A DNA stretch of 64,000 nucleotides from NCBI GenBank assembly GCA_014236755.1, contig JACCKY010000002.1:1-64000 (forward strand). Reading direction: 5' to 3'. The DNA is from Candidatus Petromonas tenebris. Its GTDB lineage: Bacteria; Bacillota; Clostridia; Peptostreptococcales; Caminicellaceae. Made by a program: the position numbers and the translations under genes. Shown here one piece after another: positions 1 to 64,000 of the stretch; the stretch's first letter is position 1; every line of letters starts with the position of its first letter. The notes beneath the pieces were generated by a model. It had not been told where the DNA came from, did not search any database, and saw nothing but the letters and a program-made list of their open reading frames with translations.

Positions 1-44
1 ATTCGACTTGCCCACTTTGTTCTTTTCTCCTCGTTGCTATTCAT
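1..44 (-). CDS. 5' end of an unidentified gene running off the left edge
   Basis: On the reverse strand an ATG at 44 opens a frame that stays open to the window edge (MNSNEEKRTKWASR). A strong Shine-Dalgarno (AGGAGGT, reverse strand, about 50-57) lies 5-6 nt upstream of the ATG, so this is a real translational start. Only 14 residues are visible, polar and lysine/arginine rich, and I do not recognise the family. It is divergent from the recombinase gene at 649, so it probably belongs to the same island. Confidence 0.55.
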   Translation of the reverse strand, partial: MNSNEEKRTKWASR

Positions 45-156
45 ATGATTACCTCCTTCGAGAATATTATCTCATGGAGTTGGTTCCTTGTTAATGTGGG
101 ATGGATTTGACGCTTACAATTGTTCATTGTTTCTTTACACACGAGTTTGTTTACAA

Positions 157-411
157 TTACAAAGTTTGCTTGTCGCAATCGCCAACCGTCATAGGTTTAA
201 ATACCTTTGGCGGTTTTTTGTTGTGTAAAAAAGAATATAAGAATGTATAAATTATTAAATCCGCAGCAGTTGTAATCCCTCGTAAGCCTGTATAATTCGT
301 ATGTGTAGGTGGTTTCGATATTTCCTCCCGTAGGTTATACCCTGCGTATCACTGTCCTTATTTTTCCACGAGCAAACTTTGTAACTACGAGAGCAAACTT
401 ATTTGTAACTA
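157..411. repeat. Inverted and direct copies of an AGCAAACTTTGTAA motif
   Basis: TTACAAAGTTTGCT at 157-170 is the exact reverse complement of AGCAAACTTTGTAA at 371-384. A degenerate direct copy follows at 388-411 (GAGCAAACTTATTTGTAAC). The repeats lie in the 600-bp gene-free interval between the divergent start at 44 and the tyrosine recombinase at 649. A related AAGTTTGT/ACAAACTT palindrome lies beyond the recombinase at 1543-1565. Such flanking repeats could be recombinase binding sites or element-end repeats; this is inference. Confidence 0.5.
180..218 (+). terminator. Probable rho-independent terminator
   Basis: CGCCAA (180-185) pairs with TTGGCG (207-212), AGGT (193-196) pairs with ACCT (203-206) inside it, and a TTTTTT run follows. 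It sits inside the repeat region and ends no visible gene on the plus strand, so it may terminate transcription entering from the left or act as an attenuator. Confidence 0.5.
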
Positions 412-580
412 AACATAGTAATAAATAAAAAATGGGACAAAAATAAGGGTCAATTTCAGAAAAATTTTAAAATAACCAAACGCCAATATTCAGCCGTTTA
501 ATGAGTTTTCTATATAAAATAAAGCATTATACCTGTTGAAAATCCCAGTATACTACTTAATTTATGCATTTTTAGTTCCT

Positions 581-633
581 TAGTCAAGAGAACTTATATA
601 AATATGGGAAATGAATAGTCAAGAGAATTTATA
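581..633 (+). repeat. 18-bp direct repeat upstream of the recombinase
   Basis: TAGTCAAGAGAACTTATA (581-598) recurs at 616-633 with one mismatch, 35 bp apart and just before the recombinase ribosome site (AGGAGGG, 633-639). Position and spacing suit an operator or an arm-type binding site for the recombinase; the function is inferred. Confidence 0.45.
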
Positions 634-648
634 GGAGGGAAAAGGTAA

Positions 649-1488
649 TTGATTGAAGATTTTAAAAGATATTTAAAAATTAATGGAGTTAGTAAAGTAA
701 CTATAAAGTCTTATATTTTAAAAATTAAAGAATATATACAATGGTATCAAGAAAGTTTTGGTTTGGAATTTAGTAAACTCTATAGAGAGAATGTGTTAGA
801 TTACCTAAGTTATTTACAAACTGTTAAAAAGAATAATGCCAAAACAATAAACACAAAGGTAAGTGCATTAATTAAATTCAATGAGTTTCTTTGTGAATGC
901 TGTATTCAAGAAAAAATGATAATTAATAAAAATGACAGGATAAGAATACAAGAACAATTAGTAAGTCCTACAAAAATTAGTAAGCAAGAAGTAGAGTAGT
1001 TTAGGCAAAGAATTTTAGAAGAGGAAGGTGTTAAATATTACTGTATTAGTACTATTGCTGCATATTGTGGTTTAAGGATATCAGAAATATTAAATATTAA
1101 ATTAGAAGATTTTAATTTTACTACAAGAGAACTAATAGTTAATAGAGGTAAAGGTAACAAAATGAGAGTAGTATATATGAATCAGAAAGTAATAAATGCT
1201 ATAAGAGAATATTTAAAGGAAAGAAAAAGTGATAGTCCGTACCTTTTTCCTAGTGAAAAATCTTCAACAGGAATGATGCACCCATCGAGTATAAACAAAG
1301 TCTTTAAGAAATATTCAGACTTGATAACACCTCATGAATTAAGACATCACTATGCTACTATGTTAGTTAGTTCAGGATTTTCTATTTCAGAAGTCGCAGC
1401 ACAACTAGGGCATACTAATGTTCATACAACTTTAAGATATAGTCATACAGATAGAAATGAAATTATTAAGAAAATTGATTGTTTATAA
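649..1488 (+). pseudogene. Tyrosine recombinase interrupted by one in-frame amber codon
   Basis: The frame runs from a TTG at 649 (AGGAGGG nine bases upstream) to 1488, about 279 residues, and is interrupted only by a TAG at 997-999 (codon 117), between the N-terminal SAM-like core-binding domain and the catalytic domain. Both halves are in the same frame. All catalytic residues remain: R143 (CGLRISE), H229 and R232 (HELRH), H255 (LGHTNVHTT) and Y264 (RYSH). It was therefore a full-length XerC/D-like or integron/transposon-type recombinase. A single recent nonsense mutation is simplest; suppression or two-part translation cannot be excluded. Target and element are unknown. Confidence 0.8.
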
Positions 1489-1542
1489 ACTAGACTATAG
1501 GTAGCCTATGTGACTATACTTTTTTGTTAGTTAAAAATACAT

Positions 1543-1565
1543 AAGTTTGTCAAGGGAACAAACTT
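1543..1565. repeat. Short palindrome AAGTTTGT-N7-ACAAACTT
   Basis: Perfect 8-bp inverted arms (1543-1550, 1558-1565) with a 7-bp spacer, 55 bp after the recombinase stop. This is the geometry of a tyrosine-recombinase core site, and the arms resemble the repeats at 157-411. The interpretation is inferred. Confidence 0.4.
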
Positions 1566-1681
1566 GTAAAGTGATGGAAATTATTGCATCTGTGTTATAT
1601 AATAATTTATATAAATATGACCAAATATTTAAAAAATTACATATGGGAAGATATAATATGTTTTGTTTGTAGGTGATAGCA

Positions 1682-2473
1682 TTGATTGCAGAAATAAAAG
1701 GCAAGATAAGTTCAACAGGTTCAAACCTTAGTGAACGGTTAGAAGATAAACTCACAGGGGACTTTTTTGGTGCTTTAAGATATATTCCATTTAATAAAGC
1801 CACAAAAAATATTCTATTAAATACTAACATTCTAAGAGAAGATTTTTCATATGTGCTTGAGGTTATCAATGCACTGGATATTGATTATTGGGATAGTAAC
1901 ATTCGGTTTTGGCCTTATGATTCTTTGGGGGAGTTAGATGTCTTACTTGAATTTGAAGATATAATAATAGGTATTGAAGTAAAGTTATACAGCGGATTAT
2001 CTTCTAATGATGATGTTGATAATTCAGATTGTGATTGTGTGATGGAAAGCAATCATCAATTATCCCGAGAGTCGAGAATACTAAAGAAAAAAATAGCAGG
2101 TACTAATAAATCGGCATTATTAATATTTATTGCACCAGAATATACTTGTTATCCTATTTGTAAAGAGGCTTATGAGAGAAATATTATCGAAGATAATGTT
2201 ATTCTTGGATATCTATCGTGGGAAGAAATATTAGTTGCTCTTGAAAAAATAGTCAATACAGAGAAATTGAACAAATATGAAGAATTAATAATAAAAGATT
2301 TTATCGTATTATTAAAAAGGAAGGGGCTGGAACGATTTAAGAGTTTTGACTTTGAATGTCAGAATATAAATCGTGAATTATGGTTCCAGTTTAACACTAA
2401 AAAAAATATAGATATAGATTTTATTTCTTTTAATCAAGACATTACAATGGAGGGTTATTATGAATTTAGGTGA
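1682..2473 (+). CDS. PD-(D/E)XK nuclease-like protein
   Basis: About 263 residues. A PD-(D/E)XK core is visible: D86 in GELDVLLEF and E99-V-K101 in GIEVKLYSG, followed by an NHQLSRESRIL helix typical of the superfamily. These fit a metal-dependent DNA nuclease, but the exact family is unknown to me. Start: TTG 1682 is preferred, 4-5 bases after AGGTGAT; GTG 1673 is the alternative. It is first of four co-directional genes and overlaps the next by 14 bp, so the two are probably translationally coupled. With the recombinase upstream and the integration module downstream, a defence or genome-maintenance role is plausible but inferred. Confidence 0.65.
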   Translation: MIAEIKGKISSTGSNLSERLEDKLTGDFFGALRYIPFNKATKNILLNTNILREDFSYVLEVINALDIDYWDSNIRFWPYDSLGELDVLLEFEDIIIGIEVKLYSGLSSNDDVDNSDCDCVMESNHQLSRESRILKKKIAGTNKSALLIFIAPEYTCYPICKEAYERNIIEDNVILGYLSWEEILVALEKIVNTEKLNKYEELIIKDFIVLLKRKGLERFKSFDFECQNINRELWFQFNTKKNIDIDFISFNQDITMEGYYEFR

Positions 2474-3035
2474 GAATATCAAAAATGCATTTGATGTTGT
2501 AAGGAAAACATATGAAAATGTAGATAAATTAATGAAATTCTGTGATTCTATTGCCAATGATTGTGGGTATGAGGCTGTAACTGATAAGTTTTTAAGGTAT
2601 AAATCAGATTCATATTATGGAGGATGGTTTATTGATAGTTTCATAAAGTTATATCAATCGGAAAAGGATAAAGTATTAGAAAACGATTGGAAAAATGGAC
2701 CTGTATTTGTAATGGAATTAAACTTTGAGGATATACCAACAGTTTACTTGTCTAAATTTGAATATGATAACATCTCCGATTGGTCTAAAGGAGTATCTCC
2801 AACAGAACATTGGGGTTTTTCAGAACCAATAGACTGCCAAGGAAGTGGGTTTAAGGAAAAGAATTTAGATAAAAAAGATGGATATTATGTTTCTGAACCT
2901 GAAACTGAAAATGTTCAGAGTAAGTATTGGGGGATTAAAAGAGTTGTTTATACAACTTTTGATTTATTACAGTTAAATTCAAATAATATTTTAGAAAAAG
3001 TGTTTGGTGAGTTTGATACATTAAGAAACTTATAA
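2460..3035 (+). CDS. Unknown protein coupled to the PD-(D/E)XK gene
   Basis: 191 residues, not recognised. The ATG lies inside the upstream gene with GGAGGG just before it, giving a 14-bp overlap and so probable coupling. The protein is acidic and soluble-looking, without signal peptide or membrane segment. It is rich in W/Y/F clusters (YYGGWFIDSF, SKYWGIKRVVYTTFDLL), which suggests a compact alpha/beta fold. The tight overlap suggests a partner, specificity factor or immunity-type companion of the nuclease-like protein; that is inference from arrangement only. Confidence 0.6.
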   Translation: MNLGENIKNAFDVVRKTYENVDKLMKFCDSIANDCGYEAVTDKFLRYKSDSYYGGWFIDSFIKLYQSEKDKVLENDWKNGPVFVMELNFEDIPTVYLSKFEYDNISDWSKGVSPTEHWGFSEPIDCQGSGFKEKNLDKKDGYYVSEPETENVQSKYWGIKRVVYTTFDLLQLNSNNILEKVFGEFDTLRNL

Positions 3036-3088
3036 ATATGTAAGTAATTAACTAAGATGCACAACTTTATATGTGGAGGGAAATTACT

Positions 3089-3844
3089 ATGGCTGATATT
3101 AATAACCCATCATTATTAATGCCACCAGATAGATATGTTACACTACGAGAGCAGTATGACTATAATTCACCAGACTGTACATTTGAGATTATTCAAACTG
3201 GTAACTTATATAATGCTGGGAAATTTGTTGGTATATTTGCAAGAGAAATACCAAGTGCAAAGCCTGAGGGTGTAAATCTTAGGCGGTTTGAAAATATAGT
3301 TCAGGAAGTGTTTCAGGATTGTTATGCTGCATTTGCCTCTAATAGTTTTACTGATATTCATATAGAAAATTTAAAACAAATATCTTCAGCCATTATATAT
3401 TGGAAAATGTCAAGTCAGGGTGGGCGTGCCAAGTTAAAGATGGAGAACCTGCAATCGAAATGGAATAATGATACAGTAAAACAGTTGCTAGATGCTTATG
3501 TAAAAAAGGATATGTCACTTTTTCGGATTGGAGGAGTTAGAGTACCAACCGCAACAGCATTTATGAGGTTTCTGTTTCCAGATGATTTCGGAATAATGGA
3601 TTCCCGTGTAGTAGGTAAATATACACAACCAAATGGTATAACTACTTTGAGCCTAAGAAATGATGGATACATTAACGATACGAAACAGAATATTGAAAAG
3701 TATGACACAGAATATATAGCCTTTCTTCGTAATGAAGCGGAACTTTTAAACAAGTTAAATGTAAAATTTAAAGATGTTGATGCAAAGGGAGTTGTTGTTT
3801 CTACAGGATTTCGTGCTTGTGATATTGAAATGGCACTCTTTTAA
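3089..3844 (+). CDS. Unknown protein with a helix-hairpin-helix/glycosylase-like segment
   Basis: 251 residues from ATG 3089 (GGAGGG eight bases upstream). The segment FRIGGVRVPTATAFMRF-LFPDDFGIMDSRV resembles the GxG-TAS helix-hairpin-helix plus P-D-x-F-x-I-x-D-x-R-V pattern of OGG-like DNA glycosylase relatives, and a C-terminal R-x-x-D-x-E-x-A-L (residues about 242-250) also recurs in that unnamed group. No catalytic lysine can be assigned with confidence. The 53-bp gap from the preceding gene fits one operon. Tentatively a DNA-binding or base-recognising protein in the island cargo. Confidence 0.5.
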   Translation: MADINNPSLLMPPDRYVTLREQYDYNSPDCTFEIIQTGNLYNAGKFVGIFAREIPSAKPEGVNLRRFENIVQEVFQDCYAAFASNSFTDIHIENLKQISSAIIYWKMSSQGGRAKLKMENLQSKWNNDTVKQLLDAYVKKDMSLFRIGGVRVPTATAFMRFLFPDDFGIMDSRVVGKYTQPNGITTLSLRNDGYINDTKQNIEKYDTEYIAFLRNEAELLNKLNVKFKDVDAKGVVVSTGFRACDIEMALF

Positions 3845-3879
3845 TCAGGTACTAACTATGTAAAAAGGAGGACCTGAAA

Positions 3880-4473
3880 ATGAATAAAATAGATGATCGT
3901 GAAAAGATTAGGATTCTTTTTGAATTATTAGAAAATACCATAAAAGAAAAGTTTAAATATGTAGGAAAAAGAAAATGGGGAAATCCATCGGGTAATCAGC
4001 AGGAATTAGATGTTTATGAAATTGAAGATGGAGTTAATAAAATTTGGCTCTCTACTACAGAATGGTGTAATGCTTCTTCAGGTGAAATTAATAGATGTTG
4101 TATTATAACCACATTGCCGGATTATAACAGGAGAAATACTTTAGGACAGATTTTTGAAATGAATATGCCTTACCATTTTTCAAAATTATTTAATACTCGA
4201 GTATATGAGGAAGGTAATGAAGTTGAAATAAGAAATTATGGGAAATTTACAATAGGCAGAAGAGGATTAAAGAAACAGTATTTTTTTGACTACCTTAGAG
4301 AAAATGGCTTTGAAGATGAGATTAAATATGATGAAGAAGGAAAAGAATATATCAGCGTTATAAAAATAAAGGATAACAATATTAATTCTCAATATTTAAA
4401 ATATAGGTTGATAAAATGGACTAATTTGCTTAAAGAATTTAAAGATTATTATAGAAAACTTTTTGAGCATTAA
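3880..4473 (+). CDS. Unknown protein, last gene of the island cargo
   Basis: 197 residues from ATG 3880 with a strong AAGGAGG upstream. Lysine-rich, soluble-looking, no motif I recognise; the N-terminal half has the look of a small alpha/beta domain and the C-terminus is helical (SQYLKYRLIKWTNLLKEF). It follows the 3089 gene by 35 bp on the same strand and is closed by a strong bidirectional terminator, making it the fourth gene of the cargo unit. Function unknown. Confidence 0.55.
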   Translation: MNKIDDREKIRILFELLENTIKEKFKYVGKRKWGNPSGNQQELDVYEIEDGVNKIWLSTTEWCNASSGEINRCCIITTLPDYNRRNTLGQIFEMNMPYHFSKLFNTRVYEEGNEVEIRNYGKFTIGRRGLKKQYFFDYLRENGFEDEIKYDEEGKEYISVIKIKDNNINSQYLKYRLIKWTNLLKEFKDYYRKLFEH

Positions 4474-4536
4474 GAAGATGATTCAAGATTTGAGAAGTAT
4501 AAATTTGTTTTTAGTATTAAAGGCTTTATTGTTAGC

Positions 4537-4588
4537 AAAATAAAAGAGTTGTAAGAATCATTATGGATTCTTACAACTCTTTTATTTT
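4537..4588. terminator. Strong bidirectional terminator between convergent genes
   Basis: A 23-bp inverted repeat (4537-4559 with 4566-4588) around a 6-nt loop, with A-tract on one side and T-tract on the other. It separates the cargo operon from the convergent XRE gene and would serve both. Confidence 0.9.
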
Positions 4589-4596
4589 TGAACTGT

Positions 4597-5325
4597 TTAC
4601 TCTTCAACTAACTCCTTTAATAGCCTTAAAGCCTTTTGGTTATTGGTGTTATTAATATTAATGTAAGTTTCAAGTAATTTAATTCTTTCTTCCTTAGATT
4701 TAATTTGCTTTGTATCTAATGTATCTAAATCAACCCTACTTTTAAAACTAAATCCTCCTTTTATGCATTCATCGATTAATAACGATAGGCTTGATAACTC
4801 ATCAATATCAAACGATTCAAGTTTTAGTATTTCTAATAACTGAAAGAGAATTTTACAAATGAGATTAAGTTTCATTAAATCCTCTTTTGAAAAATAGTTT
4901 TTAGAATCATCTTCTAAGTCAATCAGATTTACTAATATTCCAAAAAACATTATATAACTGTTCACATATAGTTCTTTATTTTTTAATTTCTTATCCGCAT
5001 TGATATTTAAATCACTGCTATCGATAGAATATACATGCGATAAATTATGCAGTACCTTTTTTGCATTAGATTCAATTAATTCAGATATAAAGTTTTCACT
5101 ACATTTATCTAATAAGTAGTCAGTAAAACCCATCATATAATCAATTGAAGTGTTGTAAAATTCTGCGAATCTCTTGAGGGTATTAAAATTAGGTCTTCTG
5201 TCACCTGTTTCATATTTAATAATTGAATTGTAAGGTATTCCAATAAGTTCTGATAATTCTTTTTGAGATAAGCCATGATAATTTCTAAGTTCTTTAAGTT
5301 TTTCACAAAATTTATTTTCTTCCAA
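4597..5325 (-). CDS. XRE-family repressor of the integrated element
   Basis: 242 residues starting at TTG 5325, with AGGAGGTG seven bases upstream; longer in-frame extensions lack a ribosome site. Residues about 8-62 form a classic helix-turn-helix (LSQKELSELIGIPYNSIIKYE). The C-terminal 170 residues are an alpha-helical domain I cannot assign and show no LexA/CI-type Ser-Lys protease motif. Its own promoter (TATAAT 5347-5352, TTGCAC 5370-5375, reverse strand) overlaps one operator, implying autorepression, and a divergent promoter serves the genes to the right. It probably keeps the excisionase/integrase module silent. Confidence 0.75.
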   Translation of the reverse strand: MEENKFCEKLKELRNYHGLSQKELSELIGIPYNSIIKYETGDRRPNFNTLKRFAEFYNTSIDYMMGFTDYLLDKCSENFISELIESNAKKVLHNLSHVYSIDSSDLNINADKKLKNKELYVNSYIMFFGILVNLIDLEDDSKNYFSKEDLMKLNLICKILFQLLEILKLESFDIDELSSLSLLIDECIKGGFSFKSRVDLDTLDTKQIKSKEERIKLLETYININNTNNQKALRLLKELVEE

Positions 5326-5346
5326 AACTTCACCTCCTTTAAAATG

Positions 5347-5375
5347 ATTATACCATCTAAATAAAAATTGTGCAA
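5347..5375 (-). promoter_or_regulatory. Promoter of the XRE repressor
   Basis: Reverse strand TTGCAC (5370-5375), 17-bp spacer, TATAAT (5347-5352). The -35 hexamer is itself a half-site of the first operator palindrome. Confidence 0.7.
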
Positions 5376-5395
5376 TAAAATAATAAATTTTGCAC
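5370..5395. promoter_or_regulatory. Operator 1, GTGCAA-N14-TTGCAC
   Basis: Perfect inverted half-sites at 5370-5375 and 5390-5395 (extended TTGTGCAA/TTGCACAA, 5368-5397). It overlaps the repressor's -35 box. The same 26-bp architecture recurs at 5449-5474. Confidence 0.7.
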
Positions 5396-5402
5396 AAAAT
5401 TC

Positions 5403-5431
5403 TTGACAAACAAAAAACAGCACGATATAAT
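5403..5431 (+). promoter_or_regulatory. Consensus divergent promoter of the element
   Basis: TTGACA (5403-5408), 17-bp spacer, TATAAT (5426-5431): both hexamers perfect. It drives the small gene at 5659 and perhaps the excisionase and integrase further right, and lies between the two operators. Confidence 0.85.
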
Positions 5432-5448
5432 ATTTACAAATAAAAAAC

Positions 5449-5474
5449 GTGCAACATAAAAATAAATATTGCAC
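5449..5474. promoter_or_regulatory. Operator 2, GTGCAA-N14-TTGCAC
   Basis: Second copy of the palindrome, half-sites 5449-5454 and 5469-5474, just downstream of the expected start of the plus-strand promoter, where bound repressor would block transcription. Confidence 0.7.
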
Positions 5475-5658
5475 AAAATTAATAAAGAAGGGGTGATATA
5501 AAATCTAATGTTATTTTTAAAACCTGTGTTTTAGCAAATATAAAATTAATAGTATTTAGGTTTCTAATTAAGGAGGTGATAAAATACGAAAATAATTATA
5601 ATTATTAAAGATGTTTTGTAATGTCTAAGGTTTAAAAAGTTTAAGGGGGATGTTAGTT

Positions 5659-6093
5659 ATGAGTTTAGATATTAATATTAATTTATCGAGAAAAGCAAAA
5701 GATTATTTAGATGAAATTAATATTATTGGAATACCAATTGAAGATTCAGATTTAGTAAACAATACAATTGAAATTTTTTACAATATCATAAAAGGATGTA
5801 AAAGTAAACTAAGAAACTACTTTAATGAGAATGAATTATTTTTCTTGTTTGATGTATTTAATGCTAATAAATATAATGGAAACATTAGTGCTAAAAAATA
5901 TCTCTTATATGAATGTGAAGACGTTATAAAAATTGACAGTTTAGATTTAAAGTATGAAATTAATGTTGAGGATTTAATAAATAAAATTAAGGAATTAGAC
6001 GAATTTGAGGCTTTTACAATTATTACAGTAATTAATACTTTCTGGAGAAACCCAAAAAAATATTCTGAAGATTTATCTAAACTATTTGAATAA
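5659..6093 (+). CDS. Small unknown protein of the integrated element
   Basis: 144 residues from ATG 5659; AGGGGG nine bases upstream favours it over ATG 5650, which abuts the ribosome site. Acidic and soluble, no motif recognised. It is the first gene behind the repressor-controlled promoter at 5403, after a leader of over 200 nt. Its position corresponds to early-control or accessory genes of integrative elements, but the sequence itself does not reveal a function. Confidence 0.6.
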   Translation: MSLDININLSRKAKDYLDEINIIGIPIEDSDLVNNTIEIFYNIIKGCKSKLRNYFNENELFFLFDVFNANKYNGNISAKKYLLYECEDVIKIDSLDLKYEINVEDLINKIKELDEFEAFTIITVINTFWRNPKKYSEDLSKLFE

Positions 6094-6210
6094 ATAATAG
6101 GTATAGAGTATTTTATAAATTACTGTTTTCAATTGTATATGTAAAAACTTATAACGATATTAATTTTAATTTTCTCACTTATAAAAAATTAATTCATTAT
6201 ATTTATTATA

Positions 6211-6319
6211 AAGTTTATATGGAGAAGCAGGTATGGTAGCCTGCTGTAATTTGAAAGTTTTCATTTACTAGTTTGACTCTGATATATATACCGTACCTGC
6301 AGGGCCTCCATATTAACTT
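6211..6319 (+). ncRNA. Unassigned structured RNA/leader with alternative pairings
   Basis: A 14-bp outer stem (6211-6224 with 6306-6319, one mismatch) encloses a 10-bp stem (6227-6236 with 6291-6300, one G-U). The 5' strand AGCAGG (6226-6231) can instead pair locally with CCTGCT (6240-6245), so two folds compete. It lies in a 395-bp gene-free gap, 170 bp before the excisionase. Structured RNAs next to integrase/AlpA-type genes are known (for example the int-alpA motif), but I cannot show this belongs to that class. A DNA palindrome such as a recombination site is the alternative. The rest of 6094-6488 is AT-rich with nothing else seen. Confidence 0.5.
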
Positions 6320-6488
6320 TAAATTCTGCGTTCCATATTTGTTTTTATTTTATTTGGGAGTTATTTAATAATAAAATTTACCAATAAATCAATGCAAAAC
6401 TATGTACTATTCATTATATAAACACTTATGTAGAGAAGTGGAAATGATAGTTTTATATGATAAACAAAAAAATAAAGGGGGTAATATA

Positions 6489-6698
6489 ATGGAAAACATG
6501 ATCAAGGGTTATGGTACAATTTTAGAACCAAAACAGATAAAAGAAATTCTTGGTATTGGAAGAAATACAGTTTATAAATTATTAAAAGAAAATAAAATAA
6601 AAAATTTTAAAATTGGTACAAATTATAAGATTCCTAAAAAGGCACTAGAAGAATATATTGAATCACAAATTAATAATGAAATAAACGTAGCCAGTTAA
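6489..6698 (+). CDS. Excisionase-type HTH protein (MerR/AlpA-like)
   Basis: 69 residues from ATG 6489 (AAAGGGGGT upstream). It has the helix-turn-helix-wing pattern of the excisionase/DNA-binding family: LEPKQIKEILGIGRNTVYKLL, then NFKIGTNYKIPKKALEEYI. Such proteins bend attachment-site DNA and direct the integrase toward excision, or act as small activators. It lies 32 bp before the integrase, the usual xis-int order. Confidence 0.8.
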   Translation: MENMIKGYGTILEPKQIKEILGIGRNTVYKLLKENKIKNFKIGTNYKIPKKALEEYIESQINNEINVAS

Positions 6699-6730
6699 TA
6701 TTTCTTTTTCAAATCAAGGGGGCGATTGTA

Positions 6731-7972
6731 ATTGTAATAAATGGTTCTCTAAGGAAAAGAAAATGGAAATACAAAGGAAAAGTTAAGACCAGTGAGACAT
6801 ATTACTATTTCTATGAGTTACCGAGGGAAATTGTTGATTATGATGAAAATGGAAAACCAATCTATGGAAAGAGAAGGCAAAAAAGTTTTAATACAAATTG
6901 TAGGACAAAAGCAGAAGCAAAAAAAGTAGTTGAAGAATTTTGGAGAAATAAAAAAGAAAATCTTGAAGTTTTAGAAGATAACATTTCTTTTATAAACTAC
7001 TTAAGAACTTGGTTAGAAAAAAAGAAGGAAAATAATATAAGAACAACAACTTATGATAGTTATAAACTAATAATTGAGAAATATATTGCATCATATTTTA
7101 ATGAGGATATTAAATTAAAAGACTTAAAAATAAATCATTTAGATAATTATTATAGTTACCTTTTAAGAAAAGGAAGACGCAATGGAGAAGGAGGATTATC
7201 TAAAAATACGGTTATAAGACATCATGCATTGATAAGAAAAGCATTAAACGATGCAGTAAGAAAGAAAATGATTCAAGAAAATATTGCAGTATATGCTGAT
7301 GTACCAAGGGATGAAAAATACAAACCAAGAATCTATGATGAAAAACAAATTGATAAATTACTAGAAATAGTTAAAAACACTATAATTGAACCTGCAGTCT
7401 ACTTGGGACTTTTAGGATTAAGAAGAGGAGAAATTTTAGGACTGAAATGGGAAAATATAGACCTTCAAGGAAAAAAGATTTTAATAAAGGAAACTAGATT
7501 AAAAACTATTCAAGGAGTAATAAAAGATACAACAAAAACAGAAGGAAGTACAAGAAGTTTAGTAATACCACAATTCATATATGAGTATTTACGTAATTTG
7601 AAAAAAGAGCAATTAAATAAAAAAGAAAAGTATGGAGATGCGTATCATGAATCAGGCTATGTATGTACTTATGAAGATGGACAACCTTTAAAACCAACCT
7701 ATCTAACCCATAAGTGGAAAGAAATTGTGGAGAAGAGTGAACTTCCCTATATTAGATTTCATGATCTAAGGCATACAGCAGCCACTTTCTTAATAAAAAA
7801 TCACGTGCCAATGAAAGTGGTTCAGGAAATATTAGGGCATTCAAAAATAAGTACAACAATGGATATATATGGGCATGTTGATATAGAAATGAAAAAATTA
7901 GGAGCAGAAACAGTAAATAAAATGTTTGAAAGCAATAAAAATCAAGTGGTCAAAAATGTGGTCAAAAGATAA
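6731..7972 (+). CDS. int: Tyrosine integrase of the tRNA-Leu element
   Basis: About 413 residues: N-terminal arm-binding domain (GSLRKRKWKYKGKV onwards), SAM-like core-binding domain (about 80-185) and catalytic domain with R in LGLRRGEILGL, HDLRH, LGHSKISTT and Y in MDIYGH. Complete and apparently functional. Oddly there is no ATG, GTG or TTG in frame between the in-frame stop at 6677 and ATG 7229, although residues well upstream of 7229 are clearly integrase. AAGGGGG (6716-6722) points to ATT at 6731 (or ATT 6725, ATA 6737) as start. It lies beside the tRNA-Leu gene in which the element sits. Confidence 0.88.
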   Translation: MVINGSLRKRKWKYKGKVKTSETYYYFYELPREIVDYDENGKPIYGKRRQKSFNTNCRTKAEAKKVVEEFWRNKKENLEVLEDNISFINYLRTWLEKKKENNIRTTTYDSYKLIIEKYIASYFNEDIKLKDLKINHLDNYYSYLLRKGRRNGEGGLSKNTVIRHHALIRKALNDAVRKKMIQENIAVYADVPRDEKYKPRIYDEKQIDKLLEIVKNTIIEPAVYLGLLGLRRGEILGLKWENIDLQGKKILIKETRLKTIQGVIKDTTKTEGSTRSLVIPQFIYEYLRNLKKEQLNKKEKYGDAYHESGYVCTYEDGQPLKPTYLTHKWKEIVEKSELPYIRFHDLRHTAATFLIKNHVPMKVVQEILGHSKISTTMDIYGHVDIEMKKLGAETVNKMFESNKNQVVKNVVKR

Positions 7973-8005
7973 AAAAAGAGATTTCAATGATAACATTGAA
8001 ATCTC
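7971..8005 (-). terminator. Terminator of the tRNA-Leu transcript
   Basis: GAGATTTCAATG (7978-7989) and CATTGAAATCTC (7994-8005) form a perfect 12-bp stem; on the reverse strand it is followed by a run of seven T. It thus ends the leftward tRNA transcript, although it lies on the element side of the tRNA 3' end. Confidence 0.8.
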
Positions 8006-8026
8006 TCCAACCCTTTAAATTTCAAC

Positions 8027-8113
8027 TGGTGCCGAAGGTGGGACTCGAACCCACACGGTATTGCTACCACCGGATTTTGAGTCCGGCGCGTCTGCCAATT
8101 CCACCACTTCGGC
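8027..8113 (-). tRNA. tRNA-Leu (anticodon CAA), integration target
   Basis: Reverse strand, 87 nt including encoded CCA (8027-8029). Acceptor stem GCCGAAG/CTTCGGC, D-loop AATTGGCAGACG, anticodon stem CCGGACTCAAAATCCGG with anticodon CAA, long variable arm and T-loop GGTTCGAGTCC mark a class II tRNA-Leu. The integrase gene ends 55 bp beyond its 3' end, the standard arrangement for tRNA-targeting integrases. Confidence 0.95.
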
Positions 8114-8127
8114 TCGTGACAAATAAT

Positions 8128-8156
8128 ATGATACCATAAAATTTTATAGAGTGCAA
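8128..8156 (-). promoter_or_regulatory. Promoter of tRNA-Leu(CAA)
   Basis: Reverse strand TTGCAC (8151-8156), 17-bp spacer, TATCAT (8128-8133), 14 bp before the tRNA 5' end. Confidence 0.7.
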
Positions 8157-8277
8157 GATATTTTTTATAAGTATTTTAAATACATAATTGTCGAATTTTG
8201 TCGTGTATATATTGTATAGATATCAGGGGTTATGGTATACTAAAAAAAGAGAACATACAAAATATGGTGGTGAGTAT

Positions 8278-9235
8278 ATGGATCCAGTGACCCATGGGGT
8301 GATTGGACTTGCCGTTTCAGCTTTTAGTGGCGATCCTGTTAGTCTAAGTAACCCCGTTAGTGTAGGTTGTGCAATTGGTGCTATGTCTCCGGATATAGAC
8401 GTTGTAGTGAGAGTTATATGGGATGATTATGTTTACTTAAAGCATCATAGAGGTTTTTCACACTCTATACCGTCCCTGCTAGGATTAGCGGGACTGATCA
8501 CTTTAGGATTATCACAATTTTATGGTAACTTTGACTTTTCAAATGTTTTTTTATGGACCTTTATAGGAGCATTTTCACATACGTTCTTTGATATTTTAAA
8601 TTCTTATGGGGCAAAGCTTTTTTCTCCATTTACAGAGCGAAAACTTAGGGCAAATCTTTTAATGCTTTATGATCCTGTGATATCAATATTATCCTTATTG
8701 CTGATATTTAATAAAAACAATAGTCCTTTGTTTTTAACTAGTATATCTATTGCTTTTTTTTGGGTATTTAGGAGTTCGATATCTAATGAAAAGAAGAGCA
8801 CAAAAGATTGTAAAGCAGCATTATCATGACGGTTATAAATTACAAAAAGTAAATATATTACCGGCTCTTATGGCATTTCACAAATGGGATTTTGTTGTTG
8901 ATTCAAACAGTCATCACATAGTGGGACAGGTAAACTTACTGAATAGTGAAATAAAACTGAGAAAGAAATTTAAAAAACCTGACGAAGAAATAATTGAACT
9001 GTTCACTAGTACTAAAGTAGGAAAGTATTTTAAAGAATTTTCACCTGTTTTTCATATAACCTATTTTGAAGAAATGGATAAACTAGTTTTAAAATGTATA
9101 GATTTAAGATATTTCTTTAAAAATAACTTTATGCACCATGCAACGGCAGTATTCGATGAACAAAAAAATATAATAGAATCTTTTCTACATCCTTATGATA
9201 TAAACAAATCTATATACGTTGCTGAAGAAAGCTAA
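8278..9235 (+). pseudogene. DUF457/YdjM-like membrane metal-dependent hydrolase, frameshifted
   Basis: The N-terminal part starts at ATG 8278 (GGTGG upstream) with the family hallmarks MDPVTHG, SPDID and HHRGFSHS, then membrane segments. The frame breaks at an eight-T run (8754-8761). The other frame continues directly with RRAQKIVKQHYHDGYKL and a soluble C-terminal domain to 9235, which is the second half of the same family (about 320 residues in all). So it is one gene split by a one-base slip at a homopolymer: a real mutation, phase-variable slippage or sequencing error. A divergent tRNA precedes it and a terminator follows. Confidence 0.75.
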
Positions 9236-9244
9236 AATTAAGCT

Positions 9245-9281
9245 AAAATAAACGTCTGTGGTTTCACAGACGTTTTATTTT
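9245..9281. terminator. Rho-independent terminator
   Basis: ACGTCTGTG (9252-9260) / CACAGACGT (9265-9273), with flanking AAAATAA and TTATTTT, just after the DUF457 gene. Confidence 0.85.
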
Positions 9282-9347
9282 GTGCTTAAATTGGTATTGA
9301 TAAATATAAATATCCCAATATTATAAATCATAAAAAAATTTCAGTAA

Positions 9348-9531
9348 TATAGATAGACAACTCTAAGATTCAATTTATATTACTCTAGGGATTTTGAGGT
9401 TTCCTTCTGAGTGATTTTGAAGCGTTTGTTGCTACTTCTGTCTTCTTTTATTTAAAGAGGGCAAATCTTCACATAAACCAGAAGGATTCTCAAAATCCTA
9501 ATAAATTTAACCTTGAACTTTGTTATCTATA
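9348..9531. repeat. Long inverted-repeat element, copy A (about 184 bp)
   Basis: TATAGATA (9348-9355) and TATCTATA (9524-9531) bound an imperfect palindrome. Its inner part is nearly perfect: AGGGATTTTGAG-GTTTCCTTCTG (9387-9409) pairs with CAGAAGGATTCTCAAAATCCT (about 9479-9499). A second copy with the same core (GTTTCCTCTGA, ACTTCT, CTTTT) and length lies at 43942-44129. It fills most of the 384-bp gap before the sigma-factor gene. Either a MITE-like repeat or a structured RNA family. Confidence 0.6.
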
Positions 9532-9619
9532 ATAAAAGTTTTTATATAAAACATAGGGAACTTTTTCCTTAGTGAGTCCGTCTAATAATTAGTTAGAGGT
9601 GCGGAAAGGAGTGAATAAG

Positions 9620-10207
9620 GTGTCAGATTCTGAAAAGATACTGATTGAAAGAACTAAAAAAGGAGATATAGAAAGTTTTGAAAAGCTTATAGAAAAATAT
9701 CAAGTCACAGCCTTTAACGTCGCCTATAGAATGATAGGCAATAAAGAAGATGCTAGTGATATAACTCAGGAAGCCTTGATAAAGGTATTTAAATCTATCA
9801 GAAAGTTTAGAGGAGAATCTGGCTTTTCCACATGGTTTTTCAGAATAGTGACCAATACTTGTATAGATATGGTCAGAAAGGAAAGTAAGATTACAACATA
9901 CTCCATAGACAAAACAATCGAAACGGAGGATGGCAGTTATAAAAGAGAAATATCTGATGAAAAAAATATTCCTGAACAGATGTATGAAAAAAAAGAGCAA
10001 AAAGAAAGAGTTCAAAAGGCAATAGGAAAACTTCCGGGAAAATATAGAATTGCAATTATATTAAGAGATATTCAAGATTTTTCTTACGAAGAGATAAGTG
10101 AGATTCTAGATTGTCCTTTAGGAACTGTAAAATCAAGAATAAACAGGGGAAGGGCACTATTAAAAGAAATATTACAGAAAGATATGGAACTTTTTTTAGA
10201 AGATTAA
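9620..10207 (+). CDS. ECF-type RNA polymerase sigma factor
   Basis: About 195 residues from GTG 9620 (AAGGAG nine bases upstream; GTG 9599 has no good site). Region 2 (SFEKLIEKYQVTAFNVAYRMIGN, DITQEALIKVFKSI) and region 4 (LPGKYRIAIILRDIQDFSYEEI, GTVKSRINRGRALL) are intact, with the spacing of SigW-like group IV factors. It is followed after 27 bp by its probable anti-sigma factor, so it likely governs an envelope-stress regulon and its own operon. Confidence 0.93.
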   Translation: MSDSEKILIERTKKGDIESFEKLIEKYQVTAFNVAYRMIGNKEDASDITQEALIKVFKSIRKFRGESGFSTWFFRIVTNTCIDMVRKESKITTYSIDKTIETEDGSYKREISDEKNIPEQMYEKKEQKERVQKAIGKLPGKYRIAIILRDIQDFSYEEISEILDCPLGTVKSRINRGRALLKEILQKDMELFLED

Positions 10208-10234
10208 GTCTAATTAAGTGAGAGGAGGGATAAA

Positions 10235-11539
10235 ATGAAATGTGAAAAAGTTAGAGAAATATTGTCTCTTTATATAGATAATAAGCTTAGTCCAAAATCG
10301 GTAAAGGAAATAGAAAATCATTTAAATCGATGCGAGTTCTGTATGAAAGAATATGAAGAGCTGCTTAAGGTTAAAAAATTATTAGCCCATATTCCTGAAG
10401 TTGAACTTCCGTATGGATTTAAGGAAGACCTTCATGAAAAACTTGTTCAGTGTTCATTAGAACAAGAAAAGGAAATGGAGATAATCCAGCATAAAAATGA
10501 ATATAAAGAAAAGTCAAAGCACTTGAGGAAGTTTAACTGGAGGATTTTATCAGGAATTGCCGCAGTAATACTAATGATGGTTGTGTCTATATTCCTTTTA
10601 GATAATCTGCCGAAAGTGCAAAATCAGGAGCTAGCACGGAATAAGGCATCAGAAAGCGAAGAGGGTTCATACGGTATTGCATCTGAGCCTGCAAGTCATG
10701 CTCCAAAGTTTTATGACACTGGTAAAGGAGCAAAGCCAGAAATTAATGAAGCTCAGATGAATAGAGCAGATACTAATTTTACCATAGCTAAAGATGAAGC
10801 TGCCATGGAAGAAAAACTGACACCTGATGATGGCAGAAAAGTCATACTTCAAGGATATATTAATCTTGACATAGAAGAATATGACGTTGTTCATGACAAG
10901 ATTATAGACTTGACAATATCAAAGGGCGGATTTATTCAAAGTTCACATACAAGATATAAGCACTACAATAAGGAACAGCTGGAAAAATCATTAAGAGCAG
11001 GTAATCTTGTTATAAGGATTCCGGAAAGGGATTTTTATAAAGTTTTTAACGAAATTAAGAAAATGGGTACAGTTGTAAACCAAAGTATAAATAGTAATGA
11101 CATAACAGAGCAATATAGAGATACAGTAAGTGAGATTGAAAACTTAAAGATCCAGGAAAAAAGACTTAGAGAAATTATGGATAAAGCAGAAAATGTTAAA
11201 GAAATTTTAGAGGTGGAAAGGGAATTAAATAGAGTGAGGGGAGATATCAATAGATTAACCGGTGAAATCAAAAGGTGGGATAACTTAGTGTTCCTTTCAA
11301 CTATAGAAGTGTATTTGAATGAAGTAGAAATAAAGAATAGTCAGATACAGTTTATAGATCAAAGCATTTGGACAAAGGCTAAAAATGGTTTTATTCAGAC
11401 AACAAATAGTCTGATAAAATTTTCAGAAAACACCTTTGTAAGCTCCATAAGCTATCTGCCTGTACTGATTTTCCTGGGAATTTTGATGATAGTTGTATAT
11501 TTTATCTACAGGAGAGTAAAAAGAAAGTTTAAATCTTAA
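10235..11539 (+). CDS. Membrane anti-sigma factor, zf-HC2 fused to DUF4349
   Basis: 434 residues. Residues 1-45 are a zf-HC2 zinc anti-sigma domain (C3, then H-x3-C-x2-C in HLNRCEFC). A membrane segment lies at about 103-125 (SGIAAVILMMVVSIFLL). An extracytoplasmic DUF4349 domain (about 200-385) with a coiled-coil-like centre follows, then a second membrane segment near the C-terminus (SYLPVLIFLGILMIVVYFI). The layout suggests a sensor outside the membrane controlling release of the upstream sigma factor. Typical zf-HC2 anti-sigmas lack the DUF4349 part. Confidence 0.88.
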   Translation: MKCEKVREILSLYIDNKLSPKSVKEIENHLNRCEFCMKEYEELLKVKKLLAHIPEVELPYGFKEDLHEKLVQCSLEQEKEMEIIQHKNEYKEKSKHLRKFNWRILSGIAAVILMMVVSIFLLDNLPKVQNQELARNKASESEEGSYGIASEPASHAPKFYDTGKGAKPEINEAQMNRADTNFTIAKDEAAMEEKLTPDDGRKVILQGYINLDIEEYDVVHDKIIDLTISKGGFIQSSHTRYKHYNKEQLEKSLRAGNLVIRIPERDFYKVFNEIKKMGTVVNQSINSNDITEQYRDTVSEIENLKIQEKRLREIMDKAENVKEILEVERELNRVRGDINRLTGEIKRWDNLVFLSTIEVYLNEVEIKNSQIQFIDQSIWTKAKNGFIQTTNSLIKFSENTFVSSISYLPVLIFLGILMIVVYFIYRRVKRKFKS

Positions 11540-11554
11540 GGAGGAAGATGTTTT

Positions 11555-12319
11555 ATGAAAAAAATTCTATATGGTGTGCTTATATTAGTGCTATCTGTAG
11601 GGTTATTTGTCCTAGACAGTTCTGATATCTTGGCCAAAGAAATGAGTGATGCAAACAGTATATTAGAGGAAGAGAACATAATAACTGTTAATGGAACAGG
11701 CACCTTAAAAGTTAAACCGGATATTGCTTATATAAATGTTGGTATAGAGATATTTTCAGAAGATGCCCAAAAAGCCCAGGCTCAAAATAGGGAGATAATG
11801 GATAAGGTTATTACTGAAATTAAAAAAGTCGGGATTAAAGATGAAGACATCAAGACTGTTGTATATGATATTTATAGAACTACAAGATATGAGCCTAAAA
11901 AGTTTGATGGAAAGTATGACAAAGAAGCAAGAACAGAAGGATATAATGTTAGGAATATAGTAGAAGTTAGAATAAGAGATATTGAAAGCGTTGGTAAGAT
12001 TATAGATGCAGCATCAAGTTCTGGCGCTAATATAATTAACAGTATTAAATTTGGAGTTGAAGATGAAGAAAAATATTACAATGATGCACTAAAGCTTGCG
12101 ATGAAAAACGCTTTCGGTAAAGCTGAAACCATTGGAGAGAGCTTTGGAGGAAAAATATCTAAACCCTATAGTGTAGTTGAAAACGGATATAGATCTCCAG
12201 TTATATATAGAGACGCGATAAAATATAGTGCGGCCGTTGGTGAAGCGCTTCAAATTCCCGTAGAAGTAGGTGAGCTTGAAATCACTGCAAGGGTAATTGC
12301 TAAGTATAAATACAAATAA
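11555..12319 (+). CDS. SIMPL (DUF541/YggE-like) exported protein
   Basis: 254 residues from ATG 11555 with AAGGAGG upstream. N-terminal signal or anchor helix (KKILYGVLILVLSVGLFVL), then a SIMPL domain beginning ITVNGTGTLKVKPDIAYINVGIE, with the usual alternating strands and the terminal EITARVIAKYKY. YggE relatives are linked to envelope or oxidative stress, with biochemistry unresolved. It is 15 bp behind the anti-sigma gene and closes the sigma operon, so is probably a regulon member. Confidence 0.88.
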   Translation: MKKILYGVLILVLSVGLFVLDSSDILAKEMSDANSILEEENIITVNGTGTLKVKPDIAYINVGIEIFSEDAQKAQAQNREIMDKVITEIKKVGIKDEDIKTVVYDIYRTTRYEPKKFDGKYDKEARTEGYNVRNIVEVRIRDIESVGKIIDAASSSGANIINSIKFGVEDEEKYYNDALKLAMKNAFGKAETIGESFGGKISKPYSVVENGYRSPVIYRDAIKYSAAVGEALQIPVEVGELEITARVIAKYKYK

Positions 12320-12324
12320 CTGAT

Positions 12325-12355
12325 AAAACCTCCTGTTTAGAGGTTTTATTTTTTT
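12325..12355 (+). terminator. Terminator of the sigma operon
   Basis: AAAACCTC (12325-12332) / GAGGTTTT (12340-12347) followed by a T-rich run. Confidence 0.85.
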
Positions 12356-12472
12356 GAAGGAATTATCCATAAAGATAAGAAATATATATAAAGGCCTAAA
12401 CTTAGAAATTACTTCATAATTTTAGTATTTATTGATAAAATATAAATATTGAAATCGTAAGGAGATGGTAGT

Positions 12473-15157
12473 TTGAAGAAAAAACTAATGATAATCGATG
12501 GAAACAGCTTGATAAATAGGGCTTTTTATGCTCTTCCACCTTTAACAAACAGAGAGGGAATACATACCAACGGAGTATATGGATTTTTAAACATGCTAAA
12601 TAAGATATTGGACGATTATAAGCCTAACTATATAAGTGTTGCATTTGATATGAAGGCCCCCACTTTTAGACATGAGAAATTTGAAGAATACAAAGCCCAT
12701 AGAAAAAAAATGCCTAATGAGCTAGCAGAGCAGATTCCTATCTTAAAAGAGGTTTTAGATGCATACAAAATACATAGAACGGAGCTTAAAGGATTTGAGG
12801 CAGATGATTTGATTGGAACTATAGCTAAACATTGTGCTTCAAAGGATTTTGAGGTAATAATTGTAACTGGAGACAAGGATGCCTTGCAGCTGGTATCAGA
12901 AAACATCAAAGTACTTATTACGAAAAGAGGGATATCAAATCTAGAAACTTACGACCCAGAAAAAATAAAACAAGAATATGGGATAACTCCAAAACAAATT
13001 ATTGATTTCAAGGGCCTTGTAGGTGATAAATCTGACAACATTCCAGGGATATCAGGGATAGGTGAAAAAACTGCTTCTAAACTACTAAGTCAGTTTAATA
13101 GCATAGAAGATATGATTGAAAATGCGTCGGAAATATCAAGTAAGAGAATAAGGGAAAAGATAATTGAAAATGCAGAGATAGCTGCTTTAAGCAAAAAGCT
13201 TGCAACAATAAAGATAGATGTACCTATTGAAATGAACTTAGAAGAGCTTAAGTTTGAAGAACCTGATTATGATAAGCTTTTAGAGCTTTTTAAAAAGTAT
13301 GAATTTAACAGTCTTATAAAGAAAATAGTAACTGAAAGTTATGAAGAAGACTCAAATGGAAATACACAGGATGGACATGATGAAATTGACACAGTGATTG
13401 TAGAGGATTTAGGACAGATAAAAAAGGTAGTTAAAGAAATAAGAAATAAAGGAAACTTAGCACTGAAAATATTTAAAGAAGAGGAAAATTTAAGGACCGA
13501 TCACATTATAGGTATATCTTTATCTATTAACGAAACAAGCAATTATTTTATAAATGTTAAGGAAAATGAAGAACTTTTAGAATCTCTTAAAGAAATATTT
13601 GAAGATGAAAATATTGAAAAATTTGGCCATGGCTTGAAATGGGATATCTTAGCTCTTCTTAGATATGATATTTTATTAAAGGGCGTTAGTTTCGACAGCT
13701 TTATTGCGGCATATTTATTAGATTCTTCTAAGTCCGATTATGACGTTGCAGACATTTCCACCCAGTATTTAGGAGTAAATATCAAAAGTTCAATTGAACT
13801 TTTAGGTAAGGGAAAAAATGCTAAAAAATTTAGCGATTTGAGCTTAGAAGAATTAGTCGAATACGGGAAGAATTGGTGTCATACAATAATAAAGTCTAAG
13901 GAAAAATTAGAATTAGAACTTGAAAAATTAGAACTGACAAAGCTGTTTAAAGAGATTGAAATGCCATTAATAGAAGTTTTGGCTAACATGGAATATGAAG
14001 GGTTTAAGGTTGATAAGGAAGTACTAAAGGAACTGGATAATGAATTTACCTTTAAGATTGATGAAATTACAAAAAAGATTTATGAATTAGCAGGAGAAAA
14101 GTTCAATATTAATTCCACAAAACAGCTTGGAGTCATTTTGTTTGAAAAATTAGGATTACCAGTTATTAAGAAAACAAAGACAGGTTATTCTACCAGTCAC
14201 GATGTTCTACAGAAACTGTATAACCAACATCCTATAATATCTCTTATAATAGATTATAGGCAGTTAGTTAAAATAAAAACTACATATGTTGACGGTTTGT
14301 TTAATTTAATTAATCCAGTAACGGGTAAAATACACTCAAGCTTTAACCAGACTGTAACAGTAACAGGTAGGATTAGCAGTACCGAACCCAATATGCAAAA
14401 CATACCAATTAAATTAGAAATGGGTAGAAGAATAAGAAAAGTCTTTGTACCAACTGATGAAGAACATCAACTATTAGATGCTGATTATTCTCAGATAGAA
14501 TTAAGGGTTCTAGCTCATATGTCCCAGGATGAAAATTTATTAAAGGCTTTTAAGGAAGATTTAGACATACATAGCTTAACTGCTTCTCAGGTCTTTAATG
14601 TTCCGATTGATAAGGTTACATCCCTTGAAAGGAGCAGGGCAAAGGCTGTAAACTTTGGAATAGTATACGGTATAAGTGATTATGGTCTATCGGAAAATCT
14701 GAACATTACAAGAAAGGAAGCCAAAAAATATATTGATGAGTATTTCAAAAAATATAAAGGTGTAAAAAAATATATGGATAATTCTATTGAAAGAGGCAAA
14801 AAACTTGGATATGTCACTACCCTGTTTAACAGAAGAAGATATATCCCTGAATTAAAATCGAGAAATTTTAACGTAAGATCTTTTGGTGAGAGAACAGCCA
14901 TGAACACGCCTATACAGGGGAGTGCAGCAGATATAATCAAAATAGCTATGATAAAGGTATTTAATGAGATGAGAGAGAGGAATTTAAAGTCTAAGTTAAT
15001 TTTGCAAGTTCATGATGAGCTAATTATTGATGTTTGTAAAGACGAACTAGAGGAAGTTAAGAAAATTTTAAAAGAAAATATGGAGAATGCAGTAAAACTT
15101 GATGTGCCTTTAAAGGTTGACATGAATACGGGAAATAATTGGTACGATACTAAATAA
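12473..15157 (+). CDS. polA: DNA polymerase I
   Basis: 894 residues, TTG start at 12473 eight bases after AAGGAG. Residues 1-290 are the 5'-3' exonuclease (LMIIDGNSLINRAFYALPPL, VTGDKDALQL). Residues about 310-480 are a degenerate 3'-5' exonuclease-like domain: the first catalytic DxE is replaced (ALKIFKEEEN), so proofreading is probably lost, as in Bacillus-type enzymes. The polymerase domain carries D671 in DYSQIELRVL and D848 in VHDEL. It acts in repair and Okazaki-fragment maturation. coaE follows after 12 bp, a common pairing in this group. Confidence 0.97.
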   Translation: MKKKLMIIDGNSLINRAFYALPPLTNREGIHTNGVYGFLNMLNKILDDYKPNYISVAFDMKAPTFRHEKFEEYKAHRKKMPNELAEQIPILKEVLDAYKIHRTELKGFEADDLIGTIAKHCASKDFEVIIVTGDKDALQLVSENIKVLITKRGISNLETYDPEKIKQEYGITPKQIIDFKGLVGDKSDNIPGISGIGEKTASKLLSQFNSIEDMIENASEISSKRIREKIIENAEIAALSKKLATIKIDVPIEMNLEELKFEEPDYDKLLELFKKYEFNSLIKKIVTESYEEDSNGNTQDGHDEIDTVIVEDLGQIKKVVKEIRNKGNLALKIFKEEENLRTDHIIGISLSINETSNYFINVKENEELLESLKEIFEDENIEKFGHGLKWDILALLRYDILLKGVSFDSFIAAYLLDSSKSDYDVADISTQYLGVNIKSSIELLGKGKNAKKFSDLSLEELVEYGKNWCHTIIKSKEKLELELEKLELTKLFKEIEMPLIEVLANMEYEGFKVDKEVLKELDNEFTFKIDEITKKIYELAGEKFNINSTKQLGVILFEKLGLPVIKKTKTGYSTSHDVLQKLYNQHPIISLIIDYRQLVKIKTTYVDGLFNLINPVTGKIHSSFNQTVTVTGRISSTEPNMQNIPIKLEMGRRIRKVFVPTDEEHQLLDADYSQIELRVLAHMSQDENLLKAFKEDLDIHSLTASQVFNVPIDKVTSLERSRAKAVNFGIVYGISDYGLSENLNITRKEAKKYIDEYFKKYKGVKKYMDNSIERGKKLGYVTTLFNRRRYIPELKSRNFNVRSFGERTAMNTPIQGSAADIIKIAMIKVFNEMRERNLKSKLILQVHDELIIDVCKDELEEVKKILKENMENAVKLDVPLKVDMNTGNNWYDTK

Positions 15158-15169
15158 AGGAGAATAACA

Positions 15170-15772
15170 TTGAAGGTAATAGGTTTGACGGGTGGTATAG
15201 CCTCTGGGAAAAGTACAGTATCCAGATATTTAAAAGAGCTTGGAGAAAAAGTCATCGATGCAGATATTGTTGCAAGAAAAATTGTGGAGAAAGGCAAACC
15301 TGCCCTTGAGGAAATCGTAGATTTTTTTGGAGAAAAAGTGCTTAATAAAGATGGAACACTAAATAGAAAGTATTTGGGATCCATAGTGTTTAGCGATCCC
15401 GAAAAGCTGGAAATTCTAAACCGAATAACCCATAGGCGAATTATTGATGAAATAAAGAAAAAGATAGAGTATTATAAACATCTTGATAAATACGAAGTAG
15501 TATTTTTAGATGCTCCCTTACTGATAGAGATGAAAATGAATGATATGGTAGATGAAATTTGGTTAGTTACAGTTGATGAAAGAACTCAAATTGAGAGATT
15601 GATGCTGAGGGATAATCTTTCCTTTAATGAAGCTATTAATAGGATAAATTCACAAATGCCTCTTAAGCAAAAAGAAAAATATGCAGATGTTATAATTGAT
15701 AATTCGAAAGGACTTAAAGAATTAAAGGATCAGATTATTTGTTTATGGAGCCAAATATCCGGAGGTGCTTAG
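15170..15772 (+). CDS. coaE: Dephospho-CoA kinase
   Basis: 200 residues, TTG start at 15170 after AAGGAG. P-loop GGIASGKST at residues 8-16, then DADIVAR and the lid region RLMLRDNLS. Catalyses ATP-dependent phosphorylation of dephospho-CoA, the last step of CoA synthesis. Its stop abuts the TTG of the next gene, whose ribosome site (GGAGG) lies inside coaE, so the two are coupled. Confidence 0.95.
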   Translation: MKVIGLTGGIASGKSTVSRYLKELGEKVIDADIVARKIVEKGKPALEEIVDFFGEKVLNKDGTLNRKYLGSIVFSDPEKLEILNRITHRRIIDEIKKKIEYYKHLDKYEVVFLDAPLLIEMKMNDMVDEIWLVTVDERTQIERLMLRDNLSFNEAINRINSQMPLKQKEKYADVIIDNSKGLKELKDQIICLWSQISGGA

Positions 15773-16345
15773 TTGAGTGTAATAGACCTAAGAAGGTATC
15801 GATTGATAATTTTACTTTTGATAATGCTTTTCTTTATTGGAGTCCTCTTTTATGGTTCACTATTGGTGGCAAAAACTCTATATCCTATAAAGCATCGCGT
15901 GTTGATAGAAAGATATGCAAAAGAGTATGATTTGGATCCAATGCTTATAGCAGCTATAATTAGAGTTGAAAGTAAGTTTAGAGAATATGCGGTTTCATCA
16001 AAGGGAGCAAAGGGCCTTATGCAGATATCAAGTATAACGGGAAAATGGGCTTCAGAAGAATTGGAGATACCAAATTATGAAGAAAAACTTTTGTTTAATC
16101 CAAATATAAATATAAAAATAGGATGCTGGTATTTGAGCAAGTTAAAAAAAGAATTTAATAATAATATGCTTCTTGTTTTAGCTGCCTATAACGGTGGGAG
16201 TGGAAATGTAAATAAATGGCTAAGTGACATCAGATACAGTGCTGACGGAACCACTTTGCAAGAAATTCCTTTTCCTGAAACAGAAGCATACGTTGAAAAA
16301 GTTGAAAAGAATTTTAAGATATATAAATTTTTATATAAAGAATGA
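15773..16345 (+). CDS. Membrane-anchored lytic transglycosylase (Slt family)
   Basis: 190 residues. Basic N-terminus and one membrane helix (about 11-33), then a goose-lysozyme-like SLT domain: catalytic E66 in IIRVESKF, AKGLMQIS, and AAYNGGSGNV. It cleaves the glycan backbone of peptidoglycan outside the membrane, producing anhydro ends. It is immediately downstream of coaE, a conserved polA-coaE-slt order. Length fits single-domain clostridial enzymes. Confidence 0.93.
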   Translation: MSVIDLRRYRLIILLLIMLFFIGVLFYGSLLVAKTLYPIKHRVLIERYAKEYDLDPMLIAAIIRVESKFREYAVSSKGAKGLMQISSITGKWASEELEIPNYEEKLLFNPNINIKIGCWYLSKLKKEFNNNMLLVLAAYNGGSGNVNKWLSDIRYSADGTTLQEIPFPETEAYVEKVEKNFKIYKFLYKE

Positions 16346-16365
16346 AAGTTTATTCCTAATAAATA

Positions 16366-16394
16366 TTGAATAATCTGGCAAATTTCGATATAAT
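16366..16394 (+). promoter_or_regulatory. Promoter of the nicotinate phosphoribosyltransferase gene
   Basis: TTGAAT (16366-16371), 17-bp spacer, TATAAT (16389-16394), about 55 bp before the gene start. Confidence 0.75.
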
Positions 16395-16448
16395 TAGTTT
16401 AAATTTTTGTACATAGAGCTATTCGAATTCTTAGAAAGGATTGGTCTA

Positions 16449-17486
16449 ATGAAACAAATGAAGAGTCTTGAGGATGTAAAAAAGTTCAAGATAAATGAAG
16501 ATAGGAAAATTCACTCTGCAACCCATGAAGAAATAATAAGTGGCGCTACTACTGATATCTATTTTCTGAGGACTCTTGATATTTTAAAGAAAATGGGTCT
16601 AGAGGATAAGGTTGTGACAGCAGAGATATTTCCAAGAAAACCTGGTATATTTGCAGGGATAGAAGAGGTAAAAAATATTTTAAAAAATAAAAACATTGAG
16701 ATGTGGGCATTGGATGAAGGAGATGAGTTTAATCCTAAGGATACGGTCATAAGAATCAGAGGATCCTATAGTGAATTTGGCATGTACGAAACAGTTATTC
16801 TAGGAGCTCTTGCAAGTGCATGTGGATGGGCTACTGCGGCCAGAGAGGTAAAAGAAGCATGTGGAGATAAAACCTTTCTTTGTTTCGGTGCAAGACATGT
16901 CCATCCATCGGTAGCTCCGGTGATGGAAAGGGCAGCTGTAATAGGGGGAGCTAGTGGTGCAAGCTGCATTTTGGCTGCTAAACTATTGAATATAGAACCA
17001 TCAGGAACTCTACCTCACGCAGCTATGCTCATAGCTGGAGATACAGCAGAGATAGCAAAGGTCTATGATGAGGTGATGCCTGAGTCACATAAAAGGATTA
17101 TACTGATCGATACATTTAAGGATGAAGTAGAAGAAAGTCTTAGGATGGCAAGTTTGTTAGGAGATAAACTCTATGGAATCAGGGTAGACACTCCGAGTGA
17201 AAGGGGAGGTGTAACCCCTGGACTAATTAAAGAACTAAGATGTAAACTTGACATGGCTGGATATGGGCACGTTAAGATTTTTGTATCTGGAGGTTTAACA
17301 CCAGAAAAGATAAGGGTTCTATCTGCAGCTGGAGCTGATTCCTTTGGTGTTGGAAGCTATATATCAGCAGCATCGCCTATTGATATGACAATGGATATTA
17401 AAGAGGTTGAAGGAAAACCTGTGGCAAAAAGAGGTAGAATACCTGGTTTAATAGACAACCCTAAATTAAAACCTGTAATCCTTTAA
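16449..17486 (+). CDS. pncB: Nicotinate phosphoribosyltransferase
   Basis: 345 residues from ATG 16449, eight bases after AAAGGA; longer in-frame starts lack a site. NAPRTase/NadC-like barrel: ATTDIYFLRTLDI near the N-terminus, the GARHVHPSVAP segment, KIFVSGGLTPEKI and GVGSYIS for phosphate binding. It converts nicotinate and PRPP to nicotinate mononucleotide in NAD salvage. It belongs to the short clostridial form rather than the 400-plus E. coli type, so the symbol is by function. Transcribed alone from its own promoter, with a terminator behind. Confidence 0.88.
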   Translation: MKQMKSLEDVKKFKINEDRKIHSATHEEIISGATTDIYFLRTLDILKKMGLEDKVVTAEIFPRKPGIFAGIEEVKNILKNKNIEMWALDEGDEFNPKDTVIRIRGSYSEFGMYETVILGALASACGWATAAREVKEACGDKTFLCFGARHVHPSVAPVMERAAVIGGASGASCILAAKLLNIEPSGTLPHAAMLIAGDTAEIAKVYDEVMPESHKRIILIDTFKDEVEESLRMASLLGDKLYGIRVDTPSERGGVTPGLIKELRCKLDMAGYGHVKIFVSGGLTPEKIRVLSAAGADSFGVGSYISAASPIDMTMDIKEVEGKPVAKRGRIPGLIDNPKLKPVIL

Positions 17487-17489
17487 AGA

Positions 17490-17526
17490 AAAAATTGTGT
17501 CAGCTGAATTTGCTGACACAATTTTT
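17490..17526. terminator. Terminator of pncB
   Basis: AAAAATTGTGTCAGC (17490-17504) / GCTGACACAATTTTT (17512-17526), a perfect 15-bp stem. Confidence 0.92.
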
Positions 17527-17537
17527 GTACAAAAAAG

Positions 17538-17566
17538 TTGACAAATTTCTAAAAAGATTATATAAT
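17538..17566 (+). promoter_or_regulatory. Promoter of tRNA-Leu(GAG)
   Basis: TTGACA (17538-17543), 17-bp spacer, TATAAT (17561-17566): perfect hexamers, 32 bp before the tRNA. Confidence 0.85.
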
Positions 17567-17598
17567 GTATTTTGTAACAAAAAATAATATGATAATAT

Positions 17599-17684
17599 GC
17601 GGATGTGGCGGAATCGGCAGACGCGCTATCTTGAGGGGGTAGTGAGCAACGCTCGTATGGGTTCAAATCCCATCATCCGCACCA
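17599..17684 (+). tRNA. tRNA-Leu (anticodon GAG)
   Basis: 86 nt with encoded CCA. Acceptor GCGGATG/CATCCGC, D-loop AATCGGCAGACG, anticodon arm CTATCTTGAGGGGGTAG with anticodon GAG, long variable arm and T-arm GGGTTCAAATCCC. It reads CUC/CUU, matching the CUU specifier proposed for the leuS T-box. Confidence 0.95.
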
Positions 17685-17689
17685 ATTAA

Positions 17690-17885
17690 TTAATTTCTGA
17701 AATATTCGTCAAGCTCATATTTTGAACCTACATTATAAAAGAGGGAGTTCAATATTTAGGTGTGAATATGTACTTTCAATTGAAACTTATACAAGATATG
17801 GAAAGCGATAGAAGCATCTGTGAGGACACCCACCTATCGAGACGGATAGGTGTCAAAATTTGAGCAGCGGTATTTTGGATACTAT
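17690..17885 (+). ncRNA. ssrS: Probable 6S RNA
   Basis: Gene-free segment right after tRNA-Leu with a long interrupted duplex. GCTCATATTTTGA (17713-17725) pairs with TCAAAATTTGAGC (17853-17865, one mismatch), and AAATA (17700-17704) pairs with TATTT (17871-17875). The 5' strand (TTTCTGAAATATTCGTCAAG) resembles the 5' end of known 6S RNAs (AUGUUCGCAAGC), and GCGGTATTTTGG the 3' end. An internal hairpin CACCTATC/GATAGGTG (17831-17852) fits the 3' central-bubble hairpin. 6S RNA mimics open promoter DNA and binds sigma-A holoenzyme. Ends are approximate. Confidence 0.7.
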
Positions 17886-17895
17886 TTGAATAATT

Positions 17896-17935
17896 ATTAA
17901 ACTGCCTATCAATAGGTAGTTTAATTTTTTTTTGA
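17896..17935 (+). terminator. Terminator of the tRNA/6S segment
   Basis: ATTAAACTGCCTAT (17896-17909) pairs with ATAGGTAGTTTAAT (17912-17925), one G-U, then eight or more T. Confidence 0.88.
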
Positions 17936-17954
17936 GAAAAACATTAACCTTTAA

Positions 17955-18104
17955 AAATATGAAGAAATTAAAAAAGCTAAGGCGCTGGGTTTAATCAAGG
18001 GAGATAGGGCAGGAAACTTTAACCCTGAAGAGTACTTAACTAGAGAACGGAGAGTGCCTTTGATCATGAGACTATATGAACTTCTCAAAAAAGACAAAAA
18101 ATAA
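17955..18104 (+). pseudogene. SLH-domain remnant
   Basis: An open segment without a start codon (a stop at 17952-17954 precedes it) reads YEEIKKAKALGLIKGDRAG then NFNPEEYLTRERRVPLIM, the core of an S-layer homology repeat with its usual [GD]-x-x-x-NFxPxxxLTR pattern. SLH repeats anchor exported proteins to secondary cell-wall polymer. Only the last part of one repeat remains, so this is the 3' fossil of a deleted surface-protein gene. Confidence 0.65.
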
Positions 18105-18112
18105 AAAACATA

Positions 18113-18141
18113 TTGAATTTTCAGCTGAAAGATTGTATAAT
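18113..18141 (+). promoter_or_regulatory. Promoter of the 43-residue ORF
   Basis: TTGAAT (18113-18118), 17-bp spacer, TATAAT (18136-18141), about 44 bp upstream of the small ORF. Confidence 0.7.
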
Positions 18142-18184
18142 ACAAAAAACAGAATATTCAGAATAATGGAAGGAGAAATTATCA

Positions 18185-18316
18185 ATGAAAAAAAATGGTT
18201 TTCTAGAAGAACTTGAAAAATTAAAGCTTATATATGAAAAATTAGATGAAGAAAATAAAGGGAAATTAGAAGAAACCATTCAGATGGTCTTAACAAAATT
18301 TAAAGAAAGAATATGA
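18185..18316 (+). CDS. 43-residue helical protein
   Basis: ATG 18185 follows AAGGAG by 10 bp. The product is MKKNGFLEELEKLKLIYEKL followed by a charged tail ending LTKFKERI. It is highly charged and predicted fully alpha-helical/coiled-coil, with no signal peptide. It has its own consensus-like promoter and terminator, which argues for a real expressed gene rather than chance. Function unknown; a small regulator or adaptor is possible. Confidence 0.6.
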   Translation: MKKNGFLEELEKLKLIYEKLDEENKGKLEETIQMVLTKFKERI

Positions 18317-18322
18317 TCAAAA

Positions 18323-18366
18323 AAACCATGATCTAAAATAGTTAGAAATCATGGTTTATTTTTTTG
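18323..18366 (+). terminator. Terminator of the small ORF
   Basis: AAACCATGAT (18323-18332) / ATCATGGTTT (18348-18357), then ATTTTTTT. Confidence 0.85.
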
Positions 18367-18526
18367 CATAATTTTAAACTTTTTCATATTTAGTAGAAAA
18401 AATCACCGATGAAAAGAATATTATACAGTTATGTAAATATATTCACCTTCGTATTTAATTTATTATCACATATAATATGTTATAATATATTTATTAAAAA
18501 GTTTTATTTACGTAAGGGGGGCCTTG

Positions 18527-19441
18527 ATGAGACGAAATAGGACAAAATCTAGAAAAAAAAATAAGTCTAACAACATACTTGTTATTTTAGCATTTATTAT
18601 TTTACTACCTGCTGTATCTATTTCTATAGGTTATTTTGGTGTTAAATACTTTATAGTTCCAAAATTTCTCTCAACAAATACATATGTAGAAAATAAGAAA
18701 GAAAACAAAGTTGGAGGTCAAGGGAATGAAGATAGTGAAAGCAGGATAGAAGAAAATACACAGCAAAGTAATGGTGGTCAAGAAAAAGCTCAAACAAATG
18801 TAAATAAACAGGCTGAAAAAAAACCGTATACATTTGAGCTGCCGCCACTAAGTATTCTTAACATACAGGTAGGGAGTTTTAGTGATATGGACTATGCCCA
18901 GGCCCAAATTAAGCAGTTAAACGATAAGGGGCTAGAAGGTTATGTTGTAAAATCCAATGATAAATATAAGGTTATGGTTATGTCATTTTTAGATAGACAA
19001 AATGCTGAGAAATACAGTGAAAAGATTAGAGAGTACTATTCAGATGCATTTATTTCACCGATAAACATACCTGTAAGAAGTATATCCTATGGAGAAAGTG
19101 ATAAAGCATATGCTGAAGCTGCGTCTAAAGGAATAAATAATCTGATGAAGTTTTATAAAAGCTATTCAGATTTTTTATTAGAAAACGATTTAGCCAAGAT
19201 TGACTCAAGAAAACTAAATGAATTTATAGATAGTGAAGTAAAAAAACTCGATGCCATTAAAGATGCTATTTCCAAAATTAGTCCATCCGATGACTTTTCC
19301 AAATTCAACAAAAACCTTACTATCATAGTTGAAAATTCAAGGACTGAGCTTGAAACTTTAAAGAAATCTGGTATATCAAAAAAAGAAACATTGTGGGAAA
19401 TCTACATGGAAAGCTTGAATAGTTATGCTGATATAATATAA
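18527..19441 (+). CDS. SPOR-domain membrane protein
   Basis: 304 residues from ATG 18527 (AAGGGGGG upstream). Basic N-terminus, one membrane helix (about 17-40), a low-complexity charged linker, then a SPOR domain (about 105-185: ILNIQVGSFSDMDYAQAQ, LEGYVVKSNDKYKVMV). The last 100 residues are helical. SPOR domains bind denuded glycan strands at division or spore septa. It stands upstream of the redox-signalling cassette on the same strand, 25 bp from it, but is functionally a cell-envelope gene. Confidence 0.88.
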   Translation: MRRNRTKSRKKNKSNNILVILAFIILLPAVSISIGYFGVKYFIVPKFLSTNTYVENKKENKVGGQGNEDSESRIEENTQQSNGGQEKAQTNVNKQAEKKPYTFELPPLSILNIQVGSFSDMDYAQAQIKQLNDKGLEGYVVKSNDKYKVMVMSFLDRQNAEKYSEKIREYYSDAFISPINIPVRSISYGESDKAYAEAASKGINNLMKFYKSYSDFLLENDLAKIDSRKLNEFIDSEVKKLDAIKDAISKISPSDDFSKFNKNLTIIVENSRTELETLKKSGISKKETLWEIYMESLNSYADII

Positions 19442-19466
19442 TTGAAAATTAGGGGGAACGGCATAA

Positions 19467-19829
19467 ATGTTAATAAAGGACATTAAAGAATTATTAGATG
19501 CTGAATTTTTGGCAGGATATGAATACGCTGAACGTGAGGTAAATGCTGCGTTTGGATGTGATTTAATGAGTGATGTTTTAGCCTTTGTGGATGATAAAGT
19601 AGTCCTCTTAACAGGGCTTACAAATCCACAAGTTATTAGAACCGCTGAAATGCTAGATTTAAATGCTATAGTATTTGTGAGGGGGAAAATTCCACCTAAA
19701 GAAGTTATAGATTTGGCAAATGAGATGAAAATTGTCCTTTTAGCCACTAATCACACCCTCTATACAGCATGTGGTATTTTATTTAGTAATGGACTTAAAG
19801 GTATAACTATTGGAGGAGTTGAAGGCTAA
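19467..19829 (+). CDS. DRTGG-domain protein, first copy
   Basis: 120 residues, ATG 19467. Looks like a stand-alone DRTGG-type domain, as found attached to phosphotransacetylase and CBS proteins: LLDAEFLAGYEYAEREVNAA, LTGLTNPQVIRTAEMLDLN, VFVRGKIPPKEVIDLA. These are presumed ligand-sensing modules; the ligand is unknown. It heads a six-gene string with HATPase, hydrogenase-like, DRTGG, PHP and HATPase genes, and its stop is one base from the next ATG. Confidence 0.78.
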   Translation: MLIKDIKELLDAEFLAGYEYAEREVNAAFGCDLMSDVLAFVDDKVVLLTGLTNPQVIRTAEMLDLNAIVFVRGKIPPKEVIDLANEMKIVLLATNHTLYTACGILFSNGLKGITIGGVEG

Positions 19830-19830
19830 C

Positions 19831-20268
19831 ATGGATTCAAATAAAAATAATATAGGCATTAAGCTAGAATATGAAGTAAAGAAGGATGATTTTACTAGGG
19901 CAGGAGAAGCATCCAGTAATATAAAAAAAGTTCTTAGACAACTTGGAATAGATTCAGATGTGATAAGGAGGACAGCAATTGCAACTTATGAAGCTGAAAT
20001 AAATATAGTTATCCATTCAGAAGGTGGAACTATAACCGTTTATATAAAACCAGACAGAATTGAAATGATAGCAGAAGATAGTGGACCAGGTATTGAAGAT
20101 GTAAGACTTGCAATGCAGGAAGGATTTTCAACGGCATCAAATAAGATAAGGGAGCTTGGATTTGGAGCAGGAATGGGATTGCCTAATATGAAAAAATATA
20201 CTGATGAATTTTACATTGATTCTCAGAAGGGTGGAAGTACTACTGTAAAAATGACAATATATATATAA
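19831..20268 (+). CDS. HATPase (RsbW/SpoIIAB-like anti-sigma kinase fold)
   Basis: 145 residues from ATG 19831. A minimal GHKL ATPase: ATYEAEINIVIHSEGG (N-box), IAEDSGPGIED (G1), FGAGMGLPNMKKY (G2). It has no histidine-kinase dimerisation domain, so it resembles anti-sigma or switch kinases of the RsbW/RsbT kind. Genetic linkage with the hydrogenase-like sensor suggests it transmits a redox signal by protein phosphorylation; the target is unknown. Confidence 0.85.
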   Translation: MDSNKNNIGIKLEYEVKKDDFTRAGEASSNIKKVLRQLGIDSDVIRRTAIATYEAEINIVIHSEGGTITVYIKPDRIEMIAEDSGPGIEDVRLAMQEGFSTASNKIRELGFGAGMGLPNMKKYTDEFYIDSQKGGSTTVKMTIYI

Positions 20269-20282
20269 TTGGGGGAAAATTC

Positions 20283-21548
20283 ATGAAAAATTATTGGCAC
20301 TCTGTTACTTTGGAAAGTGAACTCTGTAATGGGTGTACTAACTGTTTGAGAAGATGTCCTACTGAGGCTATTAGAATTAGAAATGGCAAAGCGAAAATTA
20401 TTAAGGAAAGGTGCATTGATTGTGGTGAATGTATTAGAGTATGTCCATATCATGCTAAAAAAGCCCTAGCTAATGATTTAAGTATTCTAAATAATTACAA
20501 ATATAAAATTGCCTTGGTTTCCCTTCCATTATACGGTCAGTTTTGTCTAGAAAAGGATATAAATAAGGTTTTTAACTGTTTTTATGACATTGACTTCGAT
20601 TTTGTATATGATGTAGCTTATGCTGCAGATATATTAACAGTACTTCAGAAAGACCTTGTGAAAAGTAGTGAGATTCCAAAGCCATTGATAGCAACATTGT
20701 GTCCAGCAATAACTAGACTTATACAGATTCGATTTCCTTCTTTAATTGATCATATAATTCCCTTTGAATCTCCTATGGAGATAACAGCTAGAATGGCTAA
20801 AAGAGAGGTTGCTGAAAAGCTGGGAGTTAGCATGGATGAAATCGGAGCATTTTATATTGCTCAATGTCCTGCTAAAATAACAAGTATTAATAAACCTCTT
20901 GGAATAAAAAAATCCTATGTTGATGGAGCTATTCCCATATCTAAACTCTACTCTAAGCTACTCAAAATATATAAAGAGATCGATAACACGAAAAAAATAC
21001 AGAAAGCATCAGGTAAGGGGATTGGTTGGGCTAGAGTAGGTGGACAAAGTTTTGCTATAGGCATAGATAACTACTTGGCTGTTGACGGTATAGAAAACGT
21101 TATCAAGGTATTGGAGGAAATAGAACTTGGCAAACTGAATAATATTGACTTTTTTGAAGGATATGCCTGCATAACAGGTTGTGTTGGGGGACCATTAAAT
21201 GTTGAGAACCCATTTATTGCTAAAAGTAGAATTAGAAAGATAGCAAGTTCTTTTGGTGATTCAGAGGTAGATAAAAAAGAAGCCTATAGGATGCTGGAGG
21301 AAGGAAAGATAGGATTAACAGAAAAAATTAAACCATTAAGTATTTTAAAACTGGATTCAAATATACAAAGAGCAATAGAAAAGATGGAATTTTTAGAAAA
21401 AATTTACAAAAAACTTCCCGGTATTGATTGTGGTTCCTGCGGAGCACCAACTTGTCATGCTATGGCAGAGGATGTTGTAAGAGGAAAGGCTTCAATAGAT
21501 GACTGTGTTATAAAACAGAGGAAAAAAATATCAGGTAGCAGGGGGTAG
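20283..21548 (+). CDS. HsfB-like [FeFe]-hydrogenase relative, putative redox sensor
   Basis: 421 residues. Two ferredoxin-type clusters near the N-terminus (CNGCTNCLRRCP, CIDCGECIRVCP), then a Fe-only-hydrogenase C-terminal-like domain. The three H-cluster signatures are altered: TLCPA instead of TSCCPxW, AQCPAK instead of MPCxxKxxE, YACITGCVGGP instead of MACxxGCxxGGG. The four ligand cysteines are kept. The C-terminus adds a CGSCGAPTCHAMAED cluster domain as in RnfB-like proteins. Catalytic hydrogenase is unlikely; a sensory role is inferred from family and from the flanking kinase-fold genes. Confidence 0.85.
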   Translation: MKNYWHSVTLESELCNGCTNCLRRCPTEAIRIRNGKAKIIKERCIDCGECIRVCPYHAKKALANDLSILNNYKYKIALVSLPLYGQFCLEKDINKVFNCFYDIDFDFVYDVAYAADILTVLQKDLVKSSEIPKPLIATLCPAITRLIQIRFPSLIDHIIPFESPMEITARMAKREVAEKLGVSMDEIGAFYIAQCPAKITSINKPLGIKKSYVDGAIPISKLYSKLLKIYKEIDNTKKIQKASGKGIGWARVGGQSFAIGIDNYLAVDGIENVIKVLEEIELGKLNNIDFFEGYACITGCVGGPLNVENPFIAKSRIRKIASSFGDSEVDKKEAYRMLEEGKIGLTEKIKPLSILKLDSNIQRAIEKMEFLEKIYKKLPGIDCGSCGAPTCHAMAEDVVRGKASIDDCVIKQRKKISGSRG

Positions 21549-21552
21549 TATA

Positions 21553-21888
21553 ATGATAGTAAAGGATTTGGTAGAGAAATTTAATTTTAAGCTTTTAACA
21601 GAGAGGGATGGTCTTGAAAAAAGTGTAGACGGGGTTTACTGTTGTGACTTGCTTAGCTGGGTGATGTCCCATGCTAAAAATAACGATGCGTGGATTACTG
21701 TTCAAACCCATGTAAATGTTGTAGCAGTTGCTTCCCTTTTAAATCTTTCATGTGTAATAATTCCTGAGTCAATTGAAGTTGATGAAGATACGATAGCAAA
21801 GGCAAAGAAAGAAGGGATTCCAATACTTTCAACAGACTTAAATGCATATGGAATATTTTCGAAGTTTTATGAAGCTGGGATGAGGTAA
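21553..21888 (+). CDS. DRTGG-like protein, second copy
   Basis: 111 residues from ATG 21553, four bases after the hydrogenase-like gene. Related to the 19467 protein: LKLLTERDGLEKSVDGVYCC-type N-terminus, central ITVQTHVNVVAVASLLNLSC and C-terminal LSTDLNAYGIFSKFYEAG. The pair may form a heterodimer or bind the same ligand; this is inference. Its stop directly abuts the PHP gene start. Confidence 0.72.
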   Translation: MIVKDLVEKFNFKLLTERDGLEKSVDGVYCCDLLSWVMSHAKNNDAWITVQTHVNVVAVASLLNLSCVIIPESIEVDEDTIAKAKKEGIPILSTDLNAYGIFSKFYEAGMR

Positions 21889-22608
21889 ATGAATCTCTAC
21901 TATGATTTTCACATCCATACTGCTCTTTCTCCATGTGGAGATAGGGATATGACTCCAAACAACATAGTAAATATGGCTACCATAAAAGGTCTTGACGCCA
22001 TCGCAATAACTGACCACAATACAGTTCGAAATTGTCTGCCCTGTGTGGAAGTAGCAAAGAAAACGGATTTAACTGTTATTCCAGGTATGGAAATACAAAC
22101 CAAGGAAGAAGTTCATTTACTATGCATGTTTAGAAATATTGAAACAGCTATTTTATTTGAAAAAGCAATAGATAGTCATATGATTAAATTACAAAATAAT
22201 CCGAAGTTTTTCGGTAAGCAGCTAATCTTTGATAAGTATGATAATGTGATAGGTGAAGAAAAAAGACTACTTTCTTCATCAGTAAATATGAGTATAAATG
22301 AAGTTTTTCATACTCTTTCTGATATGGGTGGTATAGTTATACCGGCCCATATAGATAAAAAGGCATATAGCATAATTTCAAACTTAGGTTTTATGCCTAT
22401 GGATTTAGGAATAACTACTGTTGAATTTTCAAAGGGGTGTAATAAAGAAAAATTTATAAAAAGTAATAATTATATTAAAAAATATAGAATCATTAGAAAT
22501 TCTGATGCCCACTATTTAGGAGATATTTCTGAAAGAACCAACTATTTAAATGTTAAGAAAAAAGATATACATGAAATTTTTAAGGTTTTAAGCTCACAAG
22601 TCATATAA
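21889..22608 (+). CDS. PHP-domain phosphoesterase
   Basis: 239 residues. Metal-site motifs of the PHP family: DFHIHTALSPCGD, AITDHN, GMEIQTKEEVH, VIPAHID and RNSDAHYLGDI. Members are metal-dependent phosphoesterases or nucleases (YciV/TrpH-like); the substrate here is unknown. Locked into the cassette, so it could make or degrade a signalling nucleotide or reset phosphorylation, as inference. Confidence 0.88.
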   Translation: MNLYYDFHIHTALSPCGDRDMTPNNIVNMATIKGLDAIAITDHNTVRNCLPCVEVAKKTDLTVIPGMEIQTKEEVHLLCMFRNIETAILFEKAIDSHMIKLQNNPKFFGKQLIFDKYDNVIGEEKRLLSSSVNMSINEVFHTLSDMGGIVIPAHIDKKAYSIISNLGFMPMDLGITTVEFSKGCNKEKFIKSNNYIKKYRIIRNSDAHYLGDISERTNYLNVKKKDIHEIFKVLSSQVI

Positions 22609-22630
22609 ATAGGCTGGAAAGGTTGAAAAT

Positions 22631-23173
22631 ATGAAAGAATTGTCTATGCATATATTAGATATAGCTCAAAATTCTATAGCTGCTAAAGCATCATTGATTG
22701 AAATAGAGGTAATAGAAGATTTAAAAAAAGATAAACTTACTATAACAATCAAAGACAATGGCAAAGGGATGAATAAAGAACTGTTAAAAAAAGTGACAGA
22801 TCCTTTTTTTACAAGTCGTACCACACGAAAGGTTGGTTTGGGTATCCCCATGTTTAAGGCTGCAGCTGAGGCATGTGATGGCAGCTTTAGAGTATCTTCA
22901 AGTCCAGGTGTGGGTACATGTGTAGAAGCAGTTTTTAAGCACAGCCATATCGATAGAGCTCCTTTAGGAAATATGGTTGATACAATAGTAACCCTTTTGA
23001 TTTCTGATCCCAAAATAGATTTTATATATAGACATTACAAAAATGGACAAAAATATACTTTAAATACTATAGAAATAAAGAATGTGCTTAGAGAAGTACC
23101 AATAAACAACATGGAAGTAATAGAGTGGATAAAAAATAATATAAAACAAGGATTAGAAGATTTAGAATCTTGA
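22631..23173 (+). CDS. HATPase-domain protein, second copy
   Basis: 180 residues from ATG 22631. Starts with ELSMHILDIAQNSIAA (N-box region), then IKDNGKGM (G1), TTRKVGLGIPMFKAAAEACD (G2) and a C-terminal extension of about 70 residues. Histidine-kinase-like ATP fold without H-box. Last gene of the cassette; the 190-bp gap to rnfC contains a TTGACA-like element but no clear terminator, so partial read-through into rnf is possible. Confidence 0.82.
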   Translation: MKELSMHILDIAQNSIAAKASLIEIEVIEDLKKDKLTITIKDNGKGMNKELLKKVTDPFFTSRTTRKVGLGIPMFKAAAEACDGSFRVSSSPGVGTCVEAVFKHSHIDRAPLGNMVDTIVTLLISDPKIDFIYRHYKNGQKYTLNTIEIKNVLREVPINNMEVIEWIKNNIKQGLEDLES

Positions 23174-23362
23174 AAAATTGTTACTTCCTTCACAATGATT
23201 GACAATAAATAATAATCAATGTACCATATAGTAGTGGGCCTTCGATTTTTATTAATGATTTAAAATTTTTTAATATAAGGATTATACTGTATACAGCATA
23301 ATGTTCAAGAAGGTTTTTCGACAATATTCTACACTTTATATTAAAAAAAGGGGTGAAGTTAA

Positions 23363-24685
23363 ATGGGTCTTTTATCTTTTAGAGGTGGTGTTCATCCTCC
23401 TCATTTTAAAGAACCAACAGAAAGAGTAAAAATTGAAAAGGCCAATGAGCCAAAAGTTGTTACTATTCCCCTTAGCCAACATATAGGCGCGCCTTGTAAG
23501 CCACTTGTGAAAAAAGGTGATAAGGTTAAAGTTGGCCAAAAAATTGGAGAGACAGATTCTTTTGTTTCAGCACCGGTACACAGCAGTGTTTCAGGTGAAG
23601 TAAAAGAGGTAAAAGAAAAACTTACTCCAAGTGGGGAAGTTCTATGTGTAGTTATCGAATCAGACGGCTTAAATGAGCTTCATGAAAGCGTTGTCCCTAA
23701 AGGAGATATTGAAAATCTCAGTCCAGATGAAATTAAGAATATTATCAAAGAAGCTGGGATAGTAGGTATGGGAGGAGCAGGCTTTCCAACCCATGTTAAA
23801 TTATCTCCGCCACCGGAAAATAAAGTCGATACCATTATATTAAATGGTGCAGAATGCGAACCATATTTAACGGCTGACCACAGGCTAATGCTTGAAAATC
23901 CAGGAGATATTATTTACGGATTAAAGGCAATGATGAAGGCCACAGGTGTGGATAAAGCTTATATTGGTATTGAGGACAACAAACCTGATGCGATAAAGAT
24001 TATGAGCGAAGCAGCAAAAGATGAACAAAATATCGAAGTAGTTGGTTTGAAAACAAAATATCCCCAAGGGGCAGAGAAACAGCTGATATATGCATGTACA
24101 AGGAGGGAAGTTCCATCTGGAGGGCTTCCAATGGCTGTAGGAGTAATAGTAAACAATGTTGGAACTGCTGCAGCAATAGCTAATGCAATAAAAACTGGAA
24201 TGCCTCTTATCGAAAGAATTTGTACCATAACAGGAAAAGGGGTCAAAGAACCTAAAAATCTTTTGATAAAAGTAGGTACTAGCTTTAAAGAAATAATTGA
24301 GCAGTGTGGAGGGTATAATGGTAAGCCCGGCAAAATTATTATGGGTGGACCGATGATGGGTCTTGCACAGTATAGTGATGAAATACCTGCTGTCAAGACA
24401 ACATCTGGAATTCTAATATTTACTCCAGAGGAAGCAAGGCTTCCAAAGCCAAAACCATGTATAAAGTGTGGTAAATGTGTAGAGATATGTCCTGCATTTT
24501 TGCAACCTTTGTATATAAGTGCATATTCTCTTAACAATATGCATGAAACTGCGGAAAAATATAATGCACTAGATTGTATTGAATGTGGTTCATGTTCTTT
24601 CATTTGCCCTTCAAAAAGACCGCTTTTACAATCAATCCGTGTATCAAAGCGAGAAATCCTTGCAAAGAAAAGGAAGACAAAATAG
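23363..24685 (+). CDS. rnfC: Rnf complex subunit C
   Basis: 440 residues, ATG 23363. Characteristic RGGVHPPHFKEPT start, a flavin/NADH fold (GMGGAGFPTHVKL, GAECEPYLTADHR) and two 4Fe-4S sites (CIKCGKCVEICP, CIECGSCSFICP). RnfC is the peripheral subunit that exchanges electrons with NAD. First gene of a complete rnfCDGEAB operon that couples ferredoxin:NAD electron transfer to a Na+ or H+ gradient, the main energy converter in such anaerobes. Confidence 0.97.
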   Translation: MGLLSFRGGVHPPHFKEPTERVKIEKANEPKVVTIPLSQHIGAPCKPLVKKGDKVKVGQKIGETDSFVSAPVHSSVSGEVKEVKEKLTPSGEVLCVVIESDGLNELHESVVPKGDIENLSPDEIKNIIKEAGIVGMGGAGFPTHVKLSPPPENKVDTIILNGAECEPYLTADHRLMLENPGDIIYGLKAMMKATGVDKAYIGIEDNKPDAIKIMSEAAKDEQNIEVVGLKTKYPQGAEKQLIYACTRREVPSGGLPMAVGVIVNNVGTAAAIANAIKTGMPLIERICTITGKGVKEPKNLLIKVGTSFKEIIEQCGGYNGKPGKIIMGGPMMGLAQYSDEIPAVKTTSGILIFTPEEARLPKPKPCIKCGKCVEICPAFLQPLYISAYSLNNMHETAEKYNALDCIECGSCSFICPSKRPLLQSIRVSKREILAKKRKTK

Positions 24686-24701
24686 ATAAGGGGGTAATAT
24701 G

Positions 24702-25643
24702 ATGGAAACAAGGTTGATTGCTTCTTCATCGCCTCATATAAGGTCAGATGAATCAATTAGTAAAATAATGAGAGATGTAGTTATTGCTTTACTGCCTGCA
24801 ACACTTGCAGGACTATATTACTTTCGATTAGGTGCAGCAAAGGTAATATTCTTTTCAGTTTTAGCAGCGGTGATAACGGAAGCTGTAGTTCAAAAAATAA
24901 GAAAACAGGAAGTTACAATTAACGACTGGAGTGCTGTGGTGACAGGTTTGTTACTAGCATTCAATATACCGGCTTCAGCACCATGGTGGCTTCCAGTGAT
25001 AGGTTCAGTTTTCGCAATAGCTCTAGTAAAACATGCTTTTGGGGGGTTAGGACATAATTTTATGAATCCTGCATTGGCTGCTCGTGCTTTTCTTTTGGCA
25101 TCATGGCCAATAGAAATGACAAAATGGGTAAAACCAGGAGCGGATGCTGTAAGTACTGCAACTCCTTTAGCACTACTTAAGGGTGTTGAGGTTGCAGACC
25201 AATCGATGCCCTCTATGTTTGATTTGATTATAGGAAATGTTGGCGGGAGTATAGGTGAAACATCTGCTATCCTTTTAATTTTAGGAGGTATTTACCTTGT
25301 CTATAGAGGAGTTATTACACCTAGGATTCCAGTTGTATATATTGCAACAGTAGCAGTTTTAACTTTTATTTTTGGAGGCTTTAGCTTTGGAAATGCAATT
25401 TATCATGTGTTTGCAGGAGGATTAATGCTAGGTGCCATATTTATGGCTACGGACTATGCATCATCCCCAGTTACTCCTAAAGGACAAATGATTTTTGCTA
25501 TAGGCTGTGGAGTATTGACGAGTGTTATAAGATTATATGGAGGCTATCCTGAAGGGGTGTCGTATTCAATACTACTTATGAACGTAGCTACTCCATTGAT
25601 CGATAAATATACAAGCCCAAGAGTATTTGGGGAGGTGAAGTAA
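24702..25643 (+). CDS. rnfD: Rnf complex subunit D
   Basis: 313 residues (ATG 24702; ATG 24699 equally possible). Polytopic membrane protein with repeated hydrophobic helices, and an STATPL motif at the expected covalent FMN threonine. GHNFMNPALAARAFLL and FMATDYASSPVTPKGQ are family signatures shared with NqrB. Separated from rnfC by a 16-bp gap. Confidence 0.96.
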   Translation: METRLIASSSPHIRSDESISKIMRDVVIALLPATLAGLYYFRLGAAKVIFFSVLAAVITEAVVQKIRKQEVTINDWSAVVTGLLLAFNIPASAPWWLPVIGSVFAIALVKHAFGGLGHNFMNPALAARAFLLASWPIEMTKWVKPGADAVSTATPLALLKGVEVADQSMPSMFDLIIGNVGGSIGETSAILLILGGIYLVYRGVITPRIPVVYIATVAVLTFIFGGFSFGNAIYHVFAGGLMLGAIFMATDYASSPVTPKGQMIFAIGCGVLTSVIRLYGGYPEGVSYSILLMNVATPLIDKYTSPRVFGEVK

Positions 25644-25644
25644 C

Positions 25645-26220
25645 GTGCGTGAGATTGTTAAACTGGGAGTAATATTATTAATTATATGTTCAATTGCAGC
25701 TTTGTTTTTAGGTTTAACCTATGAATTTACAATAGATCAGATACTTGCTCAAAGAAAAGCTATAAATGAACAAGCACGTAAAGAGGTTTTACCAGAAGCT
25801 CAAGAATTTAAACCTATTGATGAAGATGTTTTAAATAAAATAATAAGTGAAAACGATACGATAAAGGAAATTTATGGGGGTTACAAAGAAGGCAATATTA
25901 TAGGTTATGCGATCAAAACAGCTCCTCAGGGATATGGTGGACCTGTAGAGGTTATAACGGGAATCAGTAAGGATGGAAAAATTAGTGGTGTGAGAATAGG
26001 TAATCACCTTGAAACGCCAGGTCTAGGTGCTAATGCAACTAATCCTTCTTTCTATAAACAATATCACAATAAAAGTATAGACAAGAAACTTGAAGTAGTT
26101 AAAGCCAGTCCGGGAGAAAATGAAATTCAGGCCCTTTCAGGAGCAACGATTACGTCTGATGCTGTTACGGATGGAGTAAATTACTCTATTGAGGCTTTTA
26201 AAACGATAACAGGCAAGTAA
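25645..26220 (+). CDS. rnfG: Rnf complex subunit G
   Basis: 191 residues, GTG start one base after rnfD. One N-terminal membrane helix, then the FMN-binding domain ending LSGATITSDAV, where the threonine carries covalent FMN. It relays electrons on the outer membrane face. Confidence 0.95.
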   Translation: MREIVKLGVILLIICSIAALFLGLTYEFTIDQILAQRKAINEQARKEVLPEAQEFKPIDEDVLNKIISENDTIKEIYGGYKEGNIIGYAIKTAPQGYGGPVEVITGISKDGKISGVRIGNHLETPGLGANATNPSFYKQYHNKSIDKKLEVVKASPGENEIQALSGATITSDAVTDGVNYSIEAFKTITGK

Positions 26221-26236
26221 TTACGGAGGTGAGAAA

Positions 26237-26839
26237 GTGAAACCATTTAAAGCTTTAATCAATGGATTATTTAAAGAAAATCCTGTTTTTATACAACTTT
26301 TAGGTATGTGCCCTACCTTGGCCGTAACTAACTCTGCAATAAATGGTATGGGTATGGGACTTGCCACGACTGCGGTTCTATTAGGTTCCAATACAGTCAT
26401 TGCTGTTTTTAGAAAGTTTATACCTAGCAAAATCAGAATACCATCATTCATAGTAGTTATTGCTAGTTTCGTTACGATTGTTGGTTTGATTATGGAAGGT
26501 TATTTTCCGGCTTTGTATAAATCACTGGGATTATTTATACCCTTAATTGTCGTTAACTGCCTTATTCTAGCAAGGGCAGAGGCTTTTGCATCGAAGAATA
26601 GAGTAATTAGCTCAGTTGCCGATGGGTTAGGTATGGGACTTGGATTTACATGGGCATTAGTGCTTTTAGGTGCAGTCAGAGAGTTCTTCGGTACAGGTAA
26701 TATTTTTGGAATCAATTTACTAGGCGAATCCTTTAAGCCTGCTTTGATAATGATATTGCCTCCAGGTGCATTTTTAGCCCTTGGTATTTTATTAGCAATT
26801 TACAATGCAATAAAAATTAAAAAGATGGCTAAAGCTTAA
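26237..26839 (+). CDS. rnfE: Rnf complex subunit E
   Basis: 200 residues, GTG start with GGAGGTG upstream. Six hydrophobic helices; LGMCPTLAVTNSAING and VNCLILARAEAFAS contain the cysteines proposed to bind a membrane-embedded iron-sulfur centre. Homologue of RnfA and NqrD. Confidence 0.95.
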   Translation: MKPFKALINGLFKENPVFIQLLGMCPTLAVTNSAINGMGMGLATTAVLLGSNTVIAVFRKFIPSKIRIPSFIVVIASFVTIVGLIMEGYFPALYKSLGLFIPLIVVNCLILARAEAFASKNRVISSVADGLGMGLGFTWALVLLGAVREFFGTGNIFGINLLGESFKPALIMILPPGAFLALGILLAIYNAIKIKKMAKA

Positions 26840-26851
26840 GGGGGGAGATTT

Positions 26852-27433
26852 ATGGAAAATTTCGGTATTTTTGCAATACTTATAAGTTCTATATTAGTTA
26901 ATAATTTTGTTTTATCTAGATTCTTAGGTATATGTCCTTTTCTAGGTGTATCTAAACAGGTTGAAACAGCTTTTGGAATGGGTATGGCTGTTACATTTGT
27001 TATGACTTTGGCTGGAGTTATTACCTATTTTGTTCAGAAATTTATTTTAGTTCCATTAGACATTGTTTACCTTCAATGGGTTGCGTTTATACTGGTTATA
27101 GCTTCGCTGGTACAATTTGTTGAAATTGTTCTACAAAAGATCAGTCCTACTTTGTATCAAGCCCTAGGAGTATTTTTACCACTTATTACTACAAATTGTG
27201 CTGTTTTAGGATTAGCCCTATTAAATATACAATATAATTTTAATTTAGTTCAAACTATATTTCATTCAATAGGTGCTGCAATAGGCTTCTCACTTGCAAT
27301 AGTATTATTTGCAGGTATAAGGGAAAAACTTGAGATCGCAGATGTGCCTGTTCCTTTTAAAGGCTTTCCAATAGCACTAATTACGGCAAGTCTAATGTCC
27401 ATAGCTTTTTTAGGCTTTGCAGGACTTGTTTAA
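26852..27433 (+). CDS. rnfA: Rnf complex subunit A
   Basis: 193 residues. Six membrane helices in inverted topology to RnfE, with [11 protein letters not shown] and [12 protein letters not shown] carrying the paired cysteines. Homologue of NqrE. 12 bp after rnfE, 19 bp before rnfB. Confidence 0.96.
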
Positions 27434-27452
27434 TTAGAAGGGGTGATTAAAT

Positions 27453-28436
27453 ATGGATTTAAACAATATACTTTTAGCTAGTGTAAGCTTAGGTGGAATG
27501 GGTCTTTTGTTTGGGGCTAGCCTAGCTTATGCTTCACAGAAGTTTGCAGTTGAAATAGACCCTAAGGCCCTTGCAATTAGAGATGTTTTACCAGGGGCCA
27601 ACTGTGGTGCCTGTGGATTTCCGGGGTGTGACGGTTTTGCCAATGCAGTAGCAGATGGCAGAGCACCTGCAAATGGATGTCCTGTTGGTGGTGCAGAATG
27701 TGCTCAGAAAGTTGCTGAAATCATGGGAGTTGCCGTTGAAGAGACAGTAAAAAAAGTTGCCAGAGTAGTATGTAAAGGTGACAATCAAAAATGTAAAGAG
27801 AAGTTCGAGTATTTCGGAATCCAAGATTGTAAAGCAGCTGCAATGATTGGTGGCGGAAGTAAGAGCTGTAGCTATGGATGTTTAGGACTGGGAACATGTG
27901 TAAAGGCGTGTCAGTTCGATGCAATAGAGATAACTGATGGAAAAATTGCCAGAATAATTCCTGAAAAATGTACTGCTTGCGGTAAGTGTATAGAGGTTTG
28001 TCCTAAACAGGTCATCCATTTTGTCCCATTTGAACAGGATGTAGTCGTTGACTGTAATAATGAGGAGTTTGGAAAGACAGTTAAGGAAAAATGTAGCGTA
28101 GGATGTATTGGATGTAAGATATGTGTTAAGGCATGTCCTTTTGATGCCATGGAATTTTCCAACAATCTGGCTAAAATTAATTATGAAAAGTGTACAAACT
28201 GCATGTTGTGTGCAGAAAAGTGTCCTACAAAGGCAATATATGCTAACTTTGAAAAAAGGAGAAAAGCAGAAATTATTGAGGAAGATTGTGTAGGATGTAC
28301 TCTTTGTAAAAAAGCTTGTCCAGTTGGTGCAATCGAAGGGGAACTCAAACAAAAGCACAAAGTAAATGAAGAACTATGTATTGGTTGTGGTGCTTGTGAA
28401 CAAAAATGTCCTAAGAAAACAATAAAGATGAAGTAG
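27453..28436 (+). CDS. rnfB: Rnf complex subunit B, multi-cluster ferredoxin
   Basis: 327 residues. N-terminal membrane helix, the CGACGFPGC-x-GFA cluster domain, then many CxxCxxCxxxC sites (CTACGKCIEVCP, CIGCKICVKACP, CTNCMLCAEKCP, CVGCTLCKKACP, CIGCGACEQKCP). It carries more clusters than the E. coli form, as usual in clostridia. It is the entry point for ferredoxin electrons. Last gene of the operon. Confidence 0.97.
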   Translation: MDLNNILLASVSLGGMGLLFGASLAYASQKFAVEIDPKALAIRDVLPGANCGACGFPGCDGFANAVADGRAPANGCPVGGAECAQKVAEIMGVAVEETVKKVARVVCKGDNQKCKEKFEYFGIQDCKAAAMIGGGSKSCSYGCLGLGTCVKACQFDAIEITDGKIARIIPEKCTACGKCIEVCPKQVIHFVPFEQDVVVDCNNEEFGKTVKEKCSVGCIGCKICVKACPFDAMEFSNNLAKINYEKCTNCMLCAEKCPTKAIYANFEKRRKAEIIEEDCVGCTLCKKACPVGAIEGELKQKHKVNEELCIGCGACEQKCPKKTIKMK

Positions 28437-28440
28437 ATAA

Positions 28441-28466
28441 AAACCCAGGTCCATGGACCTGGGTTT
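28441..28466. terminator. Terminator of the rnf operon
   Basis: Perfect 26-bp palindrome AAACCCAGGTCC/GGACCTGGGTTT followed by TTATG, right after rnfB. The remaining gap to 28700 is AT-rich, with a TATAAT-like box near 28630 and no clear gene. Confidence 0.9.
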
Positions 28467-28700
28467 TATGATTGTAAAAAATACTACTTGTAATAATATT
28501 TTCAAAATGCTAAACTTAAAATGTGAAACAAGTAAAAGTCTAAGTTTTTCAATATTTCTAGCAGTTGAAATGATTAGAGAATTCAAGAGGTTTTAATCCA
28601 AAATATAGATATTAGGTTATAAAGTGGTTATAATAAATATAAAGAATATACAAACTAAATAGCCTTATAAGAATATGTTTTTTTTTGAGGAGGATAAATA

Positions 28701-28949
28701 GTGAGAACAAGAGGTAGAAATCCATGGCTACTATTGCTTTTAATACTTGTTGGATTGGTTATAGGAGGCATAATAGGAGATATATTCCAGGTTACCTTTA
28801 AATGGCTTGGGTATGGCAAATCTATAGGATTTAAGCCTGTTACAATCGATTTGAATGTGATAAGATTAACATTGGGCTTTATGATGAGTATAAATTTAGC
28901 AAGCGTTATAGGTATTATTATTTCTATTCTTATATTTACTAGATTGTAG
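28701..28949 (+). CDS. DUF4321 membrane protein
   Basis: 82 residues, GTG 28701 after GAGGAGG. Two hydrophobic helices (WLLLLLILVGLVIGGIIGDI, LASVIGIIISILIFTRL) and the motif IDLNVIRLTLGFMMSINL match the small DUF4321 family that precedes maf/radC in many Firmicutes. Function unknown; its place at the head of the shape/division locus suggests an envelope role. Confidence 0.82.
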   Translation: MRTRGRNPWLLLLLILVGLVIGGIIGDIFQVTFKWLGYGKSIGFKPVTIDLNVIRLTLGFMMSINLASVIGIIISILIFTRL

Positions 28950-28957
28950 GTGATTTG

Positions 28958-29539
28958 ATGAAGAAAGTAATATTGGCTTCATCATCTCCAAGAAGAAAAG
29001 AAATATTGAAAAACCTGGATTTTGAATTTGAAACCTTTGAAAGTAATTTAAGAGAAAGGGTTAGAGATGATGAAAGTCCTCAGCAGATAGTAATGGCATT
29101 AGCACTTGAAAAAGCTTTAAATGTATGTGAGAAGATAGATGAAGATTCCATTATTATTGCTGCAGACACTATAGTATTTAAAGATGGAGTCTTAGGTAAA
29201 CCAAGGAATTACAATGAAGCATATAATATGCTTTTAGCTTTGCAAGGTAGTGAGCATTATGTGTATTCTGGATTGGCTGTTGTAGAAAAAAACTCATTTA
29301 AAAAGTATGTTACATTTGAGAAGACAAAGGTTAAGATTAAAAAGCTTTCTGATTCTAAAATAAAAAAGTATATAGAAACTGGTGAAGTGTGGGACAAAGC
29401 TGGTGCTTATGCTATACAGGGATATGGATCTATTATTGTGGAATATATTGAAGGGGATTATTTCAACGTAGTAGGTCTTCCAGTTTCAAAACTTGAAGAT
29501 CTTTTGTACAAGCATTTTAATATCTCCTTGCTAAAATAG
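28958..29539 (+). CDS. maf: Maf-type nucleoside-triphosphate pyrophosphatase
   Basis: 193 residues from ATG 28958. Signature ASSSPRRKEIL at the N-terminus, catalytic AADTIV, and the GKP and YAIQGYG segments. Hydrolyses non-canonical or excess NTPs (dTTP/UTP type) to the monophosphate; historically linked to septum formation. The order maf-radC-mreBCD is conserved. Confidence 0.94.
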   Translation: MKKVILASSSPRRKEILKNLDFEFETFESNLRERVRDDESPQQIVMALALEKALNVCEKIDEDSIIIAADTIVFKDGVLGKPRNYNEAYNMLLALQGSEHYVYSGLAVVEKNSFKKYVTFEKTKVKIKKLSDSKIKKYIETGEVWDKAGAYAIQGYGSIIVEYIEGDYFNVVGLPVSKLEDLLYKHFNISLLK

Positions 29540-29560
29540 CCATGATTTGGAGTGGGTACA

Positions 29561-30253
29561 ATGTTTAAATATAAATTAAGGATTAAAGAGATGCCGAAAA
29601 TGGAAAGACCTAGGGAAAAACTTATTAGGTATGGACCGCATTCATTATCTAATGCTGAACTACTGGCTATTATAATAAGAACCGGCAGCAGAGAACATTC
29701 TGCTCTAGAGCTTGCAAATATAATTCTAAGTAGGGATGAAAAAGGAATCAGGTTCTTAGCCAATTGTACTATAGAAGAATTAAGTGAGATAAAGGGTATA
29801 GGAAGTAGTAAAGCCTGTCAGATAGTTGCTGCTATTGAGTTAGGTAACAGGCTATCAAAAAGTCTATTAAGTAAAGGAGAAAGTATAAAATCCCCTAGAG
29901 ATGTTATGGATATTTTCATAAGGGATATGCGATTTTTAGAAAAGGAATATTTTAAAGTAGTTTTTTTAAACACTAAGAACGAGATAATATCCTATGAAAC
30001 TATTTCAATAGGTAGTTTAAATGCTTCTATTGTACATCCAAGGGAAGTATTTAACAAAGCAATAAGAAAGAGTAGTGCTTCTATAATTTTAGTCCATAAT
30101 CATCCTAGTGGAAATCCAAAGCCTAGCAAAGAAGACATAAACATTACAAAAAGGCTTATTGAAGCAGGAAAGATACTAGGTATAGAAGTGCTTGATCATG
30201 TTATTATAGGTGATGGCAATTATTATAGTCTAAAAGAAAATTCTTTAATATAA
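29561..30253 (+). CDS. radC: RadC-family JAMM protein
   Basis: 230 residues from ATG 29561, with TTGGAG ten bases upstream. N-terminal helix-hairpin-helix-like part (REKLIRYGPHSLSNAELLAIIIRTG), then the MPN/JAB domain with the HNHPSGNPKPSKED metal motif. Once considered a repair factor; the true role is unresolved. In the shape/division operon. Confidence 0.94.
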   Translation: MFKYKLRIKEMPKMERPREKLIRYGPHSLSNAELLAIIIRTGSREHSALELANIILSRDEKGIRFLANCTIEELSEIKGIGSSKACQIVAAIELGNRLSKSLLSKGESIKSPRDVMDIFIRDMRFLEKEYFKVVFLNTKNEIISYETISIGSLNASIVHPREVFNKAIRKSSASIILVHNHPSGNPKPSKEDINITKRLIEAGKILGIEVLDHVIIGDGNYYSLKENSLI

Positions 30254-30282
30254 GTTGTGGCAACTAAGGAAGGAGTAGAAAC

Positions 30283-31317
30283 ATGGGACTGCTAGATATA
30301 TTTACTAAAGATATGGGAATAGATTTAGGTACAGCAAACACATTAGTAAATGTTAAGGGAAAAGGAATCGTAGTACGTGAGCCGTCTGTTGTAGCAATAC
30401 AAGAGGACACTAAAGAAGTACTGGCAGTTGGACTAGAGGCCAAAAAAATGATAGGTAGAACTCCAGGGAATATTATTGCAATAAGGCCTTTAAAGGACGG
30501 AGTTATTGCAGATTTTGATATTACTCAAAGCATGTTAAAATATTTTATTAAGAGAGCTTATCCAAAGAAATCACTATTGTTTGCTCCTAGGGTAGTTGTT
30601 GGAGTGCCTTCTGGCGTAACGGAGGTTGAAAAGAGGGCAGTTATTGAAGCTGCTTTATCAGCTGGAGCTAAGGATGCATTATTAATAGAGGAGCCTATGG
30701 CAGCAGCAATAGGAGCAGGACTTCCTGTTGCAGAACCAACAGGAAGTATGGTAGTTGATATAGGAGGAGGAACAACTGAAATAGCCATAATATCCCTAGG
30801 AGGAATAGTAACAAGCAAATCTATAAGAATTGGTGGCGATGAAATGGATGAAGCCATTGTCCACTATATTAAAAAGGAATATAATTTAATGATAGGTGAG
30901 AGGACAGCTGAAGAAACTAAAATCTCCATTGGTTCAGCCTTTCCAAAGACAAAGGAAGAAAAAATAGAAATTAGAGGGAGAGACTTAGTTACTGGATTAC
31001 CTAAAACTCTCACTATAACTTCAACTGAAATTTTAAATGCTTTAAGCGAACCGGTCAATGCTATTTTGGAAGGGATTAAAATAACTTTAGAAAAAACTCC
31101 ACCTGAGCTGGCTGCTGACATAATGGAATTTGGAATTATGCTTACCGGTGGAGGAGCACTTCTAGATGGTTTAGATAAACTAATTAAACAGGAGACAGGA
31201 ATGCCAGTTAAGATTTCAGAAGAGCCCCTAGACTGTGTCGCTATAGGAACAGGTAGAGCTTTGGAAAACTATGATATGCTTAAGAGAGTCTTTATATCTC
31301 CAAAAAGTAATCGCTAA
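30283..31317 (+). CDS. mreB: Rod-shape protein MreB
   Basis: 344 residues. Actin-fold nucleotide motifs: [31 protein letters not shown] and [14 protein letters not shown]. Forms membrane filaments that direct elongation-specific wall synthesis. Followed by mreC, mreD and the PBP2 gene with short gaps, so one transcription unit. Confidence 0.97.
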
Positions 31318-31332
31318 AGTGGTGGTCAATAA

Positions 31333-32166
31333 ATGTTAAATCTATTAAAGAGAAAAATAATGATAGTAACTACAGTTGCTATCATTATAATTATTATTAT
31401 GGGAGTTACCTATGGCGGAAGAGAGCATATTACTTTCGCTGAAAATAAGGCTGGAAATATAGTAACTCCAGCTCAAAAATTTTTATTTATAGGGAGTAAC
31501 TTTATTAATGAATTAATAGAACCATTAACCAATATATGGAATATGAATAAAGAAAATAAGCTTTTAAAAGAAGAAAATAGAAAATTGCAGAATAAGATAA
31601 TTGAACTGACTCTATCAAGACAAGAAAAGAAGGATCTTGAAAATTTGCGTGAGGCTTTAAATTATACTAGTAGCAATGATATTCAAAATTATGTAACTAG
31701 CAATGTTATAGCTAAGGATCCTGGCAACTGGTACAACATGTTTATAGTAGACGCCGGTCTAAACGATGGTATAACAAAAAATAGTGCAGTCATAAACGGA
31801 GATGGGTTGATAGGGCTTGTATATGAGGTAGGAGATACATGGGCAAAAGTTATTTCTATCATAGATAATAAAAGTAGAGTTAGCTTCGAAACTTTGGATG
31901 TAGAAAATGATAACATAGGAATGATAAATGGCAAAGGCACGGCTTATCTTTCAGGCTATTTGATAGATCCGCAAGCAAAGGTCTATGTTGGGGATAAAAT
32001 AATTACATCAGGCCTAGGACTATATCCCAAAGGTATATTGATTGGGATCATCAAGGATGTTATTATTAAGAAGGATGAGCTTCTTAAAAGTATATTGGTT
32101 GAACCATCGGTGAACTTTAAAAATATAGACAGAGTTTTAATTATACCGAAGAAAAACAATAAATAG
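31333..32166 (+). CDS. mreC: Rod-shape protein MreC
   Basis: 277 residues. One N-terminal membrane helix (about 9-25), a coiled coil (about 70-105, NKENKLLKEENRKLQNK), then the beta-barrel domain (KDPGNWYNMFIVDAGLNDGI, GDKIITSGLGLYPKGI). Extracytoplasmic scaffold of the elongasome. Confidence 0.95.
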   Translation: MLNLLKRKIMIVTTVAIIIIIIMGVTYGGREHITFAENKAGNIVTPAQKFLFIGSNFINELIEPLTNIWNMNKENKLLKEENRKLQNKIIELTLSRQEKKDLENLREALNYTSSNDIQNYVTSNVIAKDPGNWYNMFIVDAGLNDGITKNSAVINGDGLIGLVYEVGDTWAKVISIIDNKSRVSFETLDVENDNIGMINGKGTAYLSGYLIDPQAKVYVGDKIITSGLGLYPKGILIGIIKDVIIKKDELLKSILVEPSVNFKNIDRVLIIPKKNNK

Positions 32167-32182
32167 TATAAAGGGGTTCAGA

Positions 32183-32671
32183 ATGAATGTAAAACTGTTG
32201 ACATTAATAGTAGTAGTAAATTTTCTTTTACAAACTACAATTTTTCAATATTTTCGGATAGCTGGCATCTTGCCTAATACAGCCCTTATAATAGTTGTGG
32301 TTGTAAGTATATTAAGTGGAAGAAAAAAAGGGATTACTGCAGGAGTTTTAGCTGGAATATTGCAGGATCTCTTTTTTAGTAGGGCTATCGGAGTAAATAC
32401 TGGAATATATGTATTAATTGGATATATTATTGGGGGACTTGAAAAAAAACTGTTTAAGGATAACAATTTAACACCCCTATTTCTTATCAATTTTTCTACA
32501 GTGTTTTATCATTTAGTTTATTTAATAATTATGTATTTTTTCAAAATTCCAATTAACTTTTGGTCTATCTTTAGAAGAATTATTATAATTGAGGCCATTT
32601 ACAATGCTCTAATTGGCATAATTGTCTATAAATGGAGTTGCAGTCAATTATACCGTAACAGGTACAGATAA
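32183..32671 (+). CDS. mreD: Rod-shape protein MreD
   Basis: 162 residues with five or so hydrophobic helices and the family pattern GILQDLFFSRAIGVNTGIY. Membrane partner of MreC. Its stop lies two bases before the ribosome site of the PBP2 gene. Confidence 0.93.
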   Translation: MNVKLLTLIVVVNFLLQTTIFQYFRIAGILPNTALIIVVVVSILSGRKKGITAGVLAGILQDLFFSRAIGVNTGIYVLIGYIIGGLEKKLFKDNNLTPLFLINFSTVFYHLVYLIIMYFFKIPINFWSIFRRIIIIEAIYNALIGIIVYKWSCSQLYRNRYR

Positions 32672-32686
32672 TGTTTGGAGGATATT

Positions 32687-35515
32687 ATGCTAGAAAAATT
32701 AAAGGATAGAAATAATCAGATTATTGTTAGTTTTATGATAATTTTTATAATCCTTTTATTCAGGTTAGCTACTTTAACTATTGTTGAAGGAGAAAAATAT
32801 AGAGAGCTGTCAGAAAATAGAATGAAAAAAACTATACCAATAATTGCAAAAAGGGGAGAAATTAGGGACAGAGATGGAAAACTTTTAGCAGGAAGTATAC
32901 CTGGCTTTACAGTACAGCTTGTCCGAAACGACTTGGAAGGAAAGAAACTTAATGAGATTGCAATAAAAATAATCGATATTTTAGAAAGCAAGGGCGAAGA
33001 ACATATAGATTTTCCAATCATTATTGAAAACTACGATTATTATTATTCTTATGACAAAGAAATTGAAGCTTGGTTAAAGGCTAAAGGTTATGAAGATTTA
33101 AAAGATGCTGAAGCGGTTTTTAGCAAAATAGTTGCAGAACAAAATATTCCAATTGAAAATCTCGATGTTTATAAAGCACAGGAAATATTGTCTTATATGG
33201 GTATTACTCCTCCCATTTCTGTTAGACTCATGAAGTTTCTTCCCGAAATTGAAAAGGAAAATTTTTTAAAGAGCTATGGGCTTAAAACTGATATAAGCGC
33301 TAAAGAAGCTTTTAAACGGATAAAAGAAAAATTTGATATAAGTGACGATTATTCTGAAGAAGACGCAAGAAAAATTATGATAATACGACATGCCCTAAGA
33401 GAACAAGGATACAAAAAATATGAGCCATTAAAAATAGCATCTAACGTTTCTAAGGAAACTGCCATTTTAATTGAAGAAATGGGCATGGAGTTACCCGGAA
33501 TAAGTGTTTATATCGAACCTGTAAGATATTACCCAAATGGAGAACTGGCAGCACATATATTAGGCTATCTGGGGAAAATATCTAGTGAGGCTGAGGTTAA
33601 AAAGTACGTTGAAGAAAACGGCTACTCTAAAAATGATATCATCGGGAAGACAGGTGTTGAAGGTGAATACGAACTTGCCCTAAGCGGAAAAAATGGTTCT
33701 AAGTCAGTTGAGGTAGATGCCTATGGTAGGACTGTTAAGGAACTAGATTATATAGAAAAACCTAAGCCGGGTAAGGATGTTTATCTGACAATAGACTTTG
33801 AGCTTCAAAAAGTTGCAGAGGAGTCTCTAAAACATGCCCTTGAAGAAATACAAAAGGGCGGGACATTTAAGAGTAAATGGGGAGATTATAATTACAGTGA
33901 AAGATTTGAACATGCAAAGGCTGGAGCAGTTGTGGCAGTAGATGTTAAAACCGGAGAAATCTTAGCTATGGCCAATTATCCATCTTATCAACCTAACCTA
34001 TTTGTTACAGGTATTTCAAGTAAGGATTGGCAGAGCCTTCAGCCGGAAAATAAAAGAGATCCTATAGCCCCAAGACCTTTATATAACATTGCAGCATTAA
34101 CAGCAGTACAACCAGGCTCTACCTTTAAAATGATTACTGGATTAGCTGCTCTTGAACAGGGATTAGATCCTAATAAAAAATTCTATGATGGTGGGTATAT
34201 AAAAATAGGAAATAAAAGCTTTGGAAGTTGGATGTGGAACTTATATAGGAGGTCCCATGGATATGTAGATTTATATAAAGCATTAGAAGAGTCTGTTAAT
34301 TATTATTTCTATAATCTTGCCAATGGGAAAGACTATTATAAAAACAAACCATTAGATATAGATATAAATATTGATGTTGTATTAGAATATGCTAAAAAAT
34401 TTGGGTTGGATGAAAAGACTGGTATAGAAATTGGAGAAGTAGCATATGGAATACCAGATCCCGATAGAAAGTATAGAACTATAAGATCCCTACTAGAAAG
34501 AAAGCTTACTTCAATAGCAAAAGACTATTTTACACAAGAGATTTTAAGCTCAAAGCAAAAGTTAAATCAGTCTATACAAAAGATATTGAGCTGGGCTGAT
34601 GATAACCCTTCAAGGGTTCAGCTAATAAGAAGACTAAAAGATATAGGGGTCATTGAATCTAAAACAGAGGAATTGGCAGATTTAGTTAAGTACAGTTACT
34701 ATAATCAAATGAATTTCGATGAATTTAGAGAAGGGGATGCCTTTAATCTAGCTATAGGCCAGGGCTCCCATGCTTATACTCCTTTGCAAATGGCAAGGTA
34801 CATTTCTGCCATAGCGAATGGAGGATATTTGAATGAATTAAGTATTGTCAAAAAGGTCGGAGATAACACAGTATCTAAAAAAGATAAGAGAAAAAAAATT
34901 GACCTTAAAGATAGTTCTAATCTTGAAGACATAAAAAAAGGTATGTTACAAGTAACTCAAGGTGACAAAGGTACAGCGAGAGGTGTGTTTAAAGATTTTC
35001 CAGTGCTAGTGGGAGCAAAAACTGGAACTGCAGAAAGACATGGAAAGATACCTCCAAAAAACGAAGTAGAGTATCTCGAAAAAAATTTTGAAAAGATTAT
35101 AAAGAATGCACCACATTTGACACTTGATATGGTAGAGAAGGAAGCTGCACGCATTCTAAAATCAAGAAGAGAAGAACTCGCCAAATTAGAAGCTGATGGA
35201 AAGACGGAAACGGTTATAAATAAAATAAGATGGGGGTATATAGATAAGGGTGAAATAATGAGGGAGGCAATAAAGAAACTATCAAAAAACAGAATTAGTG
35301 ATGAAGAGATAGATGCCTTTAAAGATGATTATGATAATTTTGCTTGGTTTGTTTCTTTTGCTCCATATGATAATCCACAGATTGCTGTGGTTACCCTTCT
35401 CTTTCAAGGAGGTCACGGAGGATACGGTGCTCCGATTGCGAGGGAAGTTATTGCGGAATATCTAGGCTTGAATAAAGAAACAGAAAATCAAACTCAAGAT
35501 AAATTAAAGCAGTGA
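32687..35515 (+). CDS. mrdA: Penicillin-binding protein 2 with large insertions
   Basis: 942 residues from ATG 32687 (TTTGGAGG upstream), well over the usual 600-700. N-terminal membrane helix, dimerisation domain (RGEIRDRDGKLLA), and transpeptidase with S478 in PGSTFKM, S536-V-N538 and K778-T-G-T. Insertions: about 130 extra residues in the pedestal region, a helical stretch between SVN and KTG (about 605-690), and about 105 residues between KTGTA and the final strand DNFAWFVSFAP (about 883), where close relatives normally have 10-25. Cross-links peptidoglycan during elongation with MreBCD and RodA. Confidence 0.95.
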   Translation: MLEKLKDRNNQIIVSFMIIFIILLFRLATLTIVEGEKYRELSENRMKKTIPIIAKRGEIRDRDGKLLAGSIPGFTVQLVRNDLEGKKLNEIAIKIIDILESKGEEHIDFPIIIENYDYYYSYDKEIEAWLKAKGYEDLKDAEAVFSKIVAEQNIPIENLDVYKAQEILSYMGITPPISVRLMKFLPEIEKENFLKSYGLKTDISAKEAFKRIKEKFDISDDYSEEDARKIMIIRHALREQGYKKYEPLKIASNVSKETAILIEEMGMELPGISVYIEPVRYYPNGELAAHILGYLGKISSEAEVKKYVEENGYSKNDIIGKTGVEGEYELALSGKNGSKSVEVDAYGRTVKELDYIEKPKPGKDVYLTIDFELQKVAEESLKHALEEIQKGGTFKSKWGDYNYSERFEHAKAGAVVAVDVKTGEILAMANYPSYQPNLFVTGISSKDWQSLQPENKRDPIAPRPLYNIAALTAVQPGSTFKMITGLAALEQGLDPNKKFYDGGYIKIGNKSFGSWMWNLYRRSHGYVDLYKALEESVNYYFYNLANGKDYYKNKPLDIDINIDVVLEYAKKFGLDEKTGIEIGEVAYGIPDPDRKYRTIRSLLERKLTSIAKDYFTQEILSSKQKLNQSIQKILSWADDNPSRVQLIRRLKDIGVIESKTEELADLVKYSYYNQMNFDEFREGDAFNLAIGQGSHAYTPLQMARYISAIANGGYLNELSIVKKVGDNTVSKKDKRKKIDLKDSSNLEDIKKGMLQVTQGDKGTARGVFKDFPVLVGAKTGTAERHGKIPPKNEVEYLEKNFEKIIKNAPHLTLDMVEKEAARILKSRREELAKLEADGKTETVINKIRWGYIDKGEIMREAIKKLSKNRISDEEIDAFKDDYDNFAWFVSFAPYDNPQIAVVTLLFQGGHGGYGAPIAREVIAEYLGLNKETENQTQDKLKQ

Positions 35516-35529
35516 GTCGTTGGATAAAT

Positions 35530-35562
35530 ACCGAGGGCATAAGACTCTCGGTTTCTTTTTTA
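35530..35562 (+). terminator. Terminator after mrdA
   Basis: ACCGAG (35530-35535) / CTCGGT (35547-35552), then TTCTTTTTT. Confidence 0.8.
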
Positions 35563-35646
35563 ATAAAATTTCTTAAATAAAAGAAGGAAAAAAAGTATAA
35601 TTGAAGAAATAATAATATAGCTTTAAAATCATGGAGGTTGCTTTTG

Positions 35647-36273
35647 ATGGCTCTTAAAAGTTCTATAGAATTTAAGGGAACCAAGGACGGATTGATAATA
35701 CACTTAAATGAAGTAAGCGATTTTGAATATGTCAGAGAACAGTTAATAAAAAAATTGGAAATGGCCAGAAATTTTTTTGCTGGAGCGAAGGTCGCAGCCA
35801 TTGAAGGAAGAAGTTTAACTGAAAATGAAGAAAAGGAAATTATTGATATTATTAATAATCGTTTTGGTATGGTGATGGTTGAAAAAAATAATAATTCTAT
35901 TGAAAAGGAAGATATTTTCAAAGGTTTGGATGAGGGACATACAAAATTTTTAAGGTGGACCCTGCGTTCTGGAAGTAAAATTGAATTTAAAGGAAATGTA
36001 GTAGTAATGGGTGATGTTAACCCGGGAGCAGAGATAATCGCTCATGGCAATATAGTTGTTATGGGGGCTCTCAGAGGCGTAGCCCATGCTGGTGCAAATG
36101 GGAATACCAAGGCCTTTGTAGCGGCTATAAAACTTCAGCCTACTCAGCTTAGAATAGCAAACTATATAGCAAGGGCACCAGATAGAAATTATTATAAACC
36201 TGAATATCCGGAAATAGCTTTTATAAATGAAGATATGATTATTATTGAACCTTACCTAACTAAAAATAGATAA
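35647..36273 (+). CDS. minC: Septum-site determining protein MinC
   Basis: 208 residues from ATG 35647, nine bases after GGAGG. N-terminal FtsZ-inhibiting domain, then the C-terminal beta-helix (GSKIEFKGNVVVMGDVNPGA, GNIVVMGALRGVAHAG) that binds MinD. Blocks polar Z-ring assembly. Confidence 0.95.
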   Translation: MALKSSIEFKGTKDGLIIHLNEVSDFEYVREQLIKKLEMARNFFAGAKVAAIEGRSLTENEEKEIIDIINNRFGMVMVEKNNNSIEKEDIFKGLDEGHTKFLRWTLRSGSKIEFKGNVVVMGDVNPGAEIIAHGNIVVMGALRGVAHAGANGNTKAFVAAIKLQPTQLRIANYIARAPDRNYYKPEYPEIAFINEDMIIIEPYLTKNR

Positions 36274-36303
36274 AACAGATTAATAAAGATAGGGGGAAAT
36301 TAC

Positions 36304-37101
36304 ATGGGTGAAGTTCTAGTTATAACATCTGGCAAAGGGGGAGTAGGCAAGACAACTACTACTGCAAATATAGGCTCAAGCCTTGCAATGTTAGGTAAAA
36401 AAGTAGTGGTAATAGATGCCGATATAGGACTTAGGAATCTTGATGTGGTACTTGGACTCGAAAATAGGATAGTGTATGATATTGTAGATGTGGTCGAAGG
36501 AGTGTGTAGACTAAAACAGGCACTTATACGAGATAAAAGATTTGAAGGTCTATATCTTTTACCAGCAGCTCAAACTAAAGAAAAAACAGCGATTTCGCCG
36601 GAGCAGATGCAGAAACTTTGCAATGAATTAAAAGAGATGTATGATTATGTATTGGTTGACTGTCCTGCTGGAATTGAACAAGGTTTTAAAAATGCAATTG
36701 CTGGTGCAAACAAGGCTATAGTAGTTACCACTCCTGAAATTTCAGCTGTAAGAGACGCCGATAGAATTATTGGATTACTTGAAGCATCTGAACTTAGAAA
36801 TCCTTCACTTATAATTAATAGAATAAGGATAGATATGGTAAAAAAAGGGGATATGATGAATATTGAAGATATGACGGATATACTGGCAATTGATTTATTG
36901 GGAATAGTTCCAGACGATGAATATATTGTTATATCTACTAATAAAGGTGAACCGGCAGTAAAGGATGACGCTTCGATGGCTGGGCGTGCATTTAGAAATA
37001 TTGCTAGAAGAATAATAGGTGAAGATGTTCCCTTCATGGAGTTGGATATTAATGAAGGATTCATGGCTAGACTAGCAAAACTTTTTGGTTTAAATAAATA
37101 A
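36304..37101 (+). CDS. minD: Septum-site determining ATPase MinD
   Basis: 265 residues. Deviant Walker A SGKGGVGKTTT (K11, K16), DADIGLRNLD switch region and a C-terminal amphipathic membrane helix (GFMARLAKLFGLNK). Recruits MinC to the membrane and is stimulated by MinE. Confidence 0.97.
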   Translation: MGEVLVITSGKGGVGKTTTTANIGSSLAMLGKKVVVIDADIGLRNLDVVLGLENRIVYDIVDVVEGVCRLKQALIRDKRFEGLYLLPAAQTKEKTAISPEQMQKLCNELKEMYDYVLVDCPAGIEQGFKNAIAGANKAIVVTTPEISAVRDADRIIGLLEASELRNPSLIINRIRIDMVKKGDMMNIEDMTDILAIDLLGIVPDDEYIVISTNKGEPAVKDDASMAGRAFRNIARRIIGEDVPFMELDINEGFMARLAKLFGLNK

Positions 37102-37113
37102 GGGGGATAACAG

Positions 37114-37389
37114 ATGTTAGATGTTTTTAAATTTTTTGGAAAGGAAGAGGCTTCTAGTAAGGATGTCGCTAAAGAAAGGCTAAAACTTGTTTTAGTTCAT
37201 GATAGGACAAACTGTTCGGAGAACTTCTTGGAAATGGTTAAAGGTGATCTGCTTAATGTGATTTCAGACTATATGGAAATCGATGAGAGCGGTTTAGACA
37301 TTAAGATCACAAAAACAAAAAGAAATGACGAAAAAGTTATGCCTGCCCTCGTGGCTAATATTCCAATAAAAAAAATGAAAAACAGATAA
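37114..37389 (+). CDS. minE: MinE topological specificity factor
   Basis: 91 residues, 12 bp after minD. KERLKLVLVHDRTNCSENF is the MinD-activating region and VISDYMEIDESGLDIKI the dimerisation domain. So the organism uses an oscillating MinCDE system, common in clostridia and unlike Bacillus. Confidence 0.95.
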   Translation: MLDVFKFFGKEEASSKDVAKERLKLVLVHDRTNCSENFLEMVKGDLLNVISDYMEIDESGLDIKITKTKRNDEKVMPALVANIPIKKMKNR

Positions 37390-37401
37390 TTTTAGCTTTT
37401 C

Positions 37402-37430
37402 AGCCCCAGTTTATGGGGCTTTTTGTTTTT
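37402..37430 (+). terminator. Terminator of minCDE
   Basis: AGCCCCA (37402-37408) / TGGGGCT (37414-37420), then TTTTGTTTTT. Confidence 0.88.
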
Positions 37431-37555
37431 ATAAATAATAAAATATGTGGCTGAATATATAGGAAAATTTTGTATTTGAAATTAAGTTGTATAAGTAAAA
37501 GAATATATGTTATAATTCAGTAAAAAGCTTAATTTGAGATAATATGGGGTGTCCT

Positions 37556-38701
37556 ATGTTTGATAAAAAACTACTTAAAAATATAGATTATGGTTTGATA
37601 ATTGTGGTAATAGCTATTTTTATACTGGGAGTCATTATTATAAGCAGTGCAACAAATGTAATTGATTTAACCAATAAAAAGGCATTTGATGAAATTTATG
37701 ATGAAATTGATATGACAAGGCAGGTAAAAATACAGATAATAGCATTTATCATTGGTTCTATAGTAATAATTTTTATCTTAGGTATAGACTATAATAATTT
37801 TGGTGGAATATATAAAACTATTTATGTTTTATCAATTCTATTACTTTTATCTGTATATATACCTGGATTAGGTGTAGTTAGAGGAGGAGCCAGAAGCTGG
37901 ATTCAATTGGGGCCCATTGATATACAAACTTCAGAAATTGCAAAGCTGGGGTATATACTCTCCTTTGCTAAATATTTGGAAAGCAGATATGAAAAATTGG
38001 ATACGTTAGGAGATTTAATAGGACCGATTCTTTTTACTGCCCCCTTCATAATTTTACTCCTAAAGCAGCCCGACTTAGGTTCGGCATTAGTCTTTATGAT
38101 CATAGCATTCGGAATGATGTTTATAGCAGGTATTAATATGAAGATAGTTATGTATGGGGGTATAGCAGGTATTAGCTCTCTTCCTATTTTTTATAAATTT
38201 TTAGAAAAGCATCAAAGAGAAAGAATCGATGCTTTTTTAAATCCGTCGGATCCTACTCTGCCTGGGAACTATCATGTTTTGCAGTCGAAGATAACAATCG
38301 GTTCAGGTAAAATTTGGGGAAAGGGCATATTTAAAGGAAGCTACCATAGACGGGACTATTTACCGGTTCAAGAAACAGATTTTATTTATGCAGTTTTAGG
38401 TGAAGAACTTGGATTTATAGGTGGGGGTATATTGTTACTGTTGTACTCAATATTTTTATATAAGATGATAAAAATATCTAAAAATGCTAAGGATATATAC
38501 GGATCTTTAATTGTTATTGGTATCACTTTTATGTTTGCATTTCAAATATTTGAAAACATAGGCATGACTATGGGTATTATGCCTGTAACTGGAGTAACAC
38601 TACCCTTTGTGAGTTATGGAGGTAGTTCCTTGATTACTAGTATGATAGCCTTAGGGTTAGTATTAAATATTTCTATGAGAAAACAAAAGATTAGATTTTA
38701 A
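37556..38701 (+). CDS. rodA: SEDS glycosyltransferase RodA
   Basis: 381 residues; ATG 37556 is preferred (GGGGTG six bases upstream) over ATG 37544. Ten membrane helices, GARSWIQLGPIDIQTSEIAK, the KGSYHRRDYLPVQETDFIYA loop and GGSSLITSMIALG, all SEDS signatures. Polymerises glycan strands with PBP2. A TTGTAT/TATAAT pair lies upstream, so it has its own promoter. Confidence 0.95.
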   Translation: MFDKKLLKNIDYGLIIVVIAIFILGVIIISSATNVIDLTNKKAFDEIYDEIDMTRQVKIQIIAFIIGSIVIIFILGIDYNNFGGIYKTIYVLSILLLLSVYIPGLGVVRGGARSWIQLGPIDIQTSEIAKLGYILSFAKYLESRYEKLDTLGDLIGPILFTAPFIILLLKQPDLGSALVFMIIAFGMMFIAGINMKIVMYGGIAGISSLPIFYKFLEKHQRERIDAFLNPSDPTLPGNYHVLQSKITIGSGKIWGKGIFKGSYHRRDYLPVQETDFIYAVLGEELGFIGGGILLLLYSIFLYKMIKISKNAKDIYGSLIVIGITFMFAFQIFENIGMTMGIMPVTGVTLPFVSYGGSSLITSMIALGLVLNISMRKQKIRF

Positions 38702-38703
38702 AA

Positions 38704-38727
38704 AATCAGCTTTGCTGATTTTTTTCA
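38704..38727 (+). terminator. Terminator of rodA
   Basis: AATCAGC / GCTGATT (38704-38720) followed by TTTTT. Confidence 0.88.
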
Positions 38728-38804
38728 TTATTAATAGTTATATGGTAATAAATGTCCTCCTAAAAAAATATATTATATTAATTTAGACCATAAGGAGGGT
38801 ATTT

Positions 38805-39533
38805 ATGAATAAGTCATATAGAAGAAATATAATTAATAGACAAAAGCAAAAATCCTATAATTACAGAAAACAAAGTTCCTTTATTAGAAATAAAAGGCCT
38901 GTAAGCTTTTACAAAAAACTTCTTAAACAAATACTGATATCTATATTGATAGTCCTCTTAGTAATTTTTCTAAAAAGTATTAATACTCCTTTAACTAAGG
39001 AAACATCGGCATTGATGAAAAAGGTAATCTACACAGAGTTTGATTATAAAGAGAGTTTTAATAAGATACTTGAGTATGCATCTGATATAAAGGATTATTC
39101 TAAGAAAGCAATACCGGTGTTTAAAAGTAATGATAATGAAATAAATTTTGCTTTTCCACTAGAGGGGATGATAATTTCAACATATGGACAGAAATATAAT
39201 CCCATGACTGAAAAATATAGTTTTCAAAAAGGTATTGATATACAGATGACAGGTTCAAAAATAGTTAAGTCAGTAGAAGACGGAATAATAGAAAAAATAG
39301 GCGAAAGCGAAAATTTTGGAAAATATATAAAAGTAAGACATAGCAGTAAGATGTTTACTTTATATAGCAAGATTGACAAAATCTATGTAAAGAAAAATCA
39401 AAAAGTTTTAAAGGGTGAAAGATTGGGAGAAATTAAGGATAAAGAAAATTCGATTTTACACTTTGAACTTTGGATAAATGATGAAACTGTTGATCCGCAG
39501 ATGTATCTTGGATATGATAAAATAAATATTTAA
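38805..39533 (+). CDS. Membrane protein with degenerate M23 domain (SpoIVFA-like)
   Basis: 242 residues. Basic N-terminus, one membrane helix (about 48-62), linker, and an M23/LytM domain at about 125-238. The metal site is incomplete: the HxGxD motif reads QKGID, and HLHFE reads ILHFE, so two ligand histidines are gone while the D and second H remain. Hence probably non-catalytic, like SpoIVFA or SpoIIQ. The position after rodA agrees with spoIVFA, but no spoIVFB metalloprotease follows; only a decayed fragment is present. Confidence 0.8.
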   Translation: MNKSYRRNIINRQKQKSYNYRKQSSFIRNKRPVSFYKKLLKQILISILIVLLVIFLKSINTPLTKETSALMKKVIYTEFDYKESFNKILEYASDIKDYSKKAIPVFKSNDNEINFAFPLEGMIISTYGQKYNPMTEKYSFQKGIDIQMTGSKIVKSVEDGIIEKIGESENFGKYIKVRHSSKMFTLYSKIDKIYVKKNQKVLKGERLGEIKDKENSILHFELWINDETVDPQMYLGYDKINI

Positions 39534-39591
39534 ATTGTGGAAATGTGAAGTTATATAGTAATAAACATATCAAATTTTAAAATCAGGATAA

Positions 39592-39737
39592 ATTTATTAT
39601 ATCGAATCTGAGCATGGCTTCAATGGTCTATCTATTAATGATATGGTACATTGGCTGAAAATGATATAATAGATGGTATAATAAAATATGGTTTAAATGC
39701 AGAGTTTGAAACACTGTTAATCGCTAGTAAAAGATGA
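39592..39737 (+). pseudogene. Decayed ORF fragment
   Basis: No start codon (stop at 39589-39591). The frame reads IYYIESEHGFNGLSINDMVH, then a -1 shift at 39651 continues LAENDIIDGIIKYGLNAEFE to a TGA at 39737. The joined text looks like coding sequence, but I do not recognise it. Best read as the remnant of a small gene in the 290-bp gap. The rest of the gap (39738-39825) holds nothing else I can identify. Confidence 0.35.
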
Positions 39738-39825
39738 TAAAATGTTTATATGTAACAAATTAGCATGTATATTACTGAAACATGTAATACTAAGGATATA
39801 GATATGTTTTGAGGAGGAACTACAG

Positions 39826-41661
39826 ATGAATGAAAAAATAGAAGAAATATTATATAAGGTAGAAAAGCCTAGCAGATATATAGGCGGCGAAATAAATAGC
39901 TATAAGAAAGAAATCATGGAAAATACCATAAGATTTGGCTTTGCCTTTCCTGACATATACGAAGTGGGTATGTCACATCTTGGTATGCATATAATTTATA
40001 ATCTGTTAAATCAAATAGATGATGTTTATTGTGAACGAATATTTTCTCCTTGGATAGATTTAGAGGAAATATTAAGAAAAGAAAATGTGCCTTTATTTAC
40101 TTTAGAAACACAAAGTCCAATAGATCAGATGGACTTTATAGGATTTACACTTCAGTATGAACTTAGCTATAGTAACATTTTAAATATTTTAGATTTAGGC
40201 AATATACCTTTAAAAAGTAGTGATAGAAATAGTTCTCATCCTATAATTATCGCAGGTGGACCATGTGCGTACAATCCTGAACCATTAGCAGAAATAATCG
40301 ATGTTTTTGTCCTGGGAGAATCTGAAGAAGTGTTAATGGAAATTATGGATGTATATAGAAATGTAAAAACGGAAGATTTAAGCAGGCAGGAATTTTTAGA
40401 AAAAATATCAGAAATTCAGGGAGTTTACATACCCAGCTTCTATGAAGTAGAGTACAATGATGACAATACCATAAAAAATTTTAAACCTAAACAGGATAGG
40501 TATCCTATTAAAATAAAGAAGAGAATTATTAAAGAACTGGACGATATATTTTATCCGGAAAAGGTTATAGTCCCCTATACGGATGTAGTCCATGATAGGG
40601 CAATGATAGAGATATTCAGAGGATGTACTAGGGGGTGCAGATTTTGTCAGGCAGGAATGATTTACAGACCTATAAGGGAAAGAAAGTCTGAAAAGGCTTT
40701 AGAGCTGGCAGATAAACTCTTAAAAAGTACTGGGTATGAGGAGATTTCAATTTCTTCTTTAAGTACAAGTGATTATTCTCAGTTAAATGAATTAGTAAGA
40801 AGTCTAATAGACAATTATCTTAGCAAAAAAATTGGAGTTTCAGTTCCTTCTTTGCGCCTTGACTCTTTTTCAATAAAGCTTATTGAGGAAATTCAGAAAG
40901 TGAGAAAAACAGGACTTACCTTTGCACCGGAAGCTGGAACCCAAAGACTTAGGGATGTAATAAATAAAGGGATTACTGAGAAGGACTTGACGGAAGCTAC
41001 CGCAAACGCTTTTGAATTAGGATGGAACTCAGTCAAACTGTATTTTATGATAGGACTTCCAACAGAGACCTACAAGGATTTAGATGGAATTGCAGACTTG
41101 GGGTATAAGGTTGTAGACATTTACTATGATACTCCTAAAGAAAAAAGGGGGAAAGGATTAAATGTAACTATAAGCACATCTTCCTTTGTACCAAAACCTT
41201 TTACTCCATTTCAGTGGGAACCGCAAGATACCACCGAAACTTTAGTAGAAAAACAAAATTATCTTAAGGACAAATTAAGACATAGAAACATAATCTACAA
41301 CTATCATGATTCTAAGACCAGTTTCTTAGAGGCTGTGTTTGCAAGGGGAGATAGAAAATTATCAGATGTATTAATAAAAGCATGGGAAATGGGATGTAAG
41401 TTTGATGGTTGGCAGGAGCATTTTAGGTATGAAACTTGGATAAAGGCCTTTGATGAGTGTGGAATAGATCCCAGCTTCTATGCTAACAGAAAGAGAAAAT
41501 ACGATGAAATACTCCCTTGGGATCATATTGACATAGGAGTGACTAAGAAATATTTGATTAATGAAAATGAGAAGTCGAAGGAAGGTAAATTGACACAGGA
41601 CTGCAGAAGTCAGTGTACAGGATGCGGCATAAATAGTGGTTTTATAGGTGGTGTGTGTTAA
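39826..41661 (+). CDS. B12-binding-like radical SAM protein (TIGR03960 type)
   Basis: 611 residues. N-terminal Rossmann/B12-like region, then the radical SAM site CTRGCRFCQAG, and a C-terminal cysteine cluster (CRSQCTGCG). Always found next to a DUF2344 protein; this pair precedes RNase G/L21 in clostridia. The reaction is unknown, with tRNA or ribosome modification proposed from context. AGGAGG precedes the ATG. It overlaps the next gene by seven bases. Confidence 0.9.
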   Translation: MNEKIEEILYKVEKPSRYIGGEINSYKKEIMENTIRFGFAFPDIYEVGMSHLGMHIIYNLLNQIDDVYCERIFSPWIDLEEILRKENVPLFTLETQSPIDQMDFIGFTLQYELSYSNILNILDLGNIPLKSSDRNSSHPIIIAGGPCAYNPEPLAEIIDVFVLGESEEVLMEIMDVYRNVKTEDLSRQEFLEKISEIQGVYIPSFYEVEYNDDNTIKNFKPKQDRYPIKIKKRIIKELDDIFYPEKVIVPYTDVVHDRAMIEIFRGCTRGCRFCQAGMIYRPIRERKSEKALELADKLLKSTGYEEISISSLSTSDYSQLNELVRSLIDNYLSKKIGVSVPSLRLDSFSIKLIEEIQKVRKTGLTFAPEAGTQRLRDVINKGITEKDLTEATANAFELGWNSVKLYFMIGLPTETYKDLDGIADLGYKVVDIYYDTPKEKRGKGLNVTISTSSFVPKPFTPFQWEPQDTTETLVEKQNYLKDKLRHRNIIYNYHDSKTSFLEAVFARGDRKLSDVLIKAWEMGCKFDGWQEHFRYETWIKAFDECGIDPSFYANRKRKYDEILPWDHIDIGVTKKYLINENEKSKEGKLTQDCRSQCTGCGINSGFIGGVC

Positions 41662-42368
41662 TGCATAAGATATTGATAAAATATACAAAAGTCGATAGAA
41701 TGAAATTTATATCACATTTAGAACTTATTAGGGTAATAGAAAGGGCTCTTAGAAGAGCCGATATACCTTTAAGGTTTTCCCAGGGGTTTAATCCCCATCC
41801 TAAAATATCATTTGCCTCTCCACTTTCAGTTGGAGTTTCAAGTGAAGGTGAATATATGACGGTAGAAGTAAATGAGAAAATCGATTTGGGCAGATTTAAA
41901 GATAGGCTTAACTCAGAACTTCCTGAAGGAATAAAGTTTATAAAGTGTAAGTACATAGATTCAAAAAGCAAATCCCTCATGAGTTTAGTGGAGTATGGGA
42001 CATATATTGTAAAGTGTAATACAAAAAGAGAGTATAAAAAAAATGAAATAGAAAAAATATTAACTAATTTTTTAAATAGAAATGAAATTCTATTTAAGAA
42101 AAGAGGAAAAAGAAATAAAGTAAAAATAATTAATATTAAAAAGCTAATAAAAAATATGTCAGTTTTATCTGTTGAAAAAAAAGATATAATCTTTAGAATA
42201 ACTTTATCTACAGGTAGTAGAGGCAATCTGAAGCCTGATATAGTAATAGAAAAACTGGCAGAAAATACGGAACTGGCAATAGATTTACAAAAAATAAGGG
42301 TGCATAGATTAGAAACTTTTTTCTTTGAAAATAAGAAAGGATTGGTTCCTTTAGAAAAGATAAACTAA
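41655..42368 (+). CDS. DUF2344 protein (TIGR03936), radical SAM partner
   Basis: 237 residues starting inside the radical SAM gene. KYTKVDRMKFISHLELIRVI and SQGFNPHPKISFASPLSVGV are family signatures. Some relatives are fused to the radical SAM enzyme, so it likely binds the same substrate. Function unproven. Confidence 0.9.
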   Translation: MLMHKILIKYTKVDRMKFISHLELIRVIERALRRADIPLRFSQGFNPHPKISFASPLSVGVSSEGEYMTVEVNEKIDLGRFKDRLNSELPEGIKFIKCKYIDSKSKSLMSLVEYGTYIVKCNTKREYKKNEIEKILTNFLNRNEILFKKRGKRNKVKIINIKKLIKNMSVLSVEKKDIIFRITLSTGSRGNLKPDIVIEKLAENTELAIDLQKIRVHRLETFFFENKKGLVPLEKIN

Positions 42369-42388
42369 ACACAGGGTGTGGTAGTAGA

Positions 42389-43885
42389 ATGAATGAAATT
42401 ATTATTGATTCTGGAATTAACCAGAGCCGGGTTGCAGTGTTAGAAGATGGTGATTTGGTTGAATACTATATTGAAAGTAGAGATTCAAAAAGGCTAGTGG
42501 GCAATATTTACAAGGGAAGGGTAAAAAATGTTTTACCTGGTATGCAGGCAGCCTTTGTAGATATAGGAGTTGAAAAAAATGCATTTCTGTATGTAAAGGA
42601 TGCAATTCCATGTGATATTTTAAAAGATAGAAACATTTCTTCAAAAGATATATCTATAAGGGACGTAATAAAAAATGGACAGGAAATAGTAGTACAAGTT
42701 GTTAAGGAACCAATAGATAACAAGGGAGCCAGGGTAACTACCCATCTTACCTTTCCGGGTAGATATTTAGTATTAATGCCCTATATGGATTACATTGGAA
42801 TATCCAGAAGGATAGAAGATGAAGAGGAAAGAAATCGGTTAAAAAAAATTATAGAAGAAATTAAACCTCAAGGTATGGGGATCATAGTAAGGACTGAAGC
42901 TGATGGAAGTTGCAAAAACGACCTCAAAGATGATTTAAAGTATCTTTTAAAGGTATGGCAAAAGATTGAAAGAGAAAAAAAATTAGGATTTGCACCCAAA
43001 ATTATTTATAGGGACTTAGACTTGATTCATAGGACTGTGCGGGACATATTTACAAGTGATACAAAAGAACTTAAGATTAATGATAAAGGTTATTATAAAG
43101 AAATATTAGATTTCTTAGACCTTATTTCTCCAGAGTTAAAGGGAAGAGTTAAATATTTTGACCCCGGTATAAACATATTCAATTATTTCGGCATAGAAAA
43201 AATGATACAAGAAGCTCTAAGTAGGAAAGTATGGCTAAAGAGTGGAGGGTACATAGTAATCGATAAAACCGAGGCATTTACAATAATAGACATAAATACT
43301 GGAAAATATGTTGGAGTTAACGATTTAACTGAAACTATTGTAAAAATAAACAAGGAAGCTGCTAAGGAAATAGCAAAACAGATTAGACTTCGGGACATAG
43401 GCGGTATTATTATAATAGATTTTATTGATATGTCAGATAAGAAATCACAACAGGAAGTAATAGACATTTTAAAAGAAGCATTAGCAAAGGATAGAGTAAG
43501 AACAAATATACTGGGTATAACCCAACTTGGGCTTTTGGAAATGACCAGGAAAAAGGTGAGAAATAGGATAAGTTCTATTTTAGAGACAAAATGCCCCTAC
43601 TGTGAAGGAACAGGTAAGGTACTTACACCTGAAACAATTATAAATAATCTAGAGCAGGAACTTAAAAGAATTTCAGTTCATACAAACTCTGAAGCCGTTT
43701 TAGTAAAAGTGCATCCGGAGATTGAAAGAGTTTTGCTGATGGAAAAGAGAGATTACTTAAAAGAAGTTGAAAAGAATTTTAGTCTAAAAGTATTTATAAA
43801 GGGCAATAAAGAGATGCATATAAATGATTACGACATAGTATTCATGGGGAAACTGGATAAGGTAAAAGAAATTATAGAGTCTTAA
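42389..43885 (+). CDS. rng: Ribonuclease G/E
   Basis: 498 residues. N-terminal S1 domain (LVGNIYKGRVKNVLPGMQAA), 5'-sensor/RNase H part, the DNase I-like catalytic region with aspartates in DINTGKYVG and IIIIDFIDMSD, and the Zn-link CPYCEGTG. The C-terminal degradosome tail is absent, so it is the short RNase G form. Presumed rRNA/mRNA processing; its neighbours are ribosomal genes. Confidence 0.94.
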   Translation: MNEIIIDSGINQSRVAVLEDGDLVEYYIESRDSKRLVGNIYKGRVKNVLPGMQAAFVDIGVEKNAFLYVKDAIPCDILKDRNISSKDISIRDVIKNGQEIVVQVVKEPIDNKGARVTTHLTFPGRYLVLMPYMDYIGISRRIEDEEERNRLKKIIEEIKPQGMGIIVRTEADGSCKNDLKDDLKYLLKVWQKIEREKKLGFAPKIIYRDLDLIHRTVRDIFTSDTKELKINDKGYYKEILDFLDLISPELKGRVKYFDPGINIFNYFGIEKMIQEALSRKVWLKSGGYIVIDKTEAFTIIDINTGKYVGVNDLTETIVKINKEAAKEIAKQIRLRDIGGIIIIDFIDMSDKKSQQEVIDILKEALAKDRVRTNILGITQLGLLEMTRKKVRNRISSILETKCPYCEGTGKVLTPETIINNLEQELKRISVHTNSEAVLVKVHPEIERVLLMEKRDYLKEVEKNFSLKVFIKGNKEMHINDYDIVFMGKLDKVKEIIES

Positions 43886-43941
43886 TCAAGGCTTTAGGCT
43901 TATAACCCTTATATGGATTATAGGAATCCTTATCGTTTTTT

Positions 43942-44129
43942 AGTTAATTAACCTCTTGTGCTAGTTACTCTAACAGTATAACTTTAAATATCCTTCAATG
44001 TTTCCTCTGAAGCGACTCCTAAAAGCTGTTTTTACTTCTAAATCTTTTCTATTAAAACAGCTCTTCTACGGAGCATGAAGAGGATTATTGAAGGATATCT
44101 ATAAGAACTAGCTAGGTAGTTAATTAACT
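43942..44129. repeat. Long inverted-repeat element, copy B (about 188 bp)
   Basis: AGTTAATTAAC (43942-43952) and GTTAATTAACT (44119-44129) bound it. Inside, ATATCCTTCAAT-GTTTCCTCT (43988-44008) pairs with AGAGGATTATTGAAGGATAT (about 44079-44098), and a nested AGCTGTTTTTA/TTAAAACAGCT stem (44024-44062) follows. It shares the GTTTCC-TCTGA core, asymmetric bulge and overall size with copy A at 9348-9531. It occupies most of the 364-bp gap before the L21 leader. Confidence 0.6.
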
Positions 44130-44134
44130 TAGTG

Positions 44135-44170
44135 TTGACTTTGACTTTTAATTATGATAACATGTATATG
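44135..44170 (+). promoter_or_regulatory. Promoter(s) of the L21-L27 operon
   Basis: TTGACT (44135-44140) with TAACAT (44158-44163) at 17 bp, and an overlapping TTGACT (44141-44146) with TATATG (44165-44170) at 18 bp, just outside the repeat element. Confidence 0.6.
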
Positions 44171-44173
44171 TTA

Positions 44174-44236
44174 TGTAGCCGCACGGATGAGGTTTTAAAA
44201 ACTTTAAGTTACCTTAATTCGGCGAGACTGGTTTGA
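44174..44236 (+). promoter_or_regulatory. L21-type ribosomal protein leader
   Basis: GCCG (about 44179) closes on CGGC (about 44221) around a nested AGGT/ACCT stem, ending just before the rplU ribosome site. Position and shape fit the Firmicute L21 leader, thought to mediate feedback by the encoded protein. Confidence 0.6.
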
Positions 44237-44249
44237 GGAGGTGGATTTA

Positions 44250-44561
44250 ATGTACGCAATTATTGAGACAGGTGGAAAACAATATAGAGTTCAGGAAGGA
44301 GATACTCTATTTGTTGAAAAGCTTGAAGCAGCTGCTGGAGATTCAGTTGACTTTGATAAGGTTTTAGCTGTTTCAAAGGAAGGAAATCTTTCTGTAGGTG
44401 CTCCTTATGTAGAAGGTGCTAAAGTATCAGCTACTGTAGTTGAGCAGGGTAAAGGTCCTAAGATTATAGTATTTAAATACAAGCCTAAAAAGGACTATAG
44501 AAGAAAGCAGGGACATCGACAGCCTTATACTAAGGTAAAGATTGAAAAAATCAATGCATAA
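44250..44561 (+). CDS. rplU: 50S ribosomal protein L21
   Basis: 103 residues from ATG 44250 with GAGGAGG ten bases upstream. [18 protein letters not shown] start and the [17 protein letters not shown] rRNA-binding end are diagnostic. First gene of rplU-prp-rpmA. Confidence 0.98.
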
Positions 44562-44572
44562 GGCTGAAAAAT

Positions 44573-44905
44573 ATGATTAAAATAAAGATTAATAGAGATA
44601 ATAGTCAAAATATAACTTCCTTTAGTGTTAAAGGACATGCATACGCTGCTGAGCCAGGTAGAGATATAGTATGTGCAAGTGTATCTATTCTTACTCAGAC
44701 AGCTGTTCTAGCGCTCTATGAAGTAGCAGATATTGATATAATATATGAAATGGATGATGGCTGGCTTTATTGCCAAATTCCTGAGAAATTAGAAGAGGGT
44801 ACAAGACAAAAGGCGAATGTTATATTAGATACTATGCTTGTAGGCATAAAGGGAACAATGGAAATGTATCCTGACTATATAAAGCTGCTCGACAAGGAGG
44901 TGTAG
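44573..44905 (+). CDS. prp: Ribosomal-processing cysteine protease Prp
   Basis: 110 residues. The catalytic pair is visible as H in VKGHAYA and C in DIVCASVS. Prp removes the N-terminal extension of L27 in Firmicutes, and the L27 encoded next has such an extension, so enzyme and substrate sit side by side. Confidence 0.94.
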
Positions 44906-44909
44906 AATA

Positions 44910-45209
44910 GTGCTTTTTAAAATAAACTTACAGTTATTCGCTAGTAAAAAAGGAGTAGGTAGCTCCAAAAACGGACGTGATAGCGAAGCTAAGAGACTTG
45001 GTGTTAAAAGAGCAGACGGACAGTTAGTTAATGCAGGAAGTATCATCGTAAGACAAAGAGGTACCAAAATACATCCAGGAAACAATGTAGGTAGAGGTGG
45101 AGATGATACTCTATTTGCAAAGGTAAACGGGATTGTTAAGTTTGAGAGAAAAGGTAAGAATAGAAAACAAGTAAGTGTTTATCCTGTAGAAACTAAAGTA
45201 GCTCAGTAA
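44910..45209 (+). CDS. rpmA: 50S ribosomal protein L27 with cleavable leader
   Basis: 99 residues, GTG start. The N-terminus [18 protein letters not shown] contains the Prp cleavage motif (LQLFA-S) preceding the mature [14 protein letters not shown] sequence that reaches into the peptidyl-transferase centre. Confidence 0.98.
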
Positions 45210-45217
45210 TATTTATG

Positions 45218-45245
45218 CCCATACTTAAGTATGGGTATTTTTATA
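45218..45245 (+). terminator. Terminator of rplU-prp-rpmA
   Basis: CCCATACT (45218-45225) / AGTATGGG (45228-45235), then TATTTTTAT. Confidence 0.85.
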
Positions 45246-45315
45246 TTTTAGCAATGTATTACATTAAGTATCAAGGGATAAACTAGATTTATAAGCAAAT
45301 TATTGATATAATTGA

Positions 45316-46644
<1,329 letters not shown>

Positions 46645-46657
46645 GAGGTGAATATAA

Positions 46658-46951
46658 TTGTTAACTGGAAAACAGCGAACCTATTTAAAGGGCTTAGCCC
46701 ATGATATACAGCCCATTACACAAATTGGAAAAGAAGGGATCACAGATGCTTTTATTTCACAACTCAATGATGCATTGGAAGCACGAGAATTGGTAAAGGT
46801 CACTGTTCAGAAAAATAGCTTTCTAGATACAAAAGAAGCTGCCAATGAGGTTGCAAGATTGACGAATTCTGAATTTGTACAAGCTATAGGTAGAAGATTT
46901 GTACTTTACAAAAAATCTAAAAATAACCCTAAAATAACCCTTCCCGTGTAA
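46658..46951 (+). CDS. yhbY: CRM-domain RNA-binding protein YhbY
   Basis: 97 residues, TTG start at 46658 after GAGGTG. LTGKQRTYLKGLAHDIQPI and GKEGITDAF with the GxxG loop are CRM signatures. Binds pre-50S particles. It follows obgE by 13 bp. Confidence 0.94.
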   Translation: MLTGKQRTYLKGLAHDIQPITQIGKEGITDAFISQLNDALEARELVKVTVQKNSFLDTKEAANEVARLTNSEFVQAIGRRFVLYKKSKNNPKITLPV

Positions 46952-47029
46952 TAAATTCCTCCTTCAGAGGTTAATAAAATTTTTATTATATCAAATAATA
47001 ATACCAATCAGATTTGAAGGAGGAATGCT

Positions 47030-47176
47030 ATGAGAATCTTTGGAAGAGATAGAAAGAAATCAAAAAATAGTGAGTTTACTGAAGAAGTCTTAGAAAAGGC
47101 CCAAAGAATTACAGGTAAGACCACAGGAGAATTACCAGGAACTCCAGGACTAATTAATAAACCAAGAACGAAATAA
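47030..47176 (+). CDS. 48-residue basic protein of unknown function
   Basis: ATG 47030 with AAGGAGG seven bases upstream. Product begins MRIFGRDRKKSKNSEF and ends with a Gly/Pro-rich tail (GELPGTPGLINKPRTK). No membrane segment. A good ribosome site and dedicated terminator support a real gene between yhbY and nadD. Confidence 0.6.
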   Translation: MRIFGRDRKKSKNSEFTEEVLEKAQRITGKTTGELPGTPGLINKPRTK

Positions 47177-47195
47177 CAGTTTTTTAATTGTATTG

Positions 47196-47222
47196 AAAGC
47201 AGCTTTGCTGCTTTTTTTTTTA
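47196..47222 (+). terminator. Terminator
   Basis: AAAGCAGC / GCTGCTTT (47196-47214) followed by a T run. Confidence 0.88.
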
Positions 47223-47314
47223 TATGGTATAATAAGAATTGTTTTGATAAATTAGAAAAATAATATATAATGTAATTGCAAAAAAATAGAAGCCTTAAAC
47301 CTTTGGAGGACAAA

Positions 47315-47920
47315 ATGAAAAAAGTAGGCATAATGGGAGGAACCTTTGATCCAATTCATAATGGTCATTTAGTTTTAGCAGAGCAGATAAGAACTCAATT
47401 CAATTTAGAAAAAGTAATTTTTATTCCAGCTGGCATACCACCCCATAAACAGGAGTTAAATATTACCAGCAGTAAGCATAGGTATTTCATGACTTTGTTA
47501 GCCACCATAACCAATCCTCATTTTGAGGTTTCAAAAATAGAAATTGCAGAAGAAAAAATTTCATATACCATTAATACAATAAAGAAATTAAAAGAAACAT
47601 TTGATAGTAATACTGAAATGTTTTTTATTACCGGCGCTGATGCCCTATATGAGTTAGAGACCTGGAAGAATATAGAGGAGCTATTAAAACTATGCAACTT
47701 TATTGCTGCTACACGCCCGGGAATAGACGAAAAAAAATTAAGGGATAAGATTGATTATTTAAATAAAATATATAATGCCCAAATAATAGTTACGTCAGTT
47801 CCAGCATTAGCTATTTCATCAACGGATATAAGGGAAAGAATAAGACATAGAAAAAGTATAAAATATATTGTGCCTGAATCGGTAGAATACTATATCTATA
47901 AAAATAAATTATATATTTAG
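47315..47920 (+). CDS. nadD: Nicotinate-nucleotide adenylyltransferase
   Basis: 201 residues from ATG 47315 (GGAGGA upstream). GGTFDPIHNGHLVLA contains the HxGH-type site; the C-terminal SSTDIRERI is the second nucleotide-binding motif. Forms NaAD from NaMN, downstream of the phosphoribosyltransferase at 16449. Followed by yqeK and rsfS, a conserved trio. Confidence 0.95.
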   Translation: MKKVGIMGGTFDPIHNGHLVLAEQIRTQFNLEKVIFIPAGIPPHKQELNITSSKHRYFMTLLATITNPHFEVSKIEIAEEKISYTINTIKKLKETFDSNTEMFFITGADALYELETWKNIEELLKLCNFIAATRPGIDEKKLRDKIDYLNKIYNAQIIVTSVPALAISSTDIRERIRHRKSIKYIVPESVEYYIYKNKLYI

Positions 47921-47932
47921 AGGGTGAGGGAT

Positions 47933-48502
47933 TTGGTAGATATTGAGCATTTAAAGGAGATACTTAGTAAAAGGCTTACTCCAGCACGATATAAGCACTC
48001 CTTGGGAGTATGCGAAACAGCTTCTAAGCTTGCAAAGCTGTATGGTGTATCGCTGGAAAAGGCTGAAATATCAGGACTTTTGCATGATTATGCTAAGGAT
48101 ATTTCGAAAGATGAAGCCAAAATATATATAAAAAAGTATAAGATTACTATTGATAAAGTTATAGCTAAACAAATAGATTTAGCCCATGGAATGATAGGTG
48201 CTGAATTAGTTAGACATGAACTTGGAATAGAAGATCCTGAAGTTTTAAATGCTATCAGATACCATACTACAGGTAGAGAAGAAATGTCAAAGCTAGATAA
48301 GATAATTTATTTATCAGATTATATTGAACCAAATAGGGATTTTCCGGGTGTAGAAGATATGAGAAAAATGGCCTTAACAAATTTAAACAAGGCCACTCTA
48401 CTGGGACTTGATAACTCAATTCAATATGTATTATCAAAGGGCAATCTTTTACATATAAATAGTATTTTAGCAAGAAATAGTTTAATAGAATACATGATGT
48501 AG
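47933..48502 (+). CDS. yqeK: HD-domain Ap4A hydrolase YqeK
   Basis: About 189 residues; TTG 47933 or GTG 47924 may be the start, since the AGAGGGTG site is close to both. HD motifs are H in RYKHSLGVCETA and HDYAKD, with DLAHGMIGAELV downstream. Symmetrical diadenosine tetraphosphate hydrolase family. It starts shortly after nadD. Confidence 0.92.
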   Translation: MVDIEHLKEILSKRLTPARYKHSLGVCETASKLAKLYGVSLEKAEISGLLHDYAKDISKDEAKIYIKKYKITIDKVIAKQIDLAHGMIGAELVRHELGIEDPEVLNAIRYHTTGREEMSKLDKIIYLSDYIEPNRDFPGVEDMRKMALTNLNKATLLGLDNSIQYVLSKGNLLHINSILARNSLIEYMM

Positions 48503-48527
48503 TATTATGATAGGGGGAGGAAAGTAG

Positions 48528-48890
48528 ATGACAGATAGTCCTAAGGATTTAGCTTTAAAAATTAGCAAAGTAATTGATGATAAAAAGGGTAAGGACATAA
48601 AAATATTAGATATGACAGGATTTCCAACTTTGGCAGAATACTTTGTAATTGCTACGGGAAGCTCCTCTAGACACACAACTGCTATTGCAGATGAAATAAT
48701 AAAAAAAATTACTTCTAAAAATGTATCTATTAGGCATAAGGAAGGCTATAATAAAGGAAAATGGATATTGCTGGACTATTTAAATGTGGTTGTGCATCTT
48801 TTTACTGAAGAAGAAAGAGAATTTTATGATTTAGAAAGAATTTGGAAGGGTGCAAAATATGTTGAATTAGATATTGACACATTGCAATAA
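48528..48890 (+). CDS. rsfS: Ribosome silencing factor
   Basis: 120 residues. LDMTGFPTLAEYFVIATGSS and WILLDYLNVVVHLFTEEERE are RsfS signatures. Binds L14 and blocks subunit joining under starvation. Last of nadD-yqeK-rsfS. Confidence 0.95.
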   Translation: MTDSPKDLALKISKVIDDKKGKDIKILDMTGFPTLAEYFVIATGSSSRHTTAIADEIIKKITSKNVSIRHKEGYNKGKWILLDYLNVVVHLFTEEEREFYDLERIWKGAKYVELDIDTLQ

Positions 48891-48949
48891 AATTATTACA
48901 ATAAATGATAACATATAAATTAAATAGCAAATGAATTAGGAGTAGTAAA

Positions 48950-49150
48950 AAGTAATTCTATTTCAGAGAGCCGATGCTTGGTGGGAATCGGTATAGATAG
49001 CTTTTGAACTTGCCTGTATATATTAAATTTTAATAGGTTGGTTACCTTTACAAACCATATGAGCGAGCTTTATGCTAAATAGGGTGGTACCGCGGGAAAT
49101 TTCTCGTCCCTATAGGGGAGAAAATTTTCGGGTACTACCTTTTTGTTTAA
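48950..49150 (+). promoter_or_regulatory. T-box riboswitch for leuS
   Basis: The diagnostic AGGGTGGTACCGCG T-box lies at 49081-49094. Stem I upstream contains a likely specifier CTT at 49009-49011 (Leu) in GAACTTGCC. GGTGGTACC can pair with the 3' GGTACTACC before TTTTT (to 49145), forming the terminator that uncharged tRNA prevents. Confidence 0.92.
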
Positions 49151-49187
49151 TATGTAAAAACCATCTCAGTAGAAGGAGGAATAGAGT

Positions 49188-51662
49188 ATGACAAAATATA
49201 ATTTTAGAGAAATTGAAGAAAAATGGCAAAAAAAGTGGGAAGAAGAAAAGATATTTAAGGTTACTGAGAATACTTCAAAGAAAAAGTATTATGCCTTGGA
49301 GATGTTTCCATATCCTTCAGGAAAATTGCACATGGGACATGTTAGAAACTACTCAATAGGAGATGTGGTTGCGAGATTTAAAACAATGAATGGATATAAT
49401 GTACTCCATCCTATTGGATGGGATGCCTTTGGATTACCTGCAGAAAATGCAGCTATAAAGCATGACATTCATCCTGATAAATGGACTAGAGAAAACATTG
49501 CAGAAATGAAAAGACAGTTAAAAGAGCTAGGAATAAGTTACGATTGGGACAGAGAAGTAGCCACCTGTCTGCCTGATTATTACAAGTGGACCCAATGGTT
49601 ATTTTTGCAATTTTATAAAAATGGTTTAGCTTATAAGAAAAAGTCACCTGTTAACTGGTGTCCATCCTGTGAGACCGTTCTTGCAAATGAACAGGTGGTA
49701 AGTGATCGTTGTGAGAGATGTGATACTTTAGTTATTAAAAAGAATTTAGAACAGTGGTATTTTAAAATTACTGATTATGCAGAGAGACTTCTTGAGGATT
49801 TAGAAACCCTTCAGGGATGGCCCGAAAAAGTTAAAATCATGCAGAAAAATTGGATTGGTAAAAGCTATGGAGCCGAGATAGAGTTTAAAATTGACGGTAC
49901 CGATGAAGCCCTAAATATTTTTACAACCAGACCGGATACCATATATGGAGCTACTTTTATGGTGTTGGCTCCAGAGCATCCATTAGTTGCTAAGTTGGTT
50001 AAGGGTAGTGAATATGAAGAAGAGGTTAATAAATTTATAAAGAAGCTTGAACGCTTATCGGAGGTTGAAAGAACGGCAAGTGACGTGGAAAAAGAAGGTA
50101 TGTTTATCGGAAAGTATGCTGTTAACCCATTAAATGATAAAAAAATACCTATCTATGTAGCTAATTATGTTCTAATGGACTATGGTACGGGAGCTATTAT
50201 GGCTGTACCTGCCCATGATGAAAGAGACTTTGAATTCGCCCAAAAATATAATCTAGATATAATTCCAGTTATAAAGCCACAAGACGATTCAATAGATATA
50301 AATAATCTTGAAGTAGCCTATTCAGAGCCTGGTATAATGATAAATTCTGACAGATTTAATGGGTTAAACAACGATGAATGTATAGAAAAGATAATTGAGC
50401 ACATTGAAGAAAATAACCTTGGAAAGCGTACTATAAACTATAGATTGCGTGATTGGCTCATTTCACGCCAAAGATATTGGGGTGCACCTATACCTATTTT
50501 GTATTGTGAAAAGTGCGGAGTAGTACCGGTACCTGAAGAAGATCTACCAGTAGTACTTCCAACAGATGTAGTATTTACAGGAAAAGGAGAATCACCACTT
50601 ACTACAAGTGAAACCTTTATTAATGCTACTTGCCCTGAATGCGGTGGAAAAGCTAAAAGAGAAACCGATACAATGGATACATTTGTTGACTCTTCATGGT
50701 ACTTCTTAAGATATACTGATCCTAAAAATCAAGAAAGCCCCTTTGATAAAGAGAATGCCGCATACTGGATGAATGTAGACCAATATATAGGAGGAGTGGA
50801 GCATGCCATACTTCACCTTCTGTATGCAAGATTTTTTACAAAGGTCCTGTATGATGTAGGATTGTCACCAGTAAAAGAACCCTTTGAAAATCTATTAACT
50901 CAAGGAATGGTGCTTAAAGACGGCGCAAAGATGTCAAAATCGAAGGGGAATGTAGTCAGTCCAGAAGAGATAGTTGCAAAATATGGTGCGGATACTGCTA
51001 GGTTATTCATTTTGTTTGCGGCACCACCTGAGAGAGACTTAGAGTGGAGTGATACAGGTGTTGAAGGTTCATATAGATTCTTAAATAGGGTTTGGAGACT
51101 GGTTCAAGAACTTAAGGATATACTACCTACTGACGACTTAAAAATTGATATAAAAACTAAAGAAGACAAAGAGCTAAACTATACTATTCATAATACTATC
51201 AAGAGAGTAACTGATGATATTAGTGAGAGGTTCAACTTTAATACTGCTATAAGCGCTATTATGGAGCTTGTAAATGAAGTTTATAAATATAAAGAGATAG
51301 ATAATAGCAAAATAAATAAAGTCTTAGTTAAAAAAGCTCTAGATACAATCCTTGTGTTATTATCACCTTTTGCGCCTCATATGACAGAAGAGCTGTGGAT
51401 GACTTTAGACAATAAAGGAAGTATTCATAACCAAAATTGGCCTAAGTATGACAGTAAGGCTTTAGTTAAGGATGAAATTGAGATAGTAATACAGGTAAAT
51501 GGAAAAGTGAGAGAAAAAATTATGGTAAATACTGATATAAGCAAGGAAGAACTGGAGGAAACAGCAGTAAATAACGATAAAATAAAATCCTATATAGAAG
51601 GCAAAAAAATTGTTAAAGTTATCTGTGTCCCATCTAAGTTAGTTAATATTGTGGTAAAATAA
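49188..51662 (+). CDS. leuS: Leucyl-tRNA synthetase
   Basis: 824 residues. Class I motifs [11 protein letters not shown] and KMSKSKGN, zinc-type CPSCETV/CERC, and the CP1 editing domain with [12 protein letters not shown]. Charges tRNA-Leu; two of its substrates are in this window. Controlled by the T-box just upstream. Confidence 0.98.
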
Positions 51663-51698
51663 TAAGAAAGTATTTCTAATTAAAGAAAGGGGGATATA

Positions 51699-52346
51699 AT
51701 GTCAGACTTTATACATCCAATCTTAAAAAGCTACATCCCTGTAGTTGAGGGAATAGCTAAGACCTTTGGAAAAAACTGTGAAGTGGTTCTCCACGATTTT
51801 AGTAAAATGAAAAGCTCAATTATTGCCATTGAAAATGGCCATATAACTGGTAGAAGTCTGGGAAGTCCTATGACAGAGGTTGGGCTTAGAGCTGTGAGGA
51901 AGGGAAACACTAAAGATAGTATAATTAACTATACAGGAAAAAGTGCAGAAGGCAGGGTTTTAAAGTCCTCTACTATGTTTATAAAGGATGAAAACGATGA
52001 AGTATTAGGCTGTCTTTGCATTAATTTCGATATGTCAGAGCTGACTGTGGCAAAGAGAGTAATAGATGAGCTATTACAAACAGATGCTGATGAAGAAAAT
52101 AAAAATAATGATGGTGCTAATAAAGTTAACGATGTATTAACTGATATAGTACAGAATACCCTTGAACAATCAGGTAAACCTGTTGCCTACATGAGCAAAG
52201 AGGAAAAGGTAAGTATTGTAAAAAAATTGGATCTTCAGGGAGCGTTTTTAATAAAGGGCGCTATAGATTATGTAGCTAAGGTTCTATGTGTTTCAAGGTA
52301 TACCATATATAACTATCTGGATGAAATAAGAGTAGATAATAAATAA
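51699..52346 (+). CDS. YheO-like PAS/HTH transcription regulator
   Basis: 215 residues. N-terminal YheO-like PAS domain (residues about 7-115: GKNCEVVLHDFS, GRSLGSPMTEVGL) and C-terminal HTH_22 (VAKVLCVSRYTIYNYLDEI). Family members sense small metabolites such as D-amino acids. The next gene is ridA, 19 bp away, suggesting regulation of amino-acid or enamine catabolism. Confidence 0.85.
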   Translation: MSDFIHPILKSYIPVVEGIAKTFGKNCEVVLHDFSKMKSSIIAIENGHITGRSLGSPMTEVGLRAVRKGNTKDSIINYTGKSAEGRVLKSSTMFIKDENDEVLGCLCINFDMSELTVAKRVIDELLQTDADEENKNNDGANKVNDVLTDIVQNTLEQSGKPVAYMSKEEKVSIVKKLDLQGAFLIKGAIDYVAKVLCVSRYTIYNYLDEIRVDNK

Positions 52347-52365
52347 TATTTGGGGTGAGTGAATT

Positions 52366-52749
52366 ATGGATCTAAAAACAATTTATACTGATAAGGCCCC
52401 TGCAGCCGTTGGTCCTTATTCACAGGCTGTAAAGGCTGGGAATTTGTTGTTTGTATCTGGCCAGATCCCAATTAACCCTGCTACAGGTGAACTGGTAAAG
52501 GGGAGTATAGAGGATGAAACAAGACAATGTCTGGAAAATGCCAAGGCCATCCTTAATGAGGCAGGTACGTCATTAAGTAAAGTAGTTAAAGTAACGGTTT
52601 TCATCAAGGATATGAATCAATTTGGCAGAATTAATGAAGTATATGGGGAATATTTTTCTGATCATAAACCTGCAAGGGCTTGCGTAGAAGTTGCAAGATT
52701 ACCAAAGGACGTAAACGTTGAAATAGAAATGATTGCTATAGTAGAATAA
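52366..52749 (+). CDS. ridA: RidA reactive-intermediate deaminase
   Basis: 127 residues. [29 protein letters not shown] and [15 protein letters not shown], the last containing the arginine essential for 2-iminoacid hydrolysis. Hydrolyses enamine/imine by-products of PLP enzymes. Confidence 0.95.
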
Positions 52750-52787
52750 AAGAATAAGGAGCTGATATCAGCTCCTTATTCTTTTAT
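52746..52787. terminator. Perfect 42-bp palindromic terminator shared by ridA and dacF
   Basis: Two 21-bp arms centred at 52766/52767 with no unpaired loop required. The ridA stop (52747-52749) and dacF stop (52784-52786, reverse strand) both lie within the arms. Confidence 0.92.
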
Positions 52788-54076
52788 TTTCTGAAACGTT
52801 TCCATCTTCTAAGTCTTCTAATAGTTACCACTGTTCTCCAAAGGATATAAAATATAAAAAGTATAAATAGAAACTTAAATAGATTTAGGCTTTTTGGACT
52901 TTTTATTTTCTTTATGATTTTGTATATGTTTTTTTCATCAATTGACTTGCTAGCAATGAGATCTATACTTCCTAAATCTTTGCCATTTAATGTATATGTG
53001 ATCTTGCCCAGCACTTCACCTTTGTTTATAGGTGCTTTTATTTCAGGGTTTAGATGTAACGTATAATCAATTTGTGACTGTGTAACATCTATAGGAACGA
53101 CCTTTGATAATCTATTTCTTGTAATCAAATCTAGGGTTTCTACTTTTCCATTTGGGACCTTTACAGCTTTAATAGTCGTTCCAGCATTCACTATATCGAT
53201 GAATTTAAAATTTTCGAAGCCATAGTCTAAAAGTTTTCTAGTATCTACATATACATTAGTTCTTATAGCCTTTAAAACAACACTTATAAGTCTTCTGCCG
53301 TTCTTTTGAGCAGTAGATACGAGACATTGCTGAGCTTCGCTTGTATAACCGGTTTTTATGCCGTCTACTATATCATACTTGATATTTATCCATTCACCAT
53401 CATACAAAATCTTGTTACTGCGTCCAACTCCCCAGAGAAGTCTGTTGGTATTTTTTAAGTATCTAGTTTCAGTTTGCTTATTAGTAGGCGGGATTTGATA
53501 TCTAACGGTTTTAATTATTTCTCTAAATTTTGGAATGGTCATGGCATACTTTGCTATCATAGCTAGATCATAGGCAGTGGTCACATGTTCATCATCGGGT
53601 AAACCATTAGGATTTGTAAAATGAGTATTTTTAGCTCCAAGCTCTTTTGCCCTTTTATTCATAAGCTTGGCAAATTCTTCAATACTTCCTGATATGTGTT
53701 TAGCCAAAGCAACTGCAGCATCATTGGCAGAGGCAACTAAAAGGGCGTATAGCAGTTGCTCTACTGTAAACTCTTCATCTTCAATGACATAGATTCGACT
53801 TCCTTCTGTAAAGGGTGTCTCCTCATCAATAATGACTTTATCCTTGAGATTAGTATTTTCTAATGTCAAGATTGCTGTCATGATTTTTGTTGTACTAGCT
53901 GGATACATTAATTTATTACCATTTTTTTCATACAATATATCTCCAGTAGATGCATCGATTAAAATAGCACTCTCTGCTGATATGTTAAGAGAGTCTAGAG
54001 AATTAGTTGCAAAGCCAGTCATGGATGATGATATTAGGATACAGAGTACTAATATTGCTATGAACATCTGCTTCAT
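52784..54076 (-). CDS. dacF: D-alanyl-D-alanine carboxypeptidase (DacF/DacB type)
   Basis: 430 residues. Signal peptide (about 1-24), S61-T-T-K64, SANDAA and GIKTGYT form the active site of a class C low-molecular-weight PBP (S11 family). A PBP5-like beta domain and a C-terminal membrane helix with basic tail (LFIFYILWRTVVTIRRLRR) anchor it. Trims pentapeptides, in some relatives during sporulation. Only gene of this strand in the neighbourhood. Confidence 0.94.
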   Translation of the reverse strand: MKQMFIAILVLCILISSSMTGFATNSLDSLNISAESAILIDASTGDILYEKNGNKLMYPASTTKIMTAILTLENTNLKDKVIIDEETPFTEGSRIYVIEDEEFTVEQLLYALLVASANDAAVALAKHISGSIEEFAKLMNKRAKELGAKNTHFTNPNGLPDDEHVTTAYDLAMIAKYAMTIPKFREIIKTVRYQIPPTNKQTETRYLKNTNRLLWGVGRSNKILYDGEWINIKYDIVDGIKTGYTSEAQQCLVSTAQKNGRRLISVVLKAIRTNVYVDTRKLLDYGFENFKFIDIVNAGTTIKAVKVPNGKVETLDLITRNRLSKVVPIDVTQSQIDYTLHLNPEIKAPINKGEVLGKITYTLNGKDLGSIDLIASKSIDEKNIYKIIKKIKSPKSLNLFKFLFILFIFYILWRTVVTIRRLRRWKRFRK

Positions 54077-54245
54077 AATTTCACCTCAAAATTTTTTATT
54101 TACTTCCATACCTTATTAGTATAACAAAAAAGCAAGAAAAATTTAAGAAATTTAAATTAATAATAGGAGGTAAATAAAAGATAAAGTAGAATGTATAAAG
54201 ATATAACTTATGGTTATAAATGGTAAATTTATGAGGGGTGGAAAT

Positions 54246-54917
54246 ATGAGTAAACTTACGAAAAGAGAGATAGTTTTGTGCATACTCTTGTCAGCAGTTA
54301 TTTCTCTTACAGTTTTTCAAAATTACAAGGCGAAACAGTCTGATAAACTGATAATAAAAAATGAAGAGACAAAAGCAGAAGAAGTTACTATAGATAGTGA
54401 AAGTCAGAATTTCAATGAAGATGAATTTATAAGTGAAGATTCTGTAGAAAAAGAACCTGAAGATCCCAAGGAGGTCATAGTGGACATATGTGGTGCTGTA
54501 GTAAATCCAGGGGTAGTAAAGCTATTTGAAGGAGATAGGATAATTGATGCAGTAAATAAAGTAGGAGGACTGACGGAAAAGGCAGATCTTAAAAGGATTA
54601 ATCTTGCAAGAAAATTACAAGATGGAGAAAAAATTATTGTACCTGAGGTTGGAGAGGAAACGATAGAAACAGACCTTTTTAAAAAAAATAATAATATAGA
54701 ACATGAAAATATAAAGCATAATGGAAAAATAAATATAAATAATGCAGATAAAACTCAACTAATGGAGTTAAATGGGATAGGTGAGGTTTTGGCCGAAAGA
54801 ATAATTAAATATAGAAATGATAATAATGGATTTAAAAATATTGAAGACATAAAAAATGTTAGTGGAATAGGTGTAAAGAAATTTGAGAGTATTAAAAACT
54901 ATATAGATGTCCGATGA
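54246..54917 (+). CDS. comEA: ComEA-like DNA-binding protein
   Basis: 223 residues from ATG 54246 (GGGGTGG upstream). N-terminal membrane helix, acidic linker, SLBB domain (VDICGAVVNPGVVKLFEGDR) and C-terminal double helix-hairpin-helix (NINNADKTQLMELNGIGEVL, NVSGIGVKKFESI). Surface DNA receptor for uptake; comEC is not seen here. Confidence 0.92.
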   Translation: MSKLTKREIVLCILLSAVISLTVFQNYKAKQSDKLIIKNEETKAEEVTIDSESQNFNEDEFISEDSVEKEPEDPKEVIVDICGAVVNPGVVKLFEGDRIIDAVNKVGGLTEKADLKRINLARKLQDGEKIIVPEVGEETIETDLFKKNNNIEHENIKHNGKININNADKTQLMELNGIGEVLAERIIKYRNDNNGFKNIEDIKNVSGIGVKKFESIKNYIDVR

Positions 54918-55044
54918 AAAGATAGAAAATATGGAAGCATTACAGATTAATATCAAAATAGACCAATTGTAAATGAAATATAATTAGTTATTTGTACTAA
55001 AGCTTCACTAAATGTGTTAATATATAGCATATGGAGGTGATAGT

Positions 55045-56091
55045 ATGAGCGATTTGAGTAATAAAAGGCTAACTGAGCTGAGTCGTACTTCAGGATGAGC
55101 TGCTAAAATAGGTCCTGAGACCTTGGCACAAGTTTTGTGTCAATTACCACAGGTAGAAAGTGATAAGTTGCTTGTAGGTATAGACAAATCCGATGATGCA
55201 GCGGTATATAAACTAAACGAGGATACTGCAATAATACAGACATTAGATTTTTTCACTCCCATAGTAGATGATCCCTATACCTTTGGACAAATAGCTGCAG
55301 CTAATTCTTTAAGTGATGTATATGCAATGGGAGGAGAGCCAGTAGTAGCATTAAACATAGTATGTTTTCCAAGTTGCCTTTCTATGGATATTCTCACCGA
55401 AATTTTAAAGGGTGGCTTTGATAAAGTAAAGGAGTCAGGAGCATTATTAGTAGGTGGACATACTGTTGATGACAATGAACCTAAATACGGACTATCCGTA
55501 ACGGGAACAGTACATCCAAAGAAGGTAATAAGTAATTCAGGTGCAAAGCCTGGAGACATGTTAATGCTTACCAAGCCGCTAGGATTAGGTATACTTAATA
55601 CTGCCATTAAAGCTAAAATGCTCTCTAAAGACATAATGGATGAAGCTATAAGAGTAATGGCAAATCTAAATAATATAGCAGCTGAAGGAATGAAAAGAGT
55701 TGGCGTTAACTCCTGCACAGACATAACTGGTTTTGGATTTTTAGGACATGCCTATGAGATGGCTAAGGGTAGTGGAGTTTCTATTGAAATAGATTCTATT
55801 AAAATACCTGTAATTGAAGGCACTAGAGAAAATGCAGAAATGGGTTTGGTGCCTGCGGGAGCATACACTAATAGAAAATACCTTGATGGGAAGGTAGCAT
55901 TTAGAGAAGGTATTCCAACGTATATGCAGGATATACTGTTTGATCCTCAAACATCTGGTGGTTTGTTAATTTCAGTAAGTAAAGACAAGGTTGATGACTT
56001 ACTTAAATACTATAAAAAGCATTTAAAGACAGATTTTAATATAGTTGGAGAAGTTATAGAGCAAGAGGATAAATATATAAAGGTAAAATAA
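55045..56091 (+). CDS. selD: Selenophosphate synthetase, itself a selenoprotein
   Basis: 348 residues from ATG 55045 (GGAGGTG upstream). An in-frame TGA at 55096-55098 is residue 18, in TSG-U-AAKIGP, the position of the catalytic Cys/Sec in the SelD glycine-rich loop, so it is read as selenocysteine. Downstream the frame continues to 56091 with [15 protein letters not shown] and [15 protein letters not shown] hairpin right after the TGA fits a bacterial SECIS. Makes selenophosphate from selenide and ATP. Confidence 0.96.
55096..55128 (+). promoter_or_regulatory. Bacterial SECIS element of selD
   Basis: UGA (55096-55098) followed by TGCTA (55101-55105) pairing with TGGCA (55124-55128), a 4-nt bulge, then AGGTC/GACCT (55110-55114, 55119-55123) closing a CTGA loop. 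Compact hairpin at the right distance for SelB. Confidence 0.8.
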
Positions 56092-56116
56092 GCACCCGAT
56101 CGGGTGCTTATTTATT
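56091..56116 (+). terminator. Terminator of selD
   Basis: Perfect palindrome AGCACCCGATCGGGTGCT (56091-56108), then TATTTATT. Confidence 0.88.
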
Positions 56117-56217
56117 GTCTAGGAGTTCAAACATTTTTTGAAAAAAATTGTAGGTATAAAACAAAGTAAATTGAAGGGATGCAAGAAATTACAAACTTTT
56201 ACCAGTTAAATATTAAA

Positions 56218-56287
56218 AAGGCTAACAGCTAACCAACTACGAACTACTAACTACGAACTAACAAAGCGTCGCCAGACGCCTTTGTTC
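56218..56287. repeat. CTAACTACGAA-type short repeats and an alsT-side terminator
   Basis: Short direct repeats of AACTACGAAC/CTAAC (56232-56260) lead into ACAAAGCGTC / GACGCcTTTGT (56261-56285), a stem that would terminate alsT on the reverse strand. The repeats resemble low-complexity intergenic repeats of clostridia. Confidence 0.55.
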
Positions 56288-57664
56288 TTATCCAAGTCTT
56301 TCTTTTTCTTCATATTCCTTAGTCATCTTAAAAATTAACGGGCTAAGAGTTAATAGAGCTATTAAGTTTGGTATTGCCATAAGGCCGTTAAAGGTATCAG
56401 ATAGTGAAAAAACAAATTCTAATGATTGAGTAGCTCCTACAAAACATAGCACAATCCAAATCCATTTGTAGATTTCAACGGCTTTAACTCCTGCTATATA
56501 TTCTAAACATTTAGAACCATAGTAGAACCATCCCAAAATAGTAGAGAAGGCAAAGAATGCCAATCCAAATGAAACAATTAGTGAACCCCAACCGCCAGGT
56601 AATGCCACGTCAAAAGCAGTAGTTGTTAAGGCTGAGCCAGAAAGATTATCGGTAATAGTCATTAAGCCATCGCTGCCAATTTGAACGAGCCCAGATACCA
56701 ATACAACTAATGCAGTCATTGTACAAACTACCAAGGTGTCTATAAATGAACCAAGAGAACCTATTATACCTTGTCTAACTGGATCATTGTTTTTAGAGGC
56801 TGCATGGGCTATAGGAGCACTACCGAGTCCGGCTTCATTAGAGAATACACCCCGTGCAACTCCATATCGGATGACAGTACCCAATAATCCTCCACCAACG
56901 GCTTTGGCGTTGAAAGCGTTTCCAAATATCAAACCAAATGCAGCTGGTATTGCTTGGGCATGAAGTAATAAAACGAATAATGAACCCAATATATATAGTG
57001 TCGCCATAGCTGGAACCAGCTTATCGGTTACCTTTGCTATACTTTTGATCCCGCCTATTATAACAAGACCAGTAGCAACAGCAATTATTATACCAGATAT
57101 ACTACGGGAAAGACCAATAGAAGTCTCAAGGGATGCAGCAACCTGATTAGCTTGAACCATATTACCTATACCAAAAGAAGCCACGAAGCCAAACAGAGCA
57201 AAAAGCCACCCTAACCAAGCCCAATTGCCACCATATTTTTCGTTCATACCATTTTTAATGTAGTACATAGGGCCACCGGATTTTTCCCCTTTTTCGTTAG
57301 TAATCCTATACTTTATGGCAAGTAATGCTTCACCATATTTAGTTGCACCACCAAATGCTGCAGTAACCCACATCCAGAAAACTGCACCAGGGCCTCCGGC
57401 GGCAATAGCAGCAGCAACTCCACCTATATTTCCAGTACCGATAGTAGCAGCTAAGGAAGTCATAAGTGCCTGGAATGGAGTGATGTCTCCGTCACCAGTA
57501 TCTTCCTTAGAGAAAAGAAGTTTAAAGGCATAACCTAATCTTCTCCATTGAACTGCCCGTGTTCCAAATGTAAGTATTACACCTGTACCAACTAAAAAAA
57601 AGATCATGAAGCCGCCCCAAGCAAAACTGTTAATCGTACCAATAAGAGATTTTAAAGCTTCCAT
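56288..57664 (-). CDS. alsT: Alanine or glycine:cation symporter (AgcS family)
   Basis: 458 residues, reverse strand. Around 10-11 membrane helices and AgcS signatures TSLAATIGTGNIGGVAAAI, GGPGAVFWMW and FSNEAGLGSAPIAHAA. Imports alanine or glycine with Na+ (or H+). It is inserted in opposite orientation between selD and selAB. The gap to selA (57665-57923) is AT-rich with a TATAAT box at 57864-57869. Confidence 0.93.
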   Translation of the reverse strand: MEALKSLIGTINSFAWGGFMIFFLVGTGVILTFGTRAVQWRRLGYAFKLLFSKEDTGDGDITPFQALMTSLAATIGTGNIGGVAAAIAAGGPGAVFWMWVTAAFGGATKYGEALLAIKYRITNEKGEKSGGPMYYIKNGMNEKYGGNWAWLGWLFALFGFVASFGIGNMVQANQVAASLETSIGLSRSISGIIIAVATGLVIIGGIKSIAKVTDKLVPAMATLYILGSLFVLLLHAQAIPAAFGLIFGNAFNAKAVGGGLLGTVIRYGVARGVFSNEAGLGSAPIAHAASKNNDPVRQGIIGSLGSFIDTLVVCTMTALVVLVSGLVQIGSDGLMTITDNLSGSALTTTAFDVALPGGWGSLIVSFGLAFFAFSTILGWFYYGSKCLEYIAGVKAVEIYKWIWIVLCFVGATQSLEFVFSLSDTFNGLMAIPNLIALLTLSPLIFKMTKEYEEKERLG

Positions 57665-57923
57665 AAATTAGCCTCCTCATAAATAATTTTTTAAGTCGTT
57701 ATTTGAACTGAAAAATTAATGACAAATACAATGAAACTTTAGTCTTTATAAAGCCCATCAAAAATATAAAGGAATAAATTAAAAAATTTAACAATTATGT
57801 AACAGATTTATTTCATATAGTCTTATTATTGTCTTTTAAATTAATATAATTCCTAATTTATGTTATAATTTAATGGAAAAAAATTAATAATTTTTATAAA
57901 AGAAATTCTTAGGAGTGAAATTA

Positions 57924-59321
57924 ATGGATAAAAAAGATTTACTAAGAAATTTACCAAAGGTCGATGAAATATTAAACAATGAAGATATACAAAGACTATT
58001 GAATGAGTATCCAAGGATTACTGTAGTTGATTCAATAAGACGTTTTATTGATATGTATAGAAAAGAAATAATAGAAGCTGACGTTGAGGATCTTGCCAAA
58101 CTTCAAATTAATTTTAAAGACTTAGTAAATAAGGTAATACTTGATGTAGAAGAAAAGAATAAAATGAGTTTGAGAAGAGTAATAAATGCTACAGGCGTAA
58201 TTTTACATACAAATCTTGGACGAGCAATTATAAGCGATAAAGTAAAAGATAAACTTTTGGAGGCTGCTTGTAATTACTCTACACTGGAATTCGATTTATC
58301 CAATGGCAGGAGAGGTTCAAGGTATGCCCATGTTGAAGATATAATATGTAAGCTGACTGGAGCAGAAGCGGCCTTAGTTGTAAATAATAATGCTGCCGCT
58401 GTGCTTCTGGTTTTAAACACAGTTGCCAAGGGTAAAGAAGTTATAGTATCAAGGGGACAGCTAGTAGAAATAGGAGGGTCCTTTAGGGTTCCTGAGGTTA
58501 TGGCTCAAAGCGGTGCTAAACTGGTTGAAGTTGGAGCTACCAATAAAACTCATTTGTATGATTATGAAAATAATATAAATGAAGAAACCTCTGCTATTTT
58601 AAAGGTTCATACAAGCAATTATAAAATTTTAGGATTCAGTGATGAAGTGGATATTGAGGACTTAGTAGGCTTAGCTCAAAAATATGATTTACCGGTTATA
58701 GAGGATATAGGTAGTGGTACTTTAGTTGATTTTTCAAAATACGGATTGACAAAGGAACCTACAGTCACCGAGAGCATACAAAAAGGAGCAGATATTGTGA
58801 CCTTTAGCGGTGATAAACTGTTGGGAGGTCCTCAGGCTGGAATAATAATCGGGAAGAAAAAATATATAGATAAAATGAAAAAAAATCAGTTAACAAGGGC
58901 CATAAGAATAGATAAACTTACTTTAGCTACTTTGGAAGCTACTCTAAGGTTATATCTTCAAGAAGATAAAGCTATAGAGGAAATACCTACTCTAAAAATG
59001 TTAATAATGGATATTAATGAAATAGAGAGAAAAGCAGATATTTTATTTAATAAAATAAAAAATGCATCAAAAAAGATTGAGATACAAAAAGAAAAAGGAT
59101 ATTCACAAGTAGGAGGTGGCTCTATGCCTTTAGAAGAGTTACCTACAATTCTAATAACCTTAACCTCAAAAGAATTATCGGTAAACACCCTTGAAGAAAA
59201 ACTGAGAAGCAATAGTATTCCAATTATCACGAGAATCAGTAATGACAAAATTATGCTAGACGTAAGGACAATAAGGGAAGATGAGTTTGACATTATCTCT
59301 AATGCTATAGAATCTATTTAA
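57924..59321 (+). CDS. selA: L-seryl-tRNA(Sec) selenium transferase
   Basis: 465 residues from ATG 57924 (AGGAG upstream). SelA/PLP fold: [38 protein letters not shown], and [13 protein letters not shown] with the PLP lysine. Converts Ser-tRNA(Sec) to Sec-tRNA(Sec) using selenophosphate from SelD. 13 bp before selB. Confidence 0.96.
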
Positions 59322-59334
59322 GAAGGTGATAAGA

Positions 59335-61230
59335 ATGAAGAATGTGATAGTCGGTACAGCGGGCCATATTGACCACGGTAAGACTACATTGATTAAGGCA
59401 TTAACAGGTATAGAGACTGATAGACTGAAAGAAGAAAAAAAGCGTGGGATAACTATAGACTTGGGTTTTGCCTATTTTGATTTGCCAAATGGAAAAAGGG
59501 CAGGAATAGTGGATGTGCCAGGTCATGAGAGATTTATAAAGAACATGTTAGCTGGGGCCAGTGGAATTGACCTAGTCATACTTGTTATTGCTGCAGATGA
59601 AGGAGTAATGCCTCAAACTCAGGAGCATTTAGATATTTTATCTATATTGGAGGTTAAAAAAGGAATTATAGTTTTAACAAAATGTGATTTAGTAGATGAG
59701 GAATGGATTGAATTAGTGATAGAGGATGTGAAAAGTAAAACAAGAGAGACCTTTCTTGAAAACGCACCTATTGTAAAGGTTTCCGCATTGGAGGGGAAGG
59801 GGATTGATGAACTTAAAGATCTTATAGTAGATCTAACAGAAGAAGTAGAGGAAAAGAATATTTCAGCTCCCCTTAGACTTCCTATAGATAGAGTTTTTAC
59901 AATGTCAGGGTTTGGTACTATTATAACAGGTACTTTAATAGAGGGTACTATCGAAGAAAAACAAACACTTGAAATATATCCTGAGAAGTTTGAAGTAAAA
60001 GTAAGAAGTATACAAGTACATGGCAAAGCTGTAAAAAAAGGCTATGCAGGACAAAGGGTAGCAGTTAATCTGGCAGGAATAAAAAAAGAATTGATTAATA
60101 GGGGAGACATTTTGGCTGAGCCGGACTCCATGAAAAACACTATGATTGTAGATGTTAAGCTTAATCTACTTAAAAACTCTCCTAGGAAAATAGAAAACTG
60201 GAATAGGCTGAGAATGTATCATGGAACTAAAGAAGTTTTGTGTAGAGTAGTTCTTTTGGATAAGGAAGTTTTAAATCCTGGAGAGAGCTGTTATGCTCAA
60301 TTACGACTTGAAGAAGAGACTGCCTGTAAATATGGAGACCGATTTGTCGTCAGATATTACTCACCCCTTGAAACTATTGGTGGAGGAGTTATATTAGATC
60401 CAAATGCAGTTAAACATAAAAGATTTAAAGAAGAAGTTATAGATGAACTTGAAGCTAAAAACGAAGGAGATAAATCTCAGATTGTAGAAAATGTACTTCA
60501 AAAGTACAGCGGAGAGTTTCCTGACACTAAGTTTATTGCACTTCAGGCAGGTATACCGGAAACAACGGTTATAGAAATATTAAATGATCTATTAAGGAAT
60601 AAACTAGTAATTAAATTTTCAAGTAATATTTATGTTCATAGAGACTATATTGAAAAAATGGAGGAAGAACTTATTAATCTATTGAATAAATATCATAGTA
60701 AAAATCCTCTAAGGTCCGGTATATCAAAAGAAGAAGTGAAAAGCAGACTATTTTCCAAAACTAAAGGCAAGCTTTTTGATGAAATAGTAGAGTTGTATAC
60801 TAACATGGGTACTATTGAAGCTCACGGCAACAATGTATCCTTAAAAGGCTTTGAGATTATGTTTTCTGAGCGCCAGATTGCTTTAAAAGACAATATACTT
60901 AATTTATATTCACAAAGTGAATTTAAGCCTCCAACGGTAAAGGATATAATAGATAAATTCAGTATACAGGGTCAGGATAAAGATATTATTGAAGCACTGA
61001 TAAATATGGGGTACTTAGTAAAAATAAATGAAAATATTGTATTTCATAGGGAAAATTATGAAAAGGCAAAAGATATTCTAAGAAATTACTTATTAGAAAA
61101 CAATGAGATTACCTTGGCTGAATATAGAGACCTACTTGACACTTCACGAAAATACGTTTTACCACTGCTTGAGCACTTTGATTCAATTAAACTTACAAAA
61201 AGAGTTGAAAATAAGAGGACACTTTATTAG
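59335..61230 (+). CDS. selB: Selenocysteine-specific elongation factor SelB
   Basis: 631 residues from ATG 59335 (AAGGTGAT upstream). EF-Tu-like G domain ([34 protein letters not shown]), beta domains, and C-terminal winged-helix repeats that bind the SECIS hairpin. Delivers Sec-tRNA at the UGA, including that of selD. Confidence 0.97.
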
Positions 61231-61258
61231 AGCTGCCTAAAAAAGGCAGCTTTTTCTT
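61231..61258 (+). terminator. Terminator of selAB
   Basis: AGCTGCC / GGCAGCT (61231-61251), then TTTTTC. Confidence 0.88.
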
Positions 61259-61369
61259 GCAAAAAAGTATCAAAACAATTATTATTAAATTAATACATAT
61301 TACAAAAAATAAATATTATTTACATATTTTCTTTTGAGAAATAGAAAATAACATAGAGGTGATAAACAA

Positions 61370-62062
61370 ATGACAAAAAAGCTTTTAATTGTAGATGATG
61401 AGGAAATACTATTAAAGGGATTAAAATATAGTTTAATGCAGGAAGACTATGAAATAGACACAGCTGTTGATGGCTTGGAAGCCTATGAAAAGGCGATGAA
61501 CAATGAATACGACCTGATCGTTTTAGATCTTATGCTTCCGAAAATGGATGGATTGGAAACATGTAGAAAAATAAGGGAGATTTCAATGGTTCCAATTATT
61601 ATTTTGACTGCTAAAGGTGAAGATACTAGTAAGGTCCTTGGACTTGAGTATGGGGCTGATGACTATTTGACTAAGCCTTTTAATATACTTGAACTGAAAG
61701 CAAGGATAAAGGCCATCTTTAGAAGGGTTGATGTTACGGAAAACAAATCCCACACTAATATTTTGGAAATTAATGATTTTACTATTAATACTCTTGGCAG
61801 AAAAGTATCTCTAAATGGTAAAGAAATCAATTTAACTGCCAAGGAGTTTGACCTTCTTTTACTTTTAGCAACAAATCCAGGAAAGATTTACTCTAGGGAA
61901 GAGCTTTTAGAGATTATATGGGGTTATGAATACTTTGGTGATGTGAGAACGGTAGATGTACATATTAGAAGACTTAGAGAAAAAATTGAAAAGAATTCTA
62001 GCCAGCCTGAATATATACTGACAAAATGGGGAGTTGGTTATTATTTTAGGAATAAGCAATAG
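61370..62062 (+). CDS. OmpR/PhoB-type response regulator
   Basis: 230 residues. Receiver with D9/D10, phosphoacceptor D53 (VLDLMLPKMDG) and LTKPFN, followed by a winged-helix effector (LTAKEFDLLLLLATNPGKIY, VRTVDVHIRRLREKIE). The downstream kinase overlaps it by 29 bp. Confidence 0.95.
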   Translation: MTKKLLIVDDEEILLKGLKYSLMQEDYEIDTAVDGLEAYEKAMNNEYDLIVLDLMLPKMDGLETCRKIREISMVPIIILTAKGEDTSKVLGLEYGADDYLTKPFNILELKARIKAIFRRVDVTENKSHTNILEINDFTINTLGRKVSLNGKEINLTAKEFDLLLLLATNPGKIYSREELLEIIWGYEYFGDVRTVDVHIRRLREKIEKNSSQPEYILTKWGVGYYFRNKQ

Positions 62063-63473
62063 ATTTATCAGTTTAAGGTGGAAATTAGTTTCCACCTATT
62101 TATTATTAGTTCTTTTAACTCTTTTATTACTTAATTCTTTTATAAGCGAATCCATGAGGCTAAATTACATTGATGAGAAAAAAATAACTTTAATGACTCA
62201 AGGCAGTATAATTGCAAACAGACTAACTCCGTATTTTTCTGAGATGAATAGTAAATACGTTACTGAAATGGTTAATAGAATAGTTGAAAAATTTAGTTTA
62301 GAATTAAACTCAAGGGTAATGCTTTCTGATTTAAATGGAAAGATTTTAATCGATTCATACGATACTTTAAAGGGAGTAAGATTAAATAATGAAGAATTAG
62401 CTTTAGCTTTGTTAGGGAAAAATGTAGCCAAGCAGCATGTACTGTCGAAATACGGAAGAGTAATGTATGTTGCAGTTCCCATAACTGAAGAAGGTAGAAT
62501 AATGGGTGCTGTTTTTATTTCCTCATCTTTAGAAGATATATATTTGAGTATAAAGAGAACTATGGAAAAATTTATGATATTATCATTATTTAGTTTATTT
62601 ATTACTGGATTAATTAGTTTTATTTTTGCAGATATAATATCTGATCCCATAGAAAAACTGACTGAAGCAGTTAGAAAAATGGCTCAAGGTAAATTTAATC
62701 AGAAGGTAGAAGTTTCCGGACATGATGAAATTAGTAATTTAGGTCGTGCTTTTAACCTAATGACAACTAAACTTGACCAAGTAGATAAGCAAAGAAAAGA
62801 GTTTGTTGCAAATGTGTCCCATGAGCTCAGAACCCCTCTCAGTTCTATTAAAATTCTTTCAGAATCATTGATTCATCAGAAAAATGTGGATGAAAAAATA
62901 TATAGGGAGTTTTTAATGGATATAGATTCGGAAGTAGATAGGCTTAACAAGATAATTGATAGTCTATTAAACTTAGTCGATCTTGAAAAACAAAATCTTG
63001 ACTTAGATTATCAGGTAACTTATGTTAATTACTTGGTAAGTAGAGTTATAAATAGTTTAAAGCCCCTGGCAGATAAAAAAAATATAGATTTAACCTTTAC
63101 AGAAAAGGAAAGAATTCAAATAATGCTGGACCAGCTAAAAATTCAGCAGTGTCTCGTAAATGTGATCGGAAATGCAATCAAATATACTCCAGAAAATGGA
63201 AAGGTTGATGTGATTTTATACTCTAGCCAGAAGGAAGTTGTTATTAAAGTAAAGGATAACGGTATAGGTATCCCTAAAGAAGATTTACCATTTATATTTG
63301 ATAGATTTTATAGGGTGGACAAAGCAAGATCGAGAAATACTGGAGGTACTGGATTAGGACTAGCCATAACCCAGCAGATTATTGCTCTTCATCAGGGTAG
63401 AATAGAAGTTGAAAGTGAAGTTAATCAGGGAACCACAATCTATATTATACTGCCTATGAAGGCTGCTGTATAA
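62034..63473 (+). CDS. Sensor histidine kinase
   Basis: 479 residues if TTG 62034 is the start; the true start is uncertain because the region overlaps the regulator and offers no clear ribosome site. Membrane helix 1 (TYLLLVLLTLLLLNSFI), an extracellular PDC-like sensor loop, membrane helix 2 (about 180-200), HAMP, then FVANVSHELRTPLSS with the H, and the N/G1/G2 boxes (NAIKYTPENG, VKDNGIGIP, GTGLGLAITQQI). WalK/PhoR-like architecture. Its cognate regulator is upstream. Confidence 0.94.
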   Translation: MVIILGISNRFISLRWKLVSTYLLLVLLTLLLLNSFISESMRLNYIDEKKITLMTQGSIIANRLTPYFSEMNSKYVTEMVNRIVEKFSLELNSRVMLSDLNGKILIDSYDTLKGVRLNNEELALALLGKNVAKQHVLSKYGRVMYVAVPITEEGRIMGAVFISSSLEDIYLSIKRTMEKFMILSLFSLFITGLISFIFADIISDPIEKLTEAVRKMAQGKFNQKVEVSGHDEISNLGRAFNLMTTKLDQVDKQRKEFVANVSHELRTPLSSIKILSESLIHQKNVDEKIYREFLMDIDSEVDRLNKIIDSLLNLVDLEKQNLDLDYQVTYVNYLVSRVINSLKPLADKKNIDLTFTEKERIQIMLDQLKIQQCLVNVIGNAIKYTPENGKVDVILYSSQKEVVIKVKDNGIGIPKEDLPFIFDRFYRVDKARSRNTGGTGLGLAITQQIIALHQGRIEVESEVNQGTTIYIILPMKAAV

Positions 63474-63514
63474 ATACTGGTCAGCCATTAATAAGTAATT
63501 AGGGAGGTATAAAA

Positions 63515-64000
63515 TTGAAGTCAATTTTCAAGATGTTTTTAATAGTAATTGTACTAAGCGTTATCATCATAACAGTTTTTGATGATGGACAGGAGATAGA
63601 ATATCTCAATGAAGACAGGCCAATACCTCCGGTTCCTAATAAGCTCAAAACAACAATAAGACTGTATTTTGCAGATAAAAACAAGCTTATTGGTGAAGAC
63701 AGGACTATAGTGACTAATGATATGAAGTTTGAAAAAGCTATAGTTGAAGAATTAATAAAGGGCCCTAGAAATAAGCTTTTGAAATCTACGATTCCTAAGG
63801 AAACAAAACTAATATCTATTGAAACAATAGATAACGTTTGCTATGTGAACTTTTCTAGACATTTCATAGAAACTGACACATGGGAAAAGGTAGAAGAACC
63901 TTTAATAATATGGTCTTTAGTAAATTCATTGACCGAATTACACTATATACAAAAAGTGCAGATTTTGATAGAAGGAGAAAAAATTGATTTAGCAAAGAAA
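63515..64000 (+). CDS. GerMN-domain protein, cut by the window end
   Basis: TTG 63515 after AGGGAGGT; open to 64000, so incomplete (162 residues visible). N-terminal hydrophobic segment (FKMFLIVIVLSVIIITVF) without a lipobox cysteine, then a GerMN-like domain (TIRLYFADKNKLIGEDRTI, AIVEELIKGP, IWSLVNSLTEL). GerM relatives are exported proteins of sporulation, germination or envelope sensing. As third gene of the two-component operon it may assist the kinase. Confidence 0.8.
   Translation, partial: MKSIFKMFLIVIVLSVIIITVFDDGQEIEYLNEDRPIPPVPNKLKTTIRLYFADKNKLIGEDRTIVTNDMKFEKAIVEELIKGPRNKLLKSTIPKETKLISIETIDNVCYVNFSRHFIETDTWEKVEEPLIIWSLVNSLTELHYIQKVQILIEGEKIDLAKK

Follow-up and report, generated by a model that had tools for sequence, protein, structure and literature searches.

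A nuclease and its small partner protein as a probable two-subunit defense module on a genomic island of Candidatus Petromonas tenebris

Four co-directional genes lie on an island of Candidatus Petromonas tenebris between an interrupted recombinase and a tRNA-Leu integration module, and raise the question of whether all of them define a single defense system or only some belong to a conserved functional unit. The window analyzed here comprises the first 64,000 nucleotides of contig JACCKY010000002.1, in which the relevant features are as follows:

649..1488, + strand: tyrosine recombinase preceding the cargo genes, its frame interrupted by one TAG at 997-999
1682..2473, + strand: gene A, predicted PD-(D/E)XK nuclease subunit of 263 aa with a TTG start
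2460..3035, + strand: gene B, obligate partner of A, 191 aa, with its start codon within the end of A
2460..2473, + strand: A/B overlap of 14 nt, which holds the start codon of B; a Shine-Dalgarno-like GGAGG lies inside the end of A
3089..3844, + strand: gene C, proposed portable accessory gene of 251 aa, 53 nt past B
3880..4473, + strand: gene D, orphan ORF of 197 aa, with a C-D gap of 35 nt
4537..4590, usable on both strands: hairpin terminator with a folding energy of -29 kcal/mol (mean of shuffled sequences -5.9, z -10.3)

This layout agrees with the first-pass annotation, which had described four co-directional genes with a 14-bp overlap between the first two, set between a broken recombinase and a tRNA-Leu integration module and closed by a strong terminator. 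All four ORFs occur at the coordinates it gave, the first two genes share exactly 14 nt, an overlap also kept in other loci, the recombinase is a single frame cut by one stop codon, the hairpin stands far below its shuffled controls, and an intact tyrosine integrase frame is found beside the tRNA-Leu at 8027-8113. The TTG start of A is supported by its homologues, which open with M-[IL]-A-E-I at the same codon. The hairpin sits between D and a convergent regulator and can therefore act on both strands. Since the start of the window is also the start of the contig, the left edge of the island is out of view, and no att-site repeats for the tRNA-Leu end were recovered in the window. A further ORF of 147 aa (5650-6093), in the interval from the regulator to the integration module, has no PADLOC match. 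Elsewhere in the window, Rfam matches were obtained to a 6S RNA (17691-17885), an L21 leader (44167-44239) and a T-box leader (48929-49114).

The first-pass annotation had interpreted the quartet as one operon-encoded system, and the local arrangement is consistent with this, as the genes share a strand, are separated by only 53 nt (B-C) and 35 nt (C-D), and are followed by one terminator past D, such that A-D may be jointly transcribed in the window. However, 16 further loci carry A and B but neither C nor D, three further loci carry C but none of A, B and D, and D is without relatives. The quartet was looked for in other genomes and was absent from them, an outcome that the annotation itself had named as evidence against its proposal. 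Hence, a four-gene system is largely refuted by the co-occurrence data and is rejected here as very improbable; the conserved unit consists of genes A and B.

Searches with A and B recovered the pair at 17 loci in Bacillota, including the window, and in all 17 A is adjacent to B on the same strand. In 14 of the 15 loci that were measured the two genes overlap by 14, 17, 20 or 23 nt with the same frame relation, the single exception being a 58-nt gap, and in one genome (G209) they are fused into one ORF of 387 aa. The distances of A and B are correlated (Mantel r 0.91 across 15 loci), a value that the history of the species would also yield. The strict pairing, translational coupling and fusion together suggest that the two proteins function as a single complex. 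A small overlapping gene pair found on plasmids and islands, in which a nuclease is translationally coupled to a small partner, is also what might be expected of a toxin-antitoxin module, with A as a toxic DNase, B as a dissociable antitoxin and the stabilization of plasmids or islands as the main role. Nevertheless, the natural fusion would join toxin and antitoxin permanently, making a labile antitoxin an unlikely role for B, and the recurrent defense-type neighbors of the pair together with gene C (see below) favor defense, so that we consider a toxin-antitoxin function rather unlikely. The two loci in which A is broken while B is retained nearby (L045, by a frame break, and L046, by an insertion of about 2 kb) fit both of these readings. 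In L046 (7671-10896), the insertion that splits A carries an amidase-like ORF and a B-like ORF remains.

The pair is carried by approximately 1-2.5% of the sampled species genomes and is found on a Niallia plasmid (L008), and its breakage in L045 and L046 resembles that seen in decaying accessory genes. These features bear on the possibility that A-B functions in DNA repair or another housekeeping process unconnected with phages. PD-(D/E)XK nucleases do work in repair as well, as the NucS-like structural match of A (see below) recalls, and some of the pairs lie in housekeeping neighborhoods. However, the patchy presence, the varying neighbors, the occurrence on a plasmid and islands, and the decay by frame breaks or insertion are all typical of accessory genes and leave a housekeeping role improbable. 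No relative of A, B, C or D was recovered from viral contigs, nor any of B, the A-B fusion or C from phages, and a phage or viral origin was accordingly rejected. The A-B DNA was without a match in E. coli. The neighboring gene of a nuclease on a Pseudomonas luteola plasmid (L073) was also considered as a relative of B and discarded, as the two do not match.

Analysis of the A family revealed seven residues (E21, D22, E84, D86, E99, K101 and Q126) that are invariant in 15 homologues, among them the D86/E99/K101 motif that had been read from the window alone and that holds across these divergent proteins. With a D...(E/D)-x-K site, a following glutamine and an alpha/beta core, A has the defining features of the PD-(D/E)XK superfamily. 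The AF2 model of A (pLDDT 80, falling below 50 in the tail) has mainly PD-(D/E)XK nucleases as its structural neighbors, including Can2, BspD6I, NucS, FokI, McrC, Upx, LmuA and SduA, each with Z-scores of 4-7 and all below 8; a Foldseek search with the same model recovered nothing below 0.001. C-terminal to this core, a stretch of about 40 residues (223-263) is modeled as disordered. Most homologues possess a comparable tail of 41-50 aa with a pattern of alternating hydrophobic residues and YEF or a similar motif at its end, though the YE may be due in part to the ATG of B that overlaps it. The fused protein of G209 is without this tail of about 40 aa, which suggests that in the separate proteins it normally docks B.

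The B protein is modeled with higher confidence (pLDDT 91) and has invariant residues at R46, S49, D50, W56, F61, I62 and P93. Among solved structures it comes closest to type III secretion chaperones and YbjN/AmyR (Z 5.6-7.3 over 100-116 aligned residues), and nearly all of its top structural matches share this chaperone/YbjN fold, with Foldseek E-values above 0.05. As these Z-scores lie below 8, they indicate a resemblance only, which could reflect a common arrangement. A weaker match was obtained to the DNA-binding domain of T4 MotA (Z 5.1). No family was recovered for B in Pfam, PADLOC or NCBIfam, and no match among viral structures.

These observations on B, and the surroundings of the pair, are relevant to whether A-B acts in the manner of a restriction enzyme. 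No ORF bearing a [DNS]PP[YFW] motif is present within 6 kb of the 17 loci, the only related occurrence being one chance PPC motif. In light of this lack of an accompanying methyltransferase, A-B is not a classical restriction-modification system, and a type II system was rejected; host methylation is likewise not the discriminator, and self would have to be told from non-self by a phage trigger or by the DNA itself. The latter option corresponds to a type IV-like restriction system without a methyltransferase, in which subunit B would recognize particular DNA, for example phage-modified bases. Together with the missing methyltransferase motif, the resemblance of A to McrC, NucS and restriction enzymes and the weak MotA match of B are in line with this proposal, but the better fold matches of B are chaperones rather than DNA-binding proteins, and we regard it as unlikely on balance.

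To evaluate the genomic context, a PADLOC scan was run on genes lying no more than 5 kb from each of 16 pairs and, for comparison, on sixteen control regions taken from these genomes. The neighbors of A-B yielded hits to CRISPR I-B, PDC-M09, PDC-M26, DUF2290 with a helicase, and restriction-type genes, and the control regions mostly generic hits together with AbiD, PDC-M37B, DolB and an RT. The defense hits near A-B were thus both more numerous and more specific than those in the controls, but as the control regions are not empty this signal is only suggestive. Individual cases include a type I-B CRISPR-Cas locus (L019), a PDC-M26A-like gene (L040), a DUF2290 gene with a helicase (L043), and restriction-type nucleases adjoining A-B in L008 and L045. 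In four further loci (L009, L010, L017 and L038) the pair lies amid housekeeping genes, and no nearby defense gene was recognized by eye.

A separate line of contextual evidence comes from gene C. Copies that are 72-75% identical were found at three other places (L001, L002 and L003, each at 8001-8753), none of which has A, B or D. In L001 the gene immediately follows a HamB-type helicase operon, and in L002 and L003 it follows Mokosh MkoA-MkoB in the same way, at a distance of 50-140 nt from the respective operon. As L002 and L003 are near-identical, the link of C to defense counts two independent loci besides the window. The DNA similarity of the C copy in the window to the others spans the gene and breaks off at both of its borders. 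In L001 a recombinase that is 53% identical to that at 649-1488 of the window lies upstream of the core, so that both loci share a layout of recombinase, defense core and C. Thus, C trails known types of defense operons in its other occurrences, and A-B holds in the window the slot that these cores occupy elsewhere. We propose, from these sequence contexts, that C is an accessory gene in its own right, one that can be joined to the rear of various defense cores. A partial second copy of the C-terminal quarter of C was also noted in L001 (12701-12892), 4 kb past the full copy. Similar ORFs, DUF1643-like by eye, follow two of the copies (L001 8817-9368 and L003 8778-9089), and that of L001 is without a PADLOC match. 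The 277-aa partner in the HamB-type operon of L001 was not matched by a HamA model.

As to the nature of the C protein itself, the motif LFRIGGVRVPTATAFMRFLFPDDFGIMDSRVV is kept in four copies, and the region of residues ~144-176 can be read by eye as helix-hairpin-helix or glycosylase-like; the corresponding suggestion in the first-pass annotation therefore stands at the level of the visible motif, and no family or solved-structure match was found to bear it out. Searches of plasmids, viral contigs, solved structures and 196 genomes of the class gave no relative of D, nor was a family recovered; this orphan appears to be unrelated cargo outside the conserved unit.

Taken together, it appears reasonably probable that A-B is a two-subunit nuclease complex triggered by phage via B or via the complex, with C as an accessory and D as an unrelated gene. 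In such a complex A would provide the PD-(D/E)XK catalytic domain, and B, as a small chaperone-fold-like protein, would bind A and hold or direct it, most likely by docking on the flexible, beta-patterned C-terminal tail. Either B or the complex as a whole could sense a phage cue, upon which the activated nuclease might cut DNA, either that of the phage or that of the whole cell. As judged from genomic context, the pair probably functions in defense. The earlier proposal of a defense cargo thereby survives for A-B, through its co-occurrence and fusion, its likeness to PDC-M15A (see below) and the two defense contexts of C, and is given up for the four genes as a system. Should A-B be anti-phage, a function would be at hand for a widespread candidate family, as would a two-gene test case of a small chaperone-like subunit controlling a nuclease; moreover, the presence of the same accessory gene behind three different defense cores makes its effects directly comparable.

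Among known families, the closest to A-B is the PADLOC candidate PDC-M15. A matches PDC-M15A (PDLC04456) with an E-value of 1.9e-6, the fused homologue does so with 2.9e-15, and a profile of A recovers PDC-M15A-like proteins with 1.6e-22. A B-like gene neighbors the PDC-M15A-like nuclease in four of the five genomes looked at, and the alignment of these B-like proteins to the B family covers 169 columns (E 5e-8). Hence, the two share an organization of a nuclease and a neighbor of about 200 aa (the PDC-M15B model has 211 positions). In L049 (1100-6936), one such distant pair immediately precedes brxF-brxC of BREX. In contrast, no PADLOC model, PDC-M15B included, recovers B or its homologues at E-values up to 1, and the overlap and natural fusion are features seen in A-B. 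The PDC-M15B model (PDLC04460) also has no match in the 18 genomes that bear the pair, nor in control genomes. Given this failure, the pair of the window is not filed as a member of PDC-M15, though it is related to it. The designation of the system as undescribed is only partly apt, A being a distant relative of PDC-M15A; a literature search found no paper naming either PDC-M15 or REase-ARP. Against the model of the latter family (PF22558), the fused homologue reaches 23.4 bits with its A half, under the curated cut-off of 27 bits, and A of the window gives no match. Two true members were unmatched by the A profile and neither has B beside it, and membership in REase-ARP was rejected on account of this score and the unshared neighborhood.

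Comparisons at the level of fold and context extend to several further systems. Lamassu LmuA, Shedu SduA, Upx, McrC and Can2 share the nuclease core with A, of which they are structural neighbors (Z 4.0-7.0), but no sequence relation to A was found, and their partners or domain architectures differ from those of A-B. On the side of B, SycT, SycE, ExsC and YbjN/AmyR come nearest in fold, a small alpha/beta one, and secretion-system chaperones of this fold bind an unstructured segment of their partner protein; however, the type III secretion chaperones and YbjN have no sequence relation to B, occur in another context and remain below a Z of 8. With Mokosh and Hachiman the likeness is one of arrangement, in that homologues of C stand directly behind the MkoA-MkoB and HamB cores as C does behind A-B, the core proteins themselves being unrelated to A and B. 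Set against these systems, A-B could tentatively be viewed, on the doubtful side, as a distinct family in which a protein with a secretion-chaperone fold gates a PD-(D/E)XK nuclease by gripping the C-terminal tail of the latter, with C as an add-on shared across Hachiman-type, Mokosh and A-B systems.

Follow-up and report, generated by a model that had tools for sequence, protein, structure and literature searches.

The window (the whole stretch of 64,000 nucleotides analysed here, from a contig of Candidatus Petromonas tenebris) carries at positions 19467–23173 a cassette of six genes, all on the plus strand and located directly before rnfCDGEAB. A Pfam scan confirmed the six families that the initial annotation had listed, and in the same order, i.e., two DRTGG proteins, two HATPases devoid of an H-box, a PHP phosphoesterase and a hydrogenase homologue. 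The genes and their neighboring features are the following:

18524–19441, plus strand: SPOR-domain gene (PF05036, 42.5 bits), its product having a hydrophobic segment close to the beginning
19467–19829, plus strand: DRT1, stand-alone DRTGG domain (PF07085, 27.6 bits, above cut-off)
19831–20268, plus strand: HAT1, SpoIIAB/RsbW-like GHKL protein kinase (PF13581, 43.5 bits)
20283–21548, plus strand: HYD, [FeFe]-hydrogenase homologue (PF02906, 89.8 bits), with two Fer4 motifs and a C-terminal PF04060 FeS domain
21553–21888, plus strand: DRT2, second stand-alone DRTGG domain (PF07085, 30.1 bits)
21889–22608, plus strand: PHP phosphoesterase (PF02811, 40.5 bits)
22631–23173, plus strand: HAT2, GHKL ATPase without H-box (HATPase_c PF02518, 61.5 bits)
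23174–23362, plus strand: spacer before rnfC, with a promoter-like element and a dyad
23363–28436, plus strand: rnfCDGEAB (open reading frames), ferredoxin:NAD+ oxidoreductase and candidate target of the cassette

The six genes are separated by 1, 14, 4, 0 and 22 bp, within the 0–25 bp initially described, and 189 bp lie between the end of the cassette and the start of rnfC. The true start of HAT1 is probably the ATG at 19831 and not the TTG at 19810 chosen by the ORF caller (HAT1 residues are numbered here from this TTG). The SPOR-domain gene, which ends 25 bp before the cassette and may be the first gene of the transcription unit, was found in 27 of the 104 loci compared below, mostly directly upstream of the cassette. 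Neither HAT1 nor HAT2 gave a HisKA (H-box) match in the Pfam scan, and a profile search detected no response regulator receiver domain within the cassette, which rules out a classical two-component system. The cassette also contains no DNA-binding protein and no known phosphorylation target, and an Rfam scan of cassette and spacer gave no match.

HYD has two N-terminal [4Fe-4S] motifs (C15–C25 and C44–C54), keeps the cubane cysteines of the H-domain (C140, C195, C296 and C300) together with K198, and ends in a Cx2Cx4Cx16C motif (C383x2C386x4C391x16C408). In the alignment of 104 relatives the N-terminal cysteines were conserved at 97–100% and those of the cubane and the FeS domain at 99–100%. 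No PAS domain was found in the Pfam scan. Because these FeS motifs, the cubane cysteines, the C-terminal motif and the absence of both a PAS domain and C299 match TamHydS of Thermoanaerobacter mathranii (PMC8163306, PMC10407848), HYD belongs, as judged from its sequence, to the PAS-less Group D/M2e family of [FeFe]-hydrogenases. The tree united the HYD sequences in a single clade with strong support, from which HydA, the HfsB-like and HfsD-like proteins and a fourth homologue encoded by this genome were excluded. The label HfsB-like, under which HYD had been annotated, must therefore be abandoned, given the missing PAS domain and the presence of a separate hfs-like operon elsewhere in the same genome (G000:C28, locus L180). 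HfsB/HydS (group C/M2f, PAS-linked; PMC5707799, PMC11837493) is likewise a putative hydrogenase-derived sensor encoded with kinase/phosphatase genes, but it has a PAS domain and belongs to another operon.

HYD lacks the equivalents of C299, M353 and TamHydS E252. The equivalent of C299 of CpI is L139, and, as in Group D/M2e, a Cys was never seen there among the relatives. At the position of M353 the window has A193, while 95% of the cassette relatives have Ser or Thr. The proton path of TamHydS, E252-E289-(S249)-D265, corresponds to Q255, E292, V252 and D268 and is thus incomplete, the TamHydS positions being mapped through the motifs and spacing of the printed mutagenic primers rather than through its full sequence: E252 lies within GG-E-AFGTF and E289 within DFF-E-GLAC, to which GGQSFAIG and DFFEGYAC correspond with equal spacing. 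Both proteins share the equivalents of E289 and D265, the motif DFFEG(L/Y)AC and the H-domain, and both TamHydS-group proteins and HYD are encoded with a histidine-kinase-like ATPase. The window protein differs by a Gln at E252, a Leu at A137 and an Ala at the conserved Ser/Thr (M353), and in adjoining rnf, whereas TamHydS and Cthe_0335/Teth39_1463 (PMC3561251) adjoin a bifurcating hydrogenase. The E252V and E252D variants of TamHydS retained <0.01% of H2 oxidation (PMC10407848).

Gln255 was found in 33 of 100 relatives and the Glu had been lost at least four times, as counted on a tree built without these alignment columns. Proteins with a bulky residue in place of C299 (16/16) and proteins without the H-cluster lysine (13/13) were all among those 33, a nested pattern with no exception, although four events are too few for significance. 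Gln255 and an Rnf context did not correlate significantly when the tree was taken into account (2 changes). The structure model of HYD, obtained on a five-sequence alignment (pLDDT 60), was of insufficient quality for examining the pocket or searching for related folds.

HYD homologues (E <= 1e-40) were present in 69 of the 148 genomes of the order and in 160 of the 398 of the phylum (Bacillota). We compared 104 neighborhoods, the window included, and the gene order of the cassette recurred in 76, of which 52 have the six as individual genes; the median gaps between the first five genes across relatives were −1, 14.5, −4 and −1 bp. This conservation is far beyond chance, and bears out the initial statement that the cassette recurs in clostridia. 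At the loci outside cassettes HYD was mostly solitary or accompanied by one DRTGG gene, and these proteins form a derived clade in the tree.

The neighbors within 9.5 kb were counted at 77 non-duplicate cassette loci. HydA and HydB were found at 44, HydA without HydB at one, and HydA and HydB plus rnf at seven, so that the usual neighbor is the electron-bifurcating HydABC (52/77). Another seven loci had rnf without hydrogenase subunits, seven had a HydB-like protein without HydA, and 11, several of them on cut contigs, had neither hyd nor rnf. Altogether a subunit of a ferredoxin/NAD(P) complex was found at 66 of the 77. A cassette-rnf order homologous to that of the window was seen in L009, L071–L074, L155 and L168, and on the tree the rnf-only setting arose twice, once in the family of the window and a neighboring family and once in L155/L168. 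In L155 a hyd-type ferredoxin gene is located between HAT2 and rnfC; this locus and the seven with cassette, hydABC and rnf look like intermediates. In L162 a molybdopterin formate dehydrogenase replaces HydA, and in L144 the neighbors are RseC, NuoEF-like proteins, Rex and an NfnB-like protein. What these settings share is a ferredoxin/NAD(P) oxidoreductase rather than hydrogen. In addition, a gene for the Rex repressor was found in 14 of the 104 loci, in seven directly upstream of the cassette, while a rough estimate, with one rex placed randomly per 3-Mb genome, gives approximately one locus.

The remaining proteins point to signaling. The best match of HAT1 was SpoIIAB (TIGR01925, 51 bits, under the curated cut-off; structures 1til, 1l0o and 1th8), and its E61, N65 (N-box) and H69 were conserved in 100% of 76 sequences. 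It thus shares with the SpoIIAB/RsbW partner switches the GHKL serine-kinase fold and the catalytic Glu-x3-Asn. However, the STAS antagonist, PP2C phosphatase and sigma factor of those switches were not found among the cassette proteins, where their places are taken by the DRTGG proteins and PHP. Among solved structures, DRT1 came closest to the CBS-DRTGG region of a Mn-dependent pyrophosphatase (3l2b/3l31, E 0.01), and it is putatively a partner of HAT1 that senses a ligand or serves as adaptor. In DRT2, D32, S35, T49 and N55 were 100% conserved; the serine conserved in DRTGG may have no more than a structural role, and we do not claim it as a phosphorylation site. PHP has a complete metal site (H8, H10, D42, H43, E68, H76, H154, D206 and H208), all nine residues being 100% conserved (n = 68), and it resembles, with weak matches, nucleoside bisphosphate phosphatases and exonucleases.

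HAT2 keeps N14 and the glycine boxes and has a conserved C-terminal extension (HxDRxPLG); its model (pLDDT 82) has a GHKL fold and matches MutL, topoisomerase VI and HSP90. In most relatives its gene lies between a NuoE-like gene and hydB. By description and position HAT2 is likely related to HydE of A. woodii (Awo_c27000), also an ATP-binding-domain protein inside the hyd operon, for which only a role in “assembly or signalling” has been suggested (PMC3315566); unlike for HAT2, no DRTGG, PHP or HYD partners were described there.

Several parts of the cassette were found fused. DRT1 is fused to HAT1 in six loci, HAT1 to HYD in L167, HYD to DRT2 (at the C-terminus of HYD) in L123, PHP to HAT2 in L148 and L161, and two CBS domains precede HAT1 in a single protein in L155. 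These gene fusions support direct contacts of HYD with the kinase HAT1 on one side and with a DRTGG protein on the other. Together with the invariant kinase and phosphatase residues and the Rex neighbors, they uphold the original proposal of a signaling cassette around a hydrogenase relative; the phosphorylation switch then suggested finds no target within the cassette.

Control of the adjacent Rnf complex, which had also been put forward, was not borne out: the usual neighbor is HydABC, and rnf seems, from the spacer sequence, to have its own promoter. A TTGACA-17-TACCAT element is located at 23199–23227, with an equal −35/−10 pattern in four relatives (L071–L074), and a dyad, TTATACTGTATA, lies before rnfC and is kept in three of these four. 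The total number of matches in the promoter consensus scan was not above that of shuffled sequences. No Rex box was seen by eye upstream of rnf. Given this promoter-like element and a cassette devoid of DNA-binding proteins, any control of rnf would be post-translational or through an unlinked regulator.

Since proton-relay residues on which H2 turnover depends are missing from the HYD of the window lineage, a redox input is favored. Lacking residues for H2 handling, the protein more likely reads the electron state of ferredoxin than H2, and the signal common to the cassettes is probably the redox state of ferredoxin/NAD(P) rather than H2. Of the H2/redox sensing postulated initially, the redox part fits the neighbors, Rex included, and the H2 part is weakened by the residues at E252 and C299. 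A bona fide H2 sensor, in which HYD with a full H-cluster would bind H2 slowly and report its pressure to the kinases, adjusting HydABC or Rnf, appears unlikely to us, even if its relative TamHydS can be loaded with a synthetic [2Fe] cofactor and shows a high affinity for H2 (PMC8163306), and H2 control was proposed earlier for Rnf (PMC6163223). Most cassettes do adjoin HydABC, and HydF was above cut-off in 119 of the 160 HYD-bearing genomes (missing in 41). The genome of the window has HydF, HydG and active-looking hydrogenases; as K198 and the cubane cysteines are also retained, its HYD could still hold an H-cluster and bind H2 without turnover. The recurrent loss of the Glu at E252, and Leu and Ala at C299 and M353 in the window, are difficult to reconcile with such a sensor, as are the cassettes beside Rnf, formate dehydrogenase and NfnAB-like complexes.

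The genomes devoid of hydrogenases also count against it. The absence of HydF was dropped as a general proof that there is no H-cluster, because HydF/HydG-negative genomes (G014, G045, G381 and others) hold a HydA with intact motifs, and the argument was limited to genomes with no other PF02906 protein. In five genomes of family f49 (G175, G320, G370, G441 and G525) and in G251 and G301 the cassette HYD is the sole PF02906 protein and HydF is absent; HydG was absent from the two checked, G370 and G301. In all three f49 genomes that were aligned, a Gln takes the place of K198. The persistence of the module therefore needs neither a hydrogenase nor H-cluster assembly.

We give even chances to the cassette being a soluble phospho-switch, coupled to the adjacent ferredoxin/NAD(P) complex, in which a Group D [FeFe]-hydrogenase has been converted into the sensor. 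Electrons, with ferredoxin as their most likely donor, would be accepted by the N-terminal pair of [4Fe-4S] clusters of HYD and by the [4Fe-4S] unit of what was once its H-cluster, and the C-terminal cluster would relay the redox state onward. HYD, placed between HAT1 and DRT2 and in contact with both, would set the activity of the kinase directly. DRT1, with the kinase, and DRT2, probably with the phosphatase arm, would be ligand-sensing or adaptor partners that tune or receive the signal, and PHP would be the opposing phosphoesterase that reverses it. HAT2, the ATPase nearest the target, would carry the signal to the adjacent complex, i.e., HydABC in most bacteria, Rnf here, and formate dehydrogenase or an NfnAB-like complex in a few. 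We infer the electron source and the opposition of kinase and phosphatase, and likewise the phosphorylated partner and residue, the direction and output of the signal and any effect on Rnf. The [FeFe]-hydrogenase genes of C. thermocellum were unresponsive to methyl viologen (PMC4676874), which counts against the switch.

Two other explanations compete with this phospho-switch. In one, both GHKL ATPases would act together with PHP and the DRTGG proteins as chaperone-like factors in the assembly or quality control of the adjacent Fe-S complex, while HYD would provide an Fe-S scaffold or donate electrons, as could be expected from the location of HAT2 inside hyd operons, its best fold matches, which include the MutL and HSP90 ATPases, the assembly role considered for A. 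woodii HydE (PMC3315566) and a cassette free of regulator or substrate. We find this rather improbable, since HAT1 has the intact SpoIIAB-type catalytic Glu and best matches anti-sigma kinases, and the fusions to CBS/DRTGG sensing domains and the Rex neighbors point to regulation. Still less probable is a circuit in which PHP hydrolyses a small nucleotide bound by DRTGG (and CBS), HAT1 and HAT2 respond and HYD adds redox dependence. The CBS-DRTGG relatives of DRT1, the families resembled by PHP and the CBS-CBS-HAT1 fusion are compatible with it, but the matches of PHP and DRT1 are weak and no nucleotide synthase was found in the cassette.

The proximity of Group D proteins to kinases and bifurcating hydrogenases was already reported in 2012 (PMC3561251) and 2013 (PMC3608648), and TamHydS was proposed as “putatively sensory” in 2020 (PMC8163306). 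In Vallitalea guaymasensis a HydDB group C1 [FeFe]-hydrogenase and a sensor kinase adjoin Rnf (peg.4370–4378) and H2 control was proposed in 2018 (PMC6163223), although that report, unlike the present analysis, includes no DRTGG/PHP partners, residue losses or context statistics. In the openly readable literature that we searched, we came upon no earlier account of the DRTGG/PHP partners, of the fusions or of the recurrent loss of H2 residues. The general idea of a sensory Group D protein beside a bifurcating hydrogenase or Rnf is already published, and what is new are the E252 losses and their nested pattern, together with a family (f49) that retains the cassette although it has neither another [FeFe]-hydrogenase nor HydF. 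To our knowledge, no signal-transduction partners of Group D hydrogenases were known before, and the fusions name the direct ones of HYD, a kinase on one side and DRTGG on the other. The residue losses allow an H2 reading to be told apart from a redox one, through a simple prediction for the purified protein. We tentatively propose, at somewhat less than even probability, that the “sensory hydrogenases” of this family repeatedly dropped H2 chemistry to become pure FeS redox sensors, driving a DRTGG/GHKL-kinase/PHP switch, a signaling architecture that our search did not find described, over the ferredoxin-NAD(P) hub on which the cell depends, be it HydABC, Rnf, formate dehydrogenase or an NfnAB-like complex. 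If true, this would explain why such cassettes persist without a hydrogenase and would open a way to influence electron flow in acetogens as well as in ethanol- or hydrogen-producing clostridia, within the wider question of how anaerobes sense the over-reduction of ferredoxin and bring H2, NADH and ion pumping back into balance.

The cassette is preceded in about two dozen loci, those of the window and its relatives, by a gene coding for a SPOR-domain protein (18524-19441 in the window), before which folC- and valS-like genes are often found. Two RNA genes also lie upstream of the cassette in the window:

17599-17885: tRNA-Leu (gag) and, immediately after it, 6S RNA

On the other side, the interval between HAT2 (the second GHKL ATPase) and rnfC contains, at 23199-23300, a TTGACA-17-TACCAT arrangement together with a TTGTATACTGTATACTA-like dyad, both of them kept in relatives, and this element is possibly an operator for an unlinked regulator.

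Stand-alone HYD hydrogenase homologues of the derived clade (mostly lone genes or accompanied by one DRTGG gene) adjoin an nqrBCDEF-like operon at L087, L089, L090, L092, L094, L102 and L103, and no NqrA/RnfC-like gene was seen in these seven operons. At another of the compared loci (L162:2292-4976), the formate dehydrogenase alpha gene appears to be broken into two ORFs; the break falls within the molybdopterin domain and is of the kind that an in-frame TGA encoding selenocysteine would cause.

In the window's own genome (G000:C53), a HydABC-type hydA close to hydF/hydG is split into two overlapping frames of 315 and 273 aa (L183:7370-9116), reflecting either a frameshift, a pseudogene or an assembly error. 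Three single-contig genomes (G014, G045 and G381) have intact H-cluster motifs in HydA, yet they lack HydG and any HydF scoring over the cut-off. The same combination was found in G435, G167, G035 and others. Either divergent maturases or an alternative maturation route would account for these genomes.
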